Shown here: one piece after another, positions 1-64,000 of the stretch
Position numbering within the stretch: position 1 is the first letter of the stretch
Layout of the letters: each line of letters opens with the position of its first letter
Notes under the pieces: model-generated
The model's input: only the letters and a program-made list of their open reading frames with translations
Told to the model about the DNA's origin: nothing
Database searches by the model: none
DNA from: Winogradskya humida
GTDB taxonomy: Bacteria; Actinomycetota; Actinomycetes; Mycobacteriales; Micromonosporaceae
Reading direction: 5' to 3'
DNA length: 64,000 nt
Assembly (NCBI RefSeq): GCF_016862215.1
Contig: NZ_BOMN01000018.1
Location: 62,001 to 126,000 of the forward strand
Program-made: the position numbers and the translations under genes

Positions 1-342
1 GTCTCCGACGGCGAGTTCGTGGAGTGTGTGCGCACGTCCCTGCCGTACGCGTGGCAGGTCGTCAGTTCTGTCATGACCGACCTGGGACGTGACGGCGGTG
101 ACTTCGCCGATCACGAGATCCCGCCGCCGACCGAGGCCGAGCGGGGGCAGTTGCTGCGCGCGCTCGCCAGTGATGCCATCCGCGGTGGTCTGGAGCGGCA
201 CTTCGGCGCGAAGCTCGCGTTCCAGAACTGCCACCGGGTCGCGGCGTTCGGTTTCTCCGCGGTGGGCGGGGAGCGCTACCAGGCGTTCGTGTCGCCGCGC
301 GGGCAGCTGCTGAACCAGTCCCCCGAGTTGCGTAACTGCTGA
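1..342 (+). CDS. SCO5389-family conserved protein, 3' part only
   Basis: The reading frame is open from base 1, so the start lies outside the window; 113 residues remain. The protein matches my memory of the small SCO5389 family of actinobacteria (about 130 aa), with a region reading SLPYAWQVVSS, the segment RGQLLRALASDAIR, a conserved FQNCHRVA motif and a C-terminus ending LLNQSPE. No catalytic motif or membrane segment is visible, and the function of the family is not known to me. A strong hairpin follows the stop, facing the convergent TPR gene. Family assignment is from recalled sequence pattern, not a search. Confidence 0.8.
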   Translation, partial: VSDGEFVECVRTSLPYAWQVVSSVMTDLGRDGGDFADHEIPPPTEAERGQLLRALASDAIRGGLERHFGAKLAFQNCHRVAAFGFSAVGGERYQAFVSPRGQLLNQSPELRNC

Positions 343-347
343 TCACC

Positions 348-382
348 GGGCCTTCCCCCGTTTTGCCGGCGGGGGAAGGCCC
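348..382. terminator. Bidirectional hairpin terminator between convergent genes
   Basis: Perfect 12-bp arms (348-359 and 371-382, GGGCCTTCCCCC and its complement) enclose an 11-nt loop. The hairpin sits in the 43 bp between two convergent stop codons, so it can serve both strands. No long U-tract, as usual in high-GC actinobacteria. Confidence 0.75.
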
Positions 383-385
383 TGG

Positions 386-1531
386 TCAGGTGTCGTTGTT
401 CCAGGCTTCGCGGAGGTCCTTGCGGGTGTCGCGCCACCATTGCCCGAGCTCGGCGCCCCAGGATCGGAAATCGCCGGCGAGGTCCTTCATGGCGTGCATG
501 TAGCCCGGATCGTCCATCCGCGCACCGAAAGCCTCCGCTGCCGCACAACCCCAGAGCACGGGAATCCCCAGCACGGCGAGCAGGCTCAGCCACCAGAAAC
601 CAGTCATCGCGTACGCGAGGAGCAGCGCGACCATCACCGCCACCGTGACCGACCCCGCGCGGGTGGCCCGGCGCAGGAGCCACGGCGCCAGGCGCAGGCA
701 CCGCCACGGCACCCGGCCCGCGGGGACGAGCACGCGCAGCGCGAACCCCGTCACCACCGCCGCGAACAGGCCGGCGAGAATCCGGCCCGGCAGCACGACC
801 GCCTCCCAGCGCAGGGCGCACAGAGCCGCGACCAGGACCAGGACGGTCGCCACGGCGAACCAGCGGCGCAACGCGCTGAGCAGGCTGCGGATCGGCCAGG
901 TCATCGAGATGACGTCCGGGCGGGCGGGGTTCTCACGGGCGACGTCGCGCAGGGTTCGCAGGGAGCGGCGCACCCGCAGGTGTTCCGCGTCGAGCATGGC
1001 GATGAGCCACCGCCCGTACGCGTCGGAGGGGTCCATGTCGAGAGCCGCGCGGGCCGCCCGCTCGGCCTCGTCGCGGTTACCGGCGTCGCGTTCCAGGTCG
1101 GCGAGGGTGAGCAGCCCTTCGACCGAACGCGGGGCCAGGGAGAGCCCGTGCTGGGCGGCGACCCGGGCCTCGTCGTAGCGGCGGGGCGCGGCGAGCGCGC
1201 GGGCCAGGACGAAGTGGCCGCCCGGGTCGTGAGGTGCCAGCCGGACCGCTTCCTGCGCCGCCACGATCGCGTCCTTGTCGCGCAGCAGCGACATCAGGGA
1301 CTCGGCCCGTTCCGCGTGGGCCTCGGCGCGGTGCGGGGCGGCGGTGATCGCGGCGTCGACGGCCTTCAGCGCCGCGGGATAGTCACGCTGCCGGCGCAGC
1401 ACGAACGCGAGCAGCGTCAGCAGATCAGCGTCGGCCGGCTCCGCAGCCAGGCCGGCCCGCAACGCAGCCTCGGCCTGCTCGTCACGGCCGATCTCGATCA
1501 GCTGCCGGGCCTGCCTGTACGCCACGCTCAC
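386..1531 (-). CDS. TPR-repeat membrane protein
   Basis: 381 aa. The first ~200 residues are tetratricopeptide-like helical pairs (alternating A/L-rich helices with the spacing LLTLLAF...AALKAVDAAI). The second half holds hydrophobic segments between about residues 220 and 325, then a polar Trp-rich tail, so the protein is probably membrane-anchored with a TPR scaffold on one side. The GTG start at 1531 overlaps the TGA of the upstream AAA ATPase gene (GTGA), which indicates an operon and coupled translation. TPR domains mediate protein-protein contacts; the likely partner is the AAA protein, which also carries a TPR-like N-terminus. No specific function recognised. Confidence 0.75.
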   Translation of the reverse strand: MSVAYRQARQLIEIGRDEQAEAALRAGLAAEPADADLLTLLAFVLRRQRDYPAALKAVDAAITAAPHRAEAHAERAESLMSLLRDKDAIVAAQEAVRLAPHDPGGHFVLARALAAPRRYDEARVAAQHGLSLAPRSVEGLLTLADLERDAGNRDEAERAARAALDMDPSDAYGRWLIAMLDAEHLRVRRSLRTLRDVARENPARPDVISMTWPIRSLLSALRRWFAVATVLVLVAALCALRWEAVVLPGRILAGLFAAVVTGFALRVLVPAGRVPWRCLRLAPWLLRRATRAGSVTVAVMVALLLAYAMTGFWWLSLLAVLGIPVLWGCAAAEAFGARMDDPGYMHAMKDLAGDFRSWGAELGQWWRDTRKDLREAWNNDT

Positions 1532-2991
1532 AGCATCTTGCGTTTCTTCAGGTACGCCGCCAGGTCGTCATACTCCCCGCTCTCGTTCCCGAACAGCGCC
1601 ACCGACCGCGCCGTCGCGAACCACGCGTCCGTCGAGGGCCGCACCTCCTTCACCGCGGCGAGCATGTCCTGCTGCGAGATCATCCGCACCTCACCGGTCG
1701 TGATGGCGTCCCGCATCGCGAACTCGGCAGCGGTCTCGCTGACATGCGCGAGGTCCGCACCCGAGTAGTGATCCGTCGCCGCGGCGAGTTTGCGCAGGTC
1801 GATGCCGGCGATCGGGCGGTCCCGCAGGTGATACTCCAGGATCGAGGCGCGGGCGGCCTGGTCCGGCGGCAGCACCAGCAGGGTCCGGTCGAGCCGCCCG
1901 GGCCGCCGCAGCGCGGGATCGATGTCCCACGGCGCGTTGGTCGCCGCGAGCACAAAAACGCCGTCGTTGTTCCCGTCGACCCCGTCGAGCTCGGTCAGAA
2001 GCTGATTGACCAGCGTACGCATCCCCGACGACCCGAGCTGGCTACGCTTGTGCCCGAGCGCGTCGATCTCGTCGAGGAACAGCACGCAGGGCGAGTGGCT
2101 GCGCGCGGCGGCGAACAGGTCGTGCAGATTGCGCTCGGAGCTGCCCATCCACATCGTCAGCACATCGGTGATGGACAGCGAGATGAACGCCGCCCCCATC
2201 TCCCCGGCGACGGCCCTGGCCAGGAACGTCTTCCCACACCCGGGCGGGCCGTAGAGCAGCAGCCCGCCGCGCAGGCTCTTCCCGAACAACGTCCGCAGCT
2301 CAGGGTTGCGCAACGGCCCCAGAAACGCCAGATCGAGACGCTTCTTCACGTCCTCCATCCCCCCGACATCCGCCAGGGTGATGGTCGCCCGCTCGACATC
2401 GAACGCCCGATCATGATCACCACGAACCGGCTCGTGATCGTCATCGGCGCGGACGGGCGTGCCGGGATCGGCCGCAGGGGTGAACCGAGGCTGCACGATG
2501 CCATGGAACTCACCCTCCAGCGCATCCCAGTCCACATCACCAGGCGCACGCCCGCCCGGCGCAGCGTCACCCCGCGCAGCATCGCCCCGCGCAGCATCAC
2601 CTGGCGCGGGGCCGCTCGCGGCAGGTTGCGACGGCTCGGCGGGATCCGGCGAAACCGCAGCGCCCGGCGAGGCGGACGGAACCGACGGCGTGGCAGGGCC
2701 CGGTCCGTCCGCAGAAGATGGTGGGGCGGCGGGAGATGGTGGGACGGCGGGGGCGGATGGGACGGCAGGGCCCGGCGGGGTGGGTGTGGTCGGCACCGAC
2801 AGGGCCTGGGACATGAGGTGCTGGGTGGCGGGGTCGGTGGGGTTCTGGGCGAGGAGGTGGGCGGCGTGCGGGATGGCTTCCGCGGGGCGGTTGGCGGCGA
2901 CGAGGAGCTCGGCCAGGTGGCGGCGCAGGGGGTGGTCGTCCGGCCGGGCTTCGACCGCCGCGGTGAGGCTGTCGATCAGGGCGTCGCTCAT
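1528..2991 (-). CDS. AAA+ ATPase with N-terminal TPR-like segment
   Basis: 487 aa. Residues ~15-66 look like TPR helices, ~67-190 are a long Pro/Ala/Ser-rich linker with short GDAARGDAA repeats, and ~205-440 form an AAA domain of the FtsH/Cdc48/spastin class. Walker A reads GPPGCGKT (about residue 247), Walker B LFLDEIDAL (about 302), and an arginine-finger/sensor region RRPGRLDRTL follows. This type of ATPase remodels or unfolds proteins using ATP hydrolysis. There is no protease domain or membrane segment here, so a partner must supply those; the TPR membrane protein encoded immediately downstream with a 4-bp overlap is the obvious candidate. The ATG at 2991 is the first start in frame. Confidence 0.85.
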   Translation of the reverse strand: MSDALIDSLTAAVEARPDDHPLRRHLAELLVAANRPAEAIPHAAHLLAQNPTDPATQHLMSQALSVPTTPTPPGPAVPSAPAVPPSPAAPPSSADGPGPATPSVPSASPGAAVSPDPAEPSQPAASGPAPGDAARGDAARGDAAPGGRAPGDVDWDALEGEFHGIVQPRFTPAADPGTPVRADDDHEPVRGDHDRAFDVERATITLADVGGMEDVKKRLDLAFLGPLRNPELRTLFGKSLRGGLLLYGPPGCGKTFLARAVAGEMGAAFISLSITDVLTMWMGSSERNLHDLFAAARSHSPCVLFLDEIDALGHKRSQLGSSGMRTLVNQLLTELDGVDGNNDGVFVLAATNAPWDIDPALRRPGRLDRTLLVLPPDQAARASILEYHLRDRPIAGIDLRKLAAATDHYSGADLAHVSETAAEFAMRDAITTGEVRMISQQDMLAAVKEVRPSTDAWFATARSVALFGNESGEYDDLAAYLKKRKML

Positions 2992-3033
2992 GGAAGGGAA
3001 TTATGCCCGCACCGGCTGACACTTTCCGGCCGC

Positions 3034-3052
3034 TCTCCCCGCGGTGGGGAGA
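3034..3052 (-). terminator. Short hairpin downstream of SDR gene
   Basis: TCTCCCC and GGGGAGA (7-bp arms, 5-nt loop) lie just past the stop of the minus-strand SDR gene and before the AAA gene start. Weak terminator candidate; read-through into the AAA/TPR operon is possible. Confidence 0.35.
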
Positions 3053-3061
3053 CCACCCGGC

Positions 3062-3838
3062 CTACGGCAGTATCGCGTCGATGTAGCCGCCGTCGACCCG
3101 GACCGCACCGCCGGTGGTGGCGGACGCGAGCGGCGAGCTGAGATAAACGACCATGTTGGCGATCTCGTCCGGTTCGATGAGCCGCTGGAGCAGGGACTGG
3201 GGCCGGTGCAGCCGCATGAATTCGCGCTGCGCCTCGTCCCAGGGGAGATCCTTGTCGACGAGCTCGTAGACGAAGTCCTCGACGCCGCCGGTGTGGGTGG
3301 GGCCGGCGAGGACGCTGTTGACGGTGACGCCGCTGCCCGCTGCTTCCTTGGCGAAGCCGCGGGAGACGGCCAGCAGGGCCGTCTTGGTCATGCCGTAATG
3401 GATCATCTCGGCGGGCGTGACGACGGCGGAGTCGCTGGCTATGTACTGGATGCGGCCCCAGCCCCGGTCACGCATGCCGGGCAGATACGTCCGGGTCAGG
3501 CGGATGGCGGAGAGGACGTTGACCTCGAAGTAGCGGCGCCACTGGTCGTCGGTGATCTCCAGGGCGGGCTGGGCGCCGAAGATGCCGAGGTTGTTGATCA
3601 GGATGTCGGGGGCCGGGACCGCGGCGACGACGGCCCGGGTGCCCTCGTCCGTGGCCAGGTCGCCGGGGGCGGCGAAGGCATTGTCGATCTCCAGCGCCAC
3701 CTTCTCCACCGTGGCGGCGTCGCGGCCGTTGACCGCCACCCGGGCGCCGGCCGCGCTGAGGCCGGCGGCGATGGCGCGGCCGATGCCCTGGGTCGATCCG
3801 GACACCAGGGCGGTTTTTCCTGTCAGATCCAGTCGCAT
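3062..3838 (-). CDS. SDR-family oxidoreductase
   Basis: 258 aa, the usual length of classical short-chain dehydrogenases. The Rossmann cofactor motif is present near the N-terminus in the form SGSTQGIG (TGxxxGIG type), with NGRD after beta-2, and a NNLG motif near residue 80. The catalytic region reads SDSAVVTPAEMIHYGMTKTA, giving the Ser plus Y-x3-K pair. The C-terminus ends GGAVRVDGGY, standard for the family. The frame stays open further upstream, but the ATG at 3838 is preceded by AGGGG at good distance and begins the domain exactly, so the longer reading is rejected. Substrate not predictable. It is divergent from the PAS-GGDEF gene. Confidence 0.88.
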   Translation of the reverse strand: MRLDLTGKTALVSGSTQGIGRAIAAGLSAAGARVAVNGRDAATVEKVALEIDNAFAAPGDLATDEGTRAVVAAVPAPDILINNLGIFGAQPALEITDDQWRRYFEVNVLSAIRLTRTYLPGMRDRGWGRIQYIASDSAVVTPAEMIHYGMTKTALLAVSRGFAKEAAGSGVTVNSVLAGPTHTGGVEDFVYELVDKDLPWDEAQREFMRLHRPQSLLQRLIEPDEIANMVVYLSSPLASATTGGAVRVDGGYIDAILP

Positions 3839-3887
3839 GTCCCCTACTTTTCCCGGTCCGGTCCTTTGATGCGCGCCAGGACGGCCG

Positions 3888-5354
3888 ATGAGGATATCTG
3901 ACACCGAGCAGAGCGGGGAGACGACGAGACCGATGCAGACGTTTGTGGCCAGGGCGACGCAGTTCGCGCGCAACGGGATGGAGCCCATCCTGGCGCTGGT
4001 CGCCATCGTGATCCTGCACGGTTTCGGGCTCGTCGGCGGGGCCCCGCTGTGGGCGTTCGTGCTCCTCCAGCTGGCCTGGGCGGCGCTGCAGCAGCCGTGG
4101 GTGCGGCAGCGGTCCGGGGAGGACCGGTCGATCGGGCTGCAGATGGTCGTGGCGACCTGCACGATGTATCTGCTCGGCTGGGGTGCGCTGCTCGCCGTCG
4201 TACACGTCTACATCCTGACGGTTCATCTGCGCAGGACCGGCGCACAGGCCTGGAAGCCGGCCGCCACCGCGAGTGTGCTCTCGCTGGCTGCCGGACAGGT
4301 CGCGGTCTCCACCGGGCTGGTGCACAGCAACCTGGACGTCGCCCAGTCGAACGCGCTGGCGCTGCTCGTCGCGCTCGCCATGGTGGCCACCGCACGCACG
4401 CTCGGGCAGTTCGTCGCCGAACGCGAGCAGGCCCAGGCCGGGGCGCAGCTCAGCGAGGACCGGTTCCGGGCGCTGGTGCGCGACGGTTCCGAGGTCATCA
4501 CGATGAGCGACGCCGAGGGCAATGTGTCGTGGGTCAGCCCCGCCGCCGCCGTGGTGATGGGGTACAAGCCCGAGGAGCTGCGCGGCCGGGTCATGAACGG
4601 GCTGTTCCACCCCGAGGACGAGGTCGCCTCGATGGAGCTGTTCACCCGGCTGCTCGCCTCGGACAGCACGGTGGAACACTCGGCCGAGCTGCGGGTGCGG
4701 CACGCGAACGGGTCGTGGCACTGGCACGAGATAATCTCGCGGAACATGCTCGCGCACCCCGCCGTACACGCGATCGTCAGTCACCAGCGCGACATCACCG
4801 AACGCCGTGCCGTGCAGGACCGCATCGCGTACGCCGCCTCGCACGACAGCCTCACCGGGCTGGCGAACGGGCCGACGCTCAAGCGCGACCTGGAACGCGC
4901 CCTCGCGCAGGGCACCCGCTACCAGCACCCGGTGGCCATGCTCTTCTGCGACCTCGACGGCTTCAAGTCGGTCAACGACACGTACGGGCACGACGTCGGC
5001 GACCGCCTGCTGCAGACGATCAGCACGGTCATCAAGAACATGACCCGCGACACCGACTCGGCCGGCCGGCTGGGCGGCGACGAGTTCGGCGTCGTGCTGA
5101 CCCGGGTACGCAACTCCGAGGAGGCACTGAGCGTCGCCCAGCGGGTCATCGACGCGATCACCGGCAACGCCTCGGTCGCCGGGCTCAAGCTCGAGATCGG
5201 GTGCAGCGTCGGTGTCGCCCTGGCCTACCCCGGCGGCTCGGACGCCAAGACGCTGATGCGCCACGCGGACGCCGCGATGTACCGCTCCAAGCGTCGCGGC
5301 CGCAACAACAGCACGGTCTACGTCGAGGAAGAGGTCAGCGCTCCCTGGTCGTGA
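3888..5354 (+). CDS. Membrane-bound PAS-GGDEF diguanylate cyclase
   Basis: 488 aa. The N-terminal ~180 residues contain several hydrophobic segments forming a membrane sensor module, followed by a PAS domain (~195-310, containing FRALVRDGSEVI and the ITERRAVQ coiled linker) and a GGDEF domain (~320-480). The active-site motif is intact (RLGGDEFGVVL, about residue 396) and there is no EAL domain, so it should make cyclic di-GMP from two GTP. The PAS domain probably modulates this in response to a ligand or redox signal. ATG 3888 has a modest AGGAC ribosome site; an internal ATG at the MQTFVAR segment is the alternative start. A hairpin terminator follows the stop. Confidence 0.88.
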   Translation: MRISDTEQSGETTRPMQTFVARATQFARNGMEPILALVAIVILHGFGLVGGAPLWAFVLLQLAWAALQQPWVRQRSGEDRSIGLQMVVATCTMYLLGWGALLAVVHVYILTVHLRRTGAQAWKPAATASVLSLAAGQVAVSTGLVHSNLDVAQSNALALLVALAMVATARTLGQFVAEREQAQAGAQLSEDRFRALVRDGSEVITMSDAEGNVSWVSPAAAVVMGYKPEELRGRVMNGLFHPEDEVASMELFTRLLASDSTVEHSAELRVRHANGSWHWHEIISRNMLAHPAVHAIVSHQRDITERRAVQDRIAYAASHDSLTGLANGPTLKRDLERALAQGTRYQHPVAMLFCDLDGFKSVNDTYGHDVGDRLLQTISTVIKNMTRDTDSAGRLGGDEFGVVLTRVRNSEEALSVAQRVIDAITGNASVAGLKLEIGCSVGVALAYPGGSDAKTLMRHADAAMYRSKRRGRNNSTVYVEEEVSAPWS

Positions 5355-5360
5355 ACCGGG

Positions 5361-5397
5361 CCGGAGCGGCGGCCCGCATACACGGGCCGCCGTCCGG
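5361..5397. terminator. Bidirectional hairpin terminator
   Basis: A 15-bp GC-rich stem with one bulged G (arms 5361-5376 and 5383-5397) around a 6-nt loop lies between convergent stops at 5354 and 5401. Confidence 0.7.
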
Positions 5398-5400
5398 TGC

Positions 5401-7011
5401 TCAGAACGTCACGCCGGGGAAGTCCTTCCTCGCCTGCTCGAACTGGGACTGGGAGAACCCGGAGTTGAACGCCTGCGCTGCCCGGCCGCTCAGGTCCTTG
5501 CCCGCGGCGGCGCTGGTGAACAGCACATACTCACCGGCGTTCATGCGCCGCGTGTAGATGAGGTTGCGGCCACTGTTCTCCGTACGTGTCGGGAAGTTCT
5601 GTGAAAGCAGGCCGAAGTAGCGCTGCATGACCGCCGCGTTGTTGCCGCTGTCGTGCCACAGCGGCAGGAACCAGTCCTTGAACCAGTGCGCGTTCTTCGC
5701 CCCGGCCGGCAGATTGTCCGCGTGACCGCCGAACAGGGCCTCGGTCCGCTGCGCGTCAGCCGTGCGCCCGGTGCTGGCGTAGAAGTCGTAGACGCAGAAC
5801 TCCGCCCACTTGGAGTCACCCCACACCTCAAAGGCAGGTGACTCGTGTACGCCCTGACTCGAGCCCTCCACCTCGTGGCAGGCCTCGTGCACGATCTCGT
5901 CGTGCAGCACACCGTTGCTCTCGTCCCACCCGGTGTCACCGACATCGATCGTCGTCCGGAACCCGGAGTTCGCGTCGAACCGGTTGTTGACCGTGCCGCC
6001 GCCGTGCTTGCCCTGGTGGAAGAAGGCCAGCGCCGGCTTGGGTGCGCCGAAGTTCGTGCAGCCCGGCCCGATCGGCGCGGGCAGCTGCCGGTCGACGTCG
6101 CATTTGCCGTAGGCCGCCTTGATGTACTTCCACACGTCCGTGACGAACGGCGACACCCAGGCGACGTGCGCGGCGGGCAGCGCCTTCAGGTCGTTGTCGA
6201 AGTAGACCGCGACGTCGGCGTTGCAGGCCGTCCGGGTCAGCGCGTCCTTGTGGTCGGAGATGTAGTCCGTCAGCGTCGCGGGCGCATCCTGGTGGCAGGA
6301 GGCCGCGGGCGTGGCCGGCGTGGTGCTCGCCGGCGTCGCGGTCGGGGTTCTGCTCGCCGGGGTCGCGGTCGGGCTCTGCGTCGGCGGGTTCGAGGTCGGG
6401 CTCTGCGTCGGCCGGGTGGTCCGCGACGGTGACGGCACAGCGGACGGTGACGCCGGGGGCAGCGGTTTGTCCGCCGCGTACACCTCGAGCTCGTAGATGC
6501 GCGCCGCGGTGTCGGCCGTCGACGTCGCCCGGGTGACCGTCAGGCGCACGAACCGGGCCGCGACCGTGGCGATCGGGTGCACGGTCACGTCCGCGGTGTT
6601 GGCGCTGACCTTGGAAACCTGCGTGAAGGTGGTGCCGTCGGCGCTCACCGCGAGGTCGAAGTCGCGGGTGTTGCGGGCGCGCGGTTCGCCACCGGCTCCG
6701 GCGTGGCGGACGATCAGCTTGCCGATCGCGGCCGGGGCACCGAGATCGACCGTCAGGGCGGCGTTGCGCACTCCGGAGCACCACTTGTCAGCCAGGCCGT
6801 TGCCGGTTGTGCCGTTGACAGCGGACGCGGGTGCCTCGGCCGGGCGGCACGGCGCGGACCCGGTCGCGGTCTTCCCGCGGGCAAGGTTCGTGCCGTCGCC
6901 ATCTTCGGCGTAGGCGCTCTGGATGCCGAGGGCCGCGGCGCCGGCGAGGAGCGCGCCGACCGCGGTGATCAGCAGGGGTTTGCGTAAACGGGAGGGGGAT
7001 CGATGACGCAT
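5401..7011 (-). CDS. Secreted discoidin-domain protein with HEACH metallopeptidase-like motif
   Basis: 536 aa, exported: an Arg-rich N-terminus precedes a hydrophobic stretch and an Ala-x-Ala cleavage region (SAYAED). Residues ~40-180 form an F5/8-type C (discoidin, CBM32-like) domain, starting NLARGKTATGS and ending IYELEVYAA, which usually binds carbohydrate. A ~55-residue Pro/Thr/Ser linker with repeated TPTATPAS follows. The C-terminal ~270 residues contain NGVLHDEIVHEACHEVEG, where HEACH has the HExxH form of zinc metallopeptidases, inside an acidic stretch. I do not recognise the C-terminal family, and the third zinc ligand is not obvious. It lies 41 bp downstream of the epoxide hydrolase gene on the same strand, but probably has its own promoter in the AT-rich gap. 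Confidence 0.7.
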   Translation of the reverse strand: MRHRSPSRLRKPLLITAVGALLAGAAALGIQSAYAEDGDGTNLARGKTATGSAPCRPAEAPASAVNGTTGNGLADKWCSGVRNAALTVDLGAPAAIGKLIVRHAGAGGEPRARNTRDFDLAVSADGTTFTQVSKVSANTADVTVHPIATVAARFVRLTVTRATSTADTAARIYELEVYAADKPLPPASPSAVPSPSRTTRPTQSPTSNPPTQSPTATPASRTPTATPASTTPATPAASCHQDAPATLTDYISDHKDALTRTACNADVAVYFDNDLKALPAAHVAWVSPFVTDVWKYIKAAYGKCDVDRQLPAPIGPGCTNFGAPKPALAFFHQGKHGGGTVNNRFDANSGFRTTIDVGDTGWDESNGVLHDEIVHEACHEVEGSSQGVHESPAFEVWGDSKWAEFCVYDFYASTGRTADAQRTEALFGGHADNLPAGAKNAHWFKDWFLPLWHDSGNNAAVMQRYFGLLSQNFPTRTENSGRNLIYTRRMNAGEYVLFTSAAAGKDLSGRAAQAFNSGFSQSQFEQARKDFPGVTF

Positions 7012-7052
7012 GATCAGCGACGCTAATCCCGCACCGCCCGTACCTCCATTAA

Positions 7053-8171
7053 CTAATCCTTAACACTCCTAACTGATACGTTCTCTGCCCTTTTCTCCGG
7101 GATCGACGTGCCCGAGAAGAACGCGATGATGTCCTCAGCCAGCTCGGCAGGCGTCTCCAGAGCGGCGAAGTGACCACCTCGCGTGAACTCCGTCCACCGC
7201 TGCACATTGTGGTTCCGTTCGGCCAGCACCCGGACCGACCGGACGATGTCGTGCGGCATGACGACAACACCCATCGGGACGCGGGTGGAGACCGCAACCG
7301 GCCCGGCGCTCTCCTTGGTGAGCCGGGCCGAGGACCCGGCGGTGCGCGTGAACCAGTAGATCGAGACGTCGGTGAGGATCTCGTCGTCATCCGGCCTCGT
7401 AGCCGGGTCGGTCCACTCGGTGAACTTCTCGGCGATCCAGGCAAGCTGCCCCACCGGCGAGTCCGTCAGCGCGTACGCAATCGTCTGCGGCCGCGTCCCC
7501 TGCAACACCTGATACCCGGGCCGGTTCGCGGCATACCGGGCGGCATGCTCAACCCGCGCCCGATCCTCAGCGCCGAGCCCGTCGACAGGCCCGACCGTCG
7601 GCAGATACGTGACGTGCACACCCCTGACCCTCTCAGGCACCTGCGCCGCCACCGTGCGCACAATTCCCGACCCCCAGTCACCCCCATGCGCCCCGAACCG
7701 CTCGTACCCGAGCACGCTCATCAATGCCCCGAACGCCCGCGCGACCCGCGTCAGACCCCATCCACGCTCCACCGGCCGCCCCGAGAACCCGAACCCGGGA
7801 ATCGACGGCACCACGAGATGAAACCGCTCCCTGAGCAGCGGAATCACATGCCGGAACTCCGCAAACGTCCCCGGCCATCCATGCACGAGCAACAACGGCT
7901 GAGCATCCACACGCTTCGACCGGACGTGCAGGAAGTGCACCTCAAGCCCATCAATCAAAACCACATGCTGCTGGTACGCGTTAAGCGCCCGCTCCTGCAC
8001 CCGCCAATCAAAATCCGTCCCCCACCGCTGAGCCAACTCCCGAACCCGGCCAAGCGGAATCCCGTAGTCCCACCCCCCGCCGTCAACCTCATCGGGCCAC
8101 CGCGTCCCGGCAAGGCGCCGCCGAAGCTCGTCGATCTCAGCCTTGGGCACGTCGATCCTGAATTCGTCCAT
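7053..8171 (-). CDS. Epoxide hydrolase (EHN-type alpha/beta hydrolase)
   Basis: 372 aa. The N-terminal ~110 residues match the epoxide hydrolase N-terminal (EHN) cap region, with RLAGTRWPDE and the aromatic W..GTDFDWR segment. The alpha/beta-hydrolase core follows, with the oxyanion motif HGWPG, the nucleophile elbow GGDWGS (Asp nucleophile, as in microsomal-type epoxide hydrolases) and the catalytic His in RGGHFAALE near the C-terminus. The family opens epoxides to diols via an ester intermediate on Asp. The gene is divergent from a MarR-family regulator, and the 42-bp gap between them carries paired palindromes, so it is probably the repressor's target. Confidence 0.88.
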   Translation of the reverse strand: MDEFRIDVPKAEIDELRRRLAGTRWPDEVDGGGWDYGIPLGRVRELAQRWGTDFDWRVQERALNAYQQHVVLIDGLEVHFLHVRSKRVDAQPLLLVHGWPGTFAEFRHVIPLLRERFHLVVPSIPGFGFSGRPVERGWGLTRVARAFGALMSVLGYERFGAHGGDWGSGIVRTVAAQVPERVRGVHVTYLPTVGPVDGLGAEDRARVEHAARYAANRPGYQVLQGTRPQTIAYALTDSPVGQLAWIAEKFTEWTDPATRPDDDEILTDVSIYWFTRTAGSSARLTKESAGPVAVSTRVPMGVVVMPHDIVRSVRVLAERNHNVQRWTEFTRGGHFAALETPAELAEDIIAFFSGTSIPEKRAENVSVRSVKD

Positions 8172-8174
8172 AAC

Positions 8175-8200
8175 ACTAACGTTAGTTGCCCTAACGTTAG
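8175..8200. promoter_or_regulatory. Twin palindromic operator between epoxide hydrolase and marR genes
   Basis: Two perfect copies of CTAACGTTAG (8176-8185, extended to ACTAACGTTAGT at 8175-8186, and 8191-8200) lie with centres 15 bp apart, directly in the divergent intergenic region. This is the arrangement expected of a dimeric MarR-type repressor controlling itself and the neighbouring gene. Confidence 0.75.
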
Positions 8201-8213
8201 ACGGTCAAATGAT

Positions 8214-8657
8214 ATGGTCCCCGGCGTGGATGATCTCCCCAGCTGGCTCCTCACCCAGACAGCGGCACAAGCGGGCCGCCTGGTCGCCGCCGAATTCGCC
8301 GCGGAAGGCGCCCGCGGCTACCACTACCGCCTGCTGCGCTCCCTGATCGACGAGGGCCCCGCCAGCCAAGCGGACCTGGGCCGCCGCACCGGCATCCACT
8401 TCAGCGACGTGGTGGCCTCCCTCAACGAACTCACCACCGGCGGCTGGATCGCCCGCACCCCCGACCCCGCCGACCGCCGCCGCAACGTCGTCACCATCAC
8501 CCCGACCGGCCTCCACCGCGCCGAAGTCCTCGCCACCCGAGCCGCCGCCGTCCAGGACCACCTCCTGGCACCCCTGTCACAGGAGGAACGAGCCGCCTTC
8601 GTCGCCACGCTGACAAAGCTGCTCCACCACCTCAGACCGCATGAGAGCGAGGAGTAG
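8214..8657 (+). CDS. MarR-family transcriptional regulator
   Basis: 147 aa, normal for MarR proteins. The winged-helix region reads LLRSLIDEGPASQADLGRRTG (helices 2-3), then a recognition helix around SDVVASLNEL and a wing with DPADRRRNVVTITPTG, the conserved DxRxxxxxLT-type hairpin. Dimerisation helices flank it at both ends. ATG 8214 is chosen; the GTG at 8226 is an alternative and might be leaderless. The much longer open frame upstream is antisense to the epoxide hydrolase and is not used. Divergent from the epoxide hydrolase over twin palindromes that it probably binds. Confidence 0.87.
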   Translation: MVPGVDDLPSWLLTQTAAQAGRLVAAEFAAEGARGYHYRLLRSLIDEGPASQADLGRRTGIHFSDVVASLNELTTGGWIARTPDPADRRRNVVTITPTGLHRAEVLATRAAAVQDHLLAPLSQEERAAFVATLTKLLHHLRPHESEE

Positions 8658-8664
8658 GCGTCAC

Positions 8665-9261
8665 ATGGCCGGTCCTACTGCTGCAGTTCTGACACCTGAC
8701 CCGTTCACTGCGGGCAATCTCAATGAGTTCCACGGCTGGCTCGCGGAGTCACTCACTCCCGATACCGCCGGCAACTCGTGGTTGCTCCGGGAGCCGCGTC
8801 GCCTGGGCATGGAGAGCCCGGTGCAGACCGGGCCGATGCTCATCGAGCCGATCGCCTACGAGGATGAGGACGCCGAGGAGGCGGCATGCATGGAGCGCGC
8901 CCTCGGGTTCCCGCCCGGCAGCGAGGTGGTCCTGGCCGCAGCTGTCAACGGCAAGGACGACCACCGCTTCCTCGCCCACCTCGCGGTGGCGATCGCCCGA
9001 CGGTACGGGGGCCTCATCGACCTCGGCGGGCGGCTCCCGGTGCCTCCACCACGAGGCGTCCCCGCTCTGGCAGCGCTGGAGTCGGGCGTCGGCCTCCAGG
9101 AATGGCAAGACCTCTCGAGGGCAACGATCGCAACCCTCGCCGGTCGCCGGCACGAGATCCCGTACCGCACCGCGGGCGGCGAAGTCGCGATGTTCCATGT
9201 CGTCGATGCTGATCTGCTCACCTCGTGGTTACGGCATCCACTGTTCCGCATGGTGAAGTGA
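8665..9261 (+). CDS. Uncharacterised protein (possibly DUF6368-like)
   Basis: 198 aa from the ATG at 8665, which has GCGAGGAG about ten bases upstream; the ATG at 8641 overlaps marR and lacks a ribosome site. The protein begins MAGPTAAVL and has an acidic stretch EDEDAEEAA, a conserved-looking LLREPRRLG segment and the aromatic C-terminus SWLRHPLFRMVK. The opening and the two-lobed alpha/beta composition recall my memory of DUF6368 proteins, but I cannot verify this. No signal peptide, membrane segment or catalytic motif. It follows marR by 7 bp but is probably independent. Confidence 0.6.
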   Translation: MAGPTAAVLTPDPFTAGNLNEFHGWLAESLTPDTAGNSWLLREPRRLGMESPVQTGPMLIEPIAYEDEDAEEAACMERALGFPPGSEVVLAAAVNGKDDHRFLAHLAVAIARRYGGLIDLGGRLPVPPPRGVPALAALESGVGLQEWQDLSRATIATLAGRRHEIPYRTAGGEVAMFHVVDADLLTSWLRHPLFRMVK

Positions 9262-9344
9262 AACGGCTCGGGCCCGCGCGCCAGGATCGCGGCGGATCAG
9301 GAAACCCGGTCGAGGCACAGTGGAGTTCCGGGCATGATCGTGCG

Positions 9345-9848
9345 ATGACTGACGGCAAGCCTGCGATGCAGCCCTTCGGTCACCGGGCCACGTTCGCGAT
9401 CGAGGTCGGCGGCCTTCCTGCCTATCTCGTGGAGGCCGGGCAGACTCAGGTGTCCGAATTCCGCGTCGTTGATCTCTGGGCGGGCGGCAAGCAGCTCACG
9501 TGTCACGACAACACCGCTTACACACCGACGCTCGTGCATCACATGCGCTCGGCCGCCGAACTGGTGCGGCGGCGGCAGATCCCCCGGTGCCCGTTTCCCT
9601 GGCGGTCGCCCGCGGAGATCTTCCGGCTTCTGCACGCGAACGAGAGCGAGTTCCGGGAGCGATTCTGGCTGTTGAGTAACTGGGACGAAATCCTGGACAA
9701 CGTGGAGACGTACACCTGGCTCGACGATCTGCTTGTCATTGCCTGCCGGATCCGCCGGCCGTCCCGCAGTGAGATCTTCGTGGCCCGGGTGCCCCCGGAC
9801 GAGTTCGTGGCCACCCTCGACGAGGCTGCCCACCTCCTGGCCACCTGA
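9345..9848 (+). CDS. Uncharacterised small protein
   Basis: 167 aa from the ATG at 9345; the frame is open further upstream but that part has no codon logic or ribosome site. The protein looks globular and soluble, rich in Trp, Phe and acidic residues (FRERFWLLSNWDEIL; TYTWLDDLLVIACRI), with no catalytic motif. Size, acidity and position among other orphan small genes resemble SUKH/SMI-type immunity proteins, but I see no family signature. Function unknown. Confidence 0.5.
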   Translation: MTDGKPAMQPFGHRATFAIEVGGLPAYLVEAGQTQVSEFRVVDLWAGGKQLTCHDNTAYTPTLVHHMRSAAELVRRRQIPRCPFPWRSPAEIFRLLHANESEFRERFWLLSNWDEILDNVETYTWLDDLLVIACRIRRPSRSEIFVARVPPDEFVATLDEAAHLLAT

Positions 9849-9936
9849 ACCGTCGCGTCGGCGGTCGTGGCCACGTACCCGCATCGGCAGGGTTTTTCGG
9901 TGGCGGCCTCCGGTGTCGTACGGTCATGATGCCCGG

Positions 9937-10722
9937 GTGAGTAGCAGGTTGCGGGCCATTGCCCGCGAGAGCGTGGCGATCGCGGAACGCGGTGGCTATG
10001 CCGGGGTGAGCCTCGGCGATCAGGTGACCAGGTCCGTGGCCGGCACCCGGCTCTACGTCCCGGATGAAGTGATCACCGCGCCACCGCCGGTCACTGGCGC
10101 GCCGATCATCCAGGTGACCAACGAGTCGACACTGACAGCCACCCGACGCCTCGGCGGCGACCTCGCCTGCCTGGTCTTTGCCTCCGCGCGTAACCCGGGT
10201 GGCGGTTTCCTCAAGGGCGCCAAGGCCCAGGAAGAGAGCGTCGCCCGCGGTTCGGCGCTCTACCCGACCCTGCTCGCGGCAGGCGACTTCTACGCCTACC
10301 ACCGGTCCCGTCCCGAGCTGACCTACAGCGACCGGGTTATCTACTCGCCGGCCGTGCCGGTCTTCCGGGACGATCGGGGCGAGTTGCTCCCGGCTCCATA
10401 TCCGGTTTCCTTCCTGACCGCGGCGGCCCCCAACCGGGCGGCGATCGCGCGCAGCCAGCCCGAGCGGCTGTCCGAGGTGCCTGAGATCCTGGCCCGCAGG
10501 GCCAGCCGCGTGCTGCGGGTGGCCGCGGCGAACGGCCACCGCCGGCTGGTGCTGGGCGCCTGGGGCTGCGGTGTGTTCGGCAACGACCCGGTCGAGGTGG
10601 CGGCCGCGTTCGCCGGCGCGCTGAAGGCGAGCCCATGGTTCGAACAGGTGACCTTCGCGGTCCTCGACCGCGGGCGGGACACCTCGACATATGCGGCCTT
10701 CGCAGGCCTGAGCACGACCTGA
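9937..10722 (+). CDS. TIGR02452-family protein (macro/PARG-like fold)
   Basis: 261 aa from GTG 9937; upstream ATGs are out of frame. The signature of the TIGR02452 / DUF2263 family is clear: NPGGGFLKGAKAQEESVARG gives the phosphate-binding GGG loop followed by the catalytic QEE motif of poly(ADP-ribose) glycohydrolases. The C-terminal GAWGCGVFGNDP segment is the second conserved block. Known family members hydrolyse or bind ADP-ribose modifications, so this cytosolic protein may remove ADP-ribose from proteins or nucleic acid. No ADP-ribosyltransferase was seen in the window. Confidence 0.85.
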   Translation: MSSRLRAIARESVAIAERGGYAGVSLGDQVTRSVAGTRLYVPDEVITAPPPVTGAPIIQVTNESTLTATRRLGGDLACLVFASARNPGGGFLKGAKAQEESVARGSALYPTLLAAGDFYAYHRSRPELTYSDRVIYSPAVPVFRDDRGELLPAPYPVSFLTAAAPNRAAIARSQPERLSEVPEILARRASRVLRVAAANGHRRLVLGAWGCGVFGNDPVEVAAAFAGALKASPWFEQVTFAVLDRGRDTSTYAAFAGLSTT

Positions 10723-10782
10723 CCACGCCCTGACCGGGGTGCGGGCCATACCGAGGCTTTCCGCGATCACCTTGCCGCGTCG

Positions 10783-10977
10783 TTGGGTATGACCAGGAAC
10801 ACGTTGAGCCAGCTGGTGGATCGCACCGCGCGGCGCGAGCTGGCCGGCCGGCCGGCCGAGATCGAGGAAAGCCTTGACGCCGACGGCCAGCGCGACGTCG
10901 AGCGCGTCGCCGCCGCCATCGTGGACACCTCGAACTTGCCCGTCGCACCGTGGGGTCCCGTCACGCCCGCACCTTGA
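10783..10977 (+). pseudogene. Possible gene remnant after the PARG-like gene
   Basis: A 64-codon frame (TTG 10783 or ATG 10789) follows the preceding stop in the same phase. Its peptide has protein-like composition (SQLVDRTARRELAG; DVERVAAAIVDTSN) but no usable ribosome site. It may be a C-terminal fragment of a decayed gene. I cannot name a family. Confidence 0.3.
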
Positions 10978-10981
10978 CGAT

Positions 10982-11018
10982 GTTCATGCCATGAACTAGT
11001 TTAGTTCATGGCATGAAC
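10982..11018. promoter_or_regulatory. Nested palindromic operator upstream of NmrA-type gene
   Basis: A perfect 17-bp inverted repeat (10982-10998 and 11002-11018, 3-nt spacer) whose arms are themselves palindromes: GTTCATGCCATGAAC is 7-1-7 symmetrical and occurs twice. Two repressor dimers could sit side by side 19 nt upstream of the chosen start codon. The sequence is much AT-richer than its surroundings. No cognate regulator gene lies next to it. Confidence 0.7.
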
Positions 11019-11036
11019 CAGTGAGGGGTGATGGCG

Positions 11037-11927
11037 ATGAACACGCAGGTGAACGGCACGATCGCAGTCTTCGGTGCGACGGGGCAACAGGGTGGGGCGG
11101 TGGTCGACGCGCTACTGGACCGCGGGGCGCGGGTGCGGGCTCTGGTCCGTAACCCCGAGTCCGGGCGGGCCCAGGCGCTGGCCGCCCGCGGCGTCGAGCT
11201 GGCGGCCGTCCGGATCGACGACCCGGCGTCGCTGGCCGCCGCGCTGGCGTCGGTCGAGGCGTTCTACTTCATGACCCCGGAGGCGAACAGCCTCGACGAG
11301 GTCGAGGCGGAGATCCGCGTCGGCACCGCGCTCGTCGACGCGGCGGTGGCGGCACACGTCCCGCACGTCGTGTTCAACTCGGTCTTCGGCGCCGACCAGG
11401 AGACGGGTGTGCCACACCACGACTCGAAACACTGGATCGAGGAGCACCTGGGGAAGTCCGGCCTGAGGGCCACGATGGTCCGCCCGGCCGCTTTCATGGA
11501 AGGCTTCACGAGCGTGATGGCACCGAGCCTGGAGCACGGGAAGATCGTGCTGAGGCTGCCGCTGGCGGAGGACGTCGCCGTGAAGATGATCTCGGTCAGG
11601 GACATCGGCCGGATCGCCGCCGCGGTCCTGCTCGACACCGCCGATGCGCCCGGCGGAGCCATCGACCTCGTCGCCGACGAGCTGACAGGCCCCCAGATCG
11701 CCGCAGCATTCGGCGCACGCGCCGGACTCCCGGCACGGTACGAAGCCCTGCCACTGAGCGTTCTTCCCAACGAGCTCGACAGGACGATGTTCCGCCAGTT
11801 CGCGGAAGCGGCACAACACCCTTCGGACCTCGCGGTGGTACGCGCGATCGAGCCGGCCACCCTGAACCTGGCCGAGTGGATCCGGGCCATCGGCTGGACC
11901 GTGCCCACGAACGCAGTTGGTTCCTGA
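11037..11927 (+). CDS. NmrA-family NAD(P)-binding oxidoreductase
   Basis: 296 aa. The N-terminal Rossmann motif reads VFGATGQQGG (GxxGxxG), followed by RALVRNPES, where the Arg after beta-2 favours NADP(H). The absence of a YxxxK active site and the presence of VRPAAFMEGF identify the NmrA/QorB-like atypical SDR branch, which includes quinone reductases and redox sensors. ATG 11037 is preferred because GAGGGG ends 8 bases upstream; GTG 11028 and ATG 11031 are in frame but too close to it. Tight control by the palindromic operator suggests an inducible stress or quinone response. Confidence 0.85.
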   Translation: MNTQVNGTIAVFGATGQQGGAVVDALLDRGARVRALVRNPESGRAQALAARGVELAAVRIDDPASLAAALASVEAFYFMTPEANSLDEVEAEIRVGTALVDAAVAAHVPHVVFNSVFGADQETGVPHHDSKHWIEEHLGKSGLRATMVRPAAFMEGFTSVMAPSLEHGKIVLRLPLAEDVAVKMISVRDIGRIAAAVLLDTADAPGGAIDLVADELTGPQIAAAFGARAGLPARYEALPLSVLPNELDRTMFRQFAEAAQHPSDLAVVRAIEPATLNLAEWIRAIGWTVPTNAVGS

Positions 11928-12891
11928 ATCTCCGACCGCAATGAACTCCCATCCCGGCGTGCCCGCGGACAAGGCCCCATTCGTCAACCAGCCGGGGCCG
12001 GGTGTTCGTCATCGGATGCGGCTCTGCGAGTGACGGCCGAGCACTATCCGCCTGCCCCTGGCATGTGAGGTTGAACGACCAGGGTGAGCCGCCTCGCCAA
12101 GTGGGTATCGTTTCGGTCCGCCGGCGGGTCGAGGTGATGAGGTACCCCGGCGGCGGCGTGGACGCGCGCCGACGTGCCCGTCGCGAAGAGATTCGGATGC
12201 AGGATGCGGAGCTTTTCGGGCACACCGCGCCCGCCGTCGAGGTCGCGGTGCGGCTGCGGGCCTCGCCCAAGCCGACGTACGACGAAAGAAACAGCGGCAT
12301 GCTCGGCCTCCGGAATTTCGCACCTCGCCCGACGCCGGCTCACCGGAAACCGTCATCGCCGGCCCAGTGTCCTGAGCCTTTGATCCGTCCGCAGTAGGTG
12401 GCGAGGGCAGCAGGATCTGGCCACGAGGCACGAAGTTGCGCCGAACCCGGCCATGCCGCAACCTTCTGCGGCGTCAGGTGTCAAACGTGGGCCAATCACG
12501 TCTGGCCGGGAAACATACGTTCTTCTGTCAGACGTGATTGGCCGGATTTGAGGAGCAACACCGCAGAAAGTTCTCCCATCCCGGTGTCCAGCGCAACATT
12601 CAGCCTCGCGGCATGGACTGCAACAACTCGGTCGCGGCTGGTGGGCTCCGCGAACATGCGGCTATGACACCGACCAGCCGGGCGACGTCATCGGTGGACA
12701 AGCCGGCCGCACACGGCAGGACGATCCGCGCCCAGAACGCCACCGGCATCAGCTGGGGAAAGGGTGACCCACCCGGACCCACCGGTGCGTGTGCCCACGG
12801 TGGCCATCGGCATGCTTCCGCTGCTGCGGCACGGTCACTGAAACCCGACCTGGTATCGCAGGCGCGGCGGCTGTCTCCGGCCGGGGAAGCA
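11928..12891. other. About 1 kb without a convincing gene
   Basis: Open frames here lack codon bias, ribosome sites and recognisable domains on both strands. The only protein-like stretch is on the minus strand at about 12600-12756 (ARIVLPCAAGLSTDDVARLV), which resembles the C-terminal end of DegT/EryC1-type aminotransferases and could be a decayed remnant. A large inverted repeat lies at 12481-12551. The region looks like degraded accessory DNA. Confidence 0.45.
12481..12551. repeat. 71-bp imperfect inverted repeat
   Basis: Arms 12490-12504 and 12529-12543 are perfect complements (GGCCAATCACGTCTG), and similarity continues outward to TCAAA at both ends (12481 and 12551) with a few mismatches, giving 23-24 bp arms around a 24-nt centre. 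No gene is attached. It could be a small mobile relic or a double operator. Confidence 0.65.
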
Positions 12892-12921
12892 AAAGAGCCG
12901 CCACGGGGGTGGCGGCTCTTT
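12892..12921 (-). terminator. Rho-independent terminator of NlpC/P60 gene
   Basis: Perfect 13-bp arms (12892-12904 and 12909-12921, AAAGAGCCGCCAC) with a GGGG loop, 16 bp past the stop codon at 12937. The A/T ends of the stem make a short U-run on the minus strand. Confidence 0.85.
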
Positions 12922-12936
12922 CTGCTACGGCGACGA

Positions 12937-13926
12937 TCAGGCCGGCCTGCGGTAGGCCGATGGTGTGCCCGGATAATCGATGCCCGCCATGCGGACATGA
13001 TCACCGGTGTGCGGGGCATGGACGATCTTGCCCCCACCGATGTAGATCGCCACGTGGTGCACCGGGCTGCCGTAGAAGACGAGGTCTCCTACCTGCAGGT
13101 TGGCCCGGCTGACGGCTCTGCCGGACTGGACCTGGTCGCCCGTGTAGTGGTCGAGGTGAACCCCGACCGCCGCCCAGGCGATTTTGGTCAGGCCCGAGCA
13201 GTCGTAGCCCGAGGGGCCTTCGGCACCGAAGATGTAAGGCTTGCCGATCAGGTCGCAGGCCTTCTGGGCCGCGATGTTGCCCTTCTCCTGTGTGTAGGTC
13301 ACAGGACAGGGGCCCGTCTTCAGCGGCCCGTCGTCGGCGCCGGTGGCACCGTAGGCCTCGACCCGCAACTTCTGCAGGTCGTCGACCTTCTTCTGGATCT
13401 GGTTCTTACGGGTGCCGAGGTCCTTGTCGCGGGCAGCGACGTCATCCGTGAGAGTTTGCAGATCCTGCTGGTCCTTCGCGTACTTGTCGCGCAGCTCGCG
13501 CACGCCCGCCACCTGCTCGTCCTGGTGCCGTGCGATCTGGTCGAGATAGAGCAGCTTCTCGGTCAGACCGGTCGGCGATCCCGTGACGACCATCGACTGC
13601 AGCGCGCCCGGTGAGCCCCGCATGTACGCGTCGGAAGCCATGCCACCCACCTGCGACATGGCCAGGTCAACTTCGAGCTGGAGGGGCTCCAGCTTGGCGT
13701 TGATCTTCTTGAGCTGTGCACGGTTCTTGACGAGCTCGTTGTGCACCTTGTTGTACTGCTCGATGAGTGGCTCGAGCTTGTTCCACTGCTCGTCGATCTG
13801 CTTCTCGATGCTCGAGGGCGTCGGCGTCGCGTTTGCCACCCCGGGAACGAGCACGACCCCGATGGCGGCGACGACACAGAGCAGACTGCGCAGAACTGCG
13901 GCGCGGGGCGCCCCAATCCGTTTCAC
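12937..13926 (-). CDS. Secreted NlpC/P60 peptidoglycan endopeptidase (RipA-like)
   Basis: 329 aa. The N-terminus has Lys/Arg, a hydrophobic core and an AxA cleavage region (GVANATPTP), so it is exported. Residues ~35-200 are charged and helical (LEPLIEQYNKVHNELVKN), a predicted coiled coil as in RipA/CwlT proteins. The C-terminal NlpC/P60 domain has the catalytic Cys in GYDCSGLTK (about residue 243) and the catalytic His in HHVAIYIGGG (about residue 291), with a further His in IVHAPHTGDH. It should cut the peptide stem of peptidoglycan outside the membrane, for growth or separation. The leader holds a c-di-AMP riboswitch, so expression is tied to c-di-AMP level. Confidence 0.92.
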   Translation of the reverse strand: MKRIGAPRAAVLRSLLCVVAAIGVVLVPGVANATPTPSSIEKQIDEQWNKLEPLIEQYNKVHNELVKNRAQLKKINAKLEPLQLEVDLAMSQVGGMASDAYMRGSPGALQSMVVTGSPTGLTEKLLYLDQIARHQDEQVAGVRELRDKYAKDQQDLQTLTDDVAARDKDLGTRKNQIQKKVDDLQKLRVEAYGATGADDGPLKTGPCPVTYTQEKGNIAAQKACDLIGKPYIFGAEGPSGYDCSGLTKIAWAAVGVHLDHYTGDQVQSGRAVSRANLQVGDLVFYGSPVHHVAIYIGGGKIVHAPHTGDHVRMAGIDYPGTPSAYRRPA

Positions 13927-13944
13927 GTAGGTGCTGTGTCCTTT

Positions 13945-14080
13945 CTTCCCTCAGCCGCCGACCGGGTTAGCTGTCGGGTTCGGACGGGAAGCGCGCCCGG
14001 CCGCGATAATGCTGCGGCTTAACCCCGTGAATCGTGGGTCCCCGGCTCGTGGTGCACGATTAGGCGGTGACCCGTCAGTT
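13945..14080 (-). ncRNA. ydaO/yuaA-type c-di-AMP riboswitch
   Basis: Read on the minus strand, the leader of the NlpC/P60 gene contains the recognisable conserved blocks of the actinobacterial ydaO element: CACGAGCCGGGGACCCAC, then GGGGUUAAGCCGC, and near the 3' end CCGAACCCGACAGCUAACC followed by GUCGGCGGC. Coordinates are approximate. These riboswitches bind cyclic di-AMP and are classically found in front of RpfA and NlpC/P60 cell-wall hydrolase genes in actinobacteria, usually turning expression off at high ligand. The promoter must lie in the AT-richer stretch near 14110-14210. Confidence 0.85.
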
Positions 14081-14211
14081 CGCCCGGGTTCGGACGAGGG
14101 GGGACCGACGGATCGCGCACCACCGTACTCCCGATCTTCGACAAACAGAACCCGTCGTTAGCATCACTAACTACACGTAACGCCCAGTGACGTACAGTAA
14201 TTAATGAAGGT

Positions 14212-15132
14212 TTAAAGGGGCCATGCTGTGAGGGCCCTGTCAAGCCAGGGCACCACCAGGATCACTGTGGGTAGTACCAGCAGGCCCGCGGCCATGCTCG
14301 CGGCCAGCACCGTCAGCGCAACGGACCGGGTGTCCGCGCCCGCCAGCCGATCGAGGCGGCGGCGACGCTCCACAGTGGTTCCCGACGCGATCTCATCCGG
14401 GACCTCGGGGCTGACTGCGTCACTCAGCACCGACAATGCGCTTCGTAGTGGTTCCGCACCGTTTCGCTGCCGTGCGGCATCGTCGGCGGCCATTTCGAGC
14501 AGCAGATGTACGGCGTCAAGCGGCGCACGACTACGCAAAGGCCGCGGCACAGCACGATAGAACGCCGTGAACGATTCCATGACGAGGTCGTGGCGATATC
14601 GCAGGTGCGCCTGTTCGTGCGCGATGACGGCGCCGACCTGCGCACTGTCGAGCACCTGCAGCGCTCCCCCGCTGAGCACCACGCGCGGGCGCCGACCGGG
14701 CAGGCAGTAGGCGAACGGTAGCGGTCCGTCGAGCACGCGCAGCCCGTCGGGGACCTCGGCGGGCAACGTTCCGTGACGCTCGGCGCTGTCGAGCAGGTCG
14801 ACGAGCATCCGGTGGCGGGCCCTGCGCGTCCGTGAGCGATAGCTCACACCCGCCAGCGAGACGAGCAGCCGGATGATGATCAGCGTGGCGACCGCGAGCG
14901 CGGCGATCAGTGCCGCGGCGCCGACCGGTTTGCCCGAGCCGAACTCGTCGATCAGCTCCTGCGGGCCCGCCAGCACGACACCCAGCGCGCACAGGATGCC
15001 GGCGAGGGTGATGCTCTGCCACAGCACGATCGCGGCGACCGGCGCACGTCCGGGCCACCGCGCGTGCGCGAGGATCCCGGGCACGGCGAGCGACAGGGTC
15101 AGCCCCAGCGCGCCGAGCAGCAGTGCGGTCAC
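14212..15132 (-). CDS. M56 (BlaR1-like) membrane metallopeptidase
   Basis: 306 aa with hydrophobic helices at the N-terminus (~1-25, ~35-60, ~80-105) and C-terminus, and a cytoplasmic zinc protease region containing AVIAHEQAHLRYRHD (HExxH, about residue 171). This is the M56/BlaR1 fold without the large extracellular penicillin-binding sensor domain, as usual in actinobacterial BlaI-linked M56 proteins. It presumably cleaves or inactivates the BlaI repressor encoded just upstream. GTG 15132 overlaps the TGA of that gene (GTGA). Confidence 0.87.
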   Translation of the reverse strand: MTALLLGALGLTLSLAVPGILAHARWPGRAPVAAIVLWQSITLAGILCALGVVLAGPQELIDEFGSGKPVGAAALIAALAVATLIIIRLLVSLAGVSYRSRTRRARHRMLVDLLDSAERHGTLPAEVPDGLRVLDGPLPFAYCLPGRRPRVVLSGGALQVLDSAQVGAVIAHEQAHLRYRHDLVMESFTAFYRAVPRPLRSRAPLDAVHLLLEMAADDAARQRNGAEPLRSALSVLSDAVSPEVPDEIASGTTVERRRRLDRLAGADTRSVALTVLAASMAAGLLVLPTVILVVPWLDRALTAWPL

Positions 15133-15488
15133 GGTCTCCTTTTCGCTGCCTCGATCGCGGCCTCGAGTGCGGACGGGTCGATCCGCCCGACAAAGTGTGC
15201 CAGAGCCGCGTCGCGGGCGGCGGCGTCCGGGGCTGTGCCGAGCGCGTCGAGCATGAGCGCCGCGGTCATCTCCTCGCGCGACTGCGCGGGTGCGTAGCGG
15301 TAGGCGCGGTCGGCCTTCTGCTGCGTGACCACGCCCTTCTTGGCGAGACGATCAAGAACGGTCATGACCGTGGTGTACGCCAGCCCGCGCTCCCCGCTGA
15401 GCCGTTCGTGGACCTGCCGGACGGTCAGCGGCTCCCCGGCGTCCCACAGCTGCCGCATGACGTCGCGTTCGAGGTCCCCCAGTGCCAT
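15129..15488 (-). CDS. BlaI/MecI-family transcriptional repressor
   Basis: 119 aa, the usual length. Winged-helix signature: LGDLERDVMRQLWDAGEPLT at the N-terminus, then VHERLSGERGLAYTTVMTVL and the conserved KKGVV plus RAYRYAP wing. The C-terminal half is the dimerisation helix region, which in BlaI/MecI contains the cleavage site used by the M56 partner. ATG 15488 begins the domain; the open frame beyond it is antisense to cydA and rejected. BlaI-type operators lie directly upstream, between this gene and the divergent cydA gene. Confidence 0.92.
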   Translation of the reverse strand: MALGDLERDVMRQLWDAGEPLTVRQVHERLSGERGLAYTTVMTVLDRLAKKGVVTQQKADRAYRYAPAQSREEMTAALMLDALGTAPDAAARDAALAHFVGRIDPSALEAAIEAAKRRP

Positions 15489-15514
15489 GTGAGCCAGTCT
15501 ACTGCACAGCGTCG

Positions 15515-15552
15515 TACTACAAGACGTAGTATCTACTACGAGACGTCGTAGA
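15515..15552. promoter_or_regulatory. Two BlaI-type operators between blaI and cydA
   Basis: TACTACaagacGTAGTA (15515-15531, perfect 6-5-6) is followed immediately by a second, slightly imperfect copy within TCTACTACGAGACGTCGTAGA's core TACTACGAGACGTCGTA (15534-15550). TACTAC/GTAGTA is the known BlaI/MecI recognition sequence. The boxes lie in the 75-bp gap between the divergent genes, 27 bp from the blaI start and 12 bp from the cydA start, so binding should repress both directions. Confidence 0.85.
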
Positions 15553-15563
15553 GGGGGCAACAC

Positions 15564-16955
15564 GTGGACGTGCTCGACCTGACCCGGCTCCAGTTCGCGG
15601 TCGTGACGATCTACCACTACTTCTTCGTGCCGCTGTCGATCAGCCTCGCCGCCACCGCGGCCGGGCTCCAGCTGACCTGGCTGCGCACGAAGAACGACAA
15701 GTACCGCGACCTGACCAAGTTCGTCGGCAAGCTGCTCATCGTCACGTTCGCCGTGGGCGTGGTGACCGGGCTCGTGCAGGAATTCCAGTTCGGCATGGGC
15801 TGGAGCAACTTCGCCAAGTTCTACGGCGACGTCTTCGGCCCCACGCTGGCGATCGAGGGCATGCTCGCGTTCTTCCTCGAGGCCACGTTCCTCGCGCTGT
15901 GGTACTTCGGCTGGGACCGGCTGCCCCGCAAGGTGCACGCCGCGACCATCGTGATCGTCGCCGTGGGCACCGTACTGTCCGCCTTCATCATCCTGGCCGC
16001 CAACTCGTTCATGCAGCACCCGGTCGCGTACTCGATCGACCCGGTCACCGGCCGCGCCCACCTGGACGACTTCGGCGAGCTGCTGCTCAACAAGGTGAAC
16101 CTGGCGGCGTTCCCGCACACCCTGGCCGGCGCGATCATGGTCGGCGGCTCCCTGCTGCTGTCCATCGGCGTCTGGCGGTTCAGAGCCACGGCAGAGGCCG
16201 GATTCCGTACGCTCGCCCGGCTCGGTGCCTGGCTCACCGTCCTGGGCGGCGCGTTCACCGCGATCACCGGCGACCACCTCGGCAAGGTCATGACCGAGGT
16301 CCAGCCGATGAAGATGGCCGCCGCCGAGGCACTCTACGAGACGACGACGGGCGCACCGTTCTCCGCGTTCGCGCTGGGCAAACTCGACGGCAGCGAGCCG
16401 TACTTCACCGTCGACATCCCGTACCTGCTGTCGATCCTCGCCACCGGCGACCCGCACTCCACCGTGCAGGGCATCAACAACCTGCAGGAGCAGTACACCG
16501 CTCAGTACGGCCCCGGCAGCTACATCCCGATGATCCCGGTCGCGTTCTGGGCGTTCCGCCTGATGATCGGCATCGGCATGGCGGCCATGGTGATCGCCGC
16601 GTACTACCTCTGGTCGACACGCAAGGGCCGCGAGCCGGAACGCTGGCACGACCGGCAGCTGATCCGCTTCCTGCCGCTGATCCCGCTGCTGCCGGCCGCG
16701 GCCAACACGGTCGGCTGGATCTTCACCGAGACCGCCCGCCAGCCCTGGATCGCGTTCGGCATCTCCAAGGTCGCCGACGGCATCTCCCCCGGCCTGACCC
16801 GCGCGGAGGTGATCGCGTCGCTGATCGGGTTCGCGCTCATCTACGGCATCGTCGCCGTCGTCTGGTACCGCCTGGTCCGCCACCTCTCCCGGCAGCCCCT
16901 CGCCCCATCGAAAGATGAACCCGCGCCGGTTGCCGACGAAGCTCCCGTCTACTAA
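15564..16955 (+). CDS. cydA: Cytochrome bd oxidase subunit I
   Basis: 463 aa membrane protein with about nine helices. The N-terminus carries the conserved haem-ligand His (VVTIYHYFFVPLS, His18), followed by the QEFQFGMGWS and LEATFLALWYF blocks with the Glu residues near haem d, the EVQPMKMAAAE motif, and GWIFTETARQPW near the C-terminus (the GRQPW-type quinol site). The short Q-loop form is present, as in most Gram-positive enzymes. It oxidises quinol and reduces oxygen to water at low oxygen or under respiratory stress. GTG 15564 has GAGGGGG upstream. First gene of a cydA-cydB-cydDC operon controlled by BlaI-type operators. Confidence 0.96.
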   Translation: MDVLDLTRLQFAVVTIYHYFFVPLSISLAATAAGLQLTWLRTKNDKYRDLTKFVGKLLIVTFAVGVVTGLVQEFQFGMGWSNFAKFYGDVFGPTLAIEGMLAFFLEATFLALWYFGWDRLPRKVHAATIVIVAVGTVLSAFIILAANSFMQHPVAYSIDPVTGRAHLDDFGELLLNKVNLAAFPHTLAGAIMVGGSLLLSIGVWRFRATAEAGFRTLARLGAWLTVLGGAFTAITGDHLGKVMTEVQPMKMAAAEALYETTTGAPFSAFALGKLDGSEPYFTVDIPYLLSILATGDPHSTVQGINNLQEQYTAQYGPGSYIPMIPVAFWAFRLMIGIGMAAMVIAAYYLWSTRKGREPERWHDRQLIRFLPLIPLLPAAANTVGWIFTETARQPWIAFGISKVADGISPGLTRAEVIASLIGFALIYGIVAVVWYRLVRHLSRQPLAPSKDEPAPVADEAPVY

Positions 16956-16966
16956 GGACACCCACG

Positions 16967-17943
16967 ATGATCACACTCTGGTTCTCGCTGCTCGTCCTCT
17001 GCTGGATGCTGTTCTTCGTCCTCGAGGGCTTCGACTTCGGCGTCGGCATCCTCGGCCCCGCCCTCGGCCGCGACGACCACGAACGCGGCGCCATCGTGCG
17101 GACGGTCGGCCCGTTCTGGGACGGCAACGAGGTCTGGCTGGTCGCCGCGATCGGCGTCACGTTCGCCGCGTTCCCCGACTGGTACGCCGCCCTGCTCTCG
17201 GCCCTCTACCTGCCGATGGTCGCCATCCTGCTGCTGCTCGCGATCCGCGGCGTCGCCCTGGAGTTCCGCGGCAAGGGCGACGGCCCCCGCTGGCGGCAGC
17301 TCTGCGACGCGGCCCTGACGACCAGCTCGGCCGGGATCGTCCTGCTCTGGGGCGCGATCCTCGGCGTCCTCACCCACGGCCTCGCGGTCGGCCCCGACGG
17401 CCAGGTCACCGGCACCGGTCTGAGCCGCAGCCTCGGCCCCCTCGCCTCCTGGCCCGCCCTGGCAGGTGCGATCCTCGCGCTGTTCGCGGCCCTCCTGCTC
17501 GGCGCGGCCTTCCTGTCACTACGCACCACCGGACCCGTCCATGTACGCGCACAGCGCGCCACCCTCGCGATAGCGTCCACCGGCACGGCGGTGCTGGCCG
17601 TACTCGGCATCGTCACCGGCTCCTGGCTCCTGCTGGCCGCCGCCGCCCTGTCGCTGATCATCACGCTGATCGCCCGCACGGGCCGCGAAATGCTCGCTTT
17701 CGCGGGCACAGCAACCGGGGTCGCCGGGGCAGTGGTCGCGGTCTTCACCCACCACGGCGACGTCGTCCTGCGCAGCACGCTGAACCCGGCGTGGTCCCTG
17801 ACGATGACGGGAGCGGCGGCCACCGGCTCCGCCCTGAAACTCATCACGGTCGTGGGCGTCGTCGTGCTCCCCGGCGTACTCGTGTACCAGGCGTTCTCCT
17901 ACTGGGTGTTCCGCAAGCGGGTGTCCAGCGAACGGGTCCCCTC

Positions 17944-17947
<4 letters not shown>
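16967..17947 (+). CDS. cydB: Cytochrome bd oxidase subunit II
   Basis: 326 aa, eight or nine membrane helices. The opening WFSLLVLCWMLFFVLEGFDF with GVGIL is the CydB signature, and GPFWDGNEVWLVAAIG is the second conserved block. The subunit has no haem of its own and stabilises CydA. It begins 11 bp after cydA; its TGA overlaps the ATG of the cydDC gene (ATGA), so all three genes form one translation-coupled operon. Confidence 0.96.
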
Positions 17948-21460
<3,513 letters not shown>

Positions 21461-21471
<11 letters not shown>

Positions 21472-22069
21472 CCGTCTTCAGGCCGAGGGCAGCCTCGCGG
21501 ATGGCGGTGTGACACTCGGGCATGCCGGTGAAGTGGATCGCGCGCAGGCCGACGGCCTTCGCCGCTTCGATGTTGTCCAGGCGGTCGTCCACGAAGATGA
21601 CGTCGGCCGGTTCCGCGCCGAGGACGGCGACCGCGTGGGTGTAGATGGCCGGGTCCGGTTTGATCATTTCCAGGTCCGCGCTGTAGAGGCGGTGGGCGAA
21701 CGGCTTCAGGGCGGCGTGCCGGTCCAGCTCCCTGGCCAGCTCACGCGGCGCGTTCGACAACAACGAGACGGGTACGCCCGCCGCGTGCACGTCGTCGAGC
21801 ATGCTCATCGTGTCCTGGTTCAGGTGCAGCCAGCTGGAGACGTCGCGCTCCACGAGGTGGCAGAGGCGCTGGCCGCCCGGTGGGGTGCCGAGCACGTCCG
21901 TCCAGTAGGCGAGGGCGCTCAGGCCGCGGTCGTACTCGGGGCGGCTCTCCCAGTAGCGCTCGATGAACTCGGGCATCGGGATGCCCGCGGCCAGCGCCAT
22001 CGACATCAGGTCGGATCGGGACTGGTCGGCGCTGATCACGTTGCCGAAGTCCATCAGGAGATGTGTCAT
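21461..22069 (-). CDS. HAD-superfamily hydrolase
   Basis: 202 aa, HAD subfamily IA size. Motif I is LLMDFGNVIS (the second acidic residue is replaced by Asn, as in the YihX-like DFGNV group), motif II LLSNAPREL, motif III Lys in LEMIKPDP, motif IV IFVDDRLDN. Probably a small-molecule phosphatase. The 3' end overlaps the end of cydDC by 11 bp, tail to tail. Its ATG overlaps the TGA of the GGDEF-EAL gene (ATGA), making it the last gene of a three-gene coupled operon. Confidence 0.88.
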
Positions 22070-24327
22070 GCGCCCTGCCTCGCGATCGTGGTCGTGGTCG
22101 TGGTGGGGGTGGCGGTCATGGCGGTGAGCAGGTCCGCGGCGGGCAGCGGCCTGGCGTACAGATATCCCTGCCCGCGGGTGCAGCCGAGTGACCGCAGCTC
22201 GAGGGCCTGGTCGGGGGTTTCGATGCCCTCGGCGATCGTGGTCAGGTGGAGGACCTGGGCGAGGCGGATGACGGCTTCGGCGATGGCGCGGCCCTCGGGC
22301 GTACCGTTCAGCTCCGCCACGAAGGCCCGGTCGATCTTGAGGATGTCGACGGGGAGGCGGGTGAGGTACTGCAGGGACGAGTAGCCCGTACCGAAATCGT
22401 CGATCGCGACCCGGATGCCGTGCTCCCGCAGCGCTTGCAACGTCGGGGCGTGGGTGGCGTCGACCAGCGCGGACTCGGTGATCTCCAGGACCACGTGCGA
22501 CGGCGCGGTCGCGGTGCGGTGCAGGACGGCTAGGACGTCATGGACCAGGGTGGGGTCCTGCAGCTGCCGCGGCGACAGGTTCACGGACATATAACTGCCG
22601 GGGGGCCGTACGGTTAGGGCCTCCTCCAGAACCCACAGCCCCATCCGGGTGATCATTGCCGTGCGTTCAGCCAGCGGGATGAACCGCACCGGGCTGATCG
22701 GGCCGCGGGTGGGGTGTTCCCAGCGCAGCAGCGCCTCCGCCCCGACCGCCCTGCCGGTGCTCATGTCGACGATCGGCTGATACACGACGTGCAGCTCGCC
22801 GCGGTCGAGGGCGTGCTGGAGGTCCTCGGCGAGGGCGGCGTCCTCGGCGCGGCGGTCGGTCATCGCGGGGTCGTAGGTCGTCCAGCTGTGGGTTCCGGCG
22901 CGTTTGGCGTGGTACATGGCCAGGTCCGCGCGGCGCATCAGGTCCTTGACCGTGTCCTGCTCGCCGATCGCGTAGGTCAGGCCGATCGACGCACGGATCG
23001 GCACGACGTCGTCGTCGAGCGGCACCGACGGCGTGAGCAGCAGGCGCTCGGCGATCGAGTGGGCGTCGTCGGTGGCGCCGGGGAGCCAGATGGCGAATTC
23101 GTCGCCGCCGATGCGGGCGCAGGTGTCGGTGTGGCGTACGGATGCTCGCAGGTGGTGGGCGAAGGTGGTGAGCATGTGGTCGCCGGCGGGGTGGCCGTAG
23201 GCGTCGTTGACGAGTTTGAAGCCGTCGAGGTCGATGAGCATGAGGGTGCCGTGTTCGTGGCGGCGCAGGCTGCGGGTGATGGCGTTGTCGAGGCCGGTGC
23301 GGTTGGCGAGGCCGGTGAGGACGTCGGAGACGATCAGGTCGCGGCTGTCGCGCAACGAGATCACCTGGCGGAACAGGACGGCCGCGGTCATCACGATCAG
23401 CCCCGGCACGAGTCCGCCCCAGGGCAGCAGGTCGTTCTCGCGTACGGTCACGGCCAGCAGCAACGTGCCGCCCACCGCGACCGCAGCGATCGGCAGGTGC
23501 AGTGACCACGCCGGGATCCGGGCCGACGCGGCGGCGGGCTTGGGCGCCACGGCGTCGAACCGCAGCGCCGCCACCGTCATCAGCAGCGACCCCATGACGA
23601 GGAAAGCGGTCGCGACCGGCGAGTTCGTGTCACCGCCGTGCGCGTAGAGACCCCACCAGAGTGCGTCGCCGCCGAGATAACACGTGATGCCGGTGACGAA
23701 GAACGTGAGCGGGCTCGACACGCTCGAGATCGTCCCGCGCAGCAGCACGACACTCACCGCCACCATGAGCAGCAGGTCACCGATGGGATAACCGATCAGG
23801 CCGATCCACTCCGTGGACGGTGTCCTGCCGTGGACCGTCGGAACGATCAGGAAGTACCAGACGACCATGAAGCCCGCGCCCAGCACGGTGACAGCCTCCG
23901 CCGCGAACGCCAGCCGCTGCCGCCCCGCCATCCGCCGCGCCGGAGCGAACATCAGGCCCGCAGCGAGCAGGACGAACATCACGAGCCGCCCGAGCGTGGA
24001 GGCCCACCAGAAACCCTGGCCCCCGCTCACCGTCCAGCACATCAGCATCAGGCCGACTACCAGCGAGCACAGCCGGCCACCCGCCACGATCTGCCACGCC
24101 GATACCTCACCCCGGCGTCCCGCACGAACACTCGCCACAACCCCGAGAGCATCAAGGGCCAGGACCGACACCCCCAGCACGTACGGCCGGACCGCCGCGT
24201 TCGCCAGGGACAGGACCACGGCGGCGGCGACAACCACGATCAACACCCAGGACGCGCGTGTACGCCACTCTCGTCCACCCATGCCCATGCCACTTGTGAT
24301 CGGCCGGGAGCACCGGAAACTGAACAT
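22066..24327 (-). CDS. Membrane-bound GGDEF-EAL bifunctional c-di-GMP protein
   Basis: 753 aa. About ten hydrophobic segments fill residues ~15-310. A GGDEF domain follows with intact motif ARIGGDEFAIW (about 405) and an EAL domain with GAEALLRWEHP (about 530), VNLSPRQLQ, LEITESAL, DDFGTGYSS and LKIDRAFV, i.e. the metal- and substrate-binding residues of active phosphodiesterases are all present. It may make or degrade cyclic di-GMP depending on membrane input. ATG 24327 overlaps the TGA of the topoisomerase gene (TGATG), supporting this start; ATGs at 24288 and 24282 are alternatives. Next gene (HAD) overlaps its stop. Confidence 0.9.
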   Translation of the reverse strand: MFSFRCSRPITSGMGMGGREWRTRASWVLIVVVAAAVVLSLANAAVRPYVLGVSVLALDALGVVASVRAGRRGEVSAWQIVAGGRLCSLVVGLMLMCWTVSGGQGFWWASTLGRLVMFVLLAAGLMFAPARRMAGRQRLAFAAEAVTVLGAGFMVVWYFLIVPTVHGRTPSTEWIGLIGYPIGDLLLMVAVSVVLLRGTISSVSSPLTFFVTGITCYLGGDALWWGLYAHGGDTNSPVATAFLVMGSLLMTVAALRFDAVAPKPAAASARIPAWSLHLPIAAVAVGGTLLLAVTVRENDLLPWGGLVPGLIVMTAAVLFRQVISLRDSRDLIVSDVLTGLANRTGLDNAITRSLRRHEHGTLMLIDLDGFKLVNDAYGHPAGDHMLTTFAHHLRASVRHTDTCARIGGDEFAIWLPGATDDAHSIAERLLLTPSVPLDDDVVPIRASIGLTYAIGEQDTVKDLMRRADLAMYHAKRAGTHSWTTYDPAMTDRRAEDAALAEDLQHALDRGELHVVYQPIVDMSTGRAVGAEALLRWEHPTRGPISPVRFIPLAERTAMITRMGLWVLEEALTVRPPGSYMSVNLSPRQLQDPTLVHDVLAVLHRTATAPSHVVLEITESALVDATHAPTLQALREHGIRVAIDDFGTGYSSLQYLTRLPVDILKIDRAFVAELNGTPEGRAIAEAVIRLAQVLHLTTIAEGIETPDQALELRSLGCTRGQGYLYARPLPAADLLTAMTATPTTTTTTIARQGA

Positions 24328-25295
24328 CACCCGGTGAGCAGGTTCAGGACCGCCTTCTCCGTGGGTGGGTCGACGGTCTCGCCGCGCTCGTACGCGTCCA
24401 GCACGCGCGGATCGACATACGCGCTGCGTGCCACGGCCGGGGTGTTGCCCAGGAGCTCCGCGACCTCTTTCATCGCGTGCGACACGGCGCGTTTCCGGCC
24501 GGTCCTCGTTTCCTGTACGCCTGCCGCGGCGAGCTCCGCCGCCGCCTTGACCGTCCCGTGCCAGGTCCGGAAGTCCTTGGCACTCATCTGCTCACCGCTG
24601 ATCTCGCGCAGGTACCCGTTGATCTCGTCGGCGTGCACCTCGTGCCACCGGCGTGCGGAGGGGTCCCAGTAGGCGAACAGCCGGGTTGCCTCTCTGCGCC
24701 GGCTCCGGAGGTCGCGCAGGACGCGGCGGACGTCCTCGTCATCGACCGGGAGCGCGTGCGACTTACCGGACTTGCCGACGAAGTCCAGCGTCACCCGGCC
24801 GGCGTGGGTATGCACGCGGTCGGGCCGCAGCGTCGAGAGGCCGTAGGTGGGGTCCTCGTCACGCTGGGCGTACTGATCACTGCCGACCCGGAACATGCCC
24901 ATGTCGAGCAGCCGGACGACCGCGGCGAGCACCCGGGCCCGGGAGAGGCCACGGCCGGTCAGGTCCGCGCACAACCGCTTGCGCAGCGCGGGCAGCCGGG
25001 AACCGACCTCGACGGCGTGGTCGAACTTCTTGCCGTCACGGTCGGCACGCCACTGCGGGTGGTAGACGTACTGTTTACGCCCGGCGGCGTCCTGACCGGT
25101 GGCCTGGATGTGGCCGCGGTCGTCGGGGCTGATCCAGACGCCGGTCCAGGCCGGTGGGATGACCAGCGCCTTGATACGGACGATCGTGGCGGCGTCTGTG
25201 AGTGCGTTTCCGTCGCTGTCGAGGTAGCTGAAGCCGGTGCCGCGCCGCTTCCGGGCGTACCCGGCCTTGGTGAGATCGCTACGCCGAAGCCGCAT
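24327..25295 (-). CDS. DNA topoisomerase IB (eukaryotic/poxvirus type)
   Basis: 322 aa. N-terminal domain with GTGFSYLD and IPPAWTGVWI; catalytic domain with RVGSDQYA, TYGLSTL, FVGKSGK, the DFRTWHGT block and the nucleophile Tyr in RSAYVDPRV (about residue 292). These are hallmarks of bacterial type IB topoisomerases related to vaccinia topoisomerase, which relax DNA through a 3'-phosphotyrosine link. ATG 25295 has GAGGAG eight bases upstream; the longer open frame beyond is antisense to the acyltransferase and rejected. First gene of an operon with GGDEF-EAL and HAD genes, divergent from an acyltransferase. Confidence 0.93.
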   Translation of the reverse strand: MRLRRSDLTKAGYARKRRGTGFSYLDSDGNALTDAATIVRIKALVIPPAWTGVWISPDDRGHIQATGQDAAGRKQYVYHPQWRADRDGKKFDHAVEVGSRLPALRKRLCADLTGRGLSRARVLAAVVRLLDMGMFRVGSDQYAQRDEDPTYGLSTLRPDRVHTHAGRVTLDFVGKSGKSHALPVDDEDVRRVLRDLRSRRREATRLFAYWDPSARRWHEVHADEINGYLREISGEQMSAKDFRTWHGTVKAAAELAAAGVQETRTGRKRAVSHAMKEVAELLGNTPAVARSAYVDPRVLDAYERGETVDPPTEKAVLNLLTG

Positions 25296-25370
25296 GGTGC
25301 CGCACTCCTCTTTTCGGGGCCCGGGGGATGCCCCGCCGCGACGCGGGCAAACGCGCAATATCCTTCGTCG

Positions 25371-26576
25371 ATGCGACAGCGGCTGGCCTGGCTCGACGGG
25401 TTGCGGGCGGTCGCCGTCCTGCTCGTGCTGTACGCGCACCTCAGCCGCTACCTGTTCCGCGGCGCCCGGGAGTTCTCCAGCGAGTGGCTGAACGCCGGCA
25501 CCGCCGGGGTGATGCTGTTCTTCCTGGTCAGCGGCTACATCATCCCGGCCTCGCTGGAACGGCACGGGGATCTGCGGCGGTTCTGGGCGAGCCGGCTGCG
25601 CCGGTTGATGCCGCTCTACGCGGTGGTCAGCGCCGCCGTTGTCAGCCTGGGTATCGCCGGTGTGGTGCCGCTGGATCCGTTCCTGGTCGATCACCCGGCG
25701 ACCGCGGTGGCTGCGCACGCCGGCATGGTGCCGTTCCTGCTCGGCGTCCCGCTGGTGACGCCGGTGTTCTGGACGCTCACGTTCGAGATGGTGTTCTACC
25801 TGCTGGTCACCGCGTTGTTCGCCCTGCGCATCCCGCGCGCGGACGCCGTACTCTCCGTCGTGCTCGCCGCTGGTGGCGTCGCGACCGCGCCGCTCATCCC
25901 TCAGCTGGTCCCGGGGAGCTCTCCCGTCACCGCGGGTGTGATCGTGCTGCTGGGGGCCGGCCTGTTCGCGGTCACCAGCCGCCGGCGGCGCGCGGTCGTG
26001 ATCGGCGGGCTGCTGCTGGGCGGACTCGCCGGCACGCTGCTCGTGGTGAACATGGATCCCGCGCACTCCTGGGACGGGCTGCTCATCCTGGCCGTGATGT
26101 TCACCGGGACGACCGTCTACCGCGCGGACCACGGGCAGACCGGCTGGTGGCCGGTCATCGTCACGGGCACGGTCGTGGCCGCGGCGCTGCTCGCCAACTG
26201 GTTCGCGGAGCTCACGTCGCTGCACGCCCTGACCCCGCGGTACATGACGCGGTCCGTCATCACCCTGCTCGTCTTCGCGGGATCCTTCGCCCTCGGCATG
26301 GCAACCCGCCACCTGCGAACCCCGCGCTGGCTGGCCCACGCCGGAGTGATCAGCTACTCCGTCTACCTCGTGCACTACGTCCTGATCCAGCTCCTCGCGC
26401 CCGCCCTCCCCCGCAACCTCCCCGTGCCTGCGCAGGCGCTCGCCGTGGTGGCGTACCTGACGCTGCTGTCCGGCATCTGCGAACTGACCTACCGGTTTGT
26501 CGAACTGCCCGGCCAGCGACTCGGCCGGCGCCGGGCTCCCGCTCCCGCCGATGACCGGCACGGCCTGGCAGGATAG
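25371..26576 (+). CDS. Acyltransferase 3 family membrane protein
   Basis: 401 aa with about ten membrane helices. The opening LAWLDGLRAVAVLLVLYAHL is the acyltransferase-3 (OafA/NodX) signature, including the active-site His, followed by GVMLFFLVSGYII and FWASRLRRLMPLY, the conserved Arg-rich loop. Such enzymes O-acylate sugars or antibiotics at the membrane. ATG 25371 starts the domain; the long frame upstream is antisense to the topoisomerase gene. The 4-bp gap to the VOC gene suggests a two-gene unit. Confidence 0.9.
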   Translation: MRQRLAWLDGLRAVAVLLVLYAHLSRYLFRGAREFSSEWLNAGTAGVMLFFLVSGYIIPASLERHGDLRRFWASRLRRLMPLYAVVSAAVVSLGIAGVVPLDPFLVDHPATAVAAHAGMVPFLLGVPLVTPVFWTLTFEMVFYLLVTALFALRIPRADAVLSVVLAAGGVATAPLIPQLVPGSSPVTAGVIVLLGAGLFAVTSRRRRAVVIGGLLLGGLAGTLLVVNMDPAHSWDGLLILAVMFTGTTVYRADHGQTGWWPVIVTGTVVAAALLANWFAELTSLHALTPRYMTRSVITLLVFAGSFALGMATRHLRTPRWLAHAGVISYSVYLVHYVLIQLLAPALPRNLPVPAQALAVVAYLTLLSGICELTYRFVELPGQRLGRRRAPAPADDRHGLAG

Positions 26577-26580
26577 CGAC

Positions 26581-26934
26581 ATGGAACGTGTACTCGGCAT
26601 CGGCGGATACTTCCTGCGAGCCGCCGACCCGGAGGCCCTGAACGCCTGGTATCGCGATTGTCTCGGCCTCGACGCCGACGAGAACGGCACGTGGCAGCAG
26701 GAGGCCGGCCCGACGGTGTTCGCGCCCTTCCCGTCCGACAGCGACTACTTCGGATCCCGGACCCAGCAGACCATGCTCAACTTCCGGGTCCGCGATCTCG
26801 ACGCGATGCTCACCCAACTGCGCGACAAGGGCGCAAACGTCGCGGCGGAGACGCAGGACATGGACGGCGTCGGCCGATTCGGCTGGGTCACCGACCCCGA
26901 AGGCAACCGCATCGAACTGTGGCAGCCCGCCTGA
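26581..26934 (+). CDS. VOC-superfamily (glyoxalase/bleomycin-resistance fold) protein
   Basis: 117 aa, one beta-alpha-beta-beta-beta pair. The pattern GYFLRAADPEALNAWYRDCLG at the start (YFLRAADPEALNAWY), NFRVRDLDAML in the middle and WVTDPEGNRIELWQP at the end matches the glyoxalase/extradiol dioxygenase fold, with a Glu metal ligand in IELW. Substrate unknown. ATG 26581 lies 4 bp after the acyltransferase stop. Confidence 0.88.
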   Translation: MERVLGIGGYFLRAADPEALNAWYRDCLGLDADENGTWQQEAGPTVFAPFPSDSDYFGSRTQQTMLNFRVRDLDAMLTQLRDKGANVAAETQDMDGVGRFGWVTDPEGNRIELWQPA

Positions 26935-26938
26935 CCGC

Positions 26939-27586
26939 TCACGCCAGGAATGGCGAAAAATGATCGGCGACCATTTCCGCTATCGCTTCGGCGCCCCGGC
27001 TGCCATCCACTTCAATGATGCGTACGCCTGACCGCCGCGCATTCTCCGTCACGTCCTCGATGATAAGGCCGTCGCGCGCGATACGGTTACGCTTCGCTTT
27101 CACCGGGTCGCTCACCTGCGCGTTGAAGGTGCCCGCACGCGGGAGAACGGCGAGCTGATGCCGCCGGAATTCCTCGGTCGGCACCAGAACGATCATCTGC
27201 CGCGGAGAGCCGGCAACCGGCACCACCAGCTCCGGGCGCAGCCCCCACCCGTCCACGATGATCGGGCGCGGCGTGACCAGGGCGCGCAGATCGTCCAGGA
27301 CCCACTCGAAGCGTTCCGGGAAACCCGCAAGGACAGCGGCAGCCATTTCCGCGGGGCTCGGGGTGATCCAGACATCATCCGGATGCGGGCTTCCGACGGG
27401 TTCACCCCGGCGCAGGCGTGCGGCAATCCGGCGATCCTCATGGCCGCGCGCATCGTGGTAGTCGTAATGGTAATGGGTAACGCCGTACCGTTCCGCGAGA
27501 ATTCCGCCGACCGTGGTTTTACCGGCCCACTGACCCCCGCCGATCCACAGCGCATTCCTGATGGTGCTGACCGGATCCCATTGCAT
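26939..27586 (-). CDS. P-loop kinase-like protein
   Basis: 215 aa from ATG 27586. A Walker A loop GGGQWAGKTT (residues 16-25) opens the protein, followed by HYDYHDARGHEDR, a His/Asp-rich loop, and IIVDGWGLRPELV as the strand following the phosphate loop region. The layout matches small nucleotide/small-molecule kinases of the AAA_33/zeta-like type, but the substrate is unknown. A TTG at 27622 would add 12 residues. GC content is lower than in neighbours, and the gene lies next to two gene relics, which suggests acquired DNA. It is convergent with the VOC gene, 4 bp apart. Confidence 0.7.
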   Translation of the reverse strand: MQWDPVSTIRNALWIGGGQWAGKTTVGGILAERYGVTHYHYDYHDARGHEDRRIAARLRRGEPVGSPHPDDVWITPSPAEMAAAVLAGFPERFEWVLDDLRALVTPRPIIVDGWGLRPELVVPVAGSPRQMIVLVPTEEFRRHQLAVLPRAGTFNAQVSDPVKAKRNRIARDGLIIEDVTENARRSGVRIIEVDGSRGAEAIAEMVADHFSPFLA

Positions 27587-27648
27587 GATGACCAGCGTGA
27601 TATCGGCGTACCCTATTATCAAGTCTTGTTCTTGTGCCCTGAAAATGA

Positions 27649-27835
27649 TTATCTATCCATAGGGGCCGCACGGACCCGGTTGCGGTAGCGCAGCGGGGAC
27701 TCGCCGACCTCGCGTTTGAACGCCGTGCTGAAGGCGCTCTCCGATGCGCATCCCCGATCTGCCGCGAGCGACCCCACCCCGCACGTCCCCGCCGCGCAGC
27801 GCACGCTGCGCGAGCAGCACGCGCAGCCGACCCGG
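27649..27835 (-). pseudogene. AraC-family regulator relic, C-terminal DNA-binding end
   Basis: The minus strand encodes SESAFSTAFKREVGESPLRY, the unmistakable second helix-turn-helix of AraC regulators, ending RNRVRAA before a stop. The upstream half shifts between frames and reads into unrelated DNA, and there is no sensor domain. Broken gene. Confidence 0.7.
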
Positions 27836-28174
27836 TGGCAGCTGCGCCTGCCCGAGGTACGCCCGGGGATCTCGGTGGCCTCGAATCTGGCGCACATGGA
27901 GCAGGGCACGTTAAGCATGGACCAGCTGCGGGCCATGGGCCTGATCGACGAGAACAAGACCCCGCAGCAGGCCGCCGCGACGATCGTGTTCGGCGCGGCC
28001 AGCCCGCTGCTCGACGGGATCGGCGGGGTCTACCTGAAGACAGCGACGTCGCACCCCTGGACCCCACCCCCTGGGGAAGCACCCCCGTGGGTGAGAAGCC
28101 GATCATCTCCTCCGACGCCGCCCCGCACGCCCTCGACCCAGCGACTCTGGGAGCTGAGCGTCGCAATGCTCTGA
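27836..28174 (+). pseudogene. SDR oxidoreductase relic, C-terminal end with frameshifts
   Basis: The segment QQAAATIVFGAASPLLDGIG plus GVYLK is the C-terminal part of large plant-type SDRs (GVGGVYLE..DVAP). The frame then moves to DSDVAPLDPTPW and SSDAAPHALDP in another phase and returns to TQRLWELSVAML at the end, so at least two frameshifts are needed to restore it. The N-terminal cofactor domain is missing. It abuts the AraC relic head to head, consistent with a former AraC-SDR divergent pair whose middle was deleted. Confidence 0.7.
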
Positions 28175-28178
28175 GCGA

Positions 28179-29135
28179 TCAGAGGGCACGCAGCTTGTCG
28201 CCGAGGTCCTTCTGGAAGAAGTCGAGGAAGCCGTCGGGGTCAGGGCCGGCGTTCTGCAGCACGATGTGGTCGAAGCCGGCCGTGACGTAGTCGCGCACGG
28301 CGGCCACGTACGGTTCGGCGTCCGGACCGGTCGCGAAGTGCTCGCTGATGTCCTCCTTGCGGACGGTCTGCGAGGCGGCTTCGAAGTTGACCGGGTTGGG
28401 CAGTTCGCTCATGACCTTCCAACCGGTCAGAGCCCAGCGGGTCGTCTCGAACGCCGCGGCCACCCCGGCCTCGGCGGTTTCGGCCCACGCCATCGGGACC
28501 TCGGCGTAGAGCGGCCCGGCGCCACCGGCACCCTGGTAGGCCGTCACGAGTTCGGCGCGCGGCTCGGTGGCGAACAGGCCGTCACCCAGTTCGGCGGCCA
28601 TCTCGGCGGCGTTGCGGCCACCCGCGGCGACGGCGATCACCGGGAGCTCGTCCGGCAGGTCGAAGACGCGGGCGTCCTCCAGCTGCAGGTGCTTGCCCTC
28701 GTACGACTGGTAGCCGCCCTGCCACAACAGCTTGATGATCTCCAGCGCTTCCCGGAGTCGCTCCTGACGGCCCCGCACGCTGGGGAAACCTTGCCCGACG
28801 ACGTGCTCGTTGAGGCGCTCACCCGAGCCGACCCCGAGGGTGAAACGGCTGTCGGAGACGATGGCGAGCGTCGCGGCGGCCTGGGCGATGATCGCCGGGT
28901 GGTAGCGCACGGTCGGGCAGGTGACCCCGGTCGCGAGCCCGATCCGGTCGGTCTTCGCCGCGATCGCGCCGAGCACGGTCCACGCGAACGGCGAATGTCC
29001 CTGCACGTCCAGCCACGGGTGGTAGTGGTCGCTGATCTCCACGAAGTCGAACCCGGCCTGCTCCGCGCGGACCGCCTGCCGGATGAGCTCCTTGGGGCCG
29101 AAACCCTCCGCAGCCAGCTTGTACCCGAACTTCAT
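28179..29135 (-). CDS. F420-dependent LLM-class oxidoreductase (TIGR03557-type)
   Basis: 318 aa. Luciferase-like TIM barrel with MKFGYKLAAEGFGPKELI at the N-terminus, FVEISDHYHPWLDVQGHSPF (the SDHxxPW..GhspF block typical of F420-dependent glucose-6-phosphate dehydrogenase relatives), LATGVTCPTVRYHPA and LGVGSGERLNEH. The family uses coenzyme F420 for hydride transfer. ATG 29135 has GAGGGGGAG close upstream. The 380-bp upstream region carries tandem repeats and a palindromic operator array that may control this gene or the divergent oxidoreductase. Confidence 0.9.
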   Translation of the reverse strand: MKFGYKLAAEGFGPKELIRQAVRAEQAGFDFVEISDHYHPWLDVQGHSPFAWTVLGAIAAKTDRIGLATGVTCPTVRYHPAIIAQAAATLAIVSDSRFTLGVGSGERLNEHVVGQGFPSVRGRQERLREALEIIKLLWQGGYQSYEGKHLQLEDARVFDLPDELPVIAVAAGGRNAAEMAAELGDGLFATEPRAELVTAYQGAGGAGPLYAEVPMAWAETAEAGVAAAFETTRWALTGWKVMSELPNPVNFEAASQTVRKEDISEHFATGPDAEPYVAAVRDYVTAGFDHIVLQNAGPDPDGFLDFFQKDLGDKLRAL

Positions 29136-29156
29136 CGCTCTCCCCCTCGTCGTGCT

Positions 29157-29257
29157 GTCCCAGCGTCAGATCCCGCTGTCACAGCGTTAGGTCGCGCCGT
29201 CACAGCGTTAGGTCGCGCCGTCACAGCGTTAGGTCGCGCCGTCACAGCGTTAGGTTG
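29157..29257. repeat. Five tandem copies of a 21-bp unit
   Basis: Units start at 29157, 29178, 29199, 29220 and 29241, core GTCACAGCGTTAGGTCGC. The three middle copies are identical; the first is degenerate (about 16 of 21 matches) and the last runs into the following operator array. The block lies 22 bp upstream of the LLM gene start, so it forms part of its leader. Confidence 0.85.
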
Positions 29258-29309
29258 TGTGCAATTAAGTTGTGCACAATTTAATTGCACACAACCAAGT
29301 TGCACACAA
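29253..29309. promoter_or_regulatory. Four operator-like boxes phased every 15 bp
   Basis: TTGTGTGCAA (29255), TTGTGCACAA (29270), TTGCACACAA (29285) and TTGCACACAA (29300) start exactly 15 bp apart. The first three make a large inverted repeat (29253-29268 with 29281-29296, 16-bp perfect arms) centred on the palindromic second box. The AT-rich linkers AATTAA/TTAATT contrast with the surrounding GC. A MarR- or TetR-type repressor array between the LLM and molybdopterin oxidoreductase genes is likely. Confidence 0.75.
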
Positions 29310-29515
29310 CGGATCGAGTTCCCCTGCGGGATTCCGGCAAACCCGGCACGAGCCCCTCCGCGAACCGGCCCGGACTCCCGTGGAACCGGCCCGGACTCCT
29401 CTGCGAACCCGGCGCGGGCTTACTGCAGACCCAGCACAAGCTTCTGCCGCTACCGGGTTTTCCTACCGCGCCGATAGGGCTAGCATGCGGTGCACCCGGA
29501 CAGAGGAGTGCGTCG

Positions 29516-30739
29516 ATGGACGAGAGCAGCTATGACCTGCGCCGCCTACGCCAGTGGCAGGCGGGTGAGGCGCGCGGCTTCTCCCGGCGTGACCTGCTGA
29601 AACTCACGGCCGCTGTCAGCGCGGGCCTGGCCGGCGCCGCCGCAGTGGAAAGCCCGGGACACGCCGCAGGGCCGATCGTGAAGCCGCTGCCGCCGGATCT
29701 GTTCACCGTGTTCGGCACCAACGCCGAGATGCGCTGGTCAGCGATGGCCGGGCAGGGATATCACGTCCCGATCGACCGGTTCTTCGTGCGCAACCACACC
29801 AGCACGCCGATCATCGACCGCGACTCCTGGCGGCTTCAGCTCACCGGCGCCGGGCTGAGGCGGGGACCGGTCGATTACACGTACGCGGACCTCGTGCGCC
29901 TGCCCGCCGTCACGCTCACGGCAGCCGTGGAGTGCGCGGGCAACGGGAGGAGCTTCTTCACCAGCCAGCAGGGGCAGACGGTGTCGGGTACGGCGTGGCA
30001 GCTCGGCGCCGTCGGGGTCGCGCGGTGGCGCGGGGTACGGCTGTCGACGCTGCTGCGGCATGCCGGGCTCGGTAGCAACGCCGTTGATGTCATGCCGGCC
30101 GGGCTCGATCCGAACTATGTCACCGGGGGTGTCGACCTGGGCCCGGTGCGGCGGCCGTTGCCGGTGCGCAAGGCACTGCGGGACGTGCTCATCGCGTACG
30201 AGATGAATGGTGAACCTCTGCCACCCGACCACGGTGCACCCGCCCGCCTGATCGTGCCGCACTGGATCGGTATCTCGTCGATCAAATGGCTGGGCAGCAT
30301 CGAGGTCGCCGACGAACCGCTCTTCTCACCGTGGAACACCCAGTTCTACCGGCTGTTCGGGCCCGGCTTTCCCGTGGAGGGGCAGCCGTTCGATCGGCAG
30401 GTCATCAAGAGCGCATTCGAGCTCGACCGGGGCGCGCAGTTCACCGCGGGGCGCACCACGCGGCTGCGGGGACGGTCGTGGTCGGCGGGTGGTGCCATCC
30501 GGCACGTCGAGGTCAGTACGGACGGTGGCGCGCGATGGCGGCGGGCGCGGCCGGTGGGTGGTAGCGAAGGCGCGGCGTGGCAGCGGTGGGAGCTCGACTG
30601 GCGGCCGGAGGCGGGCGAGCACGAGTTGCTCGCCCGGGCTACCGACGTGCACGGGAACAGCCAGCCGGATGTGGCCGTCTACAACACCCTCGGGTATCTC
30701 TTCGACGCTGTGGTAAGGCATCCGGTGGTCGCCGTCTGA
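29516..30739 (+). CDS. Tat-exported molybdopterin oxidoreductase (sulfite oxidase family)
   Basis: 407 aa. The N-terminus contains the twin-arginine motif SRRDLLKL (Arg24-Arg25) followed by an Ala-rich hydrophobic stretch and AGPIV, so the folded enzyme is exported by Tat. The molybdenum-binding domain has the ligand Cys in VECAGNGRSFF (about residue 140), IDRFFVRNH, and GVDLGPVRRPLPV; the C-terminal dimerisation domain (~300-400) follows with GGAIRHVEVSTDGG. Members oxidise or reduce sulfur/nitrogen oxyanions or Met-sulfoxide. ATG 29516 has AGAGGAG; the open frame upstream is not coding-like. A haem partner is not seen. Confidence 0.9.
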   Translation: MDESSYDLRRLRQWQAGEARGFSRRDLLKLTAAVSAGLAGAAAVESPGHAAGPIVKPLPPDLFTVFGTNAEMRWSAMAGQGYHVPIDRFFVRNHTSTPIIDRDSWRLQLTGAGLRRGPVDYTYADLVRLPAVTLTAAVECAGNGRSFFTSQQGQTVSGTAWQLGAVGVARWRGVRLSTLLRHAGLGSNAVDVMPAGLDPNYVTGGVDLGPVRRPLPVRKALRDVLIAYEMNGEPLPPDHGAPARLIVPHWIGISSIKWLGSIEVADEPLFSPWNTQFYRLFGPGFPVEGQPFDRQVIKSAFELDRGAQFTAGRTTRLRGRSWSAGGAIRHVEVSTDGGARWRRARPVGGSEGAAWQRWELDWRPEAGEHELLARATDVHGNSQPDVAVYNTLGYLFDAVVRHPVVAV

Positions 30740-30777
30740 CCTCGGTCTGCGTGAATCGCGTGTGATCCAATGGGGGT

Positions 30778-33471
30778 ATGGAACTCGACCGGGACGCCCC
30801 CGGGCTGGTCGGCCGGGGTGGCGTCTGGGGCGAGCTGGCAGCGCTGCTCGATCCGGCGCGGCCGGAGGTGACGGCGGCGATGCTGGTCGGGCCGGCGGGG
30901 ATCGGGAAGTCGTCCCTGATCGAGAGTTTTGCCGCGCGGGCGGCCGAGCTCGGCTATCCGCTCGTGCGGACCAGCGGCGAGGGCAGGGGCACCACCGCTC
31001 CCTACTCCGCCCTGCGCCCGCTGCTGGAACGAGCGGACCTGGACGAGTTGCCCGAGGGGCAGCGGCAGGCCGTGCGCTCCGCGCTGCGGGGCGCCGAGCA
31101 GGACGTCGCGCTGCTCGCCCTTCGCACGGCCGTCTGCGCGATCTGCGCCCAGCTGGCCACGAACGCGAGCATGGTCCTGGTCGTCGATGACGTGGACCGG
31201 GTCGACGCGCCCAGCCTCGACCTGCTGCTCACCCTGGCCTCGGTGGTGTCGTGGGGGCACGTGCCGGTGGTGGCGCTCTTCGCGAGCCGCACCGAGCGGG
31301 TGCCGGTCGAGCTGGCCGAGCTGGTGCACCAGGTGACGGTGCCGCCGCTGTCGGAGCGGGAGTCGGAGCGGCTGTTCGACGGGTTGCCGGGGGCTCCGAG
31401 CGGCTCCGGACGCCTCGAGATCCTGCGGCGGGCGGCGGGCAATCCCCTCGCTCTGCGGGAGTACGGCGACTGGGCCGACCTGCCCGGCGACGGTGACGGG
31501 GTCGCGCAGGTGTACGCGCGGCGCGTACGGGAGCTGCCGAAATTGTCTTTGCAAGCCCTGACCCTGGCCGCCGCGGGTGAGCGGAACTTCGCGGTGATCT
31601 CGCGGGCCGAGCCGGCGGTGACGCTCGCGGCCTGGCAACCCGCCGAGGAGGCCGGACTGATCACGGTGACCGACGCGACCGTACGGTTCCGGCATCCGCT
31701 GGTCGAGCGGGCCGTGCTCGAGGCAGCCGGCCCGGAGGCGCAACGGCAGGCCCACCGCGCGCTCGCGGCGGCCACCCCCGACCCGCGGCGGGCGCTGTGG
31801 CATCGCGCGGCCGCTGCCGACAGCCTCGACCCGGGGCTGGCGGCGGAGCTGATCGATGCCGCGGGGCGGCTGGACGGCGCCGGTACGGTCACCGCGATCA
31901 GTCTGCTCGAACAGGCCTCCCTGCTGCTGCCCGCGGCGGACCGGCCCGAGGTGCTGCTCGCCGCCGCCGGCAGGGCGGGGGCCGCGGGGCGGCTGCGCTG
32001 GGCGCGGGAGATCCTGCACCGGACCAGGGAAGCGCTGGTCGACGCGCCGATGCCGGCGGTCGGGATCCACCTGATGAGTTTCCATTCCTGGCTGGAGACC
32101 ATGGCCGGGCGACCGGACGTGGCCGCCGAGCTGCTCGTGCCGGCGCTGGACCTGGCCGAGGGAAGCCGCGAGCTCTCAGGCGCCGCCAGCACCGCGGGCT
32201 TTCCGGTCTTCCTGCTCGGCGACGGGCCGCTGCGCGAACGGCTGCGCGCGGCCCTCGGCACGGTCACGGAGCCTGTTCCCCCGCTGCTCTTCCCCCGGGC
32301 CGTGGTCTCCCCGGACGAGCAGACCCGGGCCGCGACGCTCGGGATCCTGCCGAGCGAGGACGCCAACCTGGGCGCACTGGCCGGCGCGGCTGCCATGCTG
32401 CTGGACGAACCCGAGCACGCCGTACGGCTGCTCACCGTCGCGACCGAGGCGGTCGTCGAGAGCACCGCGGCCGGGGTGTTCCTCGCGGCGCCGGGCGCGG
32501 CGGGCTGGGCGCTGGTCGACACGGGCCGGTGGGTGGAGGCCGAGCGGTGGTTCGTGCCGCTGATGTCGTCGCCCATCGCGGCCGAGGCCGAGCTCATCCG
32601 GGGCGGGGCGCATCTGCAGCTGGCCGTCATCGCGTACGGGAGGGGGCGCCCCGAGCGGGCCGGCGAGCTGCTGGGGCACGGGAAGTTCAACCCGCTCGAC
32701 ATCCCCGCGCTGGGTCTGCGGCTGCGGTGGGCACAGGGGACGGCAGCGGCGGCGGCGGGCGAGCACGATGAGGCGTACCGGATGCTGGCCCTGGCCTGTG
32801 CCACCGGTCATCCGTGGCGGCTGCTCGCCCTGCCGGATCTGATCGCCGCCGCCCGGCAGGCCGGGCGGCTCGACCATGCCGCCAGGATAACCGGGGAGTT
32901 GGGCGAGCAGTGGGAGGGACGGTGGCTCAGCGGGAGGGCGCGGCGGCGGCTGGACCTGGCCGGGGCGCTGCTCGATGAGGATCCGGCGGCCGGGGCCGAG
33001 CGGATGGCAGCGTTGCTCGACAATTCGGACGCCCGGAGGTGGCCGTTCGAACGCGCGGTGCTCGCCACCGAACGCGCCGACCGGTTGCGGCGGGCCCAGC
33101 AGCCACGGCCGGCCCACGACGTGCTGGTCGACGCGCTGGACACGTTCGAACGGCTCGGGGCCGCGGGGTGGGCTGCGCGGGTTCACGCTGAGTTGCGGAC
33201 TGGGACGACGGCTACGGCGGGTGCGGATCCGTTCGCCACGCTCAGTGCGCAGCAGGAGCAGATCGTCCGGCTCGCCGCCGGCGGCATGACCAACCGCGAG
33301 ATCGGCGCCCGCCTCTTCCTGTCCCCGCGCACCGTCGGCTCCCACCTCTACCGCGTCTTCCCCGACCTCGGCGTCGCCAACCGCACCCAGCTCAGCGACC
33401 TCCTCGCCACCGCCGACCGCCGCCGCCGCGCAGGCGAACCGTCCCCGGCTGACGACCGTCGCCGCGAGTAA
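30778..33471 (+). CDS. LAL-type LuxR-family regulator with AAA ATPase domain
   Basis: 897 aa, typical for Large ATP-binding LuxR regulators. N-terminal NTPase: Walker A GPAGIGKSS (about residue 39), Walker B MVLVVDDVDRVD, plus the LSERESERLFDGLPG region. Residues ~300-820 are TPR-like helical repeats. The C-terminal LuxR HTH reads LSAQQEQIVRLAAGGMTNRE, then RTVGSHLYRVF. It should bind an inducer through the helical domain and activate a promoter on ATP binding. It begins 38 bp after the molybdopterin oxidoreductase gene and precedes a Cys-type alpha/beta hydrolase. Confidence 0.92.
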   Translation: MELDRDAPGLVGRGGVWGELAALLDPARPEVTAAMLVGPAGIGKSSLIESFAARAAELGYPLVRTSGEGRGTTAPYSALRPLLERADLDELPEGQRQAVRSALRGAEQDVALLALRTAVCAICAQLATNASMVLVVDDVDRVDAPSLDLLLTLASVVSWGHVPVVALFASRTERVPVELAELVHQVTVPPLSERESERLFDGLPGAPSGSGRLEILRRAAGNPLALREYGDWADLPGDGDGVAQVYARRVRELPKLSLQALTLAAAGERNFAVISRAEPAVTLAAWQPAEEAGLITVTDATVRFRHPLVERAVLEAAGPEAQRQAHRALAAATPDPRRALWHRAAAADSLDPGLAAELIDAAGRLDGAGTVTAISLLEQASLLLPAADRPEVLLAAAGRAGAAGRLRWAREILHRTREALVDAPMPAVGIHLMSFHSWLETMAGRPDVAAELLVPALDLAEGSRELSGAASTAGFPVFLLGDGPLRERLRAALGTVTEPVPPLLFPRAVVSPDEQTRAATLGILPSEDANLGALAGAAAMLLDEPEHAVRLLTVATEAVVESTAAGVFLAAPGAAGWALVDTGRWVEAERWFVPLMSSPIAAEAELIRGGAHLQLAVIAYGRGRPERAGELLGHGKFNPLDIPALGLRLRWAQGTAAAAAGEHDEAYRMLALACATGHPWRLLALPDLIAAARQAGRLDHAARITGELGEQWEGRWLSGRARRRLDLAGALLDEDPAAGAERMAALLDNSDARRWPFERAVLATERADRLRRAQQPRPAHDVLVDALDTFERLGAAGWAARVHAELRTGTTATAGADPFATLSAQQEQIVRLAAGGMTNREIGARLFLSPRTVGSHLYRVFPDLGVANRTQLSDLLATADRRRRAGEPSPADDRRRE

Positions 33472-33582
33472 GCCGCCCGGCCGAGAGTGAGCTGCGTCCC
33501 TCTCGGCGGGGTGAGCTGCTGACGGCCGGGAAGCAGTGATGCAGTCGACTAACGGACGACAGGTGGGCGCGGCACAATCATT

Positions 33583-34869
33583 GTGGTGCGAGTGACTGAG
33601 TTGGATGAGGCGGCCCGGCGGCTGGTGGTCGGCGCCCTGCATCCGCCCTATCTCTACGCGATCGGCCCGCACGACGCGCGGCTCGCCCTCGACCTGATGC
33701 AGGCTCCACCGGATGATCCGCCCGGCGTCACCCGCCACGAGGTGACGATCCCGACCCCCCGGGGCCCGTTGCGGGTCCATGTGCTCGTGCCACTCACGGC
33801 CGGATCAGGACCACCACCCATCATCATGTACGCCCACGGCGGCGGCTGGATCGTCGGCGGCTACGACACCCACCACCGTCTCGCCGTGGCCCTGTCCTGC
33901 GAAACCGGCGCGATCGTGGTCGTCCCCGACTACGTCCGCGTCCCCGAGGCCCGCCACCCGGGCGCGGTCGAGCAGCTGACGGCAACGCTCGCCTGGATCC
34001 GCGCGAACGGCCTGCCCGCCACCGGCGACCTCACCAGGATCGCCCTGGTCGGCGACTGCGCCGGCGCCACGATGGCCCTCGCCGTCGCCCTCACCGACCG
34101 GGACGCCGTCGCGCACGGTCACCCGCCCCTGCGCACCCAGGTGCTGCTCTACCCGCTCGGCCGCCCACTACCCGACGACCCCTCGGCAACCGAGTTCGCC
34201 ACCGGCGCCGCCCTCCGCCTGGCCGACGTCCAGCGCCTCTGGCAGGAGTACTCACCCCGCGCGGACCCAGCAGCGGACCCCCTCGCCGCGACAGATCTGC
34301 ACGGCCTCCCACCGGCCCTCCTGATCACCGCCGAGGCCGACGTCACCCGCGACCGCGCCGAACGCTTCGGCGCCCGCCTGCGCGCATCGGGAGTCGCCGT
34401 CACCGCCGTCCGCTACCTCGGCACTGTGCACGACTTCGCCGTCCTCGACGCCCTCCGCTGGACCCCCGCCGCGACCGCCGTCCTCGGCCAGATGATCGAC
34501 CACCTGAGCACCGCATTCGCACCCGCCCCGCAGCCTGAACCTGAACCTGAACTTCAGCCTCAGGCTCAGCCTCAGGCTCAGGCTCAGGCTCAGCCTCGAC
34601 TTCAGCCTCAGCCTTCCGCCGGATTGCGGGCTGCCGGGGACCCGTTGCCCTCCGCCGGGCCTCGGCCCGCGCCCGGTCTGGCCGGGTCTCGGCCCGCACC
34701 CGATGTCGCCGGATTGCCGCCTGCCCCCGATGAGGCTCGGCCCGCACCCGATGTCGCCGGATTGCCGCCTGCCCCCGATGAGGCTCGACCCGCACCCGGT
34801 GTGGCCGGGGTCGCGGCAGTTGCCCGCAGCAGGGGCCCGGGCGCCGAGCGTGGGCCGGGGGCGGCGTGA
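33583..34869 (+). CDS. HSL-type alpha/beta hydrolase with Cys in the nucleophile elbow
   Basis: 428 aa from GTG 33583. The hormone-sensitive-lipase fold is clear: oxyanion motif AHGGGW (about residue 85), nucleophile elbow VGDCAGA (Cys at about residue 159 where GDSAGG is expected), Asp in EADVTRD and His in GTVHDF. Ser is replaced by Cys, so the enzyme may be a weak esterase, a thioesterase-like acyltransferase or inactive. The fold ends near residue 310; ~120 further residues form a Pro/Gln/Glu/Ala-rich tail coded by two DNA repeat blocks. Its TGA overlaps the GTG start of the next LAL regulator (GTGA), so the two are translated together. Confidence 0.85.
   Translation: MVRVTELDEAARRLVVGALHPPYLYAIGPHDARLALDLMQAPPDDPPGVTRHEVTIPTPRGPLRVHVLVPLTAGSGPPPIIMYAHGGGWIVGGYDTHHRLAVALSCETGAIVVVPDYVRVPEARHPGAVEQLTATLAWIRANGLPATGDLTRIALVGDCAGATMALAVALTDRDAVAHGHPPLRTQVLLYPLGRPLPDDPSATEFATGAALRLADVQRLWQEYSPRADPAADPLAATDLHGLPPALLITAEADVTRDRAERFGARLRASGVAVTAVRYLGTVHDFAVLDALRWTPAATAVLGQMIDHLSTAFAPAPQPEPEPELQPQAQPQAQAQAQPRLQPQPSAGLRAAGDPLPSAGPRPAPGLAGSRPAPDVAGLPPAPDEARPAPDVAGLPPAPDEARPAPGVAGVAAVARSRGPGAERGPGAA
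34531..34612 (+). repeat. Hexanucleotide-rich repeat coding for a Pro/Gln tail
   Basis: Tandem CCTGAA, CAGCCT and CAGGCT hexamers encode PEPEPE and then QPQAQ runs inside the C-terminal tail of the Cys-hydrolase. In frame, so length changes would not break the gene. Confidence 0.75.
34690..34809 (+). repeat. 48-bp in-frame tandem repeat
   Basis: Two near-identical 48-bp units (34690 and 34738) plus a partial third encode 16-residue copies containing DVAGLPPAPDEARPAP at the end of the Cys-hydrolase tail. Confidence 0.75.
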
Positions 34870-37562
34870 ACGTGGCGCTGGTGGGGCGGGCTGAGCCCTT
34901 GGACGCCGTGGCCGGGCTGCTCGGTGGGGGTGAGTCCGTACTGGTGCGGGGGGCCAGGGGGACGGGGCGGTCGGCGGTGCTGGCTGAGGCGGTGCGGCGG
35001 CATGCGGCTGGTGGGGTGCGGGTGCTGGCTACCAGGGCGCTGGCCGGGGATGAGGCGCTGCCCGGGGCTGGGTTGCAGCGGTTGCTGACGCCGGTGGAGG
35101 GGGAGGTCCGGGGGTTGCCGGCTGCGGAGTCCGCGGCGTTTGCGCGGCTCTTCGGCGTTGATGGGCCCGATGCCGCGCCGGTGCCGTTGCACGCGGCGGT
35201 CTGTTCGCTGGCTCGGCGGTTGCTGGACGGCTCGCGGTATCTGTTCTGCGTCGATGACCTGGACCGGCTCGACGAGTTGTCGCGTGCGGCGCTCACCGGG
35301 CAGGACCGGATTGCGGTGCTGGCCAGTTCGGTCAGTGCGCCGGCCTGCCCGCCGATGCGTACGGTCGGGGTGGACCGCCTCAGTCATGCCGAGTCTGAGC
35401 GGTTGCTCGCCGGGCTGCCGGGGATCCGGGGGCATGCCGGTGCCCGGCTGGTGCTCGCCCAGGCCGCCGGGAATCCGCTCGCGCTCACCGAGCTGGCCCG
35501 CGCCCTGCCGCCCGAGTCCGAGCTCGACGCCACGAGCACCGAGTTGCCGGTGCCGCTGCGTCTGCGCCGGGCCCTGGCGCCGATGGTCGACGGGCTCGAT
35601 CCGGTCCGGCTGCGGGCGGCCCTGCTGGCGGCGTTCGCGACCGAGACGCCGGGGCCGCGGGTCACCGCCGCGCTCAACGTCCTGGTCCTGCCCGACGTGT
35701 GGTCCTGGCTGGTCGCCGACGGCGTGCTGCGCCCGGGCCCCCGGCACCGCTTCACCCACCCCGTCATCCGCGCCGCGGTCATCGAACGCGCCGGCCTCGC
35801 CCAGAGCCGCGACGCCCGCCACCAGCTCGCCGCCCTCCTCCCCCGCCCCGCCCCGACAACGCCCGCCCCCGCAAAGCCAGACCCCGCAAAGCCAGACCCC
35901 GCAGGGCCAGACCCCACAGGGCCAGACCCCGCAAAGCCAGACCCCGCCCGCACAGCCACCACCCCCACAGGGCACGCCCCGGGCAGCGTGATCGCCGACG
36001 GCACCGCGGCGTGGGCTTGGCATACCGCTCGCGCGGATCCCTCGGCCGATGACCGCAGCGCGGCGATTCTCGAGCACGCCGGGAACGAGCTGAGCCGCGC
36101 GGGCCGGCTGAGGGCGGCGACCTACGCGCTGTCCATGGCGGCAGCGCGCAGTGCCGGCCCGGAAGCGGCACAACAGCGCCACGATCGCGCGGCCAGGCAC
36201 GCGTACCTCGCGGGGGATGCGGCCTGGGGCCGCCGGATGCCGGCAGACAACCCTTCCGACCTGCCGATGCGGCTGCGTGCGGTCTGGTTGCGCGGTGACG
36301 AGCAGTCCCGCCGGGCCGTGCGCGACGAGCTGCCGATGGCCTCGGAGTTCATGAAGGTCTGGGGCCGGGCGATCGTCGAGGACGAGGACCGCGGCGGAGT
36401 CGCCCAGCGCGCCCTGCACGAGCCCGAGCGGCCCGGCAGGACGGACAGGACCGGGCCGTACCCGCGGGCGGTGGCCCTCGGCACGATGGCGCAGGCGCGG
36501 CACGAGACGGCGCTGGCCCTGGTTCAGCTGCGGCGGGCGTACGAGCTGGCGCCCGTGACCGGTGTGCATCATCCGGTGGCGCTCGGGGGGCTGGCGTGGG
36601 CGCACTTCGACGCCGGTGACCTCGAAGAGGCCCGTCGGTGTGCGGCGGAGGTGCTGGACGTGACCGCCGGTCGCGAGCACGGCGGTGACGTTTTCGGGGA
36701 TGTGCGGGCCGGGGCGCTGGCCACCCTCGCGTCGGTTGCCGTGCTGCGCGGGGACGCCGGGCACGACGAGCTGTTCCGGCAGGCCCGGGAGGCGTTGGTG
36801 CCGTCGCGGCACGCGTTGTACGAGTTGCGGCTCGATCGGGCGCAGGGGCTCACCGCGGGGATCGGGGGGCAGTACGGGCTGGCGTTCCACCGGCTTCGGC
36901 GCAGCTTTGACGCGTACGGTCATCCTCTGCATTTCCGGGTTTCGGATCTGGCTCTGGCCGATCTTGCGCAGGTGGCGGTCGTGCTGGGGCGCGAGGGGGA
37001 GGTCGCGCCGATCGTGGCGGCGGCCGGGCCCCGGGTGCGGGCGCTGCGCTCGGTGCGGACGACGGCGATCTGGAACAGGGCCCGGGCGTTGCTGGCCGGG
37101 CCGGGGGCGGAGGCGGAGACGTTCTTCCGGTTGTCGCTGGCGGACCCGGGCAGTGATCAGTGGGGGTTCGAGCGGGCGCTCGCCCGGATGGACTACGCGC
37201 AGTGGTTGCGCCGGCGGCACCGGCCGGCGGAGTCCCGTCCGTTGCTGAGCGCGGCGCGGGATGTCTTCGACGGGGCCGGGCTGACCTCGTGGCGGGACCG
37301 GGCCGGGGCGGAGCTCGCCGCCGCCTCACCGCCGCCGCGGGGGACGACGCCCGCCGACCATCTCACCCCGCAGCAGCGTCAGGTGGCGCAGCTCGCCGCG
37401 CAGGGGCTGACGAACCCGCAGATCGCGGCCCGGCTGGGGTTGTCGGCACGCACCGTGGGAACGCACCTGAGCAGGGCGTACCCCATTCTCGGGATCAGTC
37501 GCCGGGCGCAGCTGCCGGCGGTTCTGGACCCTGCAGTCGTTCGACGGACGACGGGGCGGTAG
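34866..37562 (+). CDS. LAL-type LuxR-family regulator with altered Walker A
   Basis: 898 aa. The N-terminal NTPase has a Walker A reading RGARGTGRS (Arg35 replaces the usual Lys), and a Walker B-like LFCVDDLDRLD, so ATP hydrolysis may be impaired although nucleotide binding is possible. A ~30-residue PDPAK repeat interrupts the middle, then TPR-like helices run to ~820. The C-terminal HTH is intact: LTPQQRQVAQLAAQGLTNPQ with RTVGTHLSRAY. GTG 34866 overlaps the stop of the Cys-hydrolase. It resembles the first LAL gene in order and size but diverges strongly, so the pair looks like an old duplication. Confidence 0.88.
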   Translation: MNVALVGRAEPLDAVAGLLGGGESVLVRGARGTGRSAVLAEAVRRHAAGGVRVLATRALAGDEALPGAGLQRLLTPVEGEVRGLPAAESAAFARLFGVDGPDAAPVPLHAAVCSLARRLLDGSRYLFCVDDLDRLDELSRAALTGQDRIAVLASSVSAPACPPMRTVGVDRLSHAESERLLAGLPGIRGHAGARLVLAQAAGNPLALTELARALPPESELDATSTELPVPLRLRRALAPMVDGLDPVRLRAALLAAFATETPGPRVTAALNVLVLPDVWSWLVADGVLRPGPRHRFTHPVIRAAVIERAGLAQSRDARHQLAALLPRPAPTTPAPAKPDPAKPDPAGPDPTGPDPAKPDPARTATTPTGHAPGSVIADGTAAWAWHTARADPSADDRSAAILEHAGNELSRAGRLRAATYALSMAAARSAGPEAAQQRHDRAARHAYLAGDAAWGRRMPADNPSDLPMRLRAVWLRGDEQSRRAVRDELPMASEFMKVWGRAIVEDEDRGGVAQRALHEPERPGRTDRTGPYPRAVALGTMAQARHETALALVQLRRAYELAPVTGVHHPVALGGLAWAHFDAGDLEEARRCAAEVLDVTAGREHGGDVFGDVRAGALATLASVAVLRGDAGHDELFRQAREALVPSRHALYELRLDRAQGLTAGIGGQYGLAFHRLRRSFDAYGHPLHFRVSDLALADLAQVAVVLGREGEVAPIVAAAGPRVRALRSVRTTAIWNRARALLAGPGAEAETFFRLSLADPGSDQWGFERALARMDYAQWLRRRHRPAESRPLLSAARDVFDGAGLTSWRDRAGAELAAASPPPRGTTPADHLTPQQRQVAQLAAQGLTNPQIAARLGLSARTVGTHLSRAYPILGISRRAQLPAVLDPAVVRRTTGR
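35871..35945 (+). repeat. Five in-frame 15-bp repeats
   Basis: Units of GCAAAGCCAGACCCC and close variants at 35871, 35886, 35901, 35916 and 35931 encode KPDPA/GPDPT repeats inside the second LAL regulator. Confidence 0.85.
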
Positions 37563-37612
37563 CCGGCCCGCGAGGATTTCGCTGACATCAACGGTCAAGC
37601 GAAGGACCCAGC

Positions 37613-38509
37613 ATGCAGGACGCCAAGCCGGTGCTCGAGCCGGCGGCGGCGCGGTTCGCCGAGGAGACTCGCGTCGAGCAGGGGCGCCGGTCGATCCCCG
37701 ACAAGGGCGTCGAGGAATTCACGGTCGCGGGCGGGCCTTCAGGCGCGGTCCAGATCCGCCTCGTACGCCCGGACGACGCCGGCGCGATCCTGCCCGTGAT
37801 CGTCTACCTGCACGGCGAGGGCTGGGTGTCCGGCGATGCGCGTACCCATGATCGGCTGGTCCGTGAGCTGGGCGGCCGGGCCCGCGCCGCGGTGGTGTTC
37901 GTCTGTCACACCCCCTCCCCCGAGGCCCGCTACCCGGTCGCCGTCGAGGAGTGTTACGCCGCGCTCGAATGGGTCGCGGCGCACGGCGGCGGGCACGGCC
38001 TCGACCCGGCACGCATCGCGATCGCGGGTGACTCGGCGGGCGGCGCGATGGCGGCCGCGGTCACGCTGATGGCCAAGCAGCGGTCCGGGCCGACGCTCGC
38101 CGCGCAGGTGCTGTTCTACCCGGTCACGGACGCGGCGTTCGGGACCGGTTCGTACGGCGAGTTCGCCACCGGCCACGGGCTGACCCGCGACGCCATGCGC
38201 CGGTTCTGGGACCGGTACGCCCCGGGCGACGCCGCCCGCGCGGAGATCACGTGCTCACCGTTGCGCGCCACCGCGGAGCAGCTCGCCGGTCTGCCCCCGG
38301 CGCTGATCATCGTCGCCGAGGCCGACGTGCTGCGCGACGAGGGCGAGGCGTACGCGGCCAAGTTGCGCAGCGCCGGCGTACCCGTGACCGCCGTGCGCTA
38401 TCAGGGCACCATCCACGACTTCGTCACCGCCGACGCGCTCCGCGACACCCACGCGGCCCGCTCGGCAACCGTTCAGGCCGGCCGCTTCCTGGCCGACGCC
38501 CTCTCGTAA
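37613..38509 (+). CDS. HSL-family alpha/beta hydrolase (esterase)
   Basis: 298 aa. Oxyanion motif YLHGEGW (Glu in the HGGGW position), standard nucleophile elbow GDSAGG (Ser at about 140), Asp in EADVLRDEGE and His in GTIHDF complete the catalytic triad. This is a conventional carboxylesterase of the hormone-sensitive-lipase group, and the close homologue that shows what the Cys-hydrolase upstream has lost. ATG 37613 has GAAGGA upstream, 50 bp after the LAL gene. Confidence 0.9.
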   Translation: MQDAKPVLEPAAARFAEETRVEQGRRSIPDKGVEEFTVAGGPSGAVQIRLVRPDDAGAILPVIVYLHGEGWVSGDARTHDRLVRELGGRARAAVVFVCHTPSPEARYPVAVEECYAALEWVAAHGGGHGLDPARIAIAGDSAGGAMAAAVTLMAKQRSGPTLAAQVLFYPVTDAAFGTGSYGEFATGHGLTRDAMRRFWDRYAPGDAARAEITCSPLRATAEQLAGLPPALIIVAEADVLRDEGEAYAAKLRSAGVPVTAVRYQGTIHDFVTADALRDTHAARSATVQAGRFLADALS

Positions 38510-38517
38510 GGAGCACC

Positions 38518-39228
38518 ATGTCCACCACTGTCGTACTCGTGCACGGCGCCTTCGCCGACGCGTCAAGCTACGCCGCTCTCATCCCGGAACTGCTCGACGC
38601 GGGAATCCCCGTCGTCGCCCCGGCCGTCCCGAACCGCAGCCTCGTCGGCGACGCCGCCTACGTCGCCTCGGTCGTGCGCAGCATCAACGGCCCGGTCCTG
38701 CTGGTGGGCCACTCGTACGGCGGCGCGGTCATCACCGTCGCCGGCGCCGAGGAGAACGTGAAGGGCCTGGTCTACCTCGCCGGGTACGCCCTCGACGAGG
38801 GCGAGAGCCTCGGCCAGCTGCAGGGCGGCTTCCCCGACTCCGACCTCGCCGCGGCGCTGGTCTACACCCCGTTCCCGAACCCGGGCGGCGAGGACGGCAC
38901 CGACGTCTCCGTCGACGTGGAGAAGTTCCCGCACATCTTCGCGGCCGACGTGGACCCCGCCCTGTCCCGGATCCTCGCCGTCTCGCAGCGCCCCCTCGCC
39001 GGTGCCGCGTTCGCCGAGCCCGCCCCCGTCGCCGCGTGGAAGACCAAGCCCGCGTGGGGCATCGTCTCCAGCTCCGACCACACCATCAACCCGGACGTCG
39101 AGCGGTTCGGCTACAACCGGGCCGGCGTGAAGGCCATCGAGATCGACTCCTCCCACCTCGTCATGCTCTCGCACCCGCGTGAGGTGGCCGACCTCATCAA
39201 GGAAGCCCTCGCCTCGATCGACGCCTGA
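38518..39228 (+). CDS. EstC/HNL-like alpha/beta hydrolase
   Basis: 236 aa. Begins TTVVLVHGAFADASSYAALI, the HGAFAD motif of the EstC/salicylate-esterase-like group, then VGHSYGGAVIT (Ser nucleophile at about 66), SSDHTINPD (acid region) and SSHLVMLSHP (catalytic His). Likely a small esterase. ATG 38518 has AAGGAG upstream and lies 8 bp after the previous hydrolase, so they share a transcript. Confidence 0.9.
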   Translation: MSTTVVLVHGAFADASSYAALIPELLDAGIPVVAPAVPNRSLVGDAAYVASVVRSINGPVLLVGHSYGGAVITVAGAEENVKGLVYLAGYALDEGESLGQLQGGFPDSDLAAALVYTPFPNPGGEDGTDVSVDVEKFPHIFAADVDPALSRILAVSQRPLAGAAFAEPAPVAAWKTKPAWGIVSSSDHTINPDVERFGYNRAGVKAIEIDSSHLVMLSHPREVADLIKEALASIDA

Positions 39229-39248
39229 GGCTTGGGCACACTGTCCCG

Positions 39249-39755
39249 GTGACACATCGCTTCGGGGCAGTCGACGTGCACTACCCGCCGGCCGGTGGCG
39301 CCCGTGCGGCTCTCGTGGTGTCCTCCTCCACCCGGTTCGACGACCTGGTGGAGGAGCGCACCGCCTGGCGGGACACCGTCGCGGACTACCAGCCCGGCCA
39401 GTTCTACCTGCGCGAGCTCCCGGCGCTGGCCGCGGTGCTCGCCACCACGTCCCCGGTGGACCTGCTGATCGTCGACGGCTACGTCGACCTGGACCCGGCC
39501 GGCACCCCGGGCCTCGGCGCCCACGTCCGCGACGCGACCGGCCTGCCGGTGATCGGCGTCGCCAAGACCGAATTCCACGCGGCGACACACGCCGTGCCGG
39601 TCCTGCGCGGCACGGCGACGACCAAACCGCTGTTCGTGACGGCCGCCGGTTACGACCTGGCAGACGCCGCCGCCCTGGTCACGGCGATGGCCGGGCCCTA
39701 CCGCTTCCCAGACGCCCTCAAACGGGTCGACAGTTTGGCCCGTGGCCGCGACTGA
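39249..39755 (+). CDS. Endonuclease V family protein (short form)
   Basis: 168 aa from GTG 39249, shorter than E. coli Nfi (about 220). The core blocks are present: VDVHY (first metal Asp), YQPGQFYLRELPAL (Glu-containing helix), DLLIVDGYVDL (second Asp), PVIGVAKT and LRGTATTKPLFVTAAGYD. Endonuclease V nicks DNA near deaminated bases (inosine, uracil) or cleaves inosine RNA. It lies 15 bp upstream of the NACHT gene and 20 bp after the EstC-like gene, so it could share a transcript with either. Confidence 0.88.
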   Translation: MTHRFGAVDVHYPPAGGARAALVVSSSTRFDDLVEERTAWRDTVADYQPGQFYLRELPALAAVLATTSPVDLLIVDGYVDLDPAGTPGLGAHVRDATGLPVIGVAKTEFHAATHAVPVLRGTATTKPLFVTAAGYDLADAAALVTAMAGPYRFPDALKRVDSLARGRD

Positions 39756-39770
39756 GTCCATAGTGGGTGC

Positions 39771-42700
39771 GTGCCGAAAGGGTTGACCTACACCGACGCC
39801 GTCAAGCTGCTGGGCGGTTCCGGCCCCCTGATCACGATCGCCGACAACCTGCTCGGCGGCGCGCTCAGCGTGGCAACCGCGGGCGGCAGCGACGTCGCGC
39901 TCAGCCTCTTCGACGCCAAGGCCGAGGCGATCCGGCTCGGCCACCAGGTGGCCGCCAAACTCTCCGATTCAGTACGCGGCCTGGGCCGTTACGACCGCAC
40001 CGTACGCCTGCAGGCCGCCCACGGCGTCCTCGTCGTCACCGCGTTCTTCGAGGCCCTCGACGCCTGCCTCACCGAAGCCGGACTGGGCTCCCCCGAGTTC
40101 ACCCGCGACGAGCAGCTACGCCTGAGCGGCGTCGTCTCCTCGCCCATGGCCGCCACCAACCTCGTCGGTTTCCTGAAGGACTCCCCGATCCCCGTCCCGG
40201 CGCCCGAGCGAGGCTACGACCAGCTGCTCGCCGAGCTGACGGCGTGGTTCGCCCTGACGAGGACGAAGGCCCAGGTGTTCCTCAACGGACTGGCCATCCT
40301 CGCCGACGCCGACGAGACCACCCAGCGGACGGTGGCCCAGTCGCTGGAACGGCTGCCCGAGCGTGCCGCCGCGCGGTACGACGAGTCCGTGCGGCGGCTC
40401 GCGCTGGAGATCCCGGAGTTCGGGTTCTGGCTGCGGCAGCTGGAGGACCGGGCCACCGCGCGCGGCCTGGAAGCCCTCGAAGCGGCGTTGCACGAGATCA
40501 CCTCGCCGCGCGGGCCGCAGCGGCAACGGGCGGCGCTCGCCACGGCGTACCGTGCGGTGCTGGACCGGCCGATCCTGGGCGGCGACGCGGGGGACGTACT
40601 GATCCCCAGCCTCGCCACGGCGTACATAGATCCGCGTTTCCGGGTGCGGCCCGCCGGCCCGGGAGCCCGGCCCGCCGAGGAGAGCTGGTGGGACACCGCC
40701 GATCCGCGTGGCGACTTCGCCGGGTTCCTGGCTACCTACCTGACCACCCCCCAGGCCGCCGAGGCGCCGATGGTCCTGCTCGGGCATCCCGGCGCGGGCA
40801 AGTCGTCGCTCACCCGGATCCTCGCCGCCCGCCTGCCCGCCGCCGACTACCTGGTCGTCCGGGTCGCCCTGCGCGACGTGCGCGCGGAAGCGGAGATCCA
40901 GGACCAGATCGAGCAGGCGTTGCGTACGACCATCGGCGAAACCGTCTCCTGGGCCGACCTCACCCGCGACGCCGACGGCGCGATGCCCGTCCTGCTGCTC
41001 GACGGCTTCGACGAGCTCCTCCAGGTCACCGGCATCCACCAGTCCGACTATCTCCACCGCGTGGCGGCCTTCCAGGAACGCGAGTCCACCCTGGGCCGCC
41101 CGGTCGCCGTCATGGTCACCAGCCGCGTCGCCGTGGCCGACCGCGCCCGCCTCCCCACCGGCGCCCTCGCCGTCCGCCTCGAAGCCTTCGACGACGCCCA
41201 GGTAGCCCGCTGGCTCGAAATCTGGAACGGCATCAACCCGGACCGCCGCCCGGTCCCCCTCGCCGCCCTGCACCGCTTCCCCGACCTCGCCGCCCAGCCG
41301 CTACTGCTGCTGATGCTCGCCCTCTACGACGCCAGCGGCCACCGGTTGCCAGCCGAAGAAAACCTCGGCACCGGCCAACTGTACGAACGCCTCCTCAGCG
41401 AATTCGCCCGCCGCGAGGTCCGCCGCCTGCATCCTGGCGTAGCCGAATCCCACCTGCCCGCCCTCGTCGACGCCGAACTCCTGCGCCTCTCGGTCGTCGC
41501 CTTCGCCATGTTCCACCGCCTCCGCCTCTGGGCCACCACGGAAGAACTCGACCGCGACCTCGCCGGCCTGGGCCTGCACCCCGCCACTCCCGCCCGCACC
41601 GAGGACTTCCGCACGCCGCTCACCGCCGGCCAGGAGATGGTCGGCCGCTTCTTCTTCATCCAGCGAGCCCAGGCCAGGCAGGACGACCGCACCCTGCAGA
41701 CGTACGAATTCCTGCACGCCACCTTCGGCGAATACCTCATCGCCCGCCTCGTGGTCCAGGCAGTCCGGGACGCCGCGGCGCGCTCCCAGGCCCGCAGCCT
41801 CCACCTGGGCCCGGCCAACGACGACGACCTGCTCCAATCGTTGCTCGGCTTCACCCCGCTCACCACCCGCGCCACGATCCTGCCCTTCATCACCGAACTC
41901 CTCCGCGACACCGACCCTTTGCCCACCCGGGAATGGCTCGTGGATCGGCTGCGCACGGCGGTCACCCGCCCCCAATACACCGAACGCCGCTACCAGCCCG
42001 TCGACAAACGCATCGACCACTGGATGGCGACCTATTCGTTCAACCTGATGCTGCTCACCCTGGCCTGCGGCGGCCCGCTCCCCGCGTCGGAGCTCTTCCA
42101 GCACGCCAAGGATCCTGCCGCTTGGCTCCGCGACACGTCCCTGCAATGGCGCGCGGCCGTCCCCAGCGGCGTCTTCATGGACACCGTCGCCACCATCACC
42201 GTGTCCCGCGAATGGACCGATGATTCCCGCCGCGACCTCATCCTCAACCCCGACGAGGAACACGACGGCGGTCCGCTGTGGTCCCACAACTTCGCCCCGG
42301 ACTCCGAGGTGGCAACCTGGGATGCCGGCAGCGTCATCAGCAACTACTTCGAGCTCGGACCAGCACTGAACTCGATGCGGCTCAGTGGGGCGCTCTCCGA
42401 CGACGCGTTCCGCAACGCGCTCGGGCCATTGCTGGAGCGGCTGCCGCATAGCATTCTGACCTTCGTCTTCCAGGACGCAGGCGAGACGGAATCGGTCGCG
42501 GCCAGCCTCATCCGGATGTGGTTGTCCTCCACGCTGGCCGACGATCCCCACACCCTGCTCGAGGCCTACGAGCGGGCCCTCAGGACAGCGTCCCGCTTCG
42601 CCCAGCAGTCACCGGATCTCGGGGCCCGCGGGCCGGTCACCGAGGCGATCCTGCGCTCCCTGACCCGCGACGCCCACCGCCTGTCCCCGCCCGACGTGGT

Positions 42701-42824
42701 CCGGCTGGTGGACGGGATCATCAGGCACGGCCACGGCGACCCCGGCCTCGTCGTCGCATGCTTGGCCGGGCTGCCTGACGACACACCGGGGCTGGGAGAC
42801 CTGCGCGACGCCCGAACTCTCTGA
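39771..42824 (+). CDS. NACHT-domain STAND NTPase, candidate bacterial NLR immune protein
   Basis: 1017 aa. The N-terminal ~290 residues are helical (LTYTDAVKLLGGSGPL...) and match my memory of the NACHT N-terminal helical domain 7 (NNH7) of actinomycetes. The NACHT module follows: Walker A GHPGAGKSS (about 338), Walker B VLLLDGFDEL (about 407), sensor MVTSR (about 448) and the winged-helix signature YEFLHATFGEYLIA (about 645). The last ~350 residues are an unassigned sensor region with no LRR, WD40 or TPR pattern seen. Bacterial NACHT proteins are known anti-phage defences that oligomerise on sensing phage products. There is no separate effector domain visible. GTG 39771 follows endonuclease V by 15 bp and an IS relic lies downstream. 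Confidence 0.88.
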   Translation: MPKGLTYTDAVKLLGGSGPLITIADNLLGGALSVATAGGSDVALSLFDAKAEAIRLGHQVAAKLSDSVRGLGRYDRTVRLQAAHGVLVVTAFFEALDACLTEAGLGSPEFTRDEQLRLSGVVSSPMAATNLVGFLKDSPIPVPAPERGYDQLLAELTAWFALTRTKAQVFLNGLAILADADETTQRTVAQSLERLPERAAARYDESVRRLALEIPEFGFWLRQLEDRATARGLEALEAALHEITSPRGPQRQRAALATAYRAVLDRPILGGDAGDVLIPSLATAYIDPRFRVRPAGPGARPAEESWWDTADPRGDFAGFLATYLTTPQAAEAPMVLLGHPGAGKSSLTRILAARLPAADYLVVRVALRDVRAEAEIQDQIEQALRTTIGETVSWADLTRDADGAMPVLLLDGFDELLQVTGIHQSDYLHRVAAFQERESTLGRPVAVMVTSRVAVADRARLPTGALAVRLEAFDDAQVARWLEIWNGINPDRRPVPLAALHRFPDLAAQPLLLLMLALYDASGHRLPAEENLGTGQLYERLLSEFARREVRRLHPGVAESHLPALVDAELLRLSVVAFAMFHRLRLWATTEELDRDLAGLGLHPATPARTEDFRTPLTAGQEMVGRFFFIQRAQARQDDRTLQTYEFLHATFGEYLIARLVVQAVRDAAARSQARSLHLGPANDDDLLQSLLGFTPLTTRATILPFITELLRDTDPLPTREWLVDRLRTAVTRPQYTERRYQPVDKRIDHWMATYSFNLMLLTLACGGPLPASELFQHAKDPAAWLRDTSLQWRAAVPSGVFMDTVATITVSREWTDDSRRDLILNPDEEHDGGPLWSHNFAPDSEVATWDAGSVISNYFELGPALNSMRLSGALSDDAFRNALGPLLERLPHSILTFVFQDAGETESVAASLIRMWLSSTLADDPHTLLEAYERALRTASRFAQQSPDLGARGPVTEAILRSLTRDAHRLSPPDVVRLVDGIIRHGHGDPGLVVACLAGLPDDTPGLGDLRDARTL

Positions 42825-42913
42825 CCCCGGCGGACGCTCAGATTCCGGTCATCGTCCTGAACCTGACAGCCACGATTCTCACAGTCAGTTACCTCGTCCA
42901 AAACCTATACCTT
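42825..42913. other. Spacer between NACHT gene and IS relic
   Basis: Eighty-nine bases with no gene; the composition drops in GC towards the IS relic border. Confidence 0.5.
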
Positions 42914-42918
42914 GAGGG

Positions 42919-43044
42919 TTATTCACAGGCGATCTTGTAGAAGTGGCGTGCGATGACGGTGCTGATAGTTTCGGGGAAGGTTTTCAGGGGCCGGCAGTAG
43001 TCGGTGTGCAGGATGCGCCAGGTTTTGGAGTTCCCGGTGGGCGG
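42919..43044 (-). pseudogene. IS5-family transposase C-terminal fragment
   Basis: The minus strand encodes KTWRILHTDYCRPLKTF then ETISTVIARHFYKIA and a TAA that overlaps the left inverted repeat. The pattern NWRxLHTDYRRPLxTF is the conserved end of IS5-like DDE transposases of actinomycetes. The catalytic DDE part is absent. Confidence 0.75.
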
Positions 43045-43186
43045 ATTCCTGATCGCTACTGTGGATTCCATGCCCTCACTGAATGAGCCTCCCTGTCTCT
43101 GCCGTTCGGAGCACAGTCACAGTCTGACAATGGTCGCCACCATTTTCCAACCTACTTAATACTCACCATCTGCCATTCACGCCCCT
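43045..43186. other. Non-coding interior of IS relic
   Basis: No frame with coding character; AT-richer than the genome average near 43130-43200. It probably contains the promoter of the following ORF. Confidence 0.4.
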
Positions 43187-43636
43187 ATGATCTATCTCAA
43201 CCCGACAAAGGCACGCCTACGCCTTCCGATCATGCGACTCCCCGAGAAGCATCAAGGGATGGAATACGCGCAGCTGGAAATTTTCACGGCAGTCGAATTG
43301 GCGTGGCTACGTGACCCCACACGGCGCCGGAACTACTCCGCGGCAACCGAAGTGTTCCGCCGTGAGCACCGGGTCCGGCGCGCGTTCGGGAAAGCCTTGG
43401 GCCATACCGCCCGGCTGCGACGCGACTCCCCCGAGGCGCGGACACCGGACGGCAACCTCAGGTGGATCGAGGCAGCTCGTGCTTTGTTCCGGGCAGCGAA
43501 CACCACGCAGGCCGACGCTGACGCCGACGCCGAGCGTGACCGCAGGCGTGCCGCCGGTGACCTGTTCGACTGGACCCGTTTCATCAACCGCTGGCAGGTG
43601 AAGTACGCAGCCGCCTGCTTGCCCACCAACACCTGA
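43187..43636 (+). CDS. Orphan ORF inside the IS relic
   Basis: 149 aa. Basic and helical, rich in Arg (RRNYSAATEVFRREHRVRRA) with a DADADAERDRRR charged stretch and a Trp/Phe-rich C-terminus FDWTRFINRWQVKYAA. The codon third positions are GC-rich enough to be coding, but no ribosome site is obvious. Family not recognised. Its place between the IS ends suggests cargo or insertion into the element. Confidence 0.5.
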   Translation: MIYLNPTKARLRLPIMRLPEKHQGMEYAQLEIFTAVELAWLRDPTRRRNYSAATEVFRREHRVRRAFGKALGHTARLRRDSPEARTPDGNLRWIEAARALFRAANTTQADADADAERDRRRAAGDLFDWTRFINRWQVKYAAACLPTNT

Positions 43637-44223
43637 CCCGCTCGGGACACCACACCGATGACGCCACGCATCCACACAGGAGAATCTTCTTCGAGCCTCA
43701 CGCACAACGGCCGAAATCGTCATCGACGGCCATGGGTGAGCCGTGCATTCAGGGAGGAACGTTCAGGACGGGGAGATCAGGCCGTCCACCTGGGGCGATC
43801 TGCAGCTCAAGGCAGGCCCTGAATAACCCTCCCAATAAGCTGAGGCATGATTAGCGTGCGCTTGACAACCGGCGCTCACTTTCATTGCGCCATTCAGGGA
43901 TTCAGCGCAATGAAAGCGCATATCTGAACCCAAGGCGGATGACCTTCGGCCGGTTCCCACGAATGCAAAACATGGCGTCACCGTCCACTGCGGTTCGTCA
44001 TACGGAATCCCGCCGTGCTTCGAGTGCGCCGCCACGAGAGTGCCTATCGGGATTCAGTGCATCACCCACCACGGTGACACCCCGTGTTGTCCGCCGCGTC
44101 AAACAATCATCGACAATCCGGCAGGGCGCAAAAGTCGCAGAAAATTCCACAGCCCTCCTACCGCCGGTCGCGGTCAGCTCGGTCGCCGTCAGCTCCGTCG
44201 CGGTCAGCTCAGTCGCGGTTGGC
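43637..44223. other. Intergenic region around the IS right end
   Basis: Holds the right inverted repeat (43820-43831), a 12-bp hairpin (43879-43916) and the 15-bp tandem repeats near 44166. A 90-codon minus frame (43763-44035) has no recognisable motif and is not accepted as a gene. Confidence 0.45.
43879..43916. repeat. 12-bp perfect hairpin
   Basis: CTTTCATTGCGC at 43879-43890 pairs with GCGCAATGAAAG at 43905-43916 around a 14-nt loop, just outside the IS right end. No U-tract and no gene to terminate; possibly an operator or a remnant end of another element. Confidence 0.6.
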
Positions 44224-44235
44224 TCAGTTGCGGCG
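44166..44235. repeat. 15-bp tandem repeat at the DUF3592 gene 3' end
   Basis: Four units of GGTCGCGGTCAGCTC and variants (44166, 44181, 44196, 44211) plus a partial fifth overlap the stop of the minus-strand DUF3592 gene. Confidence 0.75.
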
Positions 44236-44760
44236 GCGGGCGGAGCTGGCGAGCAAGACGATGCCGGTGATGAGGGTGGTGAGGCGGATGAGGAAGGTGA
44301 TCAGGCCGATCACCGCGACCAGGGCGCCGATGGCGATGATGGCGTAAGGCAGCCAGTCGTGCTCCGGGACGATGCGGGCGGCTTCCGGGTCGTTCGGGCG
44401 GTAGGAGACCGTGACCTGTTTGCCCCGCTCGGGGCGGGTGCTGCTGGTTTCCGGCTCCGTGACCGTGACCTCGCGGCCCTCGGCGGTGGTGAAGGTGTAG
44501 ACCTTTGCGTACATCGTGTGGTTGTCGTTGTTGCGGCTTCGTTCGGCGCCGGTGATCGTGCCTGTGGCGGTGCCGCCGCCGGGGAACGGGACGTGCTGGC
44601 TGTGCCAGAACCAGCCGGCGGCGACGAAGATCAGGCCGATCGCGAGGATCGCCAGGGAGCCGAACAGCCCCGCTCGCTTACGGCCGGGCGTGTCGATGCC
44701 GGCGAGGCCTTCGACGATCAGGGCGCCGCCGGTGGCCGCGCGTGTACCTCTTCCGAACAA
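44224..44760 (-). CDS. DUF3592 membrane protein
   Basis: 178 aa from TTG 44760, chosen because it has AAAGGGC upstream and starts just after the ABC gene; the frame is open further into that gene but antisense-free support is lacking. A membrane helix at ~20-45 (SLAILAIGLIFVAAGWFW) and one or two at the C-terminus (~140-175) bracket an extracytoplasmic domain with TGTITGAERSRN, KVYTFTTAEGREVTV and KQVTVSYRPNDPEAARI, the DUF3592 signature. Function unknown. It is 5 bp from the FHA-ABC transporter stop, probably the same operon. Confidence 0.8.
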   Translation of the reverse strand: MFGRGTRAATGGALIVEGLAGIDTPGRKRAGLFGSLAILAIGLIFVAAGWFWHSQHVPFPGGGTATGTITGAERSRNNDNHTMYAKVYTFTTAEGREVTVTEPETSSTRPERGKQVTVSYRPNDPEAARIVPEHDWLPYAIIAIGALVAVIGLITFLIRLTTLITGIVLLASSARRRN

Positions 44761-44765
44761 CGAAC

Positions 44766-47078
44766 TCAGCCCTTTCGTTTCGGGCGCTGTTCCTGCAGGC
44801 GCAGGATGATGCGGGTGGTCACGATGTAGGCCAGGCCCAATGTCGCGAGCGCGCCCATCGCGAACCACCAGGCCCCCACCGTGTACGTCCACAGGCCGTC
44901 GGTGGGCAGCAGGATGTGGAATGTGCGCAGGTCGACCGTGACGGCTCCGGAAGCGAAACCCCAGCGGGTCGGGCTGAACAGGGCGAGGGCCTGCAGCCAC
45001 GGGCGGCCGCCGATGCTGTAGAGGCCACCGCTGAGGACGAGCTGGGCCATGATGGCGACGACCAGGATGGACATGGTGTGTTCGGCGCGCTGGGCGAGGG
45101 CGCTGGCGAGCAGGCCGGCCATCGCGGCGGTGAACGCGGTCAGGGCGAGGACCACGATCAGTTCGAGGCGGGGGCTCGCGAGGATGACTCCCGAGGCGGG
45201 GAGGTCACGGCCGAGGAGACCCAGCAGGCCCAGGACGATCGCTTGCAGGACGCAGATGATCGCGCTCACGGCGATCTTCGAGCCGAGGTACGCGCCGGAG
45301 CGCAGTCCGATCGCCCATTCGCGCTGGTAGATGGGGCGTTCGGCGACGAGTTCGCGGATGCTGCCGGCCATGCCCATGAAGGCGGCTCCGAGCACCAGGA
45401 TGACCAGCAGCGTCGCCGCGCCGGTCTGGGGTGGGCCCGGTTCCCAGCGCAGGCTCGCCTCGGGTGGGGCGGTCTGCACCACGGCGGCCAGGACGAACGG
45501 GAGGCCGACGAGCATCATCCACTGCCGGCGGTCGGCCAGCAGCAGCGTCGTCGCGCGATGCATGAGCAGGCCGGTCTGGCGCAGCATGCCCTGCTTGGGC
45601 GGGGCGGGGGACGCTGCCTGACCGAAGCGTTCGCGGGTCTTCTGCTGGACCGTGAGCGAGTGCAGGCCGGCCCACTCGGTGGCTTCCTCGCTGAGCGCGC
45701 TGAACGCGTCGGCGTAGTCGCGAGCGCCGAAGTGGTCGAGCAGGCCGGCGGGCGGGCCGAAGTAGGCGACGCGGCCGCCGCGGGCCAGGGCGAGGACGCT
45801 GTGGCAGGCGTCGAGGTGCAGGGTGCTGTGGGTGACGACCACGACGGTGCGGCCGCGGTCGGCGAGGCTGCGGAGCTGGCGCATCACCTCGCGGTCGAGC
45901 AGCGGGTCGAGGCCGGAGGTGGGTTCGTCGAGGTAGAGCAGGGACGGCTCGGTGAGCAGCTCCATCGCGACGGAGGCCCGTTTGCGCTGGCCGCCGGAGA
46001 GGCTGTGGATCGGCAGGTCGCGCTGCTTGGTGAGGTCGAGCTGGGTGAGGACCTCGTCGACGCGCTGGTCGCGTACCGAGGAAGGCACGTCGTCGGGCAG
46101 ACGCAGAGCCGCCGCATAACGCAGGGCCTGGACCAATTGCAGTTGATCGTGCAGGACGTCCTCCTGCGGGACCAGGCCGATGCGGTGGCGCACCTCGTCG
46201 TAGGACGGGTACAGGTCGATGCCGTCGACGTAGACGTGGCCCTCGTCGGCGGCCCGGGCGCCGGTCAGGGCGCGCAGCAGGGTGGACTTGCCGGCACCGC
46301 TGGGACCGATGATCGCGATCAGCGAGCCCGGCGGCACCGAGAACGTGATGTCGGAGATGACGCGGGTCTCGCCGTACCGGACGGTGAGGTTCTGCGCGGC
46401 GAGCGACGTCTCCGGTGCCTCGCCGTGCTCCCGCAGCGCGCCGACGCCGTCGAAGCTGAACGTGGAACGGCCGATGGTGAGCCGGTCGCCGGGCAGCAGC
46501 GACGAGCGGTGCACGGGGTGGCCGTTGACGAACGTGCCGTTGCGGCCGCCGAGATCGGTGACCAGCGCGACGCCGGGCTGCGCCACCGCGACCGTGGCGT
46601 GGTAGCGCGACACGAGCAGGTCGTCGACGATCACGTCGTTGTCCGGCTGGCGGCCGATCGTGAGCGGGCGGCCCGGGAAGGGGTACTGCTCGCGGACCGC
46701 TTCGGGTGCCGCGACGGTGATGGGGGCCATGGCCAGGGAGGTCGGCTCCGCGCCCTCGTCACCGGGGTCACCCGCGTGCACGGTCAGGACCGGCCCGGCG
46801 TCGAAGTTGCCGAGGCGCAGGACGGTCGGGGTGCCGGGCCGCAGGGCGAGCGCGGTGATCCGCTCGGAGCCGAGGTACGTCCCGTTGCGGCTGGTGTCGA
46901 CCACGGTCCACTGGTGGCCGCGCAGCTCGAAGTGGCAGTGTTCGCGGGAGACCCCGTTGTCGCCGAGGACGACCGTGCAGTGGGGGTCGCGGCCGACGAC
47001 GACGCGGCCGTCGCCGGGGAACATCAACTGGTCCGCGCCGGACACGGTTACATAGAGCGGCATCGCCATGGCGAGCAT
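44766..47078 (-). CDS. Double-FHA ABC transporter (Rv1747-like)
   Basis: About 770 aa. Two FHA domains (~5-95 with VVVGRDPHCTVVL and GVSREHCHFE; ~120-205 with LTIGRQPDNDVIV and SRYHATVA) bind phosphothreonine. The nucleotide-binding domain has GPSGAGKST (about 257), LSGGQRKRASVA and LLYLDEPTSGLDP. The C-terminal ~260 residues are an ABC-2/ABCG-type permease with six helices. This order matches mycobacterial Rv1747, a lipid-export transporter regulated by Ser/Thr kinases. Starts at 47078, 47069 or 47063 are all possible; none has a clear ribosome site. Confidence 0.92.
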   Translation of the reverse strand: MLAMAMPLYVTVSGADQLMFPGDGRVVVGRDPHCTVVLGDNGVSREHCHFELRGHQWTVVDTSRNGTYLGSERITALALRPGTPTVLRLGNFDAGPVLTVHAGDPGDEGAEPTSLAMAPITVAAPEAVREQYPFPGRPLTIGRQPDNDVIVDDLLVSRYHATVAVAQPGVALVTDLGGRNGTFVNGHPVHRSSLLPGDRLTIGRSTFSFDGVGALREHGEAPETSLAAQNLTVRYGETRVISDITFSVPPGSLIAIIGPSGAGKSTLLRALTGARAADEGHVYVDGIDLYPSYDEVRHRIGLVPQEDVLHDQLQLVQALRYAAALRLPDDVPSSVRDQRVDEVLTQLDLTKQRDLPIHSLSGGQRKRASVAMELLTEPSLLYLDEPTSGLDPLLDREVMRQLRSLADRGRTVVVVTHSTLHLDACHSVLALARGGRVAYFGPPAGLLDHFGARDYADAFSALSEEATEWAGLHSLTVQQKTRERFGQAASPAPPKQGMLRQTGLLMHRATTLLLADRRQWMMLVGLPFVLAAVVQTAPPEASLRWEPGPPQTGAATLLVILVLGAAFMGMAGSIRELVAERPIYQREWAIGLRSGAYLGSKIAVSAIICVLQAIVLGLLGLLGRDLPASGVILASPRLELIVVLALTAFTAAMAGLLASALAQRAEHTMSILVVAIMAQLVLSGGLYSIGGRPWLQALALFSPTRWGFASGAVTVDLRTFHILLPTDGLWTYTVGAWWFAMGALATLGLAYIVTTRIILRLQEQRPKRKG

Positions 47079-47096
47079 CTTGTCAGTGCCCGGCAA

Positions 47097-47125
47097 GGGG
47101 CGGCGTGCGGGTGGCACGCCGCCCC
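47097..47125 (-). terminator. Hairpin downstream of rhamnogalacturonan lyase gene
   Basis: Perfect 12-bp arms (47097-47108 and 47114-47125, GGGGCGGCGTGC) 17 bp past the lyase stop, before the FHA-ABC start. Confidence 0.75.
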
Positions 47126-47141
47126 TCTCCCCGCCCGGGGC

Positions 47142-48944
47142 CTACATACCGTTGCCGATGAAGAAGCTCGGGTGCGGCGGCTGGTTGTAAGCGGTGTTCT
47201 GCCAGGCCAGAGCCGTGCGGTACTGGGTGTCCTGGAGCAGCGTCGTGATCCGCCGGTCCGTCTGGATCGGCGTCGAGTAGATCCGCAGCGCCGTGTTGTC
47301 GGTTGTCGGCCAGATCACTTCCTCACGCCAGTCACCGAGCAGATCACCGGAGAGTGACGGTGTGGACTTGGTCCCGTTGTTCGAGTGGACGCCGGACGCC
47401 GTCAGCAGCCTCGTGTCGGCGCTCGTGCCGTACTTGTCGATGTGCGTGGCGTCGAGCAGCTCGCGCACCGGGTCGCCGTCCCACCAGGCCAGGAAGTTCG
47501 TCGAGCCGGGCTTGCGACTGGCCACCACGGCACCGGAGGGGCTGCGCACGCCGTCGGCCGCCGCGGACCAGGACTCGGCGCCGGCGCTGCCCGCCCAGAT
47601 GTCGCCGGAGACCCCACGGCCGTTGTCACCGTTGGCGGGGGTCGACCAGATGATCTGACCGGTACGCGCGTCCGCGAACCACGACGACGGTTTGCTGGAG
47701 TCCTCGTCGACCTTGAACTCCTCCAGCCCGGGGCGCGACGGGTCGAGATCGCCGACGTGCATCGCGTCGCCGTGCCCGAGCCCGGTGTTCCACAGCTTCG
47801 CGCCGTTGTCGTCGATCGCCAGCGCGCCGTAGATGATCTCGTCCTTGCCGTCGGCGTCCACGTCCGCGATCGACAGCTGGTGGTTGCCCTGCCCCGCCGT
47901 GCCGGAGTTCGTGGAGCTGCTGCTGTCGAACGTCCAGCGCCGGGTCAGCGTCCCGTTGCGGAAGTCCCACGCGACCACGACGCTGCGGGTGTAGTAGCCG
48001 CGGGCCATGATGATGCTGGGCCGCGACCCGTCGAGATACGCGGTGCCGGCGAGGAACCTGTCGACGCGGTTACCATACGAGTCGCCCCACGACGAGACGG
48101 TCCCGCGCGGCGGCACGTAGTCCACGGTCGACAGCGCCGCGCCGTTGCGCCCGTCGAACACGGTCAGGAATTCCGGCCCGGTGAGGATGTATCCGCTGGA
48201 GTTGCGGTAGTCCGCGCTCGCGGAGCCGATGACCTGCCCGGTGCCCGAGACTGTCGCGTCGGCGGTCTTCATGGCGATCTCCGCGTCACCGTCGCCGTCG
48301 TAGTCGTACACCTGGAACTGGGTGTAATGCGCCCCCGCCCGGATGTTGCGCCCCAGATTGATCCGCCACAACCTGGTCCCGTCGAGCTTGTAACCGTCGA
48401 CGTAGACGGGGTCGGTGACCCCGGACTGCGAATTGTCCTTGGAGTTCAGCGGATCCCACTTGAGCACGAGGTCGAGCTTGCCGTCCCCGTCGAGATCGCC
48501 GACGCTCGCGTCGTTCGCCGCGTAGAGCGAGCTGTTGGGATTCTGGATCGGTACGTCCAGATAGCCGTTCGCGAAATTGAGCGACGCCCCCGAGGCTGCC
48601 TGTTCGACACCCCCGATCACAGCCCGCACTGTGTACGCGGAGCCGGCCGCGGCGCCCGCGTCGAGGTAGTTCGTCGACGCGGTGACCGGCGACGCGGTGA
48701 CCTTCGTGGTCCCGCGGTAGACGTTGAAGCCCACGCCCGCGGGATCGGTCGCCAGCAGCCGCCAGGTCACGAGGTTTCCGGTGCCGGAACGGACGCTGAC
48801 CAGGCCGCGGTCCAGGTTCTCGATCTGCTTGGCGAACAGCTGGGCCGGGGCATCCGCGGATCGGGCTGCTTGCGCGTGGGCCACCGGGGCTATCAGGAAG
48901 CTCGCGCCGAGGACCGCCACGGCCACCGCCGATGTCTTGGGCAT
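47142..48944 (-). CDS. Secreted rhamnogalacturonan lyase (PL11)
   Basis: 600 aa. Signal peptide with MPKTSAVAVAV core and cleavage near AHAQA. The polysaccharide lyase family 11 beta-propeller follows, with many calcium-loop repeats of the type DLDGDGKLDLVLKWDP, DYDGDGDAEIAMK and DVDADGKDEIIYG, plus ENLDRGLVSV at the start and GDWREEVIW near the end, as in Bacillus YesW/YesX. It cleaves the rhamnogalacturonan I backbone of pectin. ATG 48944 has GAGGTGAC directly upstream; the longer frame runs through the promoter. A CebR-like box lies 32 bp upstream of the start. Confidence 0.93.
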   Translation of the reverse strand: MPKTSAVAVAVLGASFLIAPVAHAQAARSADAPAQLFAKQIENLDRGLVSVRSGTGNLVTWRLLATDPAGVGFNVYRGTTKVTASPVTASTNYLDAGAAAGSAYTVRAVIGGVEQAASGASLNFANGYLDVPIQNPNSSLYAANDASVGDLDGDGKLDLVLKWDPLNSKDNSQSGVTDPVYVDGYKLDGTRLWRINLGRNIRAGAHYTQFQVYDYDGDGDAEIAMKTADATVSGTGQVIGSASADYRNSSGYILTGPEFLTVFDGRNGAALSTVDYVPPRGTVSSWGDSYGNRVDRFLAGTAYLDGSRPSIIMARGYYTRSVVVAWDFRNGTLTRRWTFDSSSSTNSGTAGQGNHQLSIADVDADGKDEIIYGALAIDDNGAKLWNTGLGHGDAMHVGDLDPSRPGLEEFKVDEDSSKPSSWFADARTGQIIWSTPANGDNGRGVSGDIWAGSAGAESWSAAADGVRSPSGAVVASRKPGSTNFLAWWDGDPVRELLDATHIDKYGTSADTRLLTASGVHSNNGTKSTPSLSGDLLGDWREEVIWPTTDNTALRIYSTPIQTDRRITTLLQDTQYRTALAWQNTAYNQPPHPSFFIGNGM

Positions 48945-48974
48945 GGTCACCTCACATTGACGTACGTGATTGTA

Positions 48975-48988
48975 CGGGAGCGCTCCCA
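48975..48988. promoter_or_regulatory. CebR/LacI-type operator, rhamnogalacturonan lyase
   Basis: CGGGAGCGCTCCCA differs from the Streptomyces CebR consensus TGGGAGCGCTCCCA at one base. It is 31 bp upstream of the lyase ATG. Confidence 0.75.
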
Positions 48989-49043
48989 CACTGACGCCCA
49001 TTAATCTCCGTGTCAAGATGCCGTAATGATCGAGAAATTGTTT

Positions 49044-49057
49044 TGGAAGCGCTCCCA
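49044..49057. promoter_or_regulatory. CebR/LacI-type operator, SGNH esterase
   Basis: TGGAAGCGCTCCCA differs from the consensus at one base and is 43 bp upstream of the SGNH gene start, on the other side of the divergent promoter region. Confidence 0.75.
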
Positions 49058-49099
49058 TGCCATGATGCGGTCAATTTCCCCTCGTCCGGGAGGACCCCC

Positions 49100-50281
49100 A
49101 TGACCCCACGGAAGAACCCGCGCACCGCCGCTTTGCGCACCGCCGCTTTGCGCACCGCCCGCGCCCTGCGGACCGGTCCCGCCCTGCTGGCTGCGCTCGG
49201 CCTGCTGACTGCCGCGACCGCGACGGCCGTTGTCACGACTGCCGGACCCGCGCAGGCAGCAGCCGGTTGCCGCGTCGACTACGCGACGACCAGCCAGTGG
49301 CCCGGCGGCTTCGGCGCGTCCGTCTCGATCACCAACCTGGGCGACCCGGTCACCGCGTGGTCCCTCGCGTTCGCCTTCCCCTCGGGCCAGACGATCACCC
49401 AGCTCTGGAACGGTGTGGCCACCCAGTCGGGCGCGGCCGTCACGGTCCGCAACGCTGCCTGGAACGGCGCCCTGGCCACCAACGCGACCACGTCATTCGG
49501 CTTCAACGGCTCGGGCACCGGCGCCACCCCGGCATCCTTCTCGCTGAACGGCACCACGTGCACGGGAAGCGTCCCCACGAGCCCACCGACCAGCACTCCG
49601 CCGACCACGACACCCCCCACCACGACGCCGCCGACCACCACGCCGCCGACCACGACACCCCCGCCTGCGGGGCAGCCGGTCAAGATCATGGCGCTGGGTG
49701 ACTCGATCACCGGCTCCCCCGGCTGCTGGCGGGCCCTGCTCTGGCAGAAACTCCCGGCCGCCCAGGTCGACTTCGTGGGTACGCTGCCGGCCCAGGGCTG
49801 CGGCTTCACCTACGACGGCGAGAACGAAGGCCACGGCGGTTTCCTCGCCACCAACGTCGCCGACCAGAACCAGCTCCCGGCGTGGCTCTCGGCGAGCTCC
49901 CCCGACGTCGTCCTGATGCACTTCGGCACCAACGACGTCTGGAGCAACATCCCCGCCGCGACCATCCTGACGGCCTTCACCAAGCTCGTCGGCCAGATGC
50001 GCACCCAGAACCCCGCCATGAAGATCATCGTCGCGCAGATCATCCCCATGAACCCGTCCAGCTGCACCGAATGCGCCCAGCGCGTCGTCACCCTCAACGC
50101 CGCCATCCCGGCCTGGGCGGCGTCCCTCACCACCACGGCCTCCCCGATCACGGTGGTCGACCAGTGGACCGGCTTCGACACGGCCACCGACACCTACGAC
50201 GGCGTCCACCCCGGCGACGCGGGCAACGTCAAGATCGCCAACAAGTGGTACCCCGCGGTCGCCGCCGCCATCACCCGCTGA
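49100..50281 (+). CDS. Secreted CBM2-SGNH carbohydrate esterase
   Basis: 393 aa from ATG 49100 (GGGAGGA upstream). A basic N-terminus with duplicated TAALR, then a hydrophobic signal segment and cleavage near AQAAAG. Residues ~55-155 form a family 2 carbohydrate-binding module (CRVDYATTSQWPGGF, ITNLGDPVTAWSLAF, SFGFNGSG). A PPTTT linker leads to the SGNH hydrolase: GDSIT (block I Ser), GTND (block III) and DGVHP (block V Asp/His). Such CBM2-SGNH proteins deacetylate plant polysaccharide. Divergent from the rhamnogalacturonan lyase with its own CebR-like box. Confidence 0.92.
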   Translation: MTPRKNPRTAALRTAALRTARALRTGPALLAALGLLTAATATAVVTTAGPAQAAAGCRVDYATTSQWPGGFGASVSITNLGDPVTAWSLAFAFPSGQTITQLWNGVATQSGAAVTVRNAAWNGALATNATTSFGFNGSGTGATPASFSLNGTTCTGSVPTSPPTSTPPTTTPPTTTPPTTTPPTTTPPPAGQPVKIMALGDSITGSPGCWRALLWQKLPAAQVDFVGTLPAQGCGFTYDGENEGHGGFLATNVADQNQLPAWLSASSPDVVLMHFGTNDVWSNIPAATILTAFTKLVGQMRTQNPAMKIIVAQIIPMNPSSCTECAQRVVTLNAAIPAWAASLTTTASPITVVDQWTGFDTATDTYDGVHPGDAGNVKIANKWYPAVAAAITR

Positions 50282-50297
50282 CCCTGCCGCTCCACCC

Positions 50298-50326
50298 GCC
50301 CGGGGTGCCGCCACGGCATCCCGGGC
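50298..50326 (+). terminator. Hairpin after SGNH gene
   Basis: GCCCGGGGTGCCG (50298-50310) pairs with 50314-50326 with one mismatch and a 3-nt loop, 17 bp past the stop. Confidence 0.6.
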
Positions 50327-50457
50327 GTCACGGCCACCCCGGCGTCACGGCCACCCCGGCATCACGGGCGTCACGGCGTCACGGGCGTCACGGCATCACG
50401 GCATCACGGCGTCACGGGCGTCACGGGCGTCACGGCGTCACGGGCGTCACGGGCGTT
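50326..50457. repeat. GTCACGGGC-type short tandem array
   Basis: About thirteen copies of 9-10 bp units (GGCGTCACG, GGCATCACG, GGGCGTCACG) fill the gap between two convergent genes. Copies differ irregularly and there are no spacers, so it is not a CRISPR. It ends exactly at the stop of the next gene. Confidence 0.8.
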
Positions 50458-51112
50458 ACGCGTCGGGGCAGTCGTATCCGCCGACGAAGTACACGCACTC
50501 GGTGCGGTCCGAGCGCCGCTCGTCCTGGAGCGCGTTGCGGCCGTCGCGCAGCAGGAACACCGCGCAAACCGCAAGCACGACAGCCAGAACCGCGAAAAAG
50601 CCGGCGGCCCCGCCCGCCCCGCGAATCCCGGCCACCACCGCCACCACCACCGGAATCCCGGCGATCACCAGCCCGGTCCCCAGCATGACGTTGTCAATTC
50701 TTCCGTAGTCGCCGAGGAGCACCGGCGCGGCATCGTGCACCCGGCCGGGCTCGGTGTCGGCCAGGAACGCCAGCATCATCGCGCCGAGCCACACCGCGAC
50801 AACAACCACGACCGGAAACGCCCGGAGCAGAGTCACCACCATCTCGCGCGGGCCCGGCAGCCGGCCCGCAAACCGCGACCGCCCCCACAGCACAACCCCA
50901 ACGAGACCCGCCGCGGCCAGGACGACCGCCACCACGACGCCCACCCGGACGATCAGCCGCGCGGTGCCGTGATCGGTGAACCACTCCGGCGCCAGCCCCA
51001 CCACGAACGCCGGGCTCAGCACGGCCAGCACAGCGACCACCAGCAGGCCGCCACCCACCCCGGCCACCGCAATGCCGCCGGACAACCGCCGCGGTCCCTG
51101 TCCCCCGATCAC
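50456..51112 (-). CDS. Four-helix membrane protein of unknown function
   Basis: 218 aa from GTG 51112. Hydrophobic segments at about 12-40, 50-75, 90-112 and 140-190, rich in Val/Ala, then a polar C-terminal tail ending RTECVYFVGGYDCPDA with two Cys. No family recognised. Isolated on the strand between a repeat block and the lipid kinase gene. Confidence 0.6.
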   Translation of the reverse strand: MIGGQGPRRLSGGIAVAGVGGGLLVVAVLAVLSPAFVVGLAPEWFTDHGTARLIVRVGVVVAVVLAAAGLVGVVLWGRSRFAGRLPGPREMVVTLLRAFPVVVVVAVWLGAMMLAFLADTEPGRVHDAAPVLLGDYGRIDNVMLGTGLVIAGIPVVVAVVAGIRGAGGAAGFFAVLAVVLAVCAVFLLRDGRNALQDERRSDRTECVYFVGGYDCPDA

Positions 51113-51182
51113 CGCCAGACCCTATCCACCACCCCGTCCACAATGCAGCCCCGCCCCGCCCCGCACGGCAATGCACGATACG

Positions 51183-52112
51183 TCAGTGGTCGGGGGTGCC
51201 GGGTGGAGCCATGATGCGCAGGGCGTTGGCGGCGAGGCTGATGCGCAGCGGGGTGTGGCCGGCCGGTTCGCCGTCGACCTCGACGCGGGCGGGGCGGTCC
51301 GTCTCGAGCAGCACCTCGCCGGTCGCCAGGAACGGATCGGTGTGCAGGGTGCGCCGGTGGCCGGTGGCTGCGTTGCGGGCGGTTTCGCGGAGCAACTGCC
51401 AGCGGGTCCGGCCGCCCACCGGATAGGTGACCAGGAGCCGGTCGTCGGCGTGGGCGTCCGCGGTGATCGGGCGGCCGGCGTGGAAGCCGCCGTTGGCGAC
51501 GTACAGCTGGTGGGTGGTGTATTCGTGGGAGCGGCCCTGCGCGCGGACGACGGCGTGCATCGGGCGGTGGCGGGTGAGCAGGGCCAGGGCCGTCAGGGGG
51601 TAGGCGAGGCGGCCGGTGACCCGTTTCAGCGCGGGCGGGGCGGCGACCATGACCTCGGCGGACAGGCCGATGCCGACGTGGTTGGTGAACAGGGTGTCCC
51701 CCGCGATGCCCAGGTCGACGTCGATCACTTTCCCGGACGTCAGCGTGGCGATCGCCTCGGCCAGGTCCAGCGGGACTCCGACCGTACGCGCGAAATTGTT
51801 GGTCGTTCCCAGGGGTAGCAGACCGAGGGCGATGTCGCGGTGGGCGAGCAGGCGGGCCGCCGTGCTGATCGTGCCGTCCCCGCCGCCCGCGACGAGCAGG
51901 TCCGGGCCCTGCGCGATCGCTGCGGCTATCGTCGTCTCGAGGTCTTCCTGCCGATCCCACGGGTACGCCCGGAGCAGCTCGAAGCCGGCGTCGGTCAGCT
52001 GGGCGTGCGCGGTCTCGTAGAGTTGCCGGCCCCGGCGGGAATGCGCGTTGACGATGAGAACCGCCCTGCGGCCGCGCCGGATGGAGTCGGTGAGCTGTTC
52101 CTTCGTGCGCAT
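51183..52112 (-). CDS. Diacylglycerol/sphingosine-type lipid kinase
   Basis: 309 aa. DAGK catalytic domain with AVLIVNAHSRRGRQLYE (nucleotide loop), VAGGDGTISTAA (the GGDGT motif), GLLPLGTTNNFART and the C-terminal YPVGGRTRWQL block. Soluble lipid kinases of this YegS/DgkB type phosphorylate diacylglycerol or related lipids. ATG 52112 has GTAGGG about ten bases upstream; GTG 52118 is the alternative. Confidence 0.92.
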   Translation of the reverse strand: MRTKEQLTDSIRRGRRAVLIVNAHSRRGRQLYETAHAQLTDAGFELLRAYPWDRQEDLETTIAAAIAQGPDLLVAGGGDGTISTAARLLAHRDIALGLLPLGTTNNFARTVGVPLDLAEAIATLTSGKVIDVDLGIAGDTLFTNHVGIGLSAEVMVAAPPALKRVTGRLAYPLTALALLTRHRPMHAVVRAQGRSHEYTTHQLYVANGGFHAGRPITADAHADDRLLVTYPVGGRTRWQLLRETARNAATGHRRTLHTDPFLATGEVLLETDRPARVEVDGEPAGHTPLRISLAANALRIMAPPGTPDH

Positions 52113-52186
52113 CGCCACAGACCCTACCGGTTGCTTGCAGTCAACTGGCGGATGCCGCCACCGGCCCGGCGCCGGACGCTGGCCCG

Positions 52187-53446
52187 GTGACTTCGACGCA
52201 CACCAACCTTTTCCGTGCCCTGCGTTCCACGCCGTTCCGGTGGTATTTCGGCGGTCAGATCGTGTCGGCGAGCGGTTCGTTCGTGCAGCAGACCGCCGCG
52301 GGGTGGCTCGTGCTGCAGCTGACCGGGTCGGCCACCGCGCTGGGTCTCGTGATCGCCGCGGGCGGGCTGCCGTCGCTGCTGTTCGGGCCCTGGGGCGGCA
52401 GCCTCGTCGACCGCTTCGACCTGCGGAGACTTCTCATGGTCACGCAGGCGGTGCTCGGCCTGCTCGCCGCGGCGCTGTGGCTGCTCGCCGCGAACGGGCA
52501 GGCGACCGTGCCCGTCATCGTGGCCATCTCGGCGCTCGGTGGGGTCGTCTCGATCGCCGACTCGCCGGCCCGGCAGGCGTTCGTCAGCGATCTGGTCCCG
52601 CCGGGCGATCTGACCAGCGCGGCGAGCCTGAACGGGGTGGTCTTCAACAGTGCCCGGGTGGTCGGGCCCGCGGTCGCCGGGGTGCTGATCGTCGGCGTCG
52701 GCACCACGCCGTGCTTCGGCATCAACGCGCTGTCGTACCTGGCTGTTCTGGTCGCGCTGGCGGCGATCAGGCCGCTGCGCTCCGGGAGCGCGGGCGTCCG
52801 CCGTGCCGGTGGCGTCCGGGACGGGATCGCGTACGCCCGGAGCCGTCAGCAGTTGTGGTTGCCGCTCGTGATGATGGGGCTGGTCGGCCTGTTCGCGTTC
52901 AACTTCGCGGTGGTGCTGCCGGTTTTCGCCAGCCAGTCGTTGCACGGTTCCGGCGGCACGTACGGGCTGCTGTCGACGATGCTCAGCGCCGGCTCGGTGG
53001 GCGGGTCGCTCGGGGTCGGCCTGATCCCGCATCCTCGCAGGCGGTATCTGGCGGCGACCGCGCTCGCGTTCGGGGTGGCGCTGGCGGCGACCGCGGCTGC
53101 TCCGGGCGTACTCATCGCTTCGGTGACCCTGGTGATCACCGGCATCGCGGCCTTCGCCTTCACCACGCTGGCCTCGACGACGCTGCAGTTGCACTCCGCG
53201 CCGGACTTCCGCGGGCACGTCATGGCGTTGTGGGTCTTCGTCTACACGGGCACGACACCGATCGGCAGCGCGCTGACCGGGTGGATCAGCGGGTCGGCGG
53301 GCCCGCGGGCGGCGCTGGTCGTCGGCGCGGTGGCCTGTCTGGTCGCGGCCGGGATCGCGCTGCGGGTCAGGACGCCACCGCACCCGGACGCCGCGCTGAC
53401 CGACCTGGCGGTGGCGGTCCGGCCGCCCGACCGTGAGCGGGTCTGA
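52187..53446 (+). CDS. MFS transporter (enterobactin/drug exporter type)
   Basis: 419 aa with about twelve helices. The opening FRALRSTPFRWYFGGQIVS and the loop GGSLVDRFDLRRLL (MFS motif A, GxxxDRxxRR) place it in the MFS_3/EntS-like group. A Pro/Gly turn near LVPPGDLTSAASLNG is another conserved block. Probably a drug or siderophore exporter. GTG 52187 starts the domain; divergent from the lipid kinase with a 74-bp gap. Confidence 0.9.
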   Translation: MTSTHTNLFRALRSTPFRWYFGGQIVSASGSFVQQTAAGWLVLQLTGSATALGLVIAAGGLPSLLFGPWGGSLVDRFDLRRLLMVTQAVLGLLAAALWLLAANGQATVPVIVAISALGGVVSIADSPARQAFVSDLVPPGDLTSAASLNGVVFNSARVVGPAVAGVLIVGVGTTPCFGINALSYLAVLVALAAIRPLRSGSAGVRRAGGVRDGIAYARSRQQLWLPLVMMGLVGLFAFNFAVVLPVFASQSLHGSGGTYGLLSTMLSAGSVGGSLGVGLIPHPRRRYLAATALAFGVALAATAAAPGVLIASVTLVITGIAAFAFTTLASTTLQLHSAPDFRGHVMALWVFVYTGTTPIGSALTGWISGSAGPRAALVVGAVACLVAAGIALRVRTPPHPDAALTDLAVAVRPPDRERV

Positions 53447-53461
53447 CCCGCACGAAGGGAA

Positions 53462-53492
53462 ACGGGCGGCGCCGGTGATCGGCGCCGCCCGT
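53462..53492. terminator. Bidirectional hairpin terminator
   Basis: Perfect 13-bp arms (53462-53474 and 53480-53492, ACGGGCGGCGCCG) between convergent stops at 53446 and 53504. Confidence 0.8.
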
Positions 53493-53503
53493 ACCCCGCC
53501 GGC

Positions 53504-54322
53504 TCAGCTCTTGAAGAACTCGATCAGGTCCGCGTCGAGGGCCTTCTGGTATTCGCCGGCGATGCCGTGCGGGGCGCCCGGGTAGACCTTCAGCTGCACG
53601 TTCTTGACCAGGTCGACGGTCTTGAGCGCGGCGTCGGCGATCGGGACGATCTGGTCGTCGTCGCCGTGCGCGAGGAAGAACGGCACGTCGAGGGACTTGA
53701 GGTCCTCGGTGAAGTCGGACTCCGAGAACGCCTTGATGCAGTCGTAGGCGCCCTTGAGGCCCATCTGCATGCCGAGGCGCCAGAACTGGTCACGCTGGCC
53801 CTGCGAGATGCCGGTGCCGTGGTTGATGCCGAAGAACGACTCGGACAGGTCCTGGAAGAACTGCGAGCGGTCGTTGAGGACGCCCTCGCGGATCCCGTCG
53901 AAGACCTCGATCGGCAGGCCGTCCGGGTTCGAGTCCTTCTTGACCATGACCGGCGGCACCGCACCCGCGGTCGCGATCTTGGCAACGCGGCCGGCGCCGT
54001 GGCGGGCGGCGAACCGGACGACCTCGCCGCCACCGGTCGAGTGGCCGACCAGGATGATGTCGGTGAGGTTGAGTTCGTCCACGAGCGCGGCCAGGTCGGC
54101 GGCGTACGTGTCCATGTCGTTGCCGGCCCAGGTCTGCTCGGAGCGGCCGTGACCCCGGCGGTCGTGCGCGATCGCCCGGAAGCCGTTGTCCGCCGCGAGC
54201 TTCATCTCGACGTCCCACGCGTCGCCGTTGAGCGGCCATCCGTGGCTGAAGATGACCGGCTGGCCCTGGCCCCAGTCCTTGTAGAAGATCTGGGCGCCGT
54301 CCGCTGCGGTGATGTAAGGCAT
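53504..54322 (-). CDS. Non-haem haloperoxidase/arylesterase-like alpha/beta hydrolase
   Basis: 272 aa. Begins MPYITAADGAQIFYKDWGQG, oxyanion motif SHGWPLNGD, DRRGHGRSEQ, nucleophile elbow VGHSTGGGE (Ser about 99), Asp in FLAHGDDDQIVP and His in YPGAPHGI. This is the pattern of cofactor-free bromo/chloroperoxidases that are in fact esterases/perhydrolases. ATG 54322 has GAAGGGGAT upstream; the longer frame to 54403 lacks support. Confidence 0.93.
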   Translation of the reverse strand: MPYITAADGAQIFYKDWGQGQPVIFSHGWPLNGDAWDVEMKLAADNGFRAIAHDRRGHGRSEQTWAGNDMDTYAADLAALVDELNLTDIILVGHSTGGGEVVRFAARHGAGRVAKIATAGAVPPVMVKKDSNPDGLPIEVFDGIREGVLNDRSQFFQDLSESFFGINHGTGISQGQRDQFWRLGMQMGLKGAYDCIKAFSESDFTEDLKSLDVPFFLAHGDDDQIVPIADAALKTVDLVKNVQLKVYPGAPHGIAGEYQKALDADLIEFFKS

Positions 54323-54435
54323 GCCATCCCCTTCGATGTGCCCCGGGAACGTCCCGCGGCACCTCGAATCGTTCCGCGCGCCATTGCCGGAGCCATCTGC
54401 CAATCGACTGCACGATGACGCACGCGCCCTGTGAT

Positions 54436-55533
54436 CTAACTAATGCTGTGAATCGGCCCGGAAGTCGCGGTCAGCCGTTCCCCGCTGCCCTGCCACCGCA
54501 ACGCGACGATCTCGGCCGCCACGCTGACCGCGGTCTCCTCCGGGGTGCGCGCGCCGAGGTCGAGACCGATCGGGGAGGACAGTCGCACGATCTCCGTGGT
54601 GGTCAGGCCGGTCTCGCGGAGCCGCTTCAACCGATCATCATGGGTACGCCGTGAGCCCATCGCGCCGACATACGCGATCGGAAGTCTGAGGGCGACCTCG
54701 AGAACCGGGACATCGAACTTCGTGTCGTGGGTGAGCACGCAGGCGACCGTGCGCTCGTCCAGCCGCCCCGCCCCTGCCTCCGCGGCGAGATAGCGGTGGG
54801 GCCAGTCGACGACCACCTCGTCCGCCTCGGGGAAGCGTTTCGCCGTCGCGAACACCGGCCGCGCATCACACACGGTCACCCGGTAGCCGAGGAACGACCC
54901 GATCCGCGCCACCGCCGCCGCGTGGTCCGTCGCCCCGAAGACGAGCATGCGCGCCGGCGGTGCGAACGAGGTCACCAGGACCGTCGCACCGGTCCCCCGC
55001 CGCTGCCCGTCCGGCCCGTAGTGCAGCAGCCCGGTGCGCCCGGCCGCGAGCAGGCCCCGCCCGTCGTCGGTCGCGGCGTCGTCGAGCCGGTCGTGCCCCA
55101 GCGAACCGTGCCGCCCGGTCGCGGTGAGGACCAGATGCCGCCCGGCCCTGCCCTCGACGCCGGTCAGCAGCGCGACGGGCCGCCCGGCCGCGACCTCCTC
55201 GGCGAGGACACCCAGCTCGCGAAAGCCCGCGGGCTCCACGAACAGCTCGATGGTGCCGCCGCACGGCAGCCCCACCTCGAACGCGTCGTCGTCGGTGATC
55301 CCGAACCGCGCCGTCCGGGGCACCCCCGACCCGGCGACCTCCCGGCACAGCTCGTAGACAGCGCCCTCGACGCACCCGCCCGAGACACTGCCGGCGACCA
55401 CCCCGTCGGCGTGGACCACCATCGCGGCACCCGGCTGGCGGGGCGCACTCGACCAGGTCGCGGTCACGGTCGCCAGCGCGGCGGGCTCACCGAGACGCCA
55501 CACATTCACCAGATCGCCGAGAACGTCCCGCAT
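54436..55533 (-). CDS. XdhC/CoxI-family protein
   Basis: 365 aa. N-terminal XdhC/CoxI domain with TATWSSAPRQPGAAM, SVSGGCVEGAV and GLPCGGTIELF (Cys residues implicated in cofactor handling), and a C-terminal Rossmann-like domain with VFGATDHAAAVARIG, LTHDTKFDVPVLE and YVGAMGSRRTHDDR. Family members insert or sulfurate the molybdenum cofactor of xanthine-dehydrogenase-type enzymes. No such hydroxylase is in the window; the molybdenum enzyme at 29.5 kb is of the sulfite oxidase type. Confidence 0.92.
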   Translation of the reverse strand: MRDVLGDLVNVWRLGEPAALATVTATWSSAPRQPGAAMVVHADGVVAGSVSGGCVEGAVYELCREVAGSGVPRTARFGITDDDAFEVGLPCGGTIELFVEPAGFRELGVLAEEVAAGRPVALLTGVEGRAGRHLVLTATGRHGSLGHDRLDDAATDDGRGLLAAGRTGLLHYGPDGQRRGTGATVLVTSFAPPARMLVFGATDHAAAVARIGSFLGYRVTVCDARPVFATAKRFPEADEVVVDWPHRYLAAEAGAGRLDERTVACVLTHDTKFDVPVLEVALRLPIAYVGAMGSRRTHDDRLKRLRETGLTTTEIVRLSSPIGLDLGARTPEETAVSVAAEIVALRWQGSGERLTATSGPIHSIS

Positions 55534-55577
55534 CCCCCGACACTAGTCCCGCGGATACCGCGGGACCAGGTCAACGA

Positions 55578-55614
55578 CACCCTCCGCGGCTTCCGTCCTG
55601 CGCCGCGGAGGGTG
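55578..55614. terminator. Hairpin near XdhC/pectate lyase boundary
   Basis: Perfect 13-bp arms (55578-55590, 55602-55614, CACCCTCCGCGGC) with an 11-nt loop, in the gap between the pectate lyase stop and the xdhC start. Confidence 0.65.
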
Positions 55615-55626
55615 CCGGGCGCGGCG

Positions 55627-55654
55627 CCGGCGACCGGGTGCCGCCGGTCGCCGG
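55627..55654 (-). terminator. Terminator of pectinase operon
   Basis: 11-bp perfect arms (55627-55637, 55644-55654, CCGGCGACCGG) 14 bp past the pectate lyase stop, followed by a second hairpin at 55578-55614. Confidence 0.75.
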
Positions 55655-55667
55655 TGCCGCACGCCGG

Positions 55668-57101
55668 TCAGGAGCCGATGGTCGCCTGGGGTCCGGCGTA
55701 GGTTGCCAGCAGGCTCGGGACGTCGGCTGCGGCGTCGAGGGTGTAGGCGTAGAAACTGCTCGGCGTGAAGGCGGATCCGTTCGTCTGCTGCTTGCCCGAG
55801 CTGTTCACGACGATGCTGCCGCTCTGCTTCAGCTGCGCGGCCGAGGTGTCGTTGTAGTACGGGTTGACGACGTTGCTGAAGTAGCTGTTCTCCAGCACGA
55901 GCTTGGTCGCGCCCCGGGACAGGTTGCCGTAGGACGTCACGTTCTGCAGGTAGTTGTTGTAGAGGTGGGCGTACGCGACGTTGTCGACGCTGGGGTTGCG
56001 CTGGTTGGTGTCGCGGATCCAGTTGTGGTGGATCGTCATCCGGGCCGTGACGTTGTCGGTCCAGCCGATGCCGAACGCCTTGTTCTCGCTGGCCAGAACG
56101 TTCCAGGAGACGGTCAGGTAGCTCGTGTCCTTGCGGCTGTCGATCAGGCCGTCGTTCATCCGGGTGATCGTGTTGTGGTCGATCCAGACATGGTCGGCGG
56201 TGTCCATCTGGATCCCGTCGTAGTCGTAGACCTTGTCGTCCGGGTCGTCCTCGGGCATCGCCGCGTCGCGGATCGTCAGGTTCCGGATGATGACGTTGTG
56301 GACGCCGGTGCCGAGGAAGAAGCCCCCGCCGACGATGTTCCCGCTGGTCCCGACGCCGACGATCGTCTTGTTGGACTGCACCTTGAGCTCGGTGCCCTTG
56401 GGGGTGACGGTGATCGCGCCCTGGACGCGGATGACGTACGGTTCCGTGGCCGTGACGTATTTCGTCAGGTCCGCGAGCGTGCTCACCGTGACCGTCGTCC
56501 CCGCCGCACCACCGGTCGTGCCGCCGCCGGTCGACGCGAAGCCGTCCGCCGCCGCCGGCCACGTGCGCCCGCCGACCGCGTTGAACGCCCACTGCTTGTT
56601 GGTGTTCGCCGTGCACGTCTCCTGGATGATGGCCGCACCCGACTCTGTCGACGCGTCCTTGTCACTGATGCACAGTTTGTTGCCGGCATTGACGATCTGG
56701 AACGTGTTCGTCCCGCTCGCCACCAGCGACCACAGCTGATTCGTCTGACTGGAGACACAGGTGTACTGCTGCAGCTGAACACCTGAGGTCGTCGACGAGG
56801 CGGGCACGTCGATGCACTTGCCACTGTTCACGTTGACCAGCTGGTAGTTCGAGCCGACAGCGGTGAGCTTGAACTGCTGCCAGGTGGCGCCGGACGTGCA
56901 GCCCCACTGCTGGAGCAGGACGCTGTTGTCCTTGGAGGCGGCCGGCACGTCGATGCACTTGCCGCTCTTGGCGACCGCGAGCTGATAGGTGGCACCCGCC
57001 GGTGGGAGGGCGGCTGCTTCCGAGGGCAGCATCGAGTAGCCCACCATCATGGCGGGGATGCCGATGAGCAGTGCGGCCCTTCGTTTCAGGGAGATCTTCA
57101 T
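55668..57101 (-). CDS. Secreted pectate lyase (PL1) with ricin-type lectin domain
   Basis: 477 aa. Signal peptide (KISLKRRAALLIGIPAMM, cleavage near SEAAAL). Residues ~38-185 are a ricin-B type lectin with Q-x-W repeats (LLQQWGC, QLQQYTC, QTNQLWSLV, KQWAFN). The catalytic domain is a PL1 parallel beta-helix with the WIDHNTI block, DGLIDSRKDTSYLTVSWN and HHNWIRDTNQRNPSV, where the Arg and Asp/Lys residues of PL1 active sites are present. It cleaves polygalacturonate by beta-elimination. The gene starts 11 bp after the pectinesterase gene, one operon. Its lectin domain is almost the same as that of the pectinesterase. Confidence 0.94.
   Translation of the reverse strand: MKISLKRRAALLIGIPAMMVGYSMLPSEAAALPPAGATYQLAVAKSGKCIDVPAASKDNSVLLQQWGCTSGATWQQFKLTAVGSNYQLVNVNSGKCIDVPASSTTSGVQLQQYTCVSSQTNQLWSLVASGTNTFQIVNAGNKLCISDKDASTESGAAIIQETCTANTNKQWAFNAVGGRTWPAAADGFASTGGGTTGGAAGTTVTVSTLADLTKYVTATEPYVIRVQGAITVTPKGTELKVQSNKTIVGVGTSGNIVGGGFFLGTGVHNVIIRNLTIRDAAMPEDDPDDKVYDYDGIQMDTADHVWIDHNTITRMNDGLIDSRKDTSYLTVSWNVLASENKAFGIGWTDNVTARMTIHHNWIRDTNQRNPSVDNVAYAHLYNNYLQNVTSYGNLSRGATKLVLENSYFSNVVNPYYNDTSAAQLKQSGSIVVNSSGKQQTNGSAFTPSSFYAYTLDAAADVPSLLATYAGPQATIGS
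56570..57020 (-). repeat. Ricin-domain DNA repeat, copy 1 (pectate lyase)
   Basis: About 450 bp coding for the lectin domain, nearly identical with 57990-58445. Long identical peptides and few base changes show recent duplication or gene conversion. Confidence 0.85.
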
Positions 57102-57112
57102 GGGGATGCCTC

Positions 57113-58567
57113 TCAGCCGATCGGGTTCCAGCCGTCACTGCCGGCCAGGTATTTCTGCGGGGTGTAGTTCGGTGCGGCCGAGTCGCTCAGCTGGGGACGG
57201 TTGCTGTTGGTGCCCGCGCCGGAGCCGGTGTTCCTGTACTCGAGGAACCGCGCGTTCTGCCACGTGTTACCGGACATGTCGGTCCACGGCTGCGCGGTCC
57301 TGATCGTCGCGCTGAGGGTCGACTCGCGATACAGGACCTGCGCGTTCGCACCCCAGGGCCGGCCCAGCTGCGTGACGTTGTTCGCCGCGCCGGTGACCGT
57401 GCACTTGTAGACGAGGATGCCGTACGTCTTGGCCGCATCGGTGTTCGCGGCGGTGATCGGGCCGCCGCTCGTACGCTTCTCATGGATCGTGGTCGCGTTG
57501 AATACCGTGGTGGCGCCGCCGAAGATGAAGTCCACGGTGCCCTCGACGTACGAGTTCACGACGTACGCGCGGTAGTTGTTGACCAGCAGCGTGTCCTGGT
57601 TGCCGAGGAACCGGACGTTGCTGAACACCGACCGGTCGGCGTTGAGGTTCGCGGCGACGGCCTGGCTGCCCTCGCCGTAGTCGTTGCTGATCGTCAGGTT
57701 CGTGGCGAGGAAGTCGTGCCCGTTGACGAACGCCGTGGCGCTGCCCGAGGTCCCGTACCCGCCGGCCGAGCTGTGATTGTTGACGATCACCGTGCCCGAG
57801 GCCGAGGAGCCCAGGCCCTGCAGCGTGACGTACGGCTTGTTCGACGGGATCGTGACGATCTCCCGGTACGTGCCGGCCTTGATCGTGATGACCTGCCGCG
57901 TCGTGGCGTTGGCGGGCACCGCGTCGATCGCCGCCTGAACGGTGGTGTACTTCCCCGTGCCGTCCGCGGCCACGGTCGGCGTGTCCGAACTCCCGGCGGC
58001 GTTGAACGCCCATTGCTTGTTCGAGTTCGCCGTGCACGTCTCCTGGATGATCGCCGCCCCCGATGACGTCGACGCATCCTTGTCACTGATGCACAGCTTG
58101 TTGCCGGCATTGACGATCTGGAACGTGTTCGTCCCGCTCGCCACCAGCGACCACAACTGATTCGTCTGACTCGAGACACACGTGTACTGCTGCAACTGGA
58201 CACCCGACGTCGTCGAGGCAGCGGGCACATCGATGCACTTGCCACTGTTCACGTTGACCAGCTGATAGTTCGAGCCGACAGCCGTGAGCTTGAACTGCTG
58301 CCACGTCGCACCGGAGGTACAGCCCCACTGCTGCAGCAGAACACTGTTGTCCTTGGAGGCGGCCGGCACGTCGATGCACATGCCGCTCTTCGCGACCGCG
58401 AGCTGATAGACGGCGCCCGCCGGTGGGAGTGCGGCCGCCTCCGAGGGCAGCATCGAAAAGCCCACCACAGCGGCAGGGACGGCCAGGACGAGCGCGGCGA
58501 GCGCGGCCCGCCGGGCGGAAACAGGCGGCGGGGACGGGCGTCGCCTTCGGGGGTCAGGTGCAGACAC
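57113..58567 (-). CDS. Secreted pectinesterase (CE8) with ricin-type lectin domain
   Basis: 484 aa from GTG 58567 (AGAGGA upstream). An Arg-rich N-terminus and hydrophobic core end near SEAAALP. A ricin-type lectin domain (~45-190) precedes the CE8 beta-helix: VAADGTGKYTTVQAAIDAVP, YREIVTIPSNKPYVTLQGLG, FLGNQDTLLVN (catalytic Asp region), VDFIFGGATTVF (catalytic Asp) and LGRPWG (conserved Arg/Trp). It removes methyl esters from pectin so the downstream lyase can act. A CebR-like operator is 22 bp upstream of the start. Confidence 0.94.
   Translation of the reverse strand: MSAPDPRRRRPSPPPVSARRAALAALVLAVPAAVVGFSMLPSEAAALPPAGAVYQLAVAKSGMCIDVPAASKDNSVLLQQWGCTSGATWQQFKLTAVGSNYQLVNVNSGKCIDVPAASTTSGVQLQQYTCVSSQTNQLWSLVASGTNTFQIVNAGNKLCISDKDASTSSGAAIIQETCTANSNKQWAFNAAGSSDTPTVAADGTGKYTTVQAAIDAVPANATTRQVITIKAGTYREIVTIPSNKPYVTLQGLGSSASGTVIVNNHSSAGGYGTSGSATAFVNGHDFLATNLTISNDYGEGSQAVAANLNADRSVFSNVRFLGNQDTLLVNNYRAYVVNSYVEGTVDFIFGGATTVFNATTIHEKRTSGGPITAANTDAAKTYGILVYKCTVTGAANNVTQLGRPWGANAQVLYRESTLSATIRTAQPWTDMSGNTWQNARFLEYRNTGSGAGTNSNRPQLSDSAAPNYTPQKYLAGSDGWNPIG
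57990..58445 (-). repeat. Ricin-domain DNA repeat, copy 2 (pectinesterase)
   Basis: The counterpart of 56570-57020 in direct orientation about 1.4 kb away; recombination between the copies would fuse the two genes. Confidence 0.85.
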
Positions 58568-58588
58568 GGTTCCGGTCCTCTCACGAAG

Positions 58589-58602
58589 CGGGAGCGCTCC
58601 CA
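58589..58602. promoter_or_regulatory. CebR/LacI-type operator, pectinase operon
   Basis: CGGGAGCGCTCCCA, identical with the box at the rhamnogalacturonan lyase promoter, 22 bp upstream of the pectinesterase GTG. Confidence 0.8.
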
Positions 58603-58939
58603 GGTGAACACGAGCGGTAACTGCCGCCTCGGTGGAAGGCGGCAGTGTGGTAGATACGCCGGTCGGGCCGGGACAACAGAAATTCCGCGGATTTCTTGCG
58701 GGCCGGTCGTGGTGCACGCGCTTTACACGCACGGAACAGCTGTGTAACGATACGGCTCCGGCATCGACAGTCGTCACGTTCTTGCAGCTCATGGACGATC
58801 GGTCACGCCCAGACCAGCGATGTTCGCCGATATGACGCGGCGCGGGCGGATGGCGGAGATGAGCGAGCAGCGCGGGCGCGGGCGACGCCCTCGACGCCCT
58901 CGACGCCAGGGCCACGCACCAGCTGAGGAGGCACCGCCG
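58603..58939. promoter_or_regulatory. Divergent region between pectinase operon and sigma-factor gene
   Basis: About 330 bp that must contain promoters for both directions. In-frame ATGs at 58820, 58832, 58850 and 58859 would add an Arg/Pro-rich leader to the sigma factor, but they lack spaced ribosome sites. No second CebR box seen. Confidence 0.45.
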
Positions 58940-61048
58940 GTGACGCAAAGTCAGATGGCGGCGGACGTCCCGCGGCTGGTCCGGGACGCTCAGCGCGGTG
59001 ACGCCGACGCCCGGGACGCGCTGATCGCGGCGCACCTCACCCTCGTCTACAACGTCATCGGCCGGGCGCTCGCGGGGCATCCCGACGTCGACGATCTCGT
59101 GCAGGAGACGATGCTCAAGGCGCTGCGCGGGCTGCCCGGCCTGCGCGAGCCCGAGCGGTTCCGGTCCTGGCTGGTGGCGATCGCCTACCGGCAGGTCCAG
59201 CTGCACCTCCGCGCGCGCCGGATGGCACGGCGGCGGCTGCTGACCGGGCCGGTCGAGGTCGCGGACCCGGCCGGGGACTTCGCCGAGCGCACCACCGCCG
59301 AGCTGGTCCTCGACGGTCAGCGCCGGGAACTCGTCGAGGCGACCCACTGGCTCGACGGCGACGACCGCCGGCTGCTCGGGCTCTGGTGGCAGGAGGCGTC
59401 CGGCGACCTGACCCGGGCGGAGCTCGCCGCCGCCCTGGACGTCGCGCCCAAACACGCCGCGGTGCGCGTGCAACGGATGAAGGCGCAGCTGGACGGGGCG
59501 CGTGGGGTCGTCCGGGCGTTGCACGCCCAGCCGCGCTGCCCCGATCTGAGCGCGCTGCTCGGGCGCTGGGACGGCGTCGCCGATCCGTTGTGGCGCAAAC
59601 GGCTCGGCCGCCATGTCCGGGACTGTGCGCTGTGCAGCCGGCGTGGACAGGGCCTCATCGCGCCCGATCAGCTTCTGCTCGGCGTCGCCGCTCTGCCCGT
59701 ACCGGCCGCGATCGTGACCGGAATCCTCGCCAAAGCGGGAACCTCGGCGGGCGCTTTTGTGCAGCACAAGGTGCTGGCGGCAGCGGTCACCGCGGCGGCC
59801 GTCACGGCGGGCGGCGGGATCGTGTTCGCGGTGTATCACGAGCCTGCGCCCGAAGAGTTCCGGGCAGCGGTCCCACCGGCCGTGGCAACGACCGCGCCCG
59901 CGCAGACTCCGGCCGTGACGGCGCCGGCGACCCGGGCGACGCCGTCCTCGACCGGTAGCGCGCAGAAGGCAGTGCCGACGTTCATCACGGGGGTACGCAA
60001 GGCGGACATCTTCGTCGCCCCCGGTGGAAGTGACGACGCGGACGGGACGCAGGCGCATCCGTACGCGAGCGTCGCCAAGGCCGTCGCCGTGGTGGGGCCA
60101 GGGCAGACGATCGCGGTGCGGGGCGGCACGTACCGGCCGGAGCAGGGGATCTCGATCACGACGGACGGCACCGCCGCCAAGCCGATCGTGCTGAGCAACT
60201 ACGGCAACGAGCAACCGGTCATCGACGCGGCGGACGTTCCCGCCGATCAGTGGGCGATCACGCAGCGGACGGCGTACTGGCGGGTGCAGGGCCTGGAGGT
60301 TGTCCGTTCGCGCAGTCACGCGTACGTGTGCAGGTCCTGTTCGAACAACGTCTTTCAGCGGCTGAAGCTGCACGGCAACGCCCGCTCGGGCCTAATGCTG
60401 CGCGACGCCGGGACGACCGGCAACCAGATCCTGGACAACGACTTCTTCGACAACCGTGACCCTGCTGGAGCGAGCGGGGCCGGAGCGAGCGGGGCCGGCA
60501 TCGGGCTGGGGGTCCAGTTCGGGGACGGCGGCGGGAACCTGATCCGCGGGAACCGCGCCTACGGCAATGCGGGCGCCGGTTTCGACCTGGGCGCCTTCAC
60601 CGGGCCGGTCACGATGGAGCACAACTGGTCCTACCGCAACGGCGGCAGCGGTTTCGTGCTCGGCGGGGGCAGTCCCGCCGCAGCAGCCGCCCACCACCTG
60701 CGTCACGACGCCGCGTGGGACAACGGCAGCAACGGCTTCGACGACGAGGGCAACACCGCCGCCGTCGAGCTGACGAACAACACCGCGTTCCGCAACCGGG
60801 CGGTCGGCTTCGCGATGCGATCGTCGGCGGCAAGGCTGCGGTCGAACGCGGCGATCGGCAACGCGCAGACCGACGACGTCACGGACAAAGTCGCGCAGAG
60901 CCGCAACAGCTGGCAGGGCAACGACGTGGTGCTCCGCTCCACGGACCCGACGGTCACGGAGGGCCCCCGCCCCGGGACAGGGGCCCTCCCCCGCACCGAC
61001 TATCTGGCCACGGGCAACGGGGTCGGCGCTTCCATGGACGCGGCCTGA
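58940..61048 (+). CDS. ECF sigma factor fused to zinc-finger, membrane and beta-helix sensor domains
   Basis: 702 aa from GTG 58940 (GAGGAGG upstream). Residues ~10-95: sigma region 2 (GHPDVDDLVQETMLKALRGL). ~145-185: region 4 HTH (LTRAELAAALDVAPKHAAVR). ~225-232: H-x3-C-x2-C (RHVRDCALC), the zinc anti-sigma motif. A hydrophobic stretch at ~245-265 and a clearer membrane helix at ~278-300 (AAAVTAAAVTAGGGIVFAV) follow, then a Thr/Pro/Ala linker. From ~355 to the end lies a right-handed parallel beta-helix beginning DIFVAPGGSDDADGTQ, of the PL9 pectate lyase type, but the family's NADGFAAK and DDGWD blocks are replaced (GIGLGVQF; GAGFDL), so it is probably non-catalytic. The layout suggests one protein that senses polysaccharide outside and redirects RNA polymerase inside. 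Confidence 0.88.
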   Translation: MTQSQMAADVPRLVRDAQRGDADARDALIAAHLTLVYNVIGRALAGHPDVDDLVQETMLKALRGLPGLREPERFRSWLVAIAYRQVQLHLRARRMARRRLLTGPVEVADPAGDFAERTTAELVLDGQRRELVEATHWLDGDDRRLLGLWWQEASGDLTRAELAAALDVAPKHAAVRVQRMKAQLDGARGVVRALHAQPRCPDLSALLGRWDGVADPLWRKRLGRHVRDCALCSRRGQGLIAPDQLLLGVAALPVPAAIVTGILAKAGTSAGAFVQHKVLAAAVTAAAVTAGGGIVFAVYHEPAPEEFRAAVPPAVATTAPAQTPAVTAPATRATPSSTGSAQKAVPTFITGVRKADIFVAPGGSDDADGTQAHPYASVAKAVAVVGPGQTIAVRGGTYRPEQGISITTDGTAAKPIVLSNYGNEQPVIDAADVPADQWAITQRTAYWRVQGLEVVRSRSHAYVCRSCSNNVFQRLKLHGNARSGLMLRDAGTTGNQILDNDFFDNRDPAGASGAGASGAGIGLGVQFGDGGGNLIRGNRAYGNAGAGFDLGAFTGPVTMEHNWSYRNGGSGFVLGGGSPAAAAAHHLRHDAAWDNGSNGFDDEGNTAAVELTNNTAFRNRAVGFAMRSSAARLRSNAAIGNAQTDDVTDKVAQSRNSWQGNDVVLRSTDPTVTEGPRPGTGALPRTDYLATGNGVGASMDAA

Positions 61049-61052
61049 GCGG

Positions 61053-61979
61053 TCAGGAAGCTTTTGCCTCGGCCAGGAAGCGGGAGTTCGTCACGGCCAT
61101 GGTCCGGATCTCGTCGTCGCTGAACCCGGCCTCGATCAGCTTGTCGGCGAACAGCGCGAGCCCGTCCTCCACCGGCGGGTTGAACGGCTGGCCGAGGTCG
61201 CTGGAGAGCACCGAATGCCCGACGCCCACCGCGCGGATGTTGGCGAACAGGTCGTCCCAGCCCACCTTGCCCGTGTACGGCGTGGTGTAGCAGCGCTCCA
61301 GCAGCGCACCCGCCGCCGCGAGTTCCTTCTGCTCGTCGACCGGGAGCCGCTGCGAGGTGAACTCCGGGTGGGTGACGACGACGCGGCGGACGCCCTCCTC
61401 CTTGGCGGCGTGGACCACGGCGATGATCTCCGGGCCGCTGAGGTGACCGGTGGCCAGGACCATGTCGTGGCGGGCCAGGACGCGCAGGACCTTGCGGACG
61501 TCGTCGCGGACCTTGCCGTCCTCGTCGACGACCTGGACGACGTCCGGGACGATGCCCTGGGCGTGCAGGTCGGCCTGCAGGGCGCCCCACATGGCCGGCT
61601 TCGCGCCGGGCAGGTCCTGGGCGGTGGAGCTGCGCTGGTTGCGGGAGTCCACGGTGGGCATCCACACGATGCGGGCACCCTGGCGGCCGGCGACCTCGAC
61701 CGCGGACGGGTTCATGCCGCCCATCGAGCCGTTGAGGGTGACCGCGCCGAGGACGTCCACGCCGGGACGGGCCTTGCGGACCACGGCGGCCCGCTCGGCG
61801 GTGGTGACGTAGTGCGACTTGAGGACGAAGCCCGCGAGGCCGGTCTCCGCGAAACGGGTGGCCAGATCGAGGTCGTCGATGCGGCGTTCCATCACGTCCG
61901 GGCCGACGTGGACGTGGGTGTCGTACGCGCCGGTCACCAGGGCGCGGGCCCGCTCCGAGGGGACGGGGTGCTCAGACAT
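61053..61979 (-). CDS. DUF6282 amidohydrolase-like protein
   Basis: 308 aa TIM-barrel metal hydrolase. Metal-binding motifs: YDTHVHVGPD near the N-terminus, FVLKSHYV (Lys/His), ATGHLSG, VVTHPEF and SSDLGQP (terminal Asp). These are amidohydrolase-superfamily positions; I recall this arrangement as DUF6282. Substrate unknown. It is convergent with the sigma gene (4-bp gap) and lies just downstream of a GntR regulator gene, with an ABC substrate-binding gene divergent beyond it, suggesting a catabolic module. Confidence 0.8.
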   Translation of the reverse strand: MSEHPVPSERARALVTGAYDTHVHVGPDVMERRIDDLDLATRFAETGLAGFVLKSHYVTTAERAAVVRKARPGVDVLGAVTLNGSMGGMNPSAVEVAGRQGARIVWMPTVDSRNQRSSTAQDLPGAKPAMWGALQADLHAQGIVPDVVQVVDEDGKVRDDVRKVLRVLARHDMVLATGHLSGPEIIAVVHAAKEEGVRRVVVTHPEFTSQRLPVDEQKELAAAGALLERCYTTPYTGKVGWDDLFANIRAVGVGHSVLSSDLGQPFNPPVEDGLALFADKLIEAGFSDDEIRTMAVTNSRFLAEAKAS

Positions 61980-62000
61980 GGGCTCTCCTCAAACAAGGGG

Positions 62001-62669
62001 TCAGGACGGGAGGCGGCGCGCGGCGGCACCGGCGGTCCGGGACAGCGTGCGTTCCACGCCGGAGAGGTGGGCGCGCATCGCGGTCTCGGCGGCGTCGGGG
62101 TCGTGGTCGGCGATCGCCTGGACGATGGTGATGTGCTCGGCATAGGACTGGGTGGGGCGGCCGGGCACGAGGATCGTACGGAACTGGAAGCGCACCATCG
62201 GCGCCCGGAGCCCGATGACGAGCCGGGCGGCGGTCTCGTGCCGGGACGCCGCGATGATCCCGGCGTGCAGGGCGGCGTTGCCCTCGGAGTAGCCGAGCAG
62301 GTCCCCCTGCTCGAGTTTCTGGCCCATCCGGGTCAGGATGCGGCGCAGCTCGGCGATCTCCCGGGCGGTGGCCTGGACGGCCGCCTGCCGGGCGGCGAGT
62401 CCTTCGAGCACCCGGCGGGCCTGCAGGATCTCGACCGCCTCGGCCTCGCTGACGAGTTTGACCCGGGCGCCGCGGTTCGGGGTGAGCACGACCATGCCGT
62501 CCTGGCCGAGCCGGACGAGGGCGGTGCGGATTCTCGCGCGGGTGGCCTGCAGCCGCTGGGCCAGGTCCACTTCGATCAGTCGCTCGTTCGGTTGCAGCTC
62601 ACCGCGCTGGATGAGGGTGCGGATCCGCTCGTAGACGACATCGGCCGCTGCCACCGCGGGGCGGGTCAT
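62001..62669 (-). CDS. GntR-family (FCD/FadR) transcriptional regulator
   Basis: 222 aa. N-terminal winged helix with VVYERIRTLIQRGELQPNER, LAQRLQATRARIRTALVRL and GMVVLTPNRGARV; C-terminal all-helical FCD domain with ARRVLEGLAARQAA, FHAGIIAAS-type LHAGIIAAS and AEHITIVQAIADHD, providing His/Asp metal ligands. Such regulators respond to carboxylic acids. ATG 62669 starts the domain; the frame beyond is not coding-like. It probably controls the DUF6282 and transporter genes. Confidence 0.92.
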   Translation of the reverse strand: MTRPAVAAADVVYERIRTLIQRGELQPNERLIEVDLAQRLQATRARIRTALVRLGQDGMVVLTPNRGARVKLVSEAEAVEILQARRVLEGLAARQAAVQATAREIAELRRILTRMGQKLEQGDLLGYSEGNAALHAGIIAASRHETAARLVIGLRAPMVRFQFRTILVPGRPTQSYAEHITIVQAIADHDPDAAETAMRAHLSGVERTLSRTAGAAARRLPS

Positions 62670-63013
62670 ACGGTGCTGTACCCCATTCCCGGGCTGGAAA
62701 TCTCTGCGTCCCATGAGGAAACCTGCGTATGCCAACAGGATTGCAAACAATCTTGCGAAGAGAATCACCGGGTACGGGCTATCTGTCAATACGCCCACGA
62801 GCAGGGAGAACGTCGCCCTTGCCGCCCACATGCGTACTTTCCGAGCGCGGCGATCCGGACAAATCAGTCCGTGACAGCCTCATGATCCGTGCTCTAGCAT
62901 CTCGTCCGGACTCGGGCCAGAACAGATCATTGTCGATGGTCGGGGTCTTATCCCCCTCTCATCCGATCAGTCACCACCCCGCCTACGTTTAGCCGGGGCT
63001 CCTGGAGGATTTC
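62670..63013. promoter_or_regulatory. Divergent promoter region with GntR-like operator
   Basis: 344 bp between divergent genes. GATTGCAAACAATC at 62739-62752 is an inverted repeat (GATTG-4-CAATC) in an AT-richer stretch and a candidate binding site for the adjacent GntR regulator. No other structure recognised. Confidence 0.45.
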
Positions 63014-64000
63014 ATGATCAGGCGTTTCCGTGTGCTGTCCGCGGCCTTCATGGTCGCGGCGCTGGCTGTCTCGAGCGGCTGCTCGAGCAGCGACGACGAA
63101 GCCAGCACCGGCGGTTCCTCGGCCGGCGGCAAGGTCGACAAGGTGGTCTACGCGACGGCGTTCGGCGCCGTCGGCCGTGACTCCTTCGTCTGGCTCGCCA
63201 AGGAGAAGGGCTACTTCAAGGAAGCCGGGATCGACATCGACATCCAGAAGGGTGCCGGTAACGTCCAGAACCTGACGATGATCAAGTCGGACCAGGCGCA
63301 GTTCGCCGCGCTGGACTTCACGGGTGCGGTCATCCAGGCCGGCACCGGCAAGTTCACCGACTGGAAGGCCGTCGCGGCCATCCACCAGCAGACCCTGGTC
63401 GCGATCCTGACGACCGACGACACCAAGATCACCTCCCCGGCCGACCTGCAGGGCAAGACCGTTGCCGCCGGTGCCGCCACGGTGAGCCAGCTGCTCTTCC
63501 CGGCATACGCGAAGCTCGCCGGCATCGACCCCACCAAGGTCACCATCAAGGGTGTGCAGACCACCGCGCTCAACGGCCTCATGGCCAAGCGCCAGGTCGA
63601 CGCGCTGAGCACGTTCCTGCTGAGCAAGAAGGCGCTCGAGACGGCGTCGAAGAAGCAGGTCACCGTGCTTCCCTACAGCACCTACCTGTCCGACCTGTAC
63701 GGCAACGCGATCATCGCCAAGCCGTCGCTGATCTCCGGCAACCCCGACCTCGTGAAGCGTTTCGTCGCCGCCGCGATGAAGGGCCTGCAGTACACCCTCG
63801 AGCACCCCGACGAGGCCGCCGCCATCATGAACAAGGCGGAGCCCACCGCCGCGATCCCGGCCGCGATCGGCGAGATCGACGCGATGAAGCCGTACACGAC
63901 CGCCCCCGGTGGCGGCGCGCTCGGCAGCATGGACGAGCAGCGGGTCGCCAAGTCGATCGCCGTGCTCTCCGGCGCCGGTCTGATGCCCGACGGTCTCAAG
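63014..64000 (+). CDS. ABC transporter substrate-binding lipoprotein (NMT1/SsuA-like), 5' part
   Basis: The frame begins at ATG 63014 (GGAGG upstream) and stays open to the window edge, 329 codons. A lipoprotein signal peptide ends at SSGCSSS, so the Cys is lipidated. The mature part has the NMT1/ThiY pattern: VYATAFGAVGRDSF, LAKEKGYFKEAGIDIDI, VQNLTMIKSDQAQFAALDF, ADLQGKTVAAGAATV and NGLMAKRQVDAL. Ligands of the family include sulfonates, nitrate and pyrimidine precursors; here unknown. Permease and ATPase genes are expected to the right. Confidence 0.92.
   Translation, partial: MIRRFRVLSAAFMVAALAVSSGCSSSDDEASTGGSSAGGKVDKVVYATAFGAVGRDSFVWLAKEKGYFKEAGIDIDIQKGAGNVQNLTMIKSDQAQFAALDFTGAVIQAGTGKFTDWKAVAAIHQQTLVAILTTDDTKITSPADLQGKTVAAGAATVSQLLFPAYAKLAGIDPTKVTIKGVQTTALNGLMAKRQVDALSTFLLSKKALETASKKQVTVLPYSTYLSDLYGNAIIAKPSLISGNPDLVKRFVAAAMKGLQYTLEHPDEAAAIMNKAEPTAAIPAAIGEIDAMKPYTTAPGGGALGSMDEQRVAKSIAVLSGAGLMPDGLK

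Follow-up and report, generated by a model that had tools for sequence, protein, structure and literature searches.

A fused sigma factor gene beside a pectinase operon

The DNA analysed here (the window) is a stretch of 64,000 nucleotides from Winogradskya humida which carries, at 58940..61048 on the + strand, a gene that fuses sigma, anti-sigma, membrane and pseudo-lyase parts into one protein of 702 aa with a GTG start. The reading frame has no stop from an ATG at 58820 to 61048, giving a long form of 742 residues. The start at 58820 was dropped for the GTG at 58940, as in the original prediction, since a V-T-Q/E-S-Q N-terminus is common to most orthologues.

Sigma region 2 lies at residues 28-94 of 702 (59021..59221, +; Pfam PF04542 (Sigma70_r2), E 1.2e-12) and a divergent region 4 at about residues 140-195 (59357..59524, +), as delimited by the TIGR02937 span and by AlphaFold2 helices. 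The sigma70-ECF model TIGR02937 covers regions 2 to 4 (E 2.8e-17), and AlphaFold2 predicts a helix at residues 170-195, within the divergent region 4. A Pfam region-4 match is absent from the 702-aa protein, this region being too divergent. Of the two regions initially claimed, region 2 is hence upheld by Pfam, whereas region 4 is upheld by the TIGR02937 span and the predicted helix but not by Pfam. The zinc anti-sigma motif Cys200-x24-His225-x3-Cys229-x2-Cys232 follows (59537..59635, +). All four ligands are invariant among 19 aligned full-length proteins and also in broader sets of 36 and 47, in agreement with the H-x3-C-x2-C motif seen at first reading. An ECF sigma factor and a zinc anti-sigma motif are therefore present in a single chain, as in ECF52/ECF53-like fused sigma factors.

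A membrane segment is predicted at residues 278-296 (59771..59827, +; hydropathy 1.99). A second hydrophobic stretch is found at residues 245-263, so that the topology is less certain: of the membrane helix that had been claimed, the hydrophobic stretch at 278-296 stands and the topology is weakened. Lys and Arg are commoner before than after segment 278-296 in 10 of the 13 proteins checked, and equal in 3 of the 13. AlphaFold2 confidence is low at residues 265-345 in one model and over most of 250-345 in the other, and a topology derived from AlphaFold2 was dropped for this low confidence of the membrane region in both models. A Pro/Thr linker then leads to a PL9-type beta-helix, the putative sensor (residues 354-699; 59999..61036, +). 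This domain matches Pel9A-like_beta_helix PF22842 (E 4e-8, above the model cut-off), NCBIfam PelN (E 7.7e-28, yet far under the PelN model cut-off) and the Pel9A structure 1ru4 (E 5.7e-23), as anticipated for a pectate-lyase-like beta-helix in the same frame as the sigma factor. The right-handed beta-helix fold of PL9, a carbohydrate-related C-terminal domain, is hence present, and it is not a free secreted enzyme here: it sits behind a sigma factor in one chain. The positive-inside pattern, the linker and the descent of the helix from secreted proteins (see below) lead us to infer that the sensor domain lies outside the cell.

On the opposite strand, a secreted pectinesterase (CE8) with a ricin-type lectin domain occupies 57113..58567 (-; Pfam E 1.9e-53 on 57113-58468), its GTG start having been read by eye, and is followed by a secreted pectate lyase (PF00544), also with a ricin-type lectin domain (55668..57101, -; Pfam E 8.7e-20). 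A rhamnogalacturonan lyase RGL11 (PL11), identified by Pfam, is encoded at 47142..48950 (-), with a palindrome upstream at 48976. This PL11 lyase and a CBM2-GDSL esterase lie about 9-12 kb upstream of the fused gene in the same window.

The fusion is conserved among relatives

The original prediction could have been undone by a sequencing or assembly error joining two genes at 59.8-60.0 kb. We searched 60 genomes with the 742-residue frame, 35 of them same-genus relatives. Matches over at least 664 of the 742 query residues were found in 16 of these 35, at 59-64% identity. Two copies occur in G033 and also in G019, where the second is more distant; the copy of G032 is split over two frames, and G020 keeps the sensor part only. 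We extracted 20 regions, 18 of which gave full-length frames, and aligned these with the window protein (19 rows). The window protein and the 18 full-length relatives all have a single sigma/anti-sigma frame, with separate genes absent, and the relatives align end to end. The same architecture recurs in named Actinoplanes/Paractinoplanes, Catellatospora, Micromonospora and Streptomyces genomes. Full-length relatives in so many genomes rule out an assembly error: the chain of sigma factor, zinc motif, hydrophobic segment and beta-helix in the same frame is real and conserved.

The same chassis carries other sensors, and pectinases accompany the PL9 type

Relatives of the first 330 residues (the chassis) bear at least eight kinds of C-terminal part. 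Clustering of 135 C-termini gave 44 CAP, 35 GHcc (PF11790), 34 beta-helix, 13 AbfB, 4 unknown and 2 Lcl_C, with GH99, no-Pfam and low-complexity singletons; these 135 count six loci twice, and Pfam was run on ten representatives. The beta-helix cluster of 34 comprises 33 PL9-type domains and L128, a different helix. The W. humida genome itself holds two sister sigma genes, one GHcc-type and one AbfB-type. Loci L144-L209, mostly from Streptomyces, have the same sigma chassis with a CAP domain, and many carry the element described below ahead of the sigma gene. L012 (G000:C114:11026) appears to be a decayed copy, a small piece of sigma factor with 57% identity to residues 50-118 of the long, 742-residue form.

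In 20 of 28 PL9-type loci, a set that leaves out two broken copies (L067, with a split frame, and L069, with the sensor part only), the adjacent gene is a pectinesterase close to that of the window, and a pectate lyase comes next in 15 of these 20. Such a pectinesterase was found within three genes on either side (583 genes) in 0 of 100 loci that combine this chassis with other sensors, one of which is counted twice (L106 = L159). A scan of ten such neighbours identified 8 pectinesterases (2 of them, both from Streptomyces, joined to GH28) and 2 pectate lyases. The remaining 8 of the 28 loci have no adjacent pectinesterase. At the level of whole genomes, a pectinesterase of at least 60% identity is present in 21 of 21 genomes with the sigma gene (sigma-plus) versus 3 of 19 without it (sigma-minus). 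The link with pectinases, first noted as mere adjacency in the window, is thus stronger than claimed, both in the comparison of loci (20/28 versus 0/100) and through a promoter element on pectin genes.

A bipartite element ahead of pectinase and chassis genes

Between the divergent genes we found a predicted sigma-dependent promoter, TGTTGTC-N15-TATCTACC (58649..58678, -), facing the pectinesterase-pectate lyase operon; the same bipartite element at 58678-58649 (-) can also be given as TGTTGTC-N15-CATCTACC. The fused gene is preceded by a vegetative-promoter-like sequence, TTTACA-N18-AACGATAC (58722..58753, +), and several relatives carry TTTACA-N17-18-CACGATAC at this place. A palindrome, GGGAGCGCTCCC, which resembles a LacI-type operator, lies between the promoter and the pectinesterase start (58590..58601, -). 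It occurs at two places in the window, 58590 (ahead of the pectinesterase) and 48976 (ahead of PL11), and suggests an added repressor of the LacI type. No sigma-type element was found ahead of the window PL11 lyase, which was rejected as a target.

Both boxes, at a spacing of 15 and with at least 13 of 15 matches, are present in 17 of the 28 PL9-type upstream regions. Others show a spacing of 16 or more mismatches, and some, L054, L066 and L068 among them, have no convincing element; overall, the spacing of 15 is near constant. A matrix was built from the 17 regions and run on the loci with other sensors, which had played no part in making it; 974 windows taken ahead of the other genes there served as controls (99th percentile, 15.0). 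This threshold was exceeded in 22 of 35 GHcc-type loci (one counted twice, L106 = L159) and in 10 of 44 CAP-type loci, and 31 of these 32 elements read toward the sigma gene. They are mostly written TGTTATC-N15-CGTCTCC. Among the other types, the matrix rose above threshold in 0 of 13 AbfB, 0 of 2 Lcl and 1 of 4 unknown loci, and in neither single one. In loci with other sensors (L090-L129, L143-L209), 53 of 61 matches to the consensus pattern (first base T or C) stand directly ahead of a chassis gene.

Where the pectinases lie on the strand of the sigma gene, the element of L134 fronts a pectate-lyase-like gene, a pectinesterase and then the sigma gene, that of L142 lies between the sigma gene and the pectinesterase, and none was found in L068. 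Since the fused gene has a vegetative-like promoter of its own, this promoter class seems, from these upstream sequences, to have switched in the PL9-type loci from serving the sigma gene itself to serving the pectinase operon.

Pectin genes are faced by the element across genomes

We then used a strict pattern, TGTTRTC-N15-17-RTCTMC, with the reversed pattern as control. The W. humida genome (11.1 Mb) contains three strict sites, one in the window, one ahead of the GHcc-type sister gene and one inside a coding frame, and the reversed control gave 0. Loose matching in this genome, rejected as barely above the control (14 places at up to two mismatches versus 9 with the reversed pattern), led us to use exact pattern matches only. 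Across 40 genomes of the genus, 145 strict sites were found, versus 21 with the reversed pattern.

TCTAC-type sites (46, counted by hand) divide into 40 in the 21 sigma-plus and 6 in the 19 sigma-minus genomes, with G032 (split copy) scored as plus and G020 (sensor part only) as minus. Fourteen of them lie at the sigma locus and were set aside before comparison of the other 26 and 6; of these fourteen, 11 face a pectinesterase. The sigma-locus sites of G019, G028 and G029, together with the element of L141, face a gene that, on inspection by eye, reads as one for DNA polymerase IV. Among the sites outside the sigma locus, 21 of 26 in sigma-plus genomes face genes for secreted pectin-related proteins, versus 0 of 6 in sigma-minus ones (Fisher p 0.0005; the genomes are related, so Fisher values overstate independence). 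Five of the 26 do not face pectin genes, three of these lying inside coding frames. We scanned 22 target proteins, that is, the 21 distant targets and L300 (the sigma locus of G354), and obtained 10 pectinesterases, 7 RGL11, 4 pectate lyases, 1 GH43 and 1 CE2/GDSL esterase; 1 of the 4 pectate lyases shares its protein with a pectinesterase, and L312 and L317 are just under the Pfam cut-off.

Seven genomes without a pectinesterase adjacent to the sigma gene were searched, and in all seven the element fronts pectin genes at other places. These are pectinesterase-pectate lyase pairs in G007, G015, G026, G028 and G029, a pectate lyase and PL11 in G021, and PL11 in G019. In sigma-plus genomes the element (score above 17, a cut-off set after the scores were seen) precedes 23 of 45 close pectinesterases and is lacking from 22, so that it marks about half of them; it precedes 0 of the 7 distant pectinesterases examined in these genomes. 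Among 9 pectinesterases of sigma-minus genomes the only one preceded by the element is in G020, which keeps just the sensor remnant (L069).

A further 99 sites end in TCTCC, and of those away from sigma loci three were read (L309-L311), along with some in loci that were already part of the set. Proteins with a GHcc domain act on beta-1,3-glucan. Among the GHcc-type targets read, GH64 (L097), GH16 (L310) and a thaumatin-like protein (L155) fit this polymer, while a SARP-type regulator (L309), a sugar-binding-type protein (L311) and a DUF1996 protein (L191) are silent on it. Many of the GHcc-type sister sigma genes (L090-L127) have a TGTTATC/GTCTCC element, and GH64, GH16 and the thaumatin-like protein, which are among the divergent or distant targets, point to beta-1,3-glucan. 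The sequence TGTTATCCATTGACACCCGGCCCGTCTCC recurs in several genomes of the genus, and at L309 (G003:C40:223629) it faces the SARP-type (BTAD) regulator. At L113, near a sister gene of unknown type, the element faces an alginate-lyase-like secreted gene.

The sigma part of the window protein presumably reads the TGTTGTC/CATCTAC element, as its distribution over sequenced genomes indicates. A different reading, in which the fused sigma answers cell-wall or other stress, the PL9 domain is merely a wall anchor and the linkage to pectinases reflects hitch-hiking, could draw on the 44 of 135 clustered sister C-termini that are CAP domains, with no carbohydrate enzyme, and on the 8 of 28 PL9-type loci that have no pectinase neighbour. 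We regard it as unlikely, given that the linkage is specific to the PL9 sensor (20/28 versus 0/100 loci) and that most sites outside the sigma locus front pectin genes (21/26). No better placed is the proposal that the element belongs to another sigma factor or to a repressor, the fused protein controlling something else. The LacI-type palindrome, which lies next to the promoter of the pectinesterase and also upstream of PL11, would agree with this, as would the 98 region-2 matches of the W. humida genome, which mean that many other sigma factors exist; yet the element accompanies the chassis in different genera and with different sensors, with 53 of 61 matches directly ahead of a chassis gene and a spacing of 15 that is near constant, and the odds appear to be well against another regulator.

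The sensor is a decayed PL9 enzyme

To place the catalytic set, we aligned the sensor with 1ru4, whose chain numbers fit the residue range once 25 is added. Lys273 of Pel9A is taken here as the catalytic lysine, and the four PL9 Asp positions as the calcium ligands. The position of the lysine is occupied in the window protein by Val573 (60656..60658, +), and the active-site columns read Ile-Gly-Ala-Asp-Val, so that 1 of the 4 calcium Asp is kept (Asp549, equivalent to Asp237). The claim that the catalytic and calcium blocks of PL9 had been lost is correct for the lysine and for three Asp, but not for the Asp237 equivalent.

We built a sensor tree of 62 rows from which the five active-site columns were excluded. 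L067 (split over two frames) was left out and L069 (sensor part only) kept in; L088 was also left out, as it lacks the three-Asp stretch in the 1ru4 alignment, with Lys and the first Asp kept. The 29 fused sensors form one clade (100/98) within secreted PL9 proteins, and all 33 secreted rows keep Asp-Asp-Asp-Asp-Lys. The basal fused rows, from S. xylophagus, S. fuscichromogenes and C. methionotrophica, read Asp-Gly-Asp-Asp-Lys, that is, Lys and 3 of the 4 Asp. The other 26 of the 29 (100/99), with the window protein among them, have lost Lys and the first Asp, Lys being replaced by Ala, Val, Thr, His or Ser. At the level of the tree, the beta-helix sensor is a descendant of secreted PL9 lyases. 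Given the basal rows that keep Lys and the Lys-less clade, all inside secreted PL9, it is most likely that the fusion arose with a near-complete active site and that decay came later. A pair of cysteines, Cys464/Cys467, present in 29 of 29 fused sensors, was dropped as a special sensor feature, since it is also found in 23 of the 27 secreted PL9 rows compared, and is read as structural. In a more distant genome, L226 (G130:C52) joins a sigma-like N-terminus and the beginning of a PL9-type helix in one frame. That the sensor is a working lyase producing its own signal by cutting pectin is very improbable, for although the three basal fusions keep Lys and 3 of 4 Asp, the window protein has Val for Lys and the Asp237 equivalent as the one calcium Asp left of four.

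In a tree of the chassis (128 rows), the sensor labels need 12 changes versus 70 in shuffles. L067 is in this tree and L069 is out; seven loci were left out as duplicates, six being true duplicates and L148 not. The 26 Lys-less PL9-type rows, which differ from the 26 of the sensor tree by one row, form one clade (SH-aLRT 99), with the three Lys-keeping rows apart. A single origin of the PL9-type chassis was not upheld, as the Lys-keeping rows lie elsewhere, the branches that separate them are weak, and long branches meet. On these grounds, the chassis tree suggests that there may have been one or two captures.

A putative one-protein pectin sensor and regulator

The fusion, the conservation of the zinc ligands, the PL9 descent and decay of the sensor, and the element with its pectin targets are directly apparent at the level of sequence. 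Our preferred reading, to which we give a probability of roughly three in four, is that the fused protein would be a self-contained pectin sensor and regulator in one protein. Its N-terminal ECF sigma factor would be kept inactive by the fused zinc anti-sigma domain behind it, and a single membrane helix would anchor both. The PL9 pectate-lyase fold, carried outside the cell by a flexible Pro/Thr linker, would bind pectin or its fragments, with no cutting; we propose binding rather than cutting for the loss of the catalytic base and of most calcium ligands. Pectin binding would free the sigma part, probably via cleavage at the membrane, and the freed sigma would read TGTT(G/A)TC-N15-(C/G)(A/G)TCTAC promoters and turn on the genes for pectinesterase, pectate lyase and rhamnogalacturonan lyase, with others related to them. 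That the sensor binds a pectic ligand and that the sigma part is freed by proteolysis are steps that we infer.

Fused ECF/anti-sigma proteins of Actinobacteria are, as the original prediction held, already in print (PMC8999054, PMC5826349, PMC10766802). ECF52 and ECF53 combine an ECF sigma factor, a zinc anti-sigma domain and one to two membrane helices (PMC8999054, PMC5826349), and the chain of the characterized SCO4117 also includes a Pro-rich stretch as well as a carbohydrate-binding domain (PMC5826349). For ECF52/53 it has been proposed that the fused anti-sigma domain holds the sigma factor, with proteolysis as the expected release (PMC8999054), and another report mentions fusions of this kind in which the domain is a predicted glycosyl hydrolase or binds carbohydrate (PMC10766802). 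The window protein resembles ECF52/ECF53 in having sigma factor, zinc anti-sigma motif and carbohydrate-related C-terminus in one chain. It differs in its putative outside part, which is a decayed PL9 lyase, whereas carbohydrate-binding or predicted glycosyl hydrolase domains are described for ECF52/53 (PMC10766802).

In Clostridium thermocellum, sigI3 recognizes pl11 and ce12 promoters (PMC4711584, PMC6056542), and its membrane anti-sigma partner RsgI3 binds pectin outside via PA14 repeats (PMC4711584). The two systems would be alike, on the features predicted for the window protein, in the outside pectin-type domain, the membrane anti-sigma factor and a sigma factor acting on pectin genes, but sigI3/RsgI3 consists of two proteins, with another sigma family, a PA14 sensor and another promoter type. 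RsgI6 of the same organism is described as a GH10 enzyme fold with very low activity and binding kept (PMC4711584); it differs from the window protein in its GH10 fold, in its ligands xylan and cellulose, and in belonging to a two-protein system. Pel9A (1ru4) is a free enzyme with an intact Lys/Asp set in our alignment, whereas the window protein is fused and has Val573 in place of Lys. The PL9-like rhamnogalacturonan lyase 5olr is likewise a free enzyme, unlike the fused window sensor; the Lys/Asp alignment was made with 1ru4 only. A search of the open-licence literature found no report of a PL9-type pseudo-lyase sensor, of the TGTTGTC/CATCTAC promoter or of this pectin regulon, and a pectate-lyase-like fold as external sensor appears, as first supposed, to be undescribed there.

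Little is known of the signals and regulons of these fused sigma factors, and our results provide a specific and cheap test for the family: the promoter element, the pectin targets predicted from it, and the comparison that nature offers between genomes with and without the sigma gene. A fused pectin sensor would be a single-chain parallel to the clostridial sigI3/RsgI3, and the tree-ordered series, which leads from active lyase over fusions that keep Lys to dead sensors, would be a clear case of an enzyme turned receptor. More broadly, we lean slightly towards viewing the chassis as a plug-in platform, which would have taken up outside domains repeatedly, several from retired or active polysaccharide enzymes, each version reading its own promoter dialect ahead of enzymes for the same polymer. 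The dialects would be, with odds a little better than even, CATCTAC for decayed PL9 sensors and pectinases and GTCTCC for GHcc sensors and beta-1,3-glucanases, few targets having been read for the latter. On this view, the PL9 branch would show in successive steps how an enzyme became a receptor. A modular sensor of polysaccharides made of one protein would be useful in building biosensors and in controlling enzymes for plant biomass.
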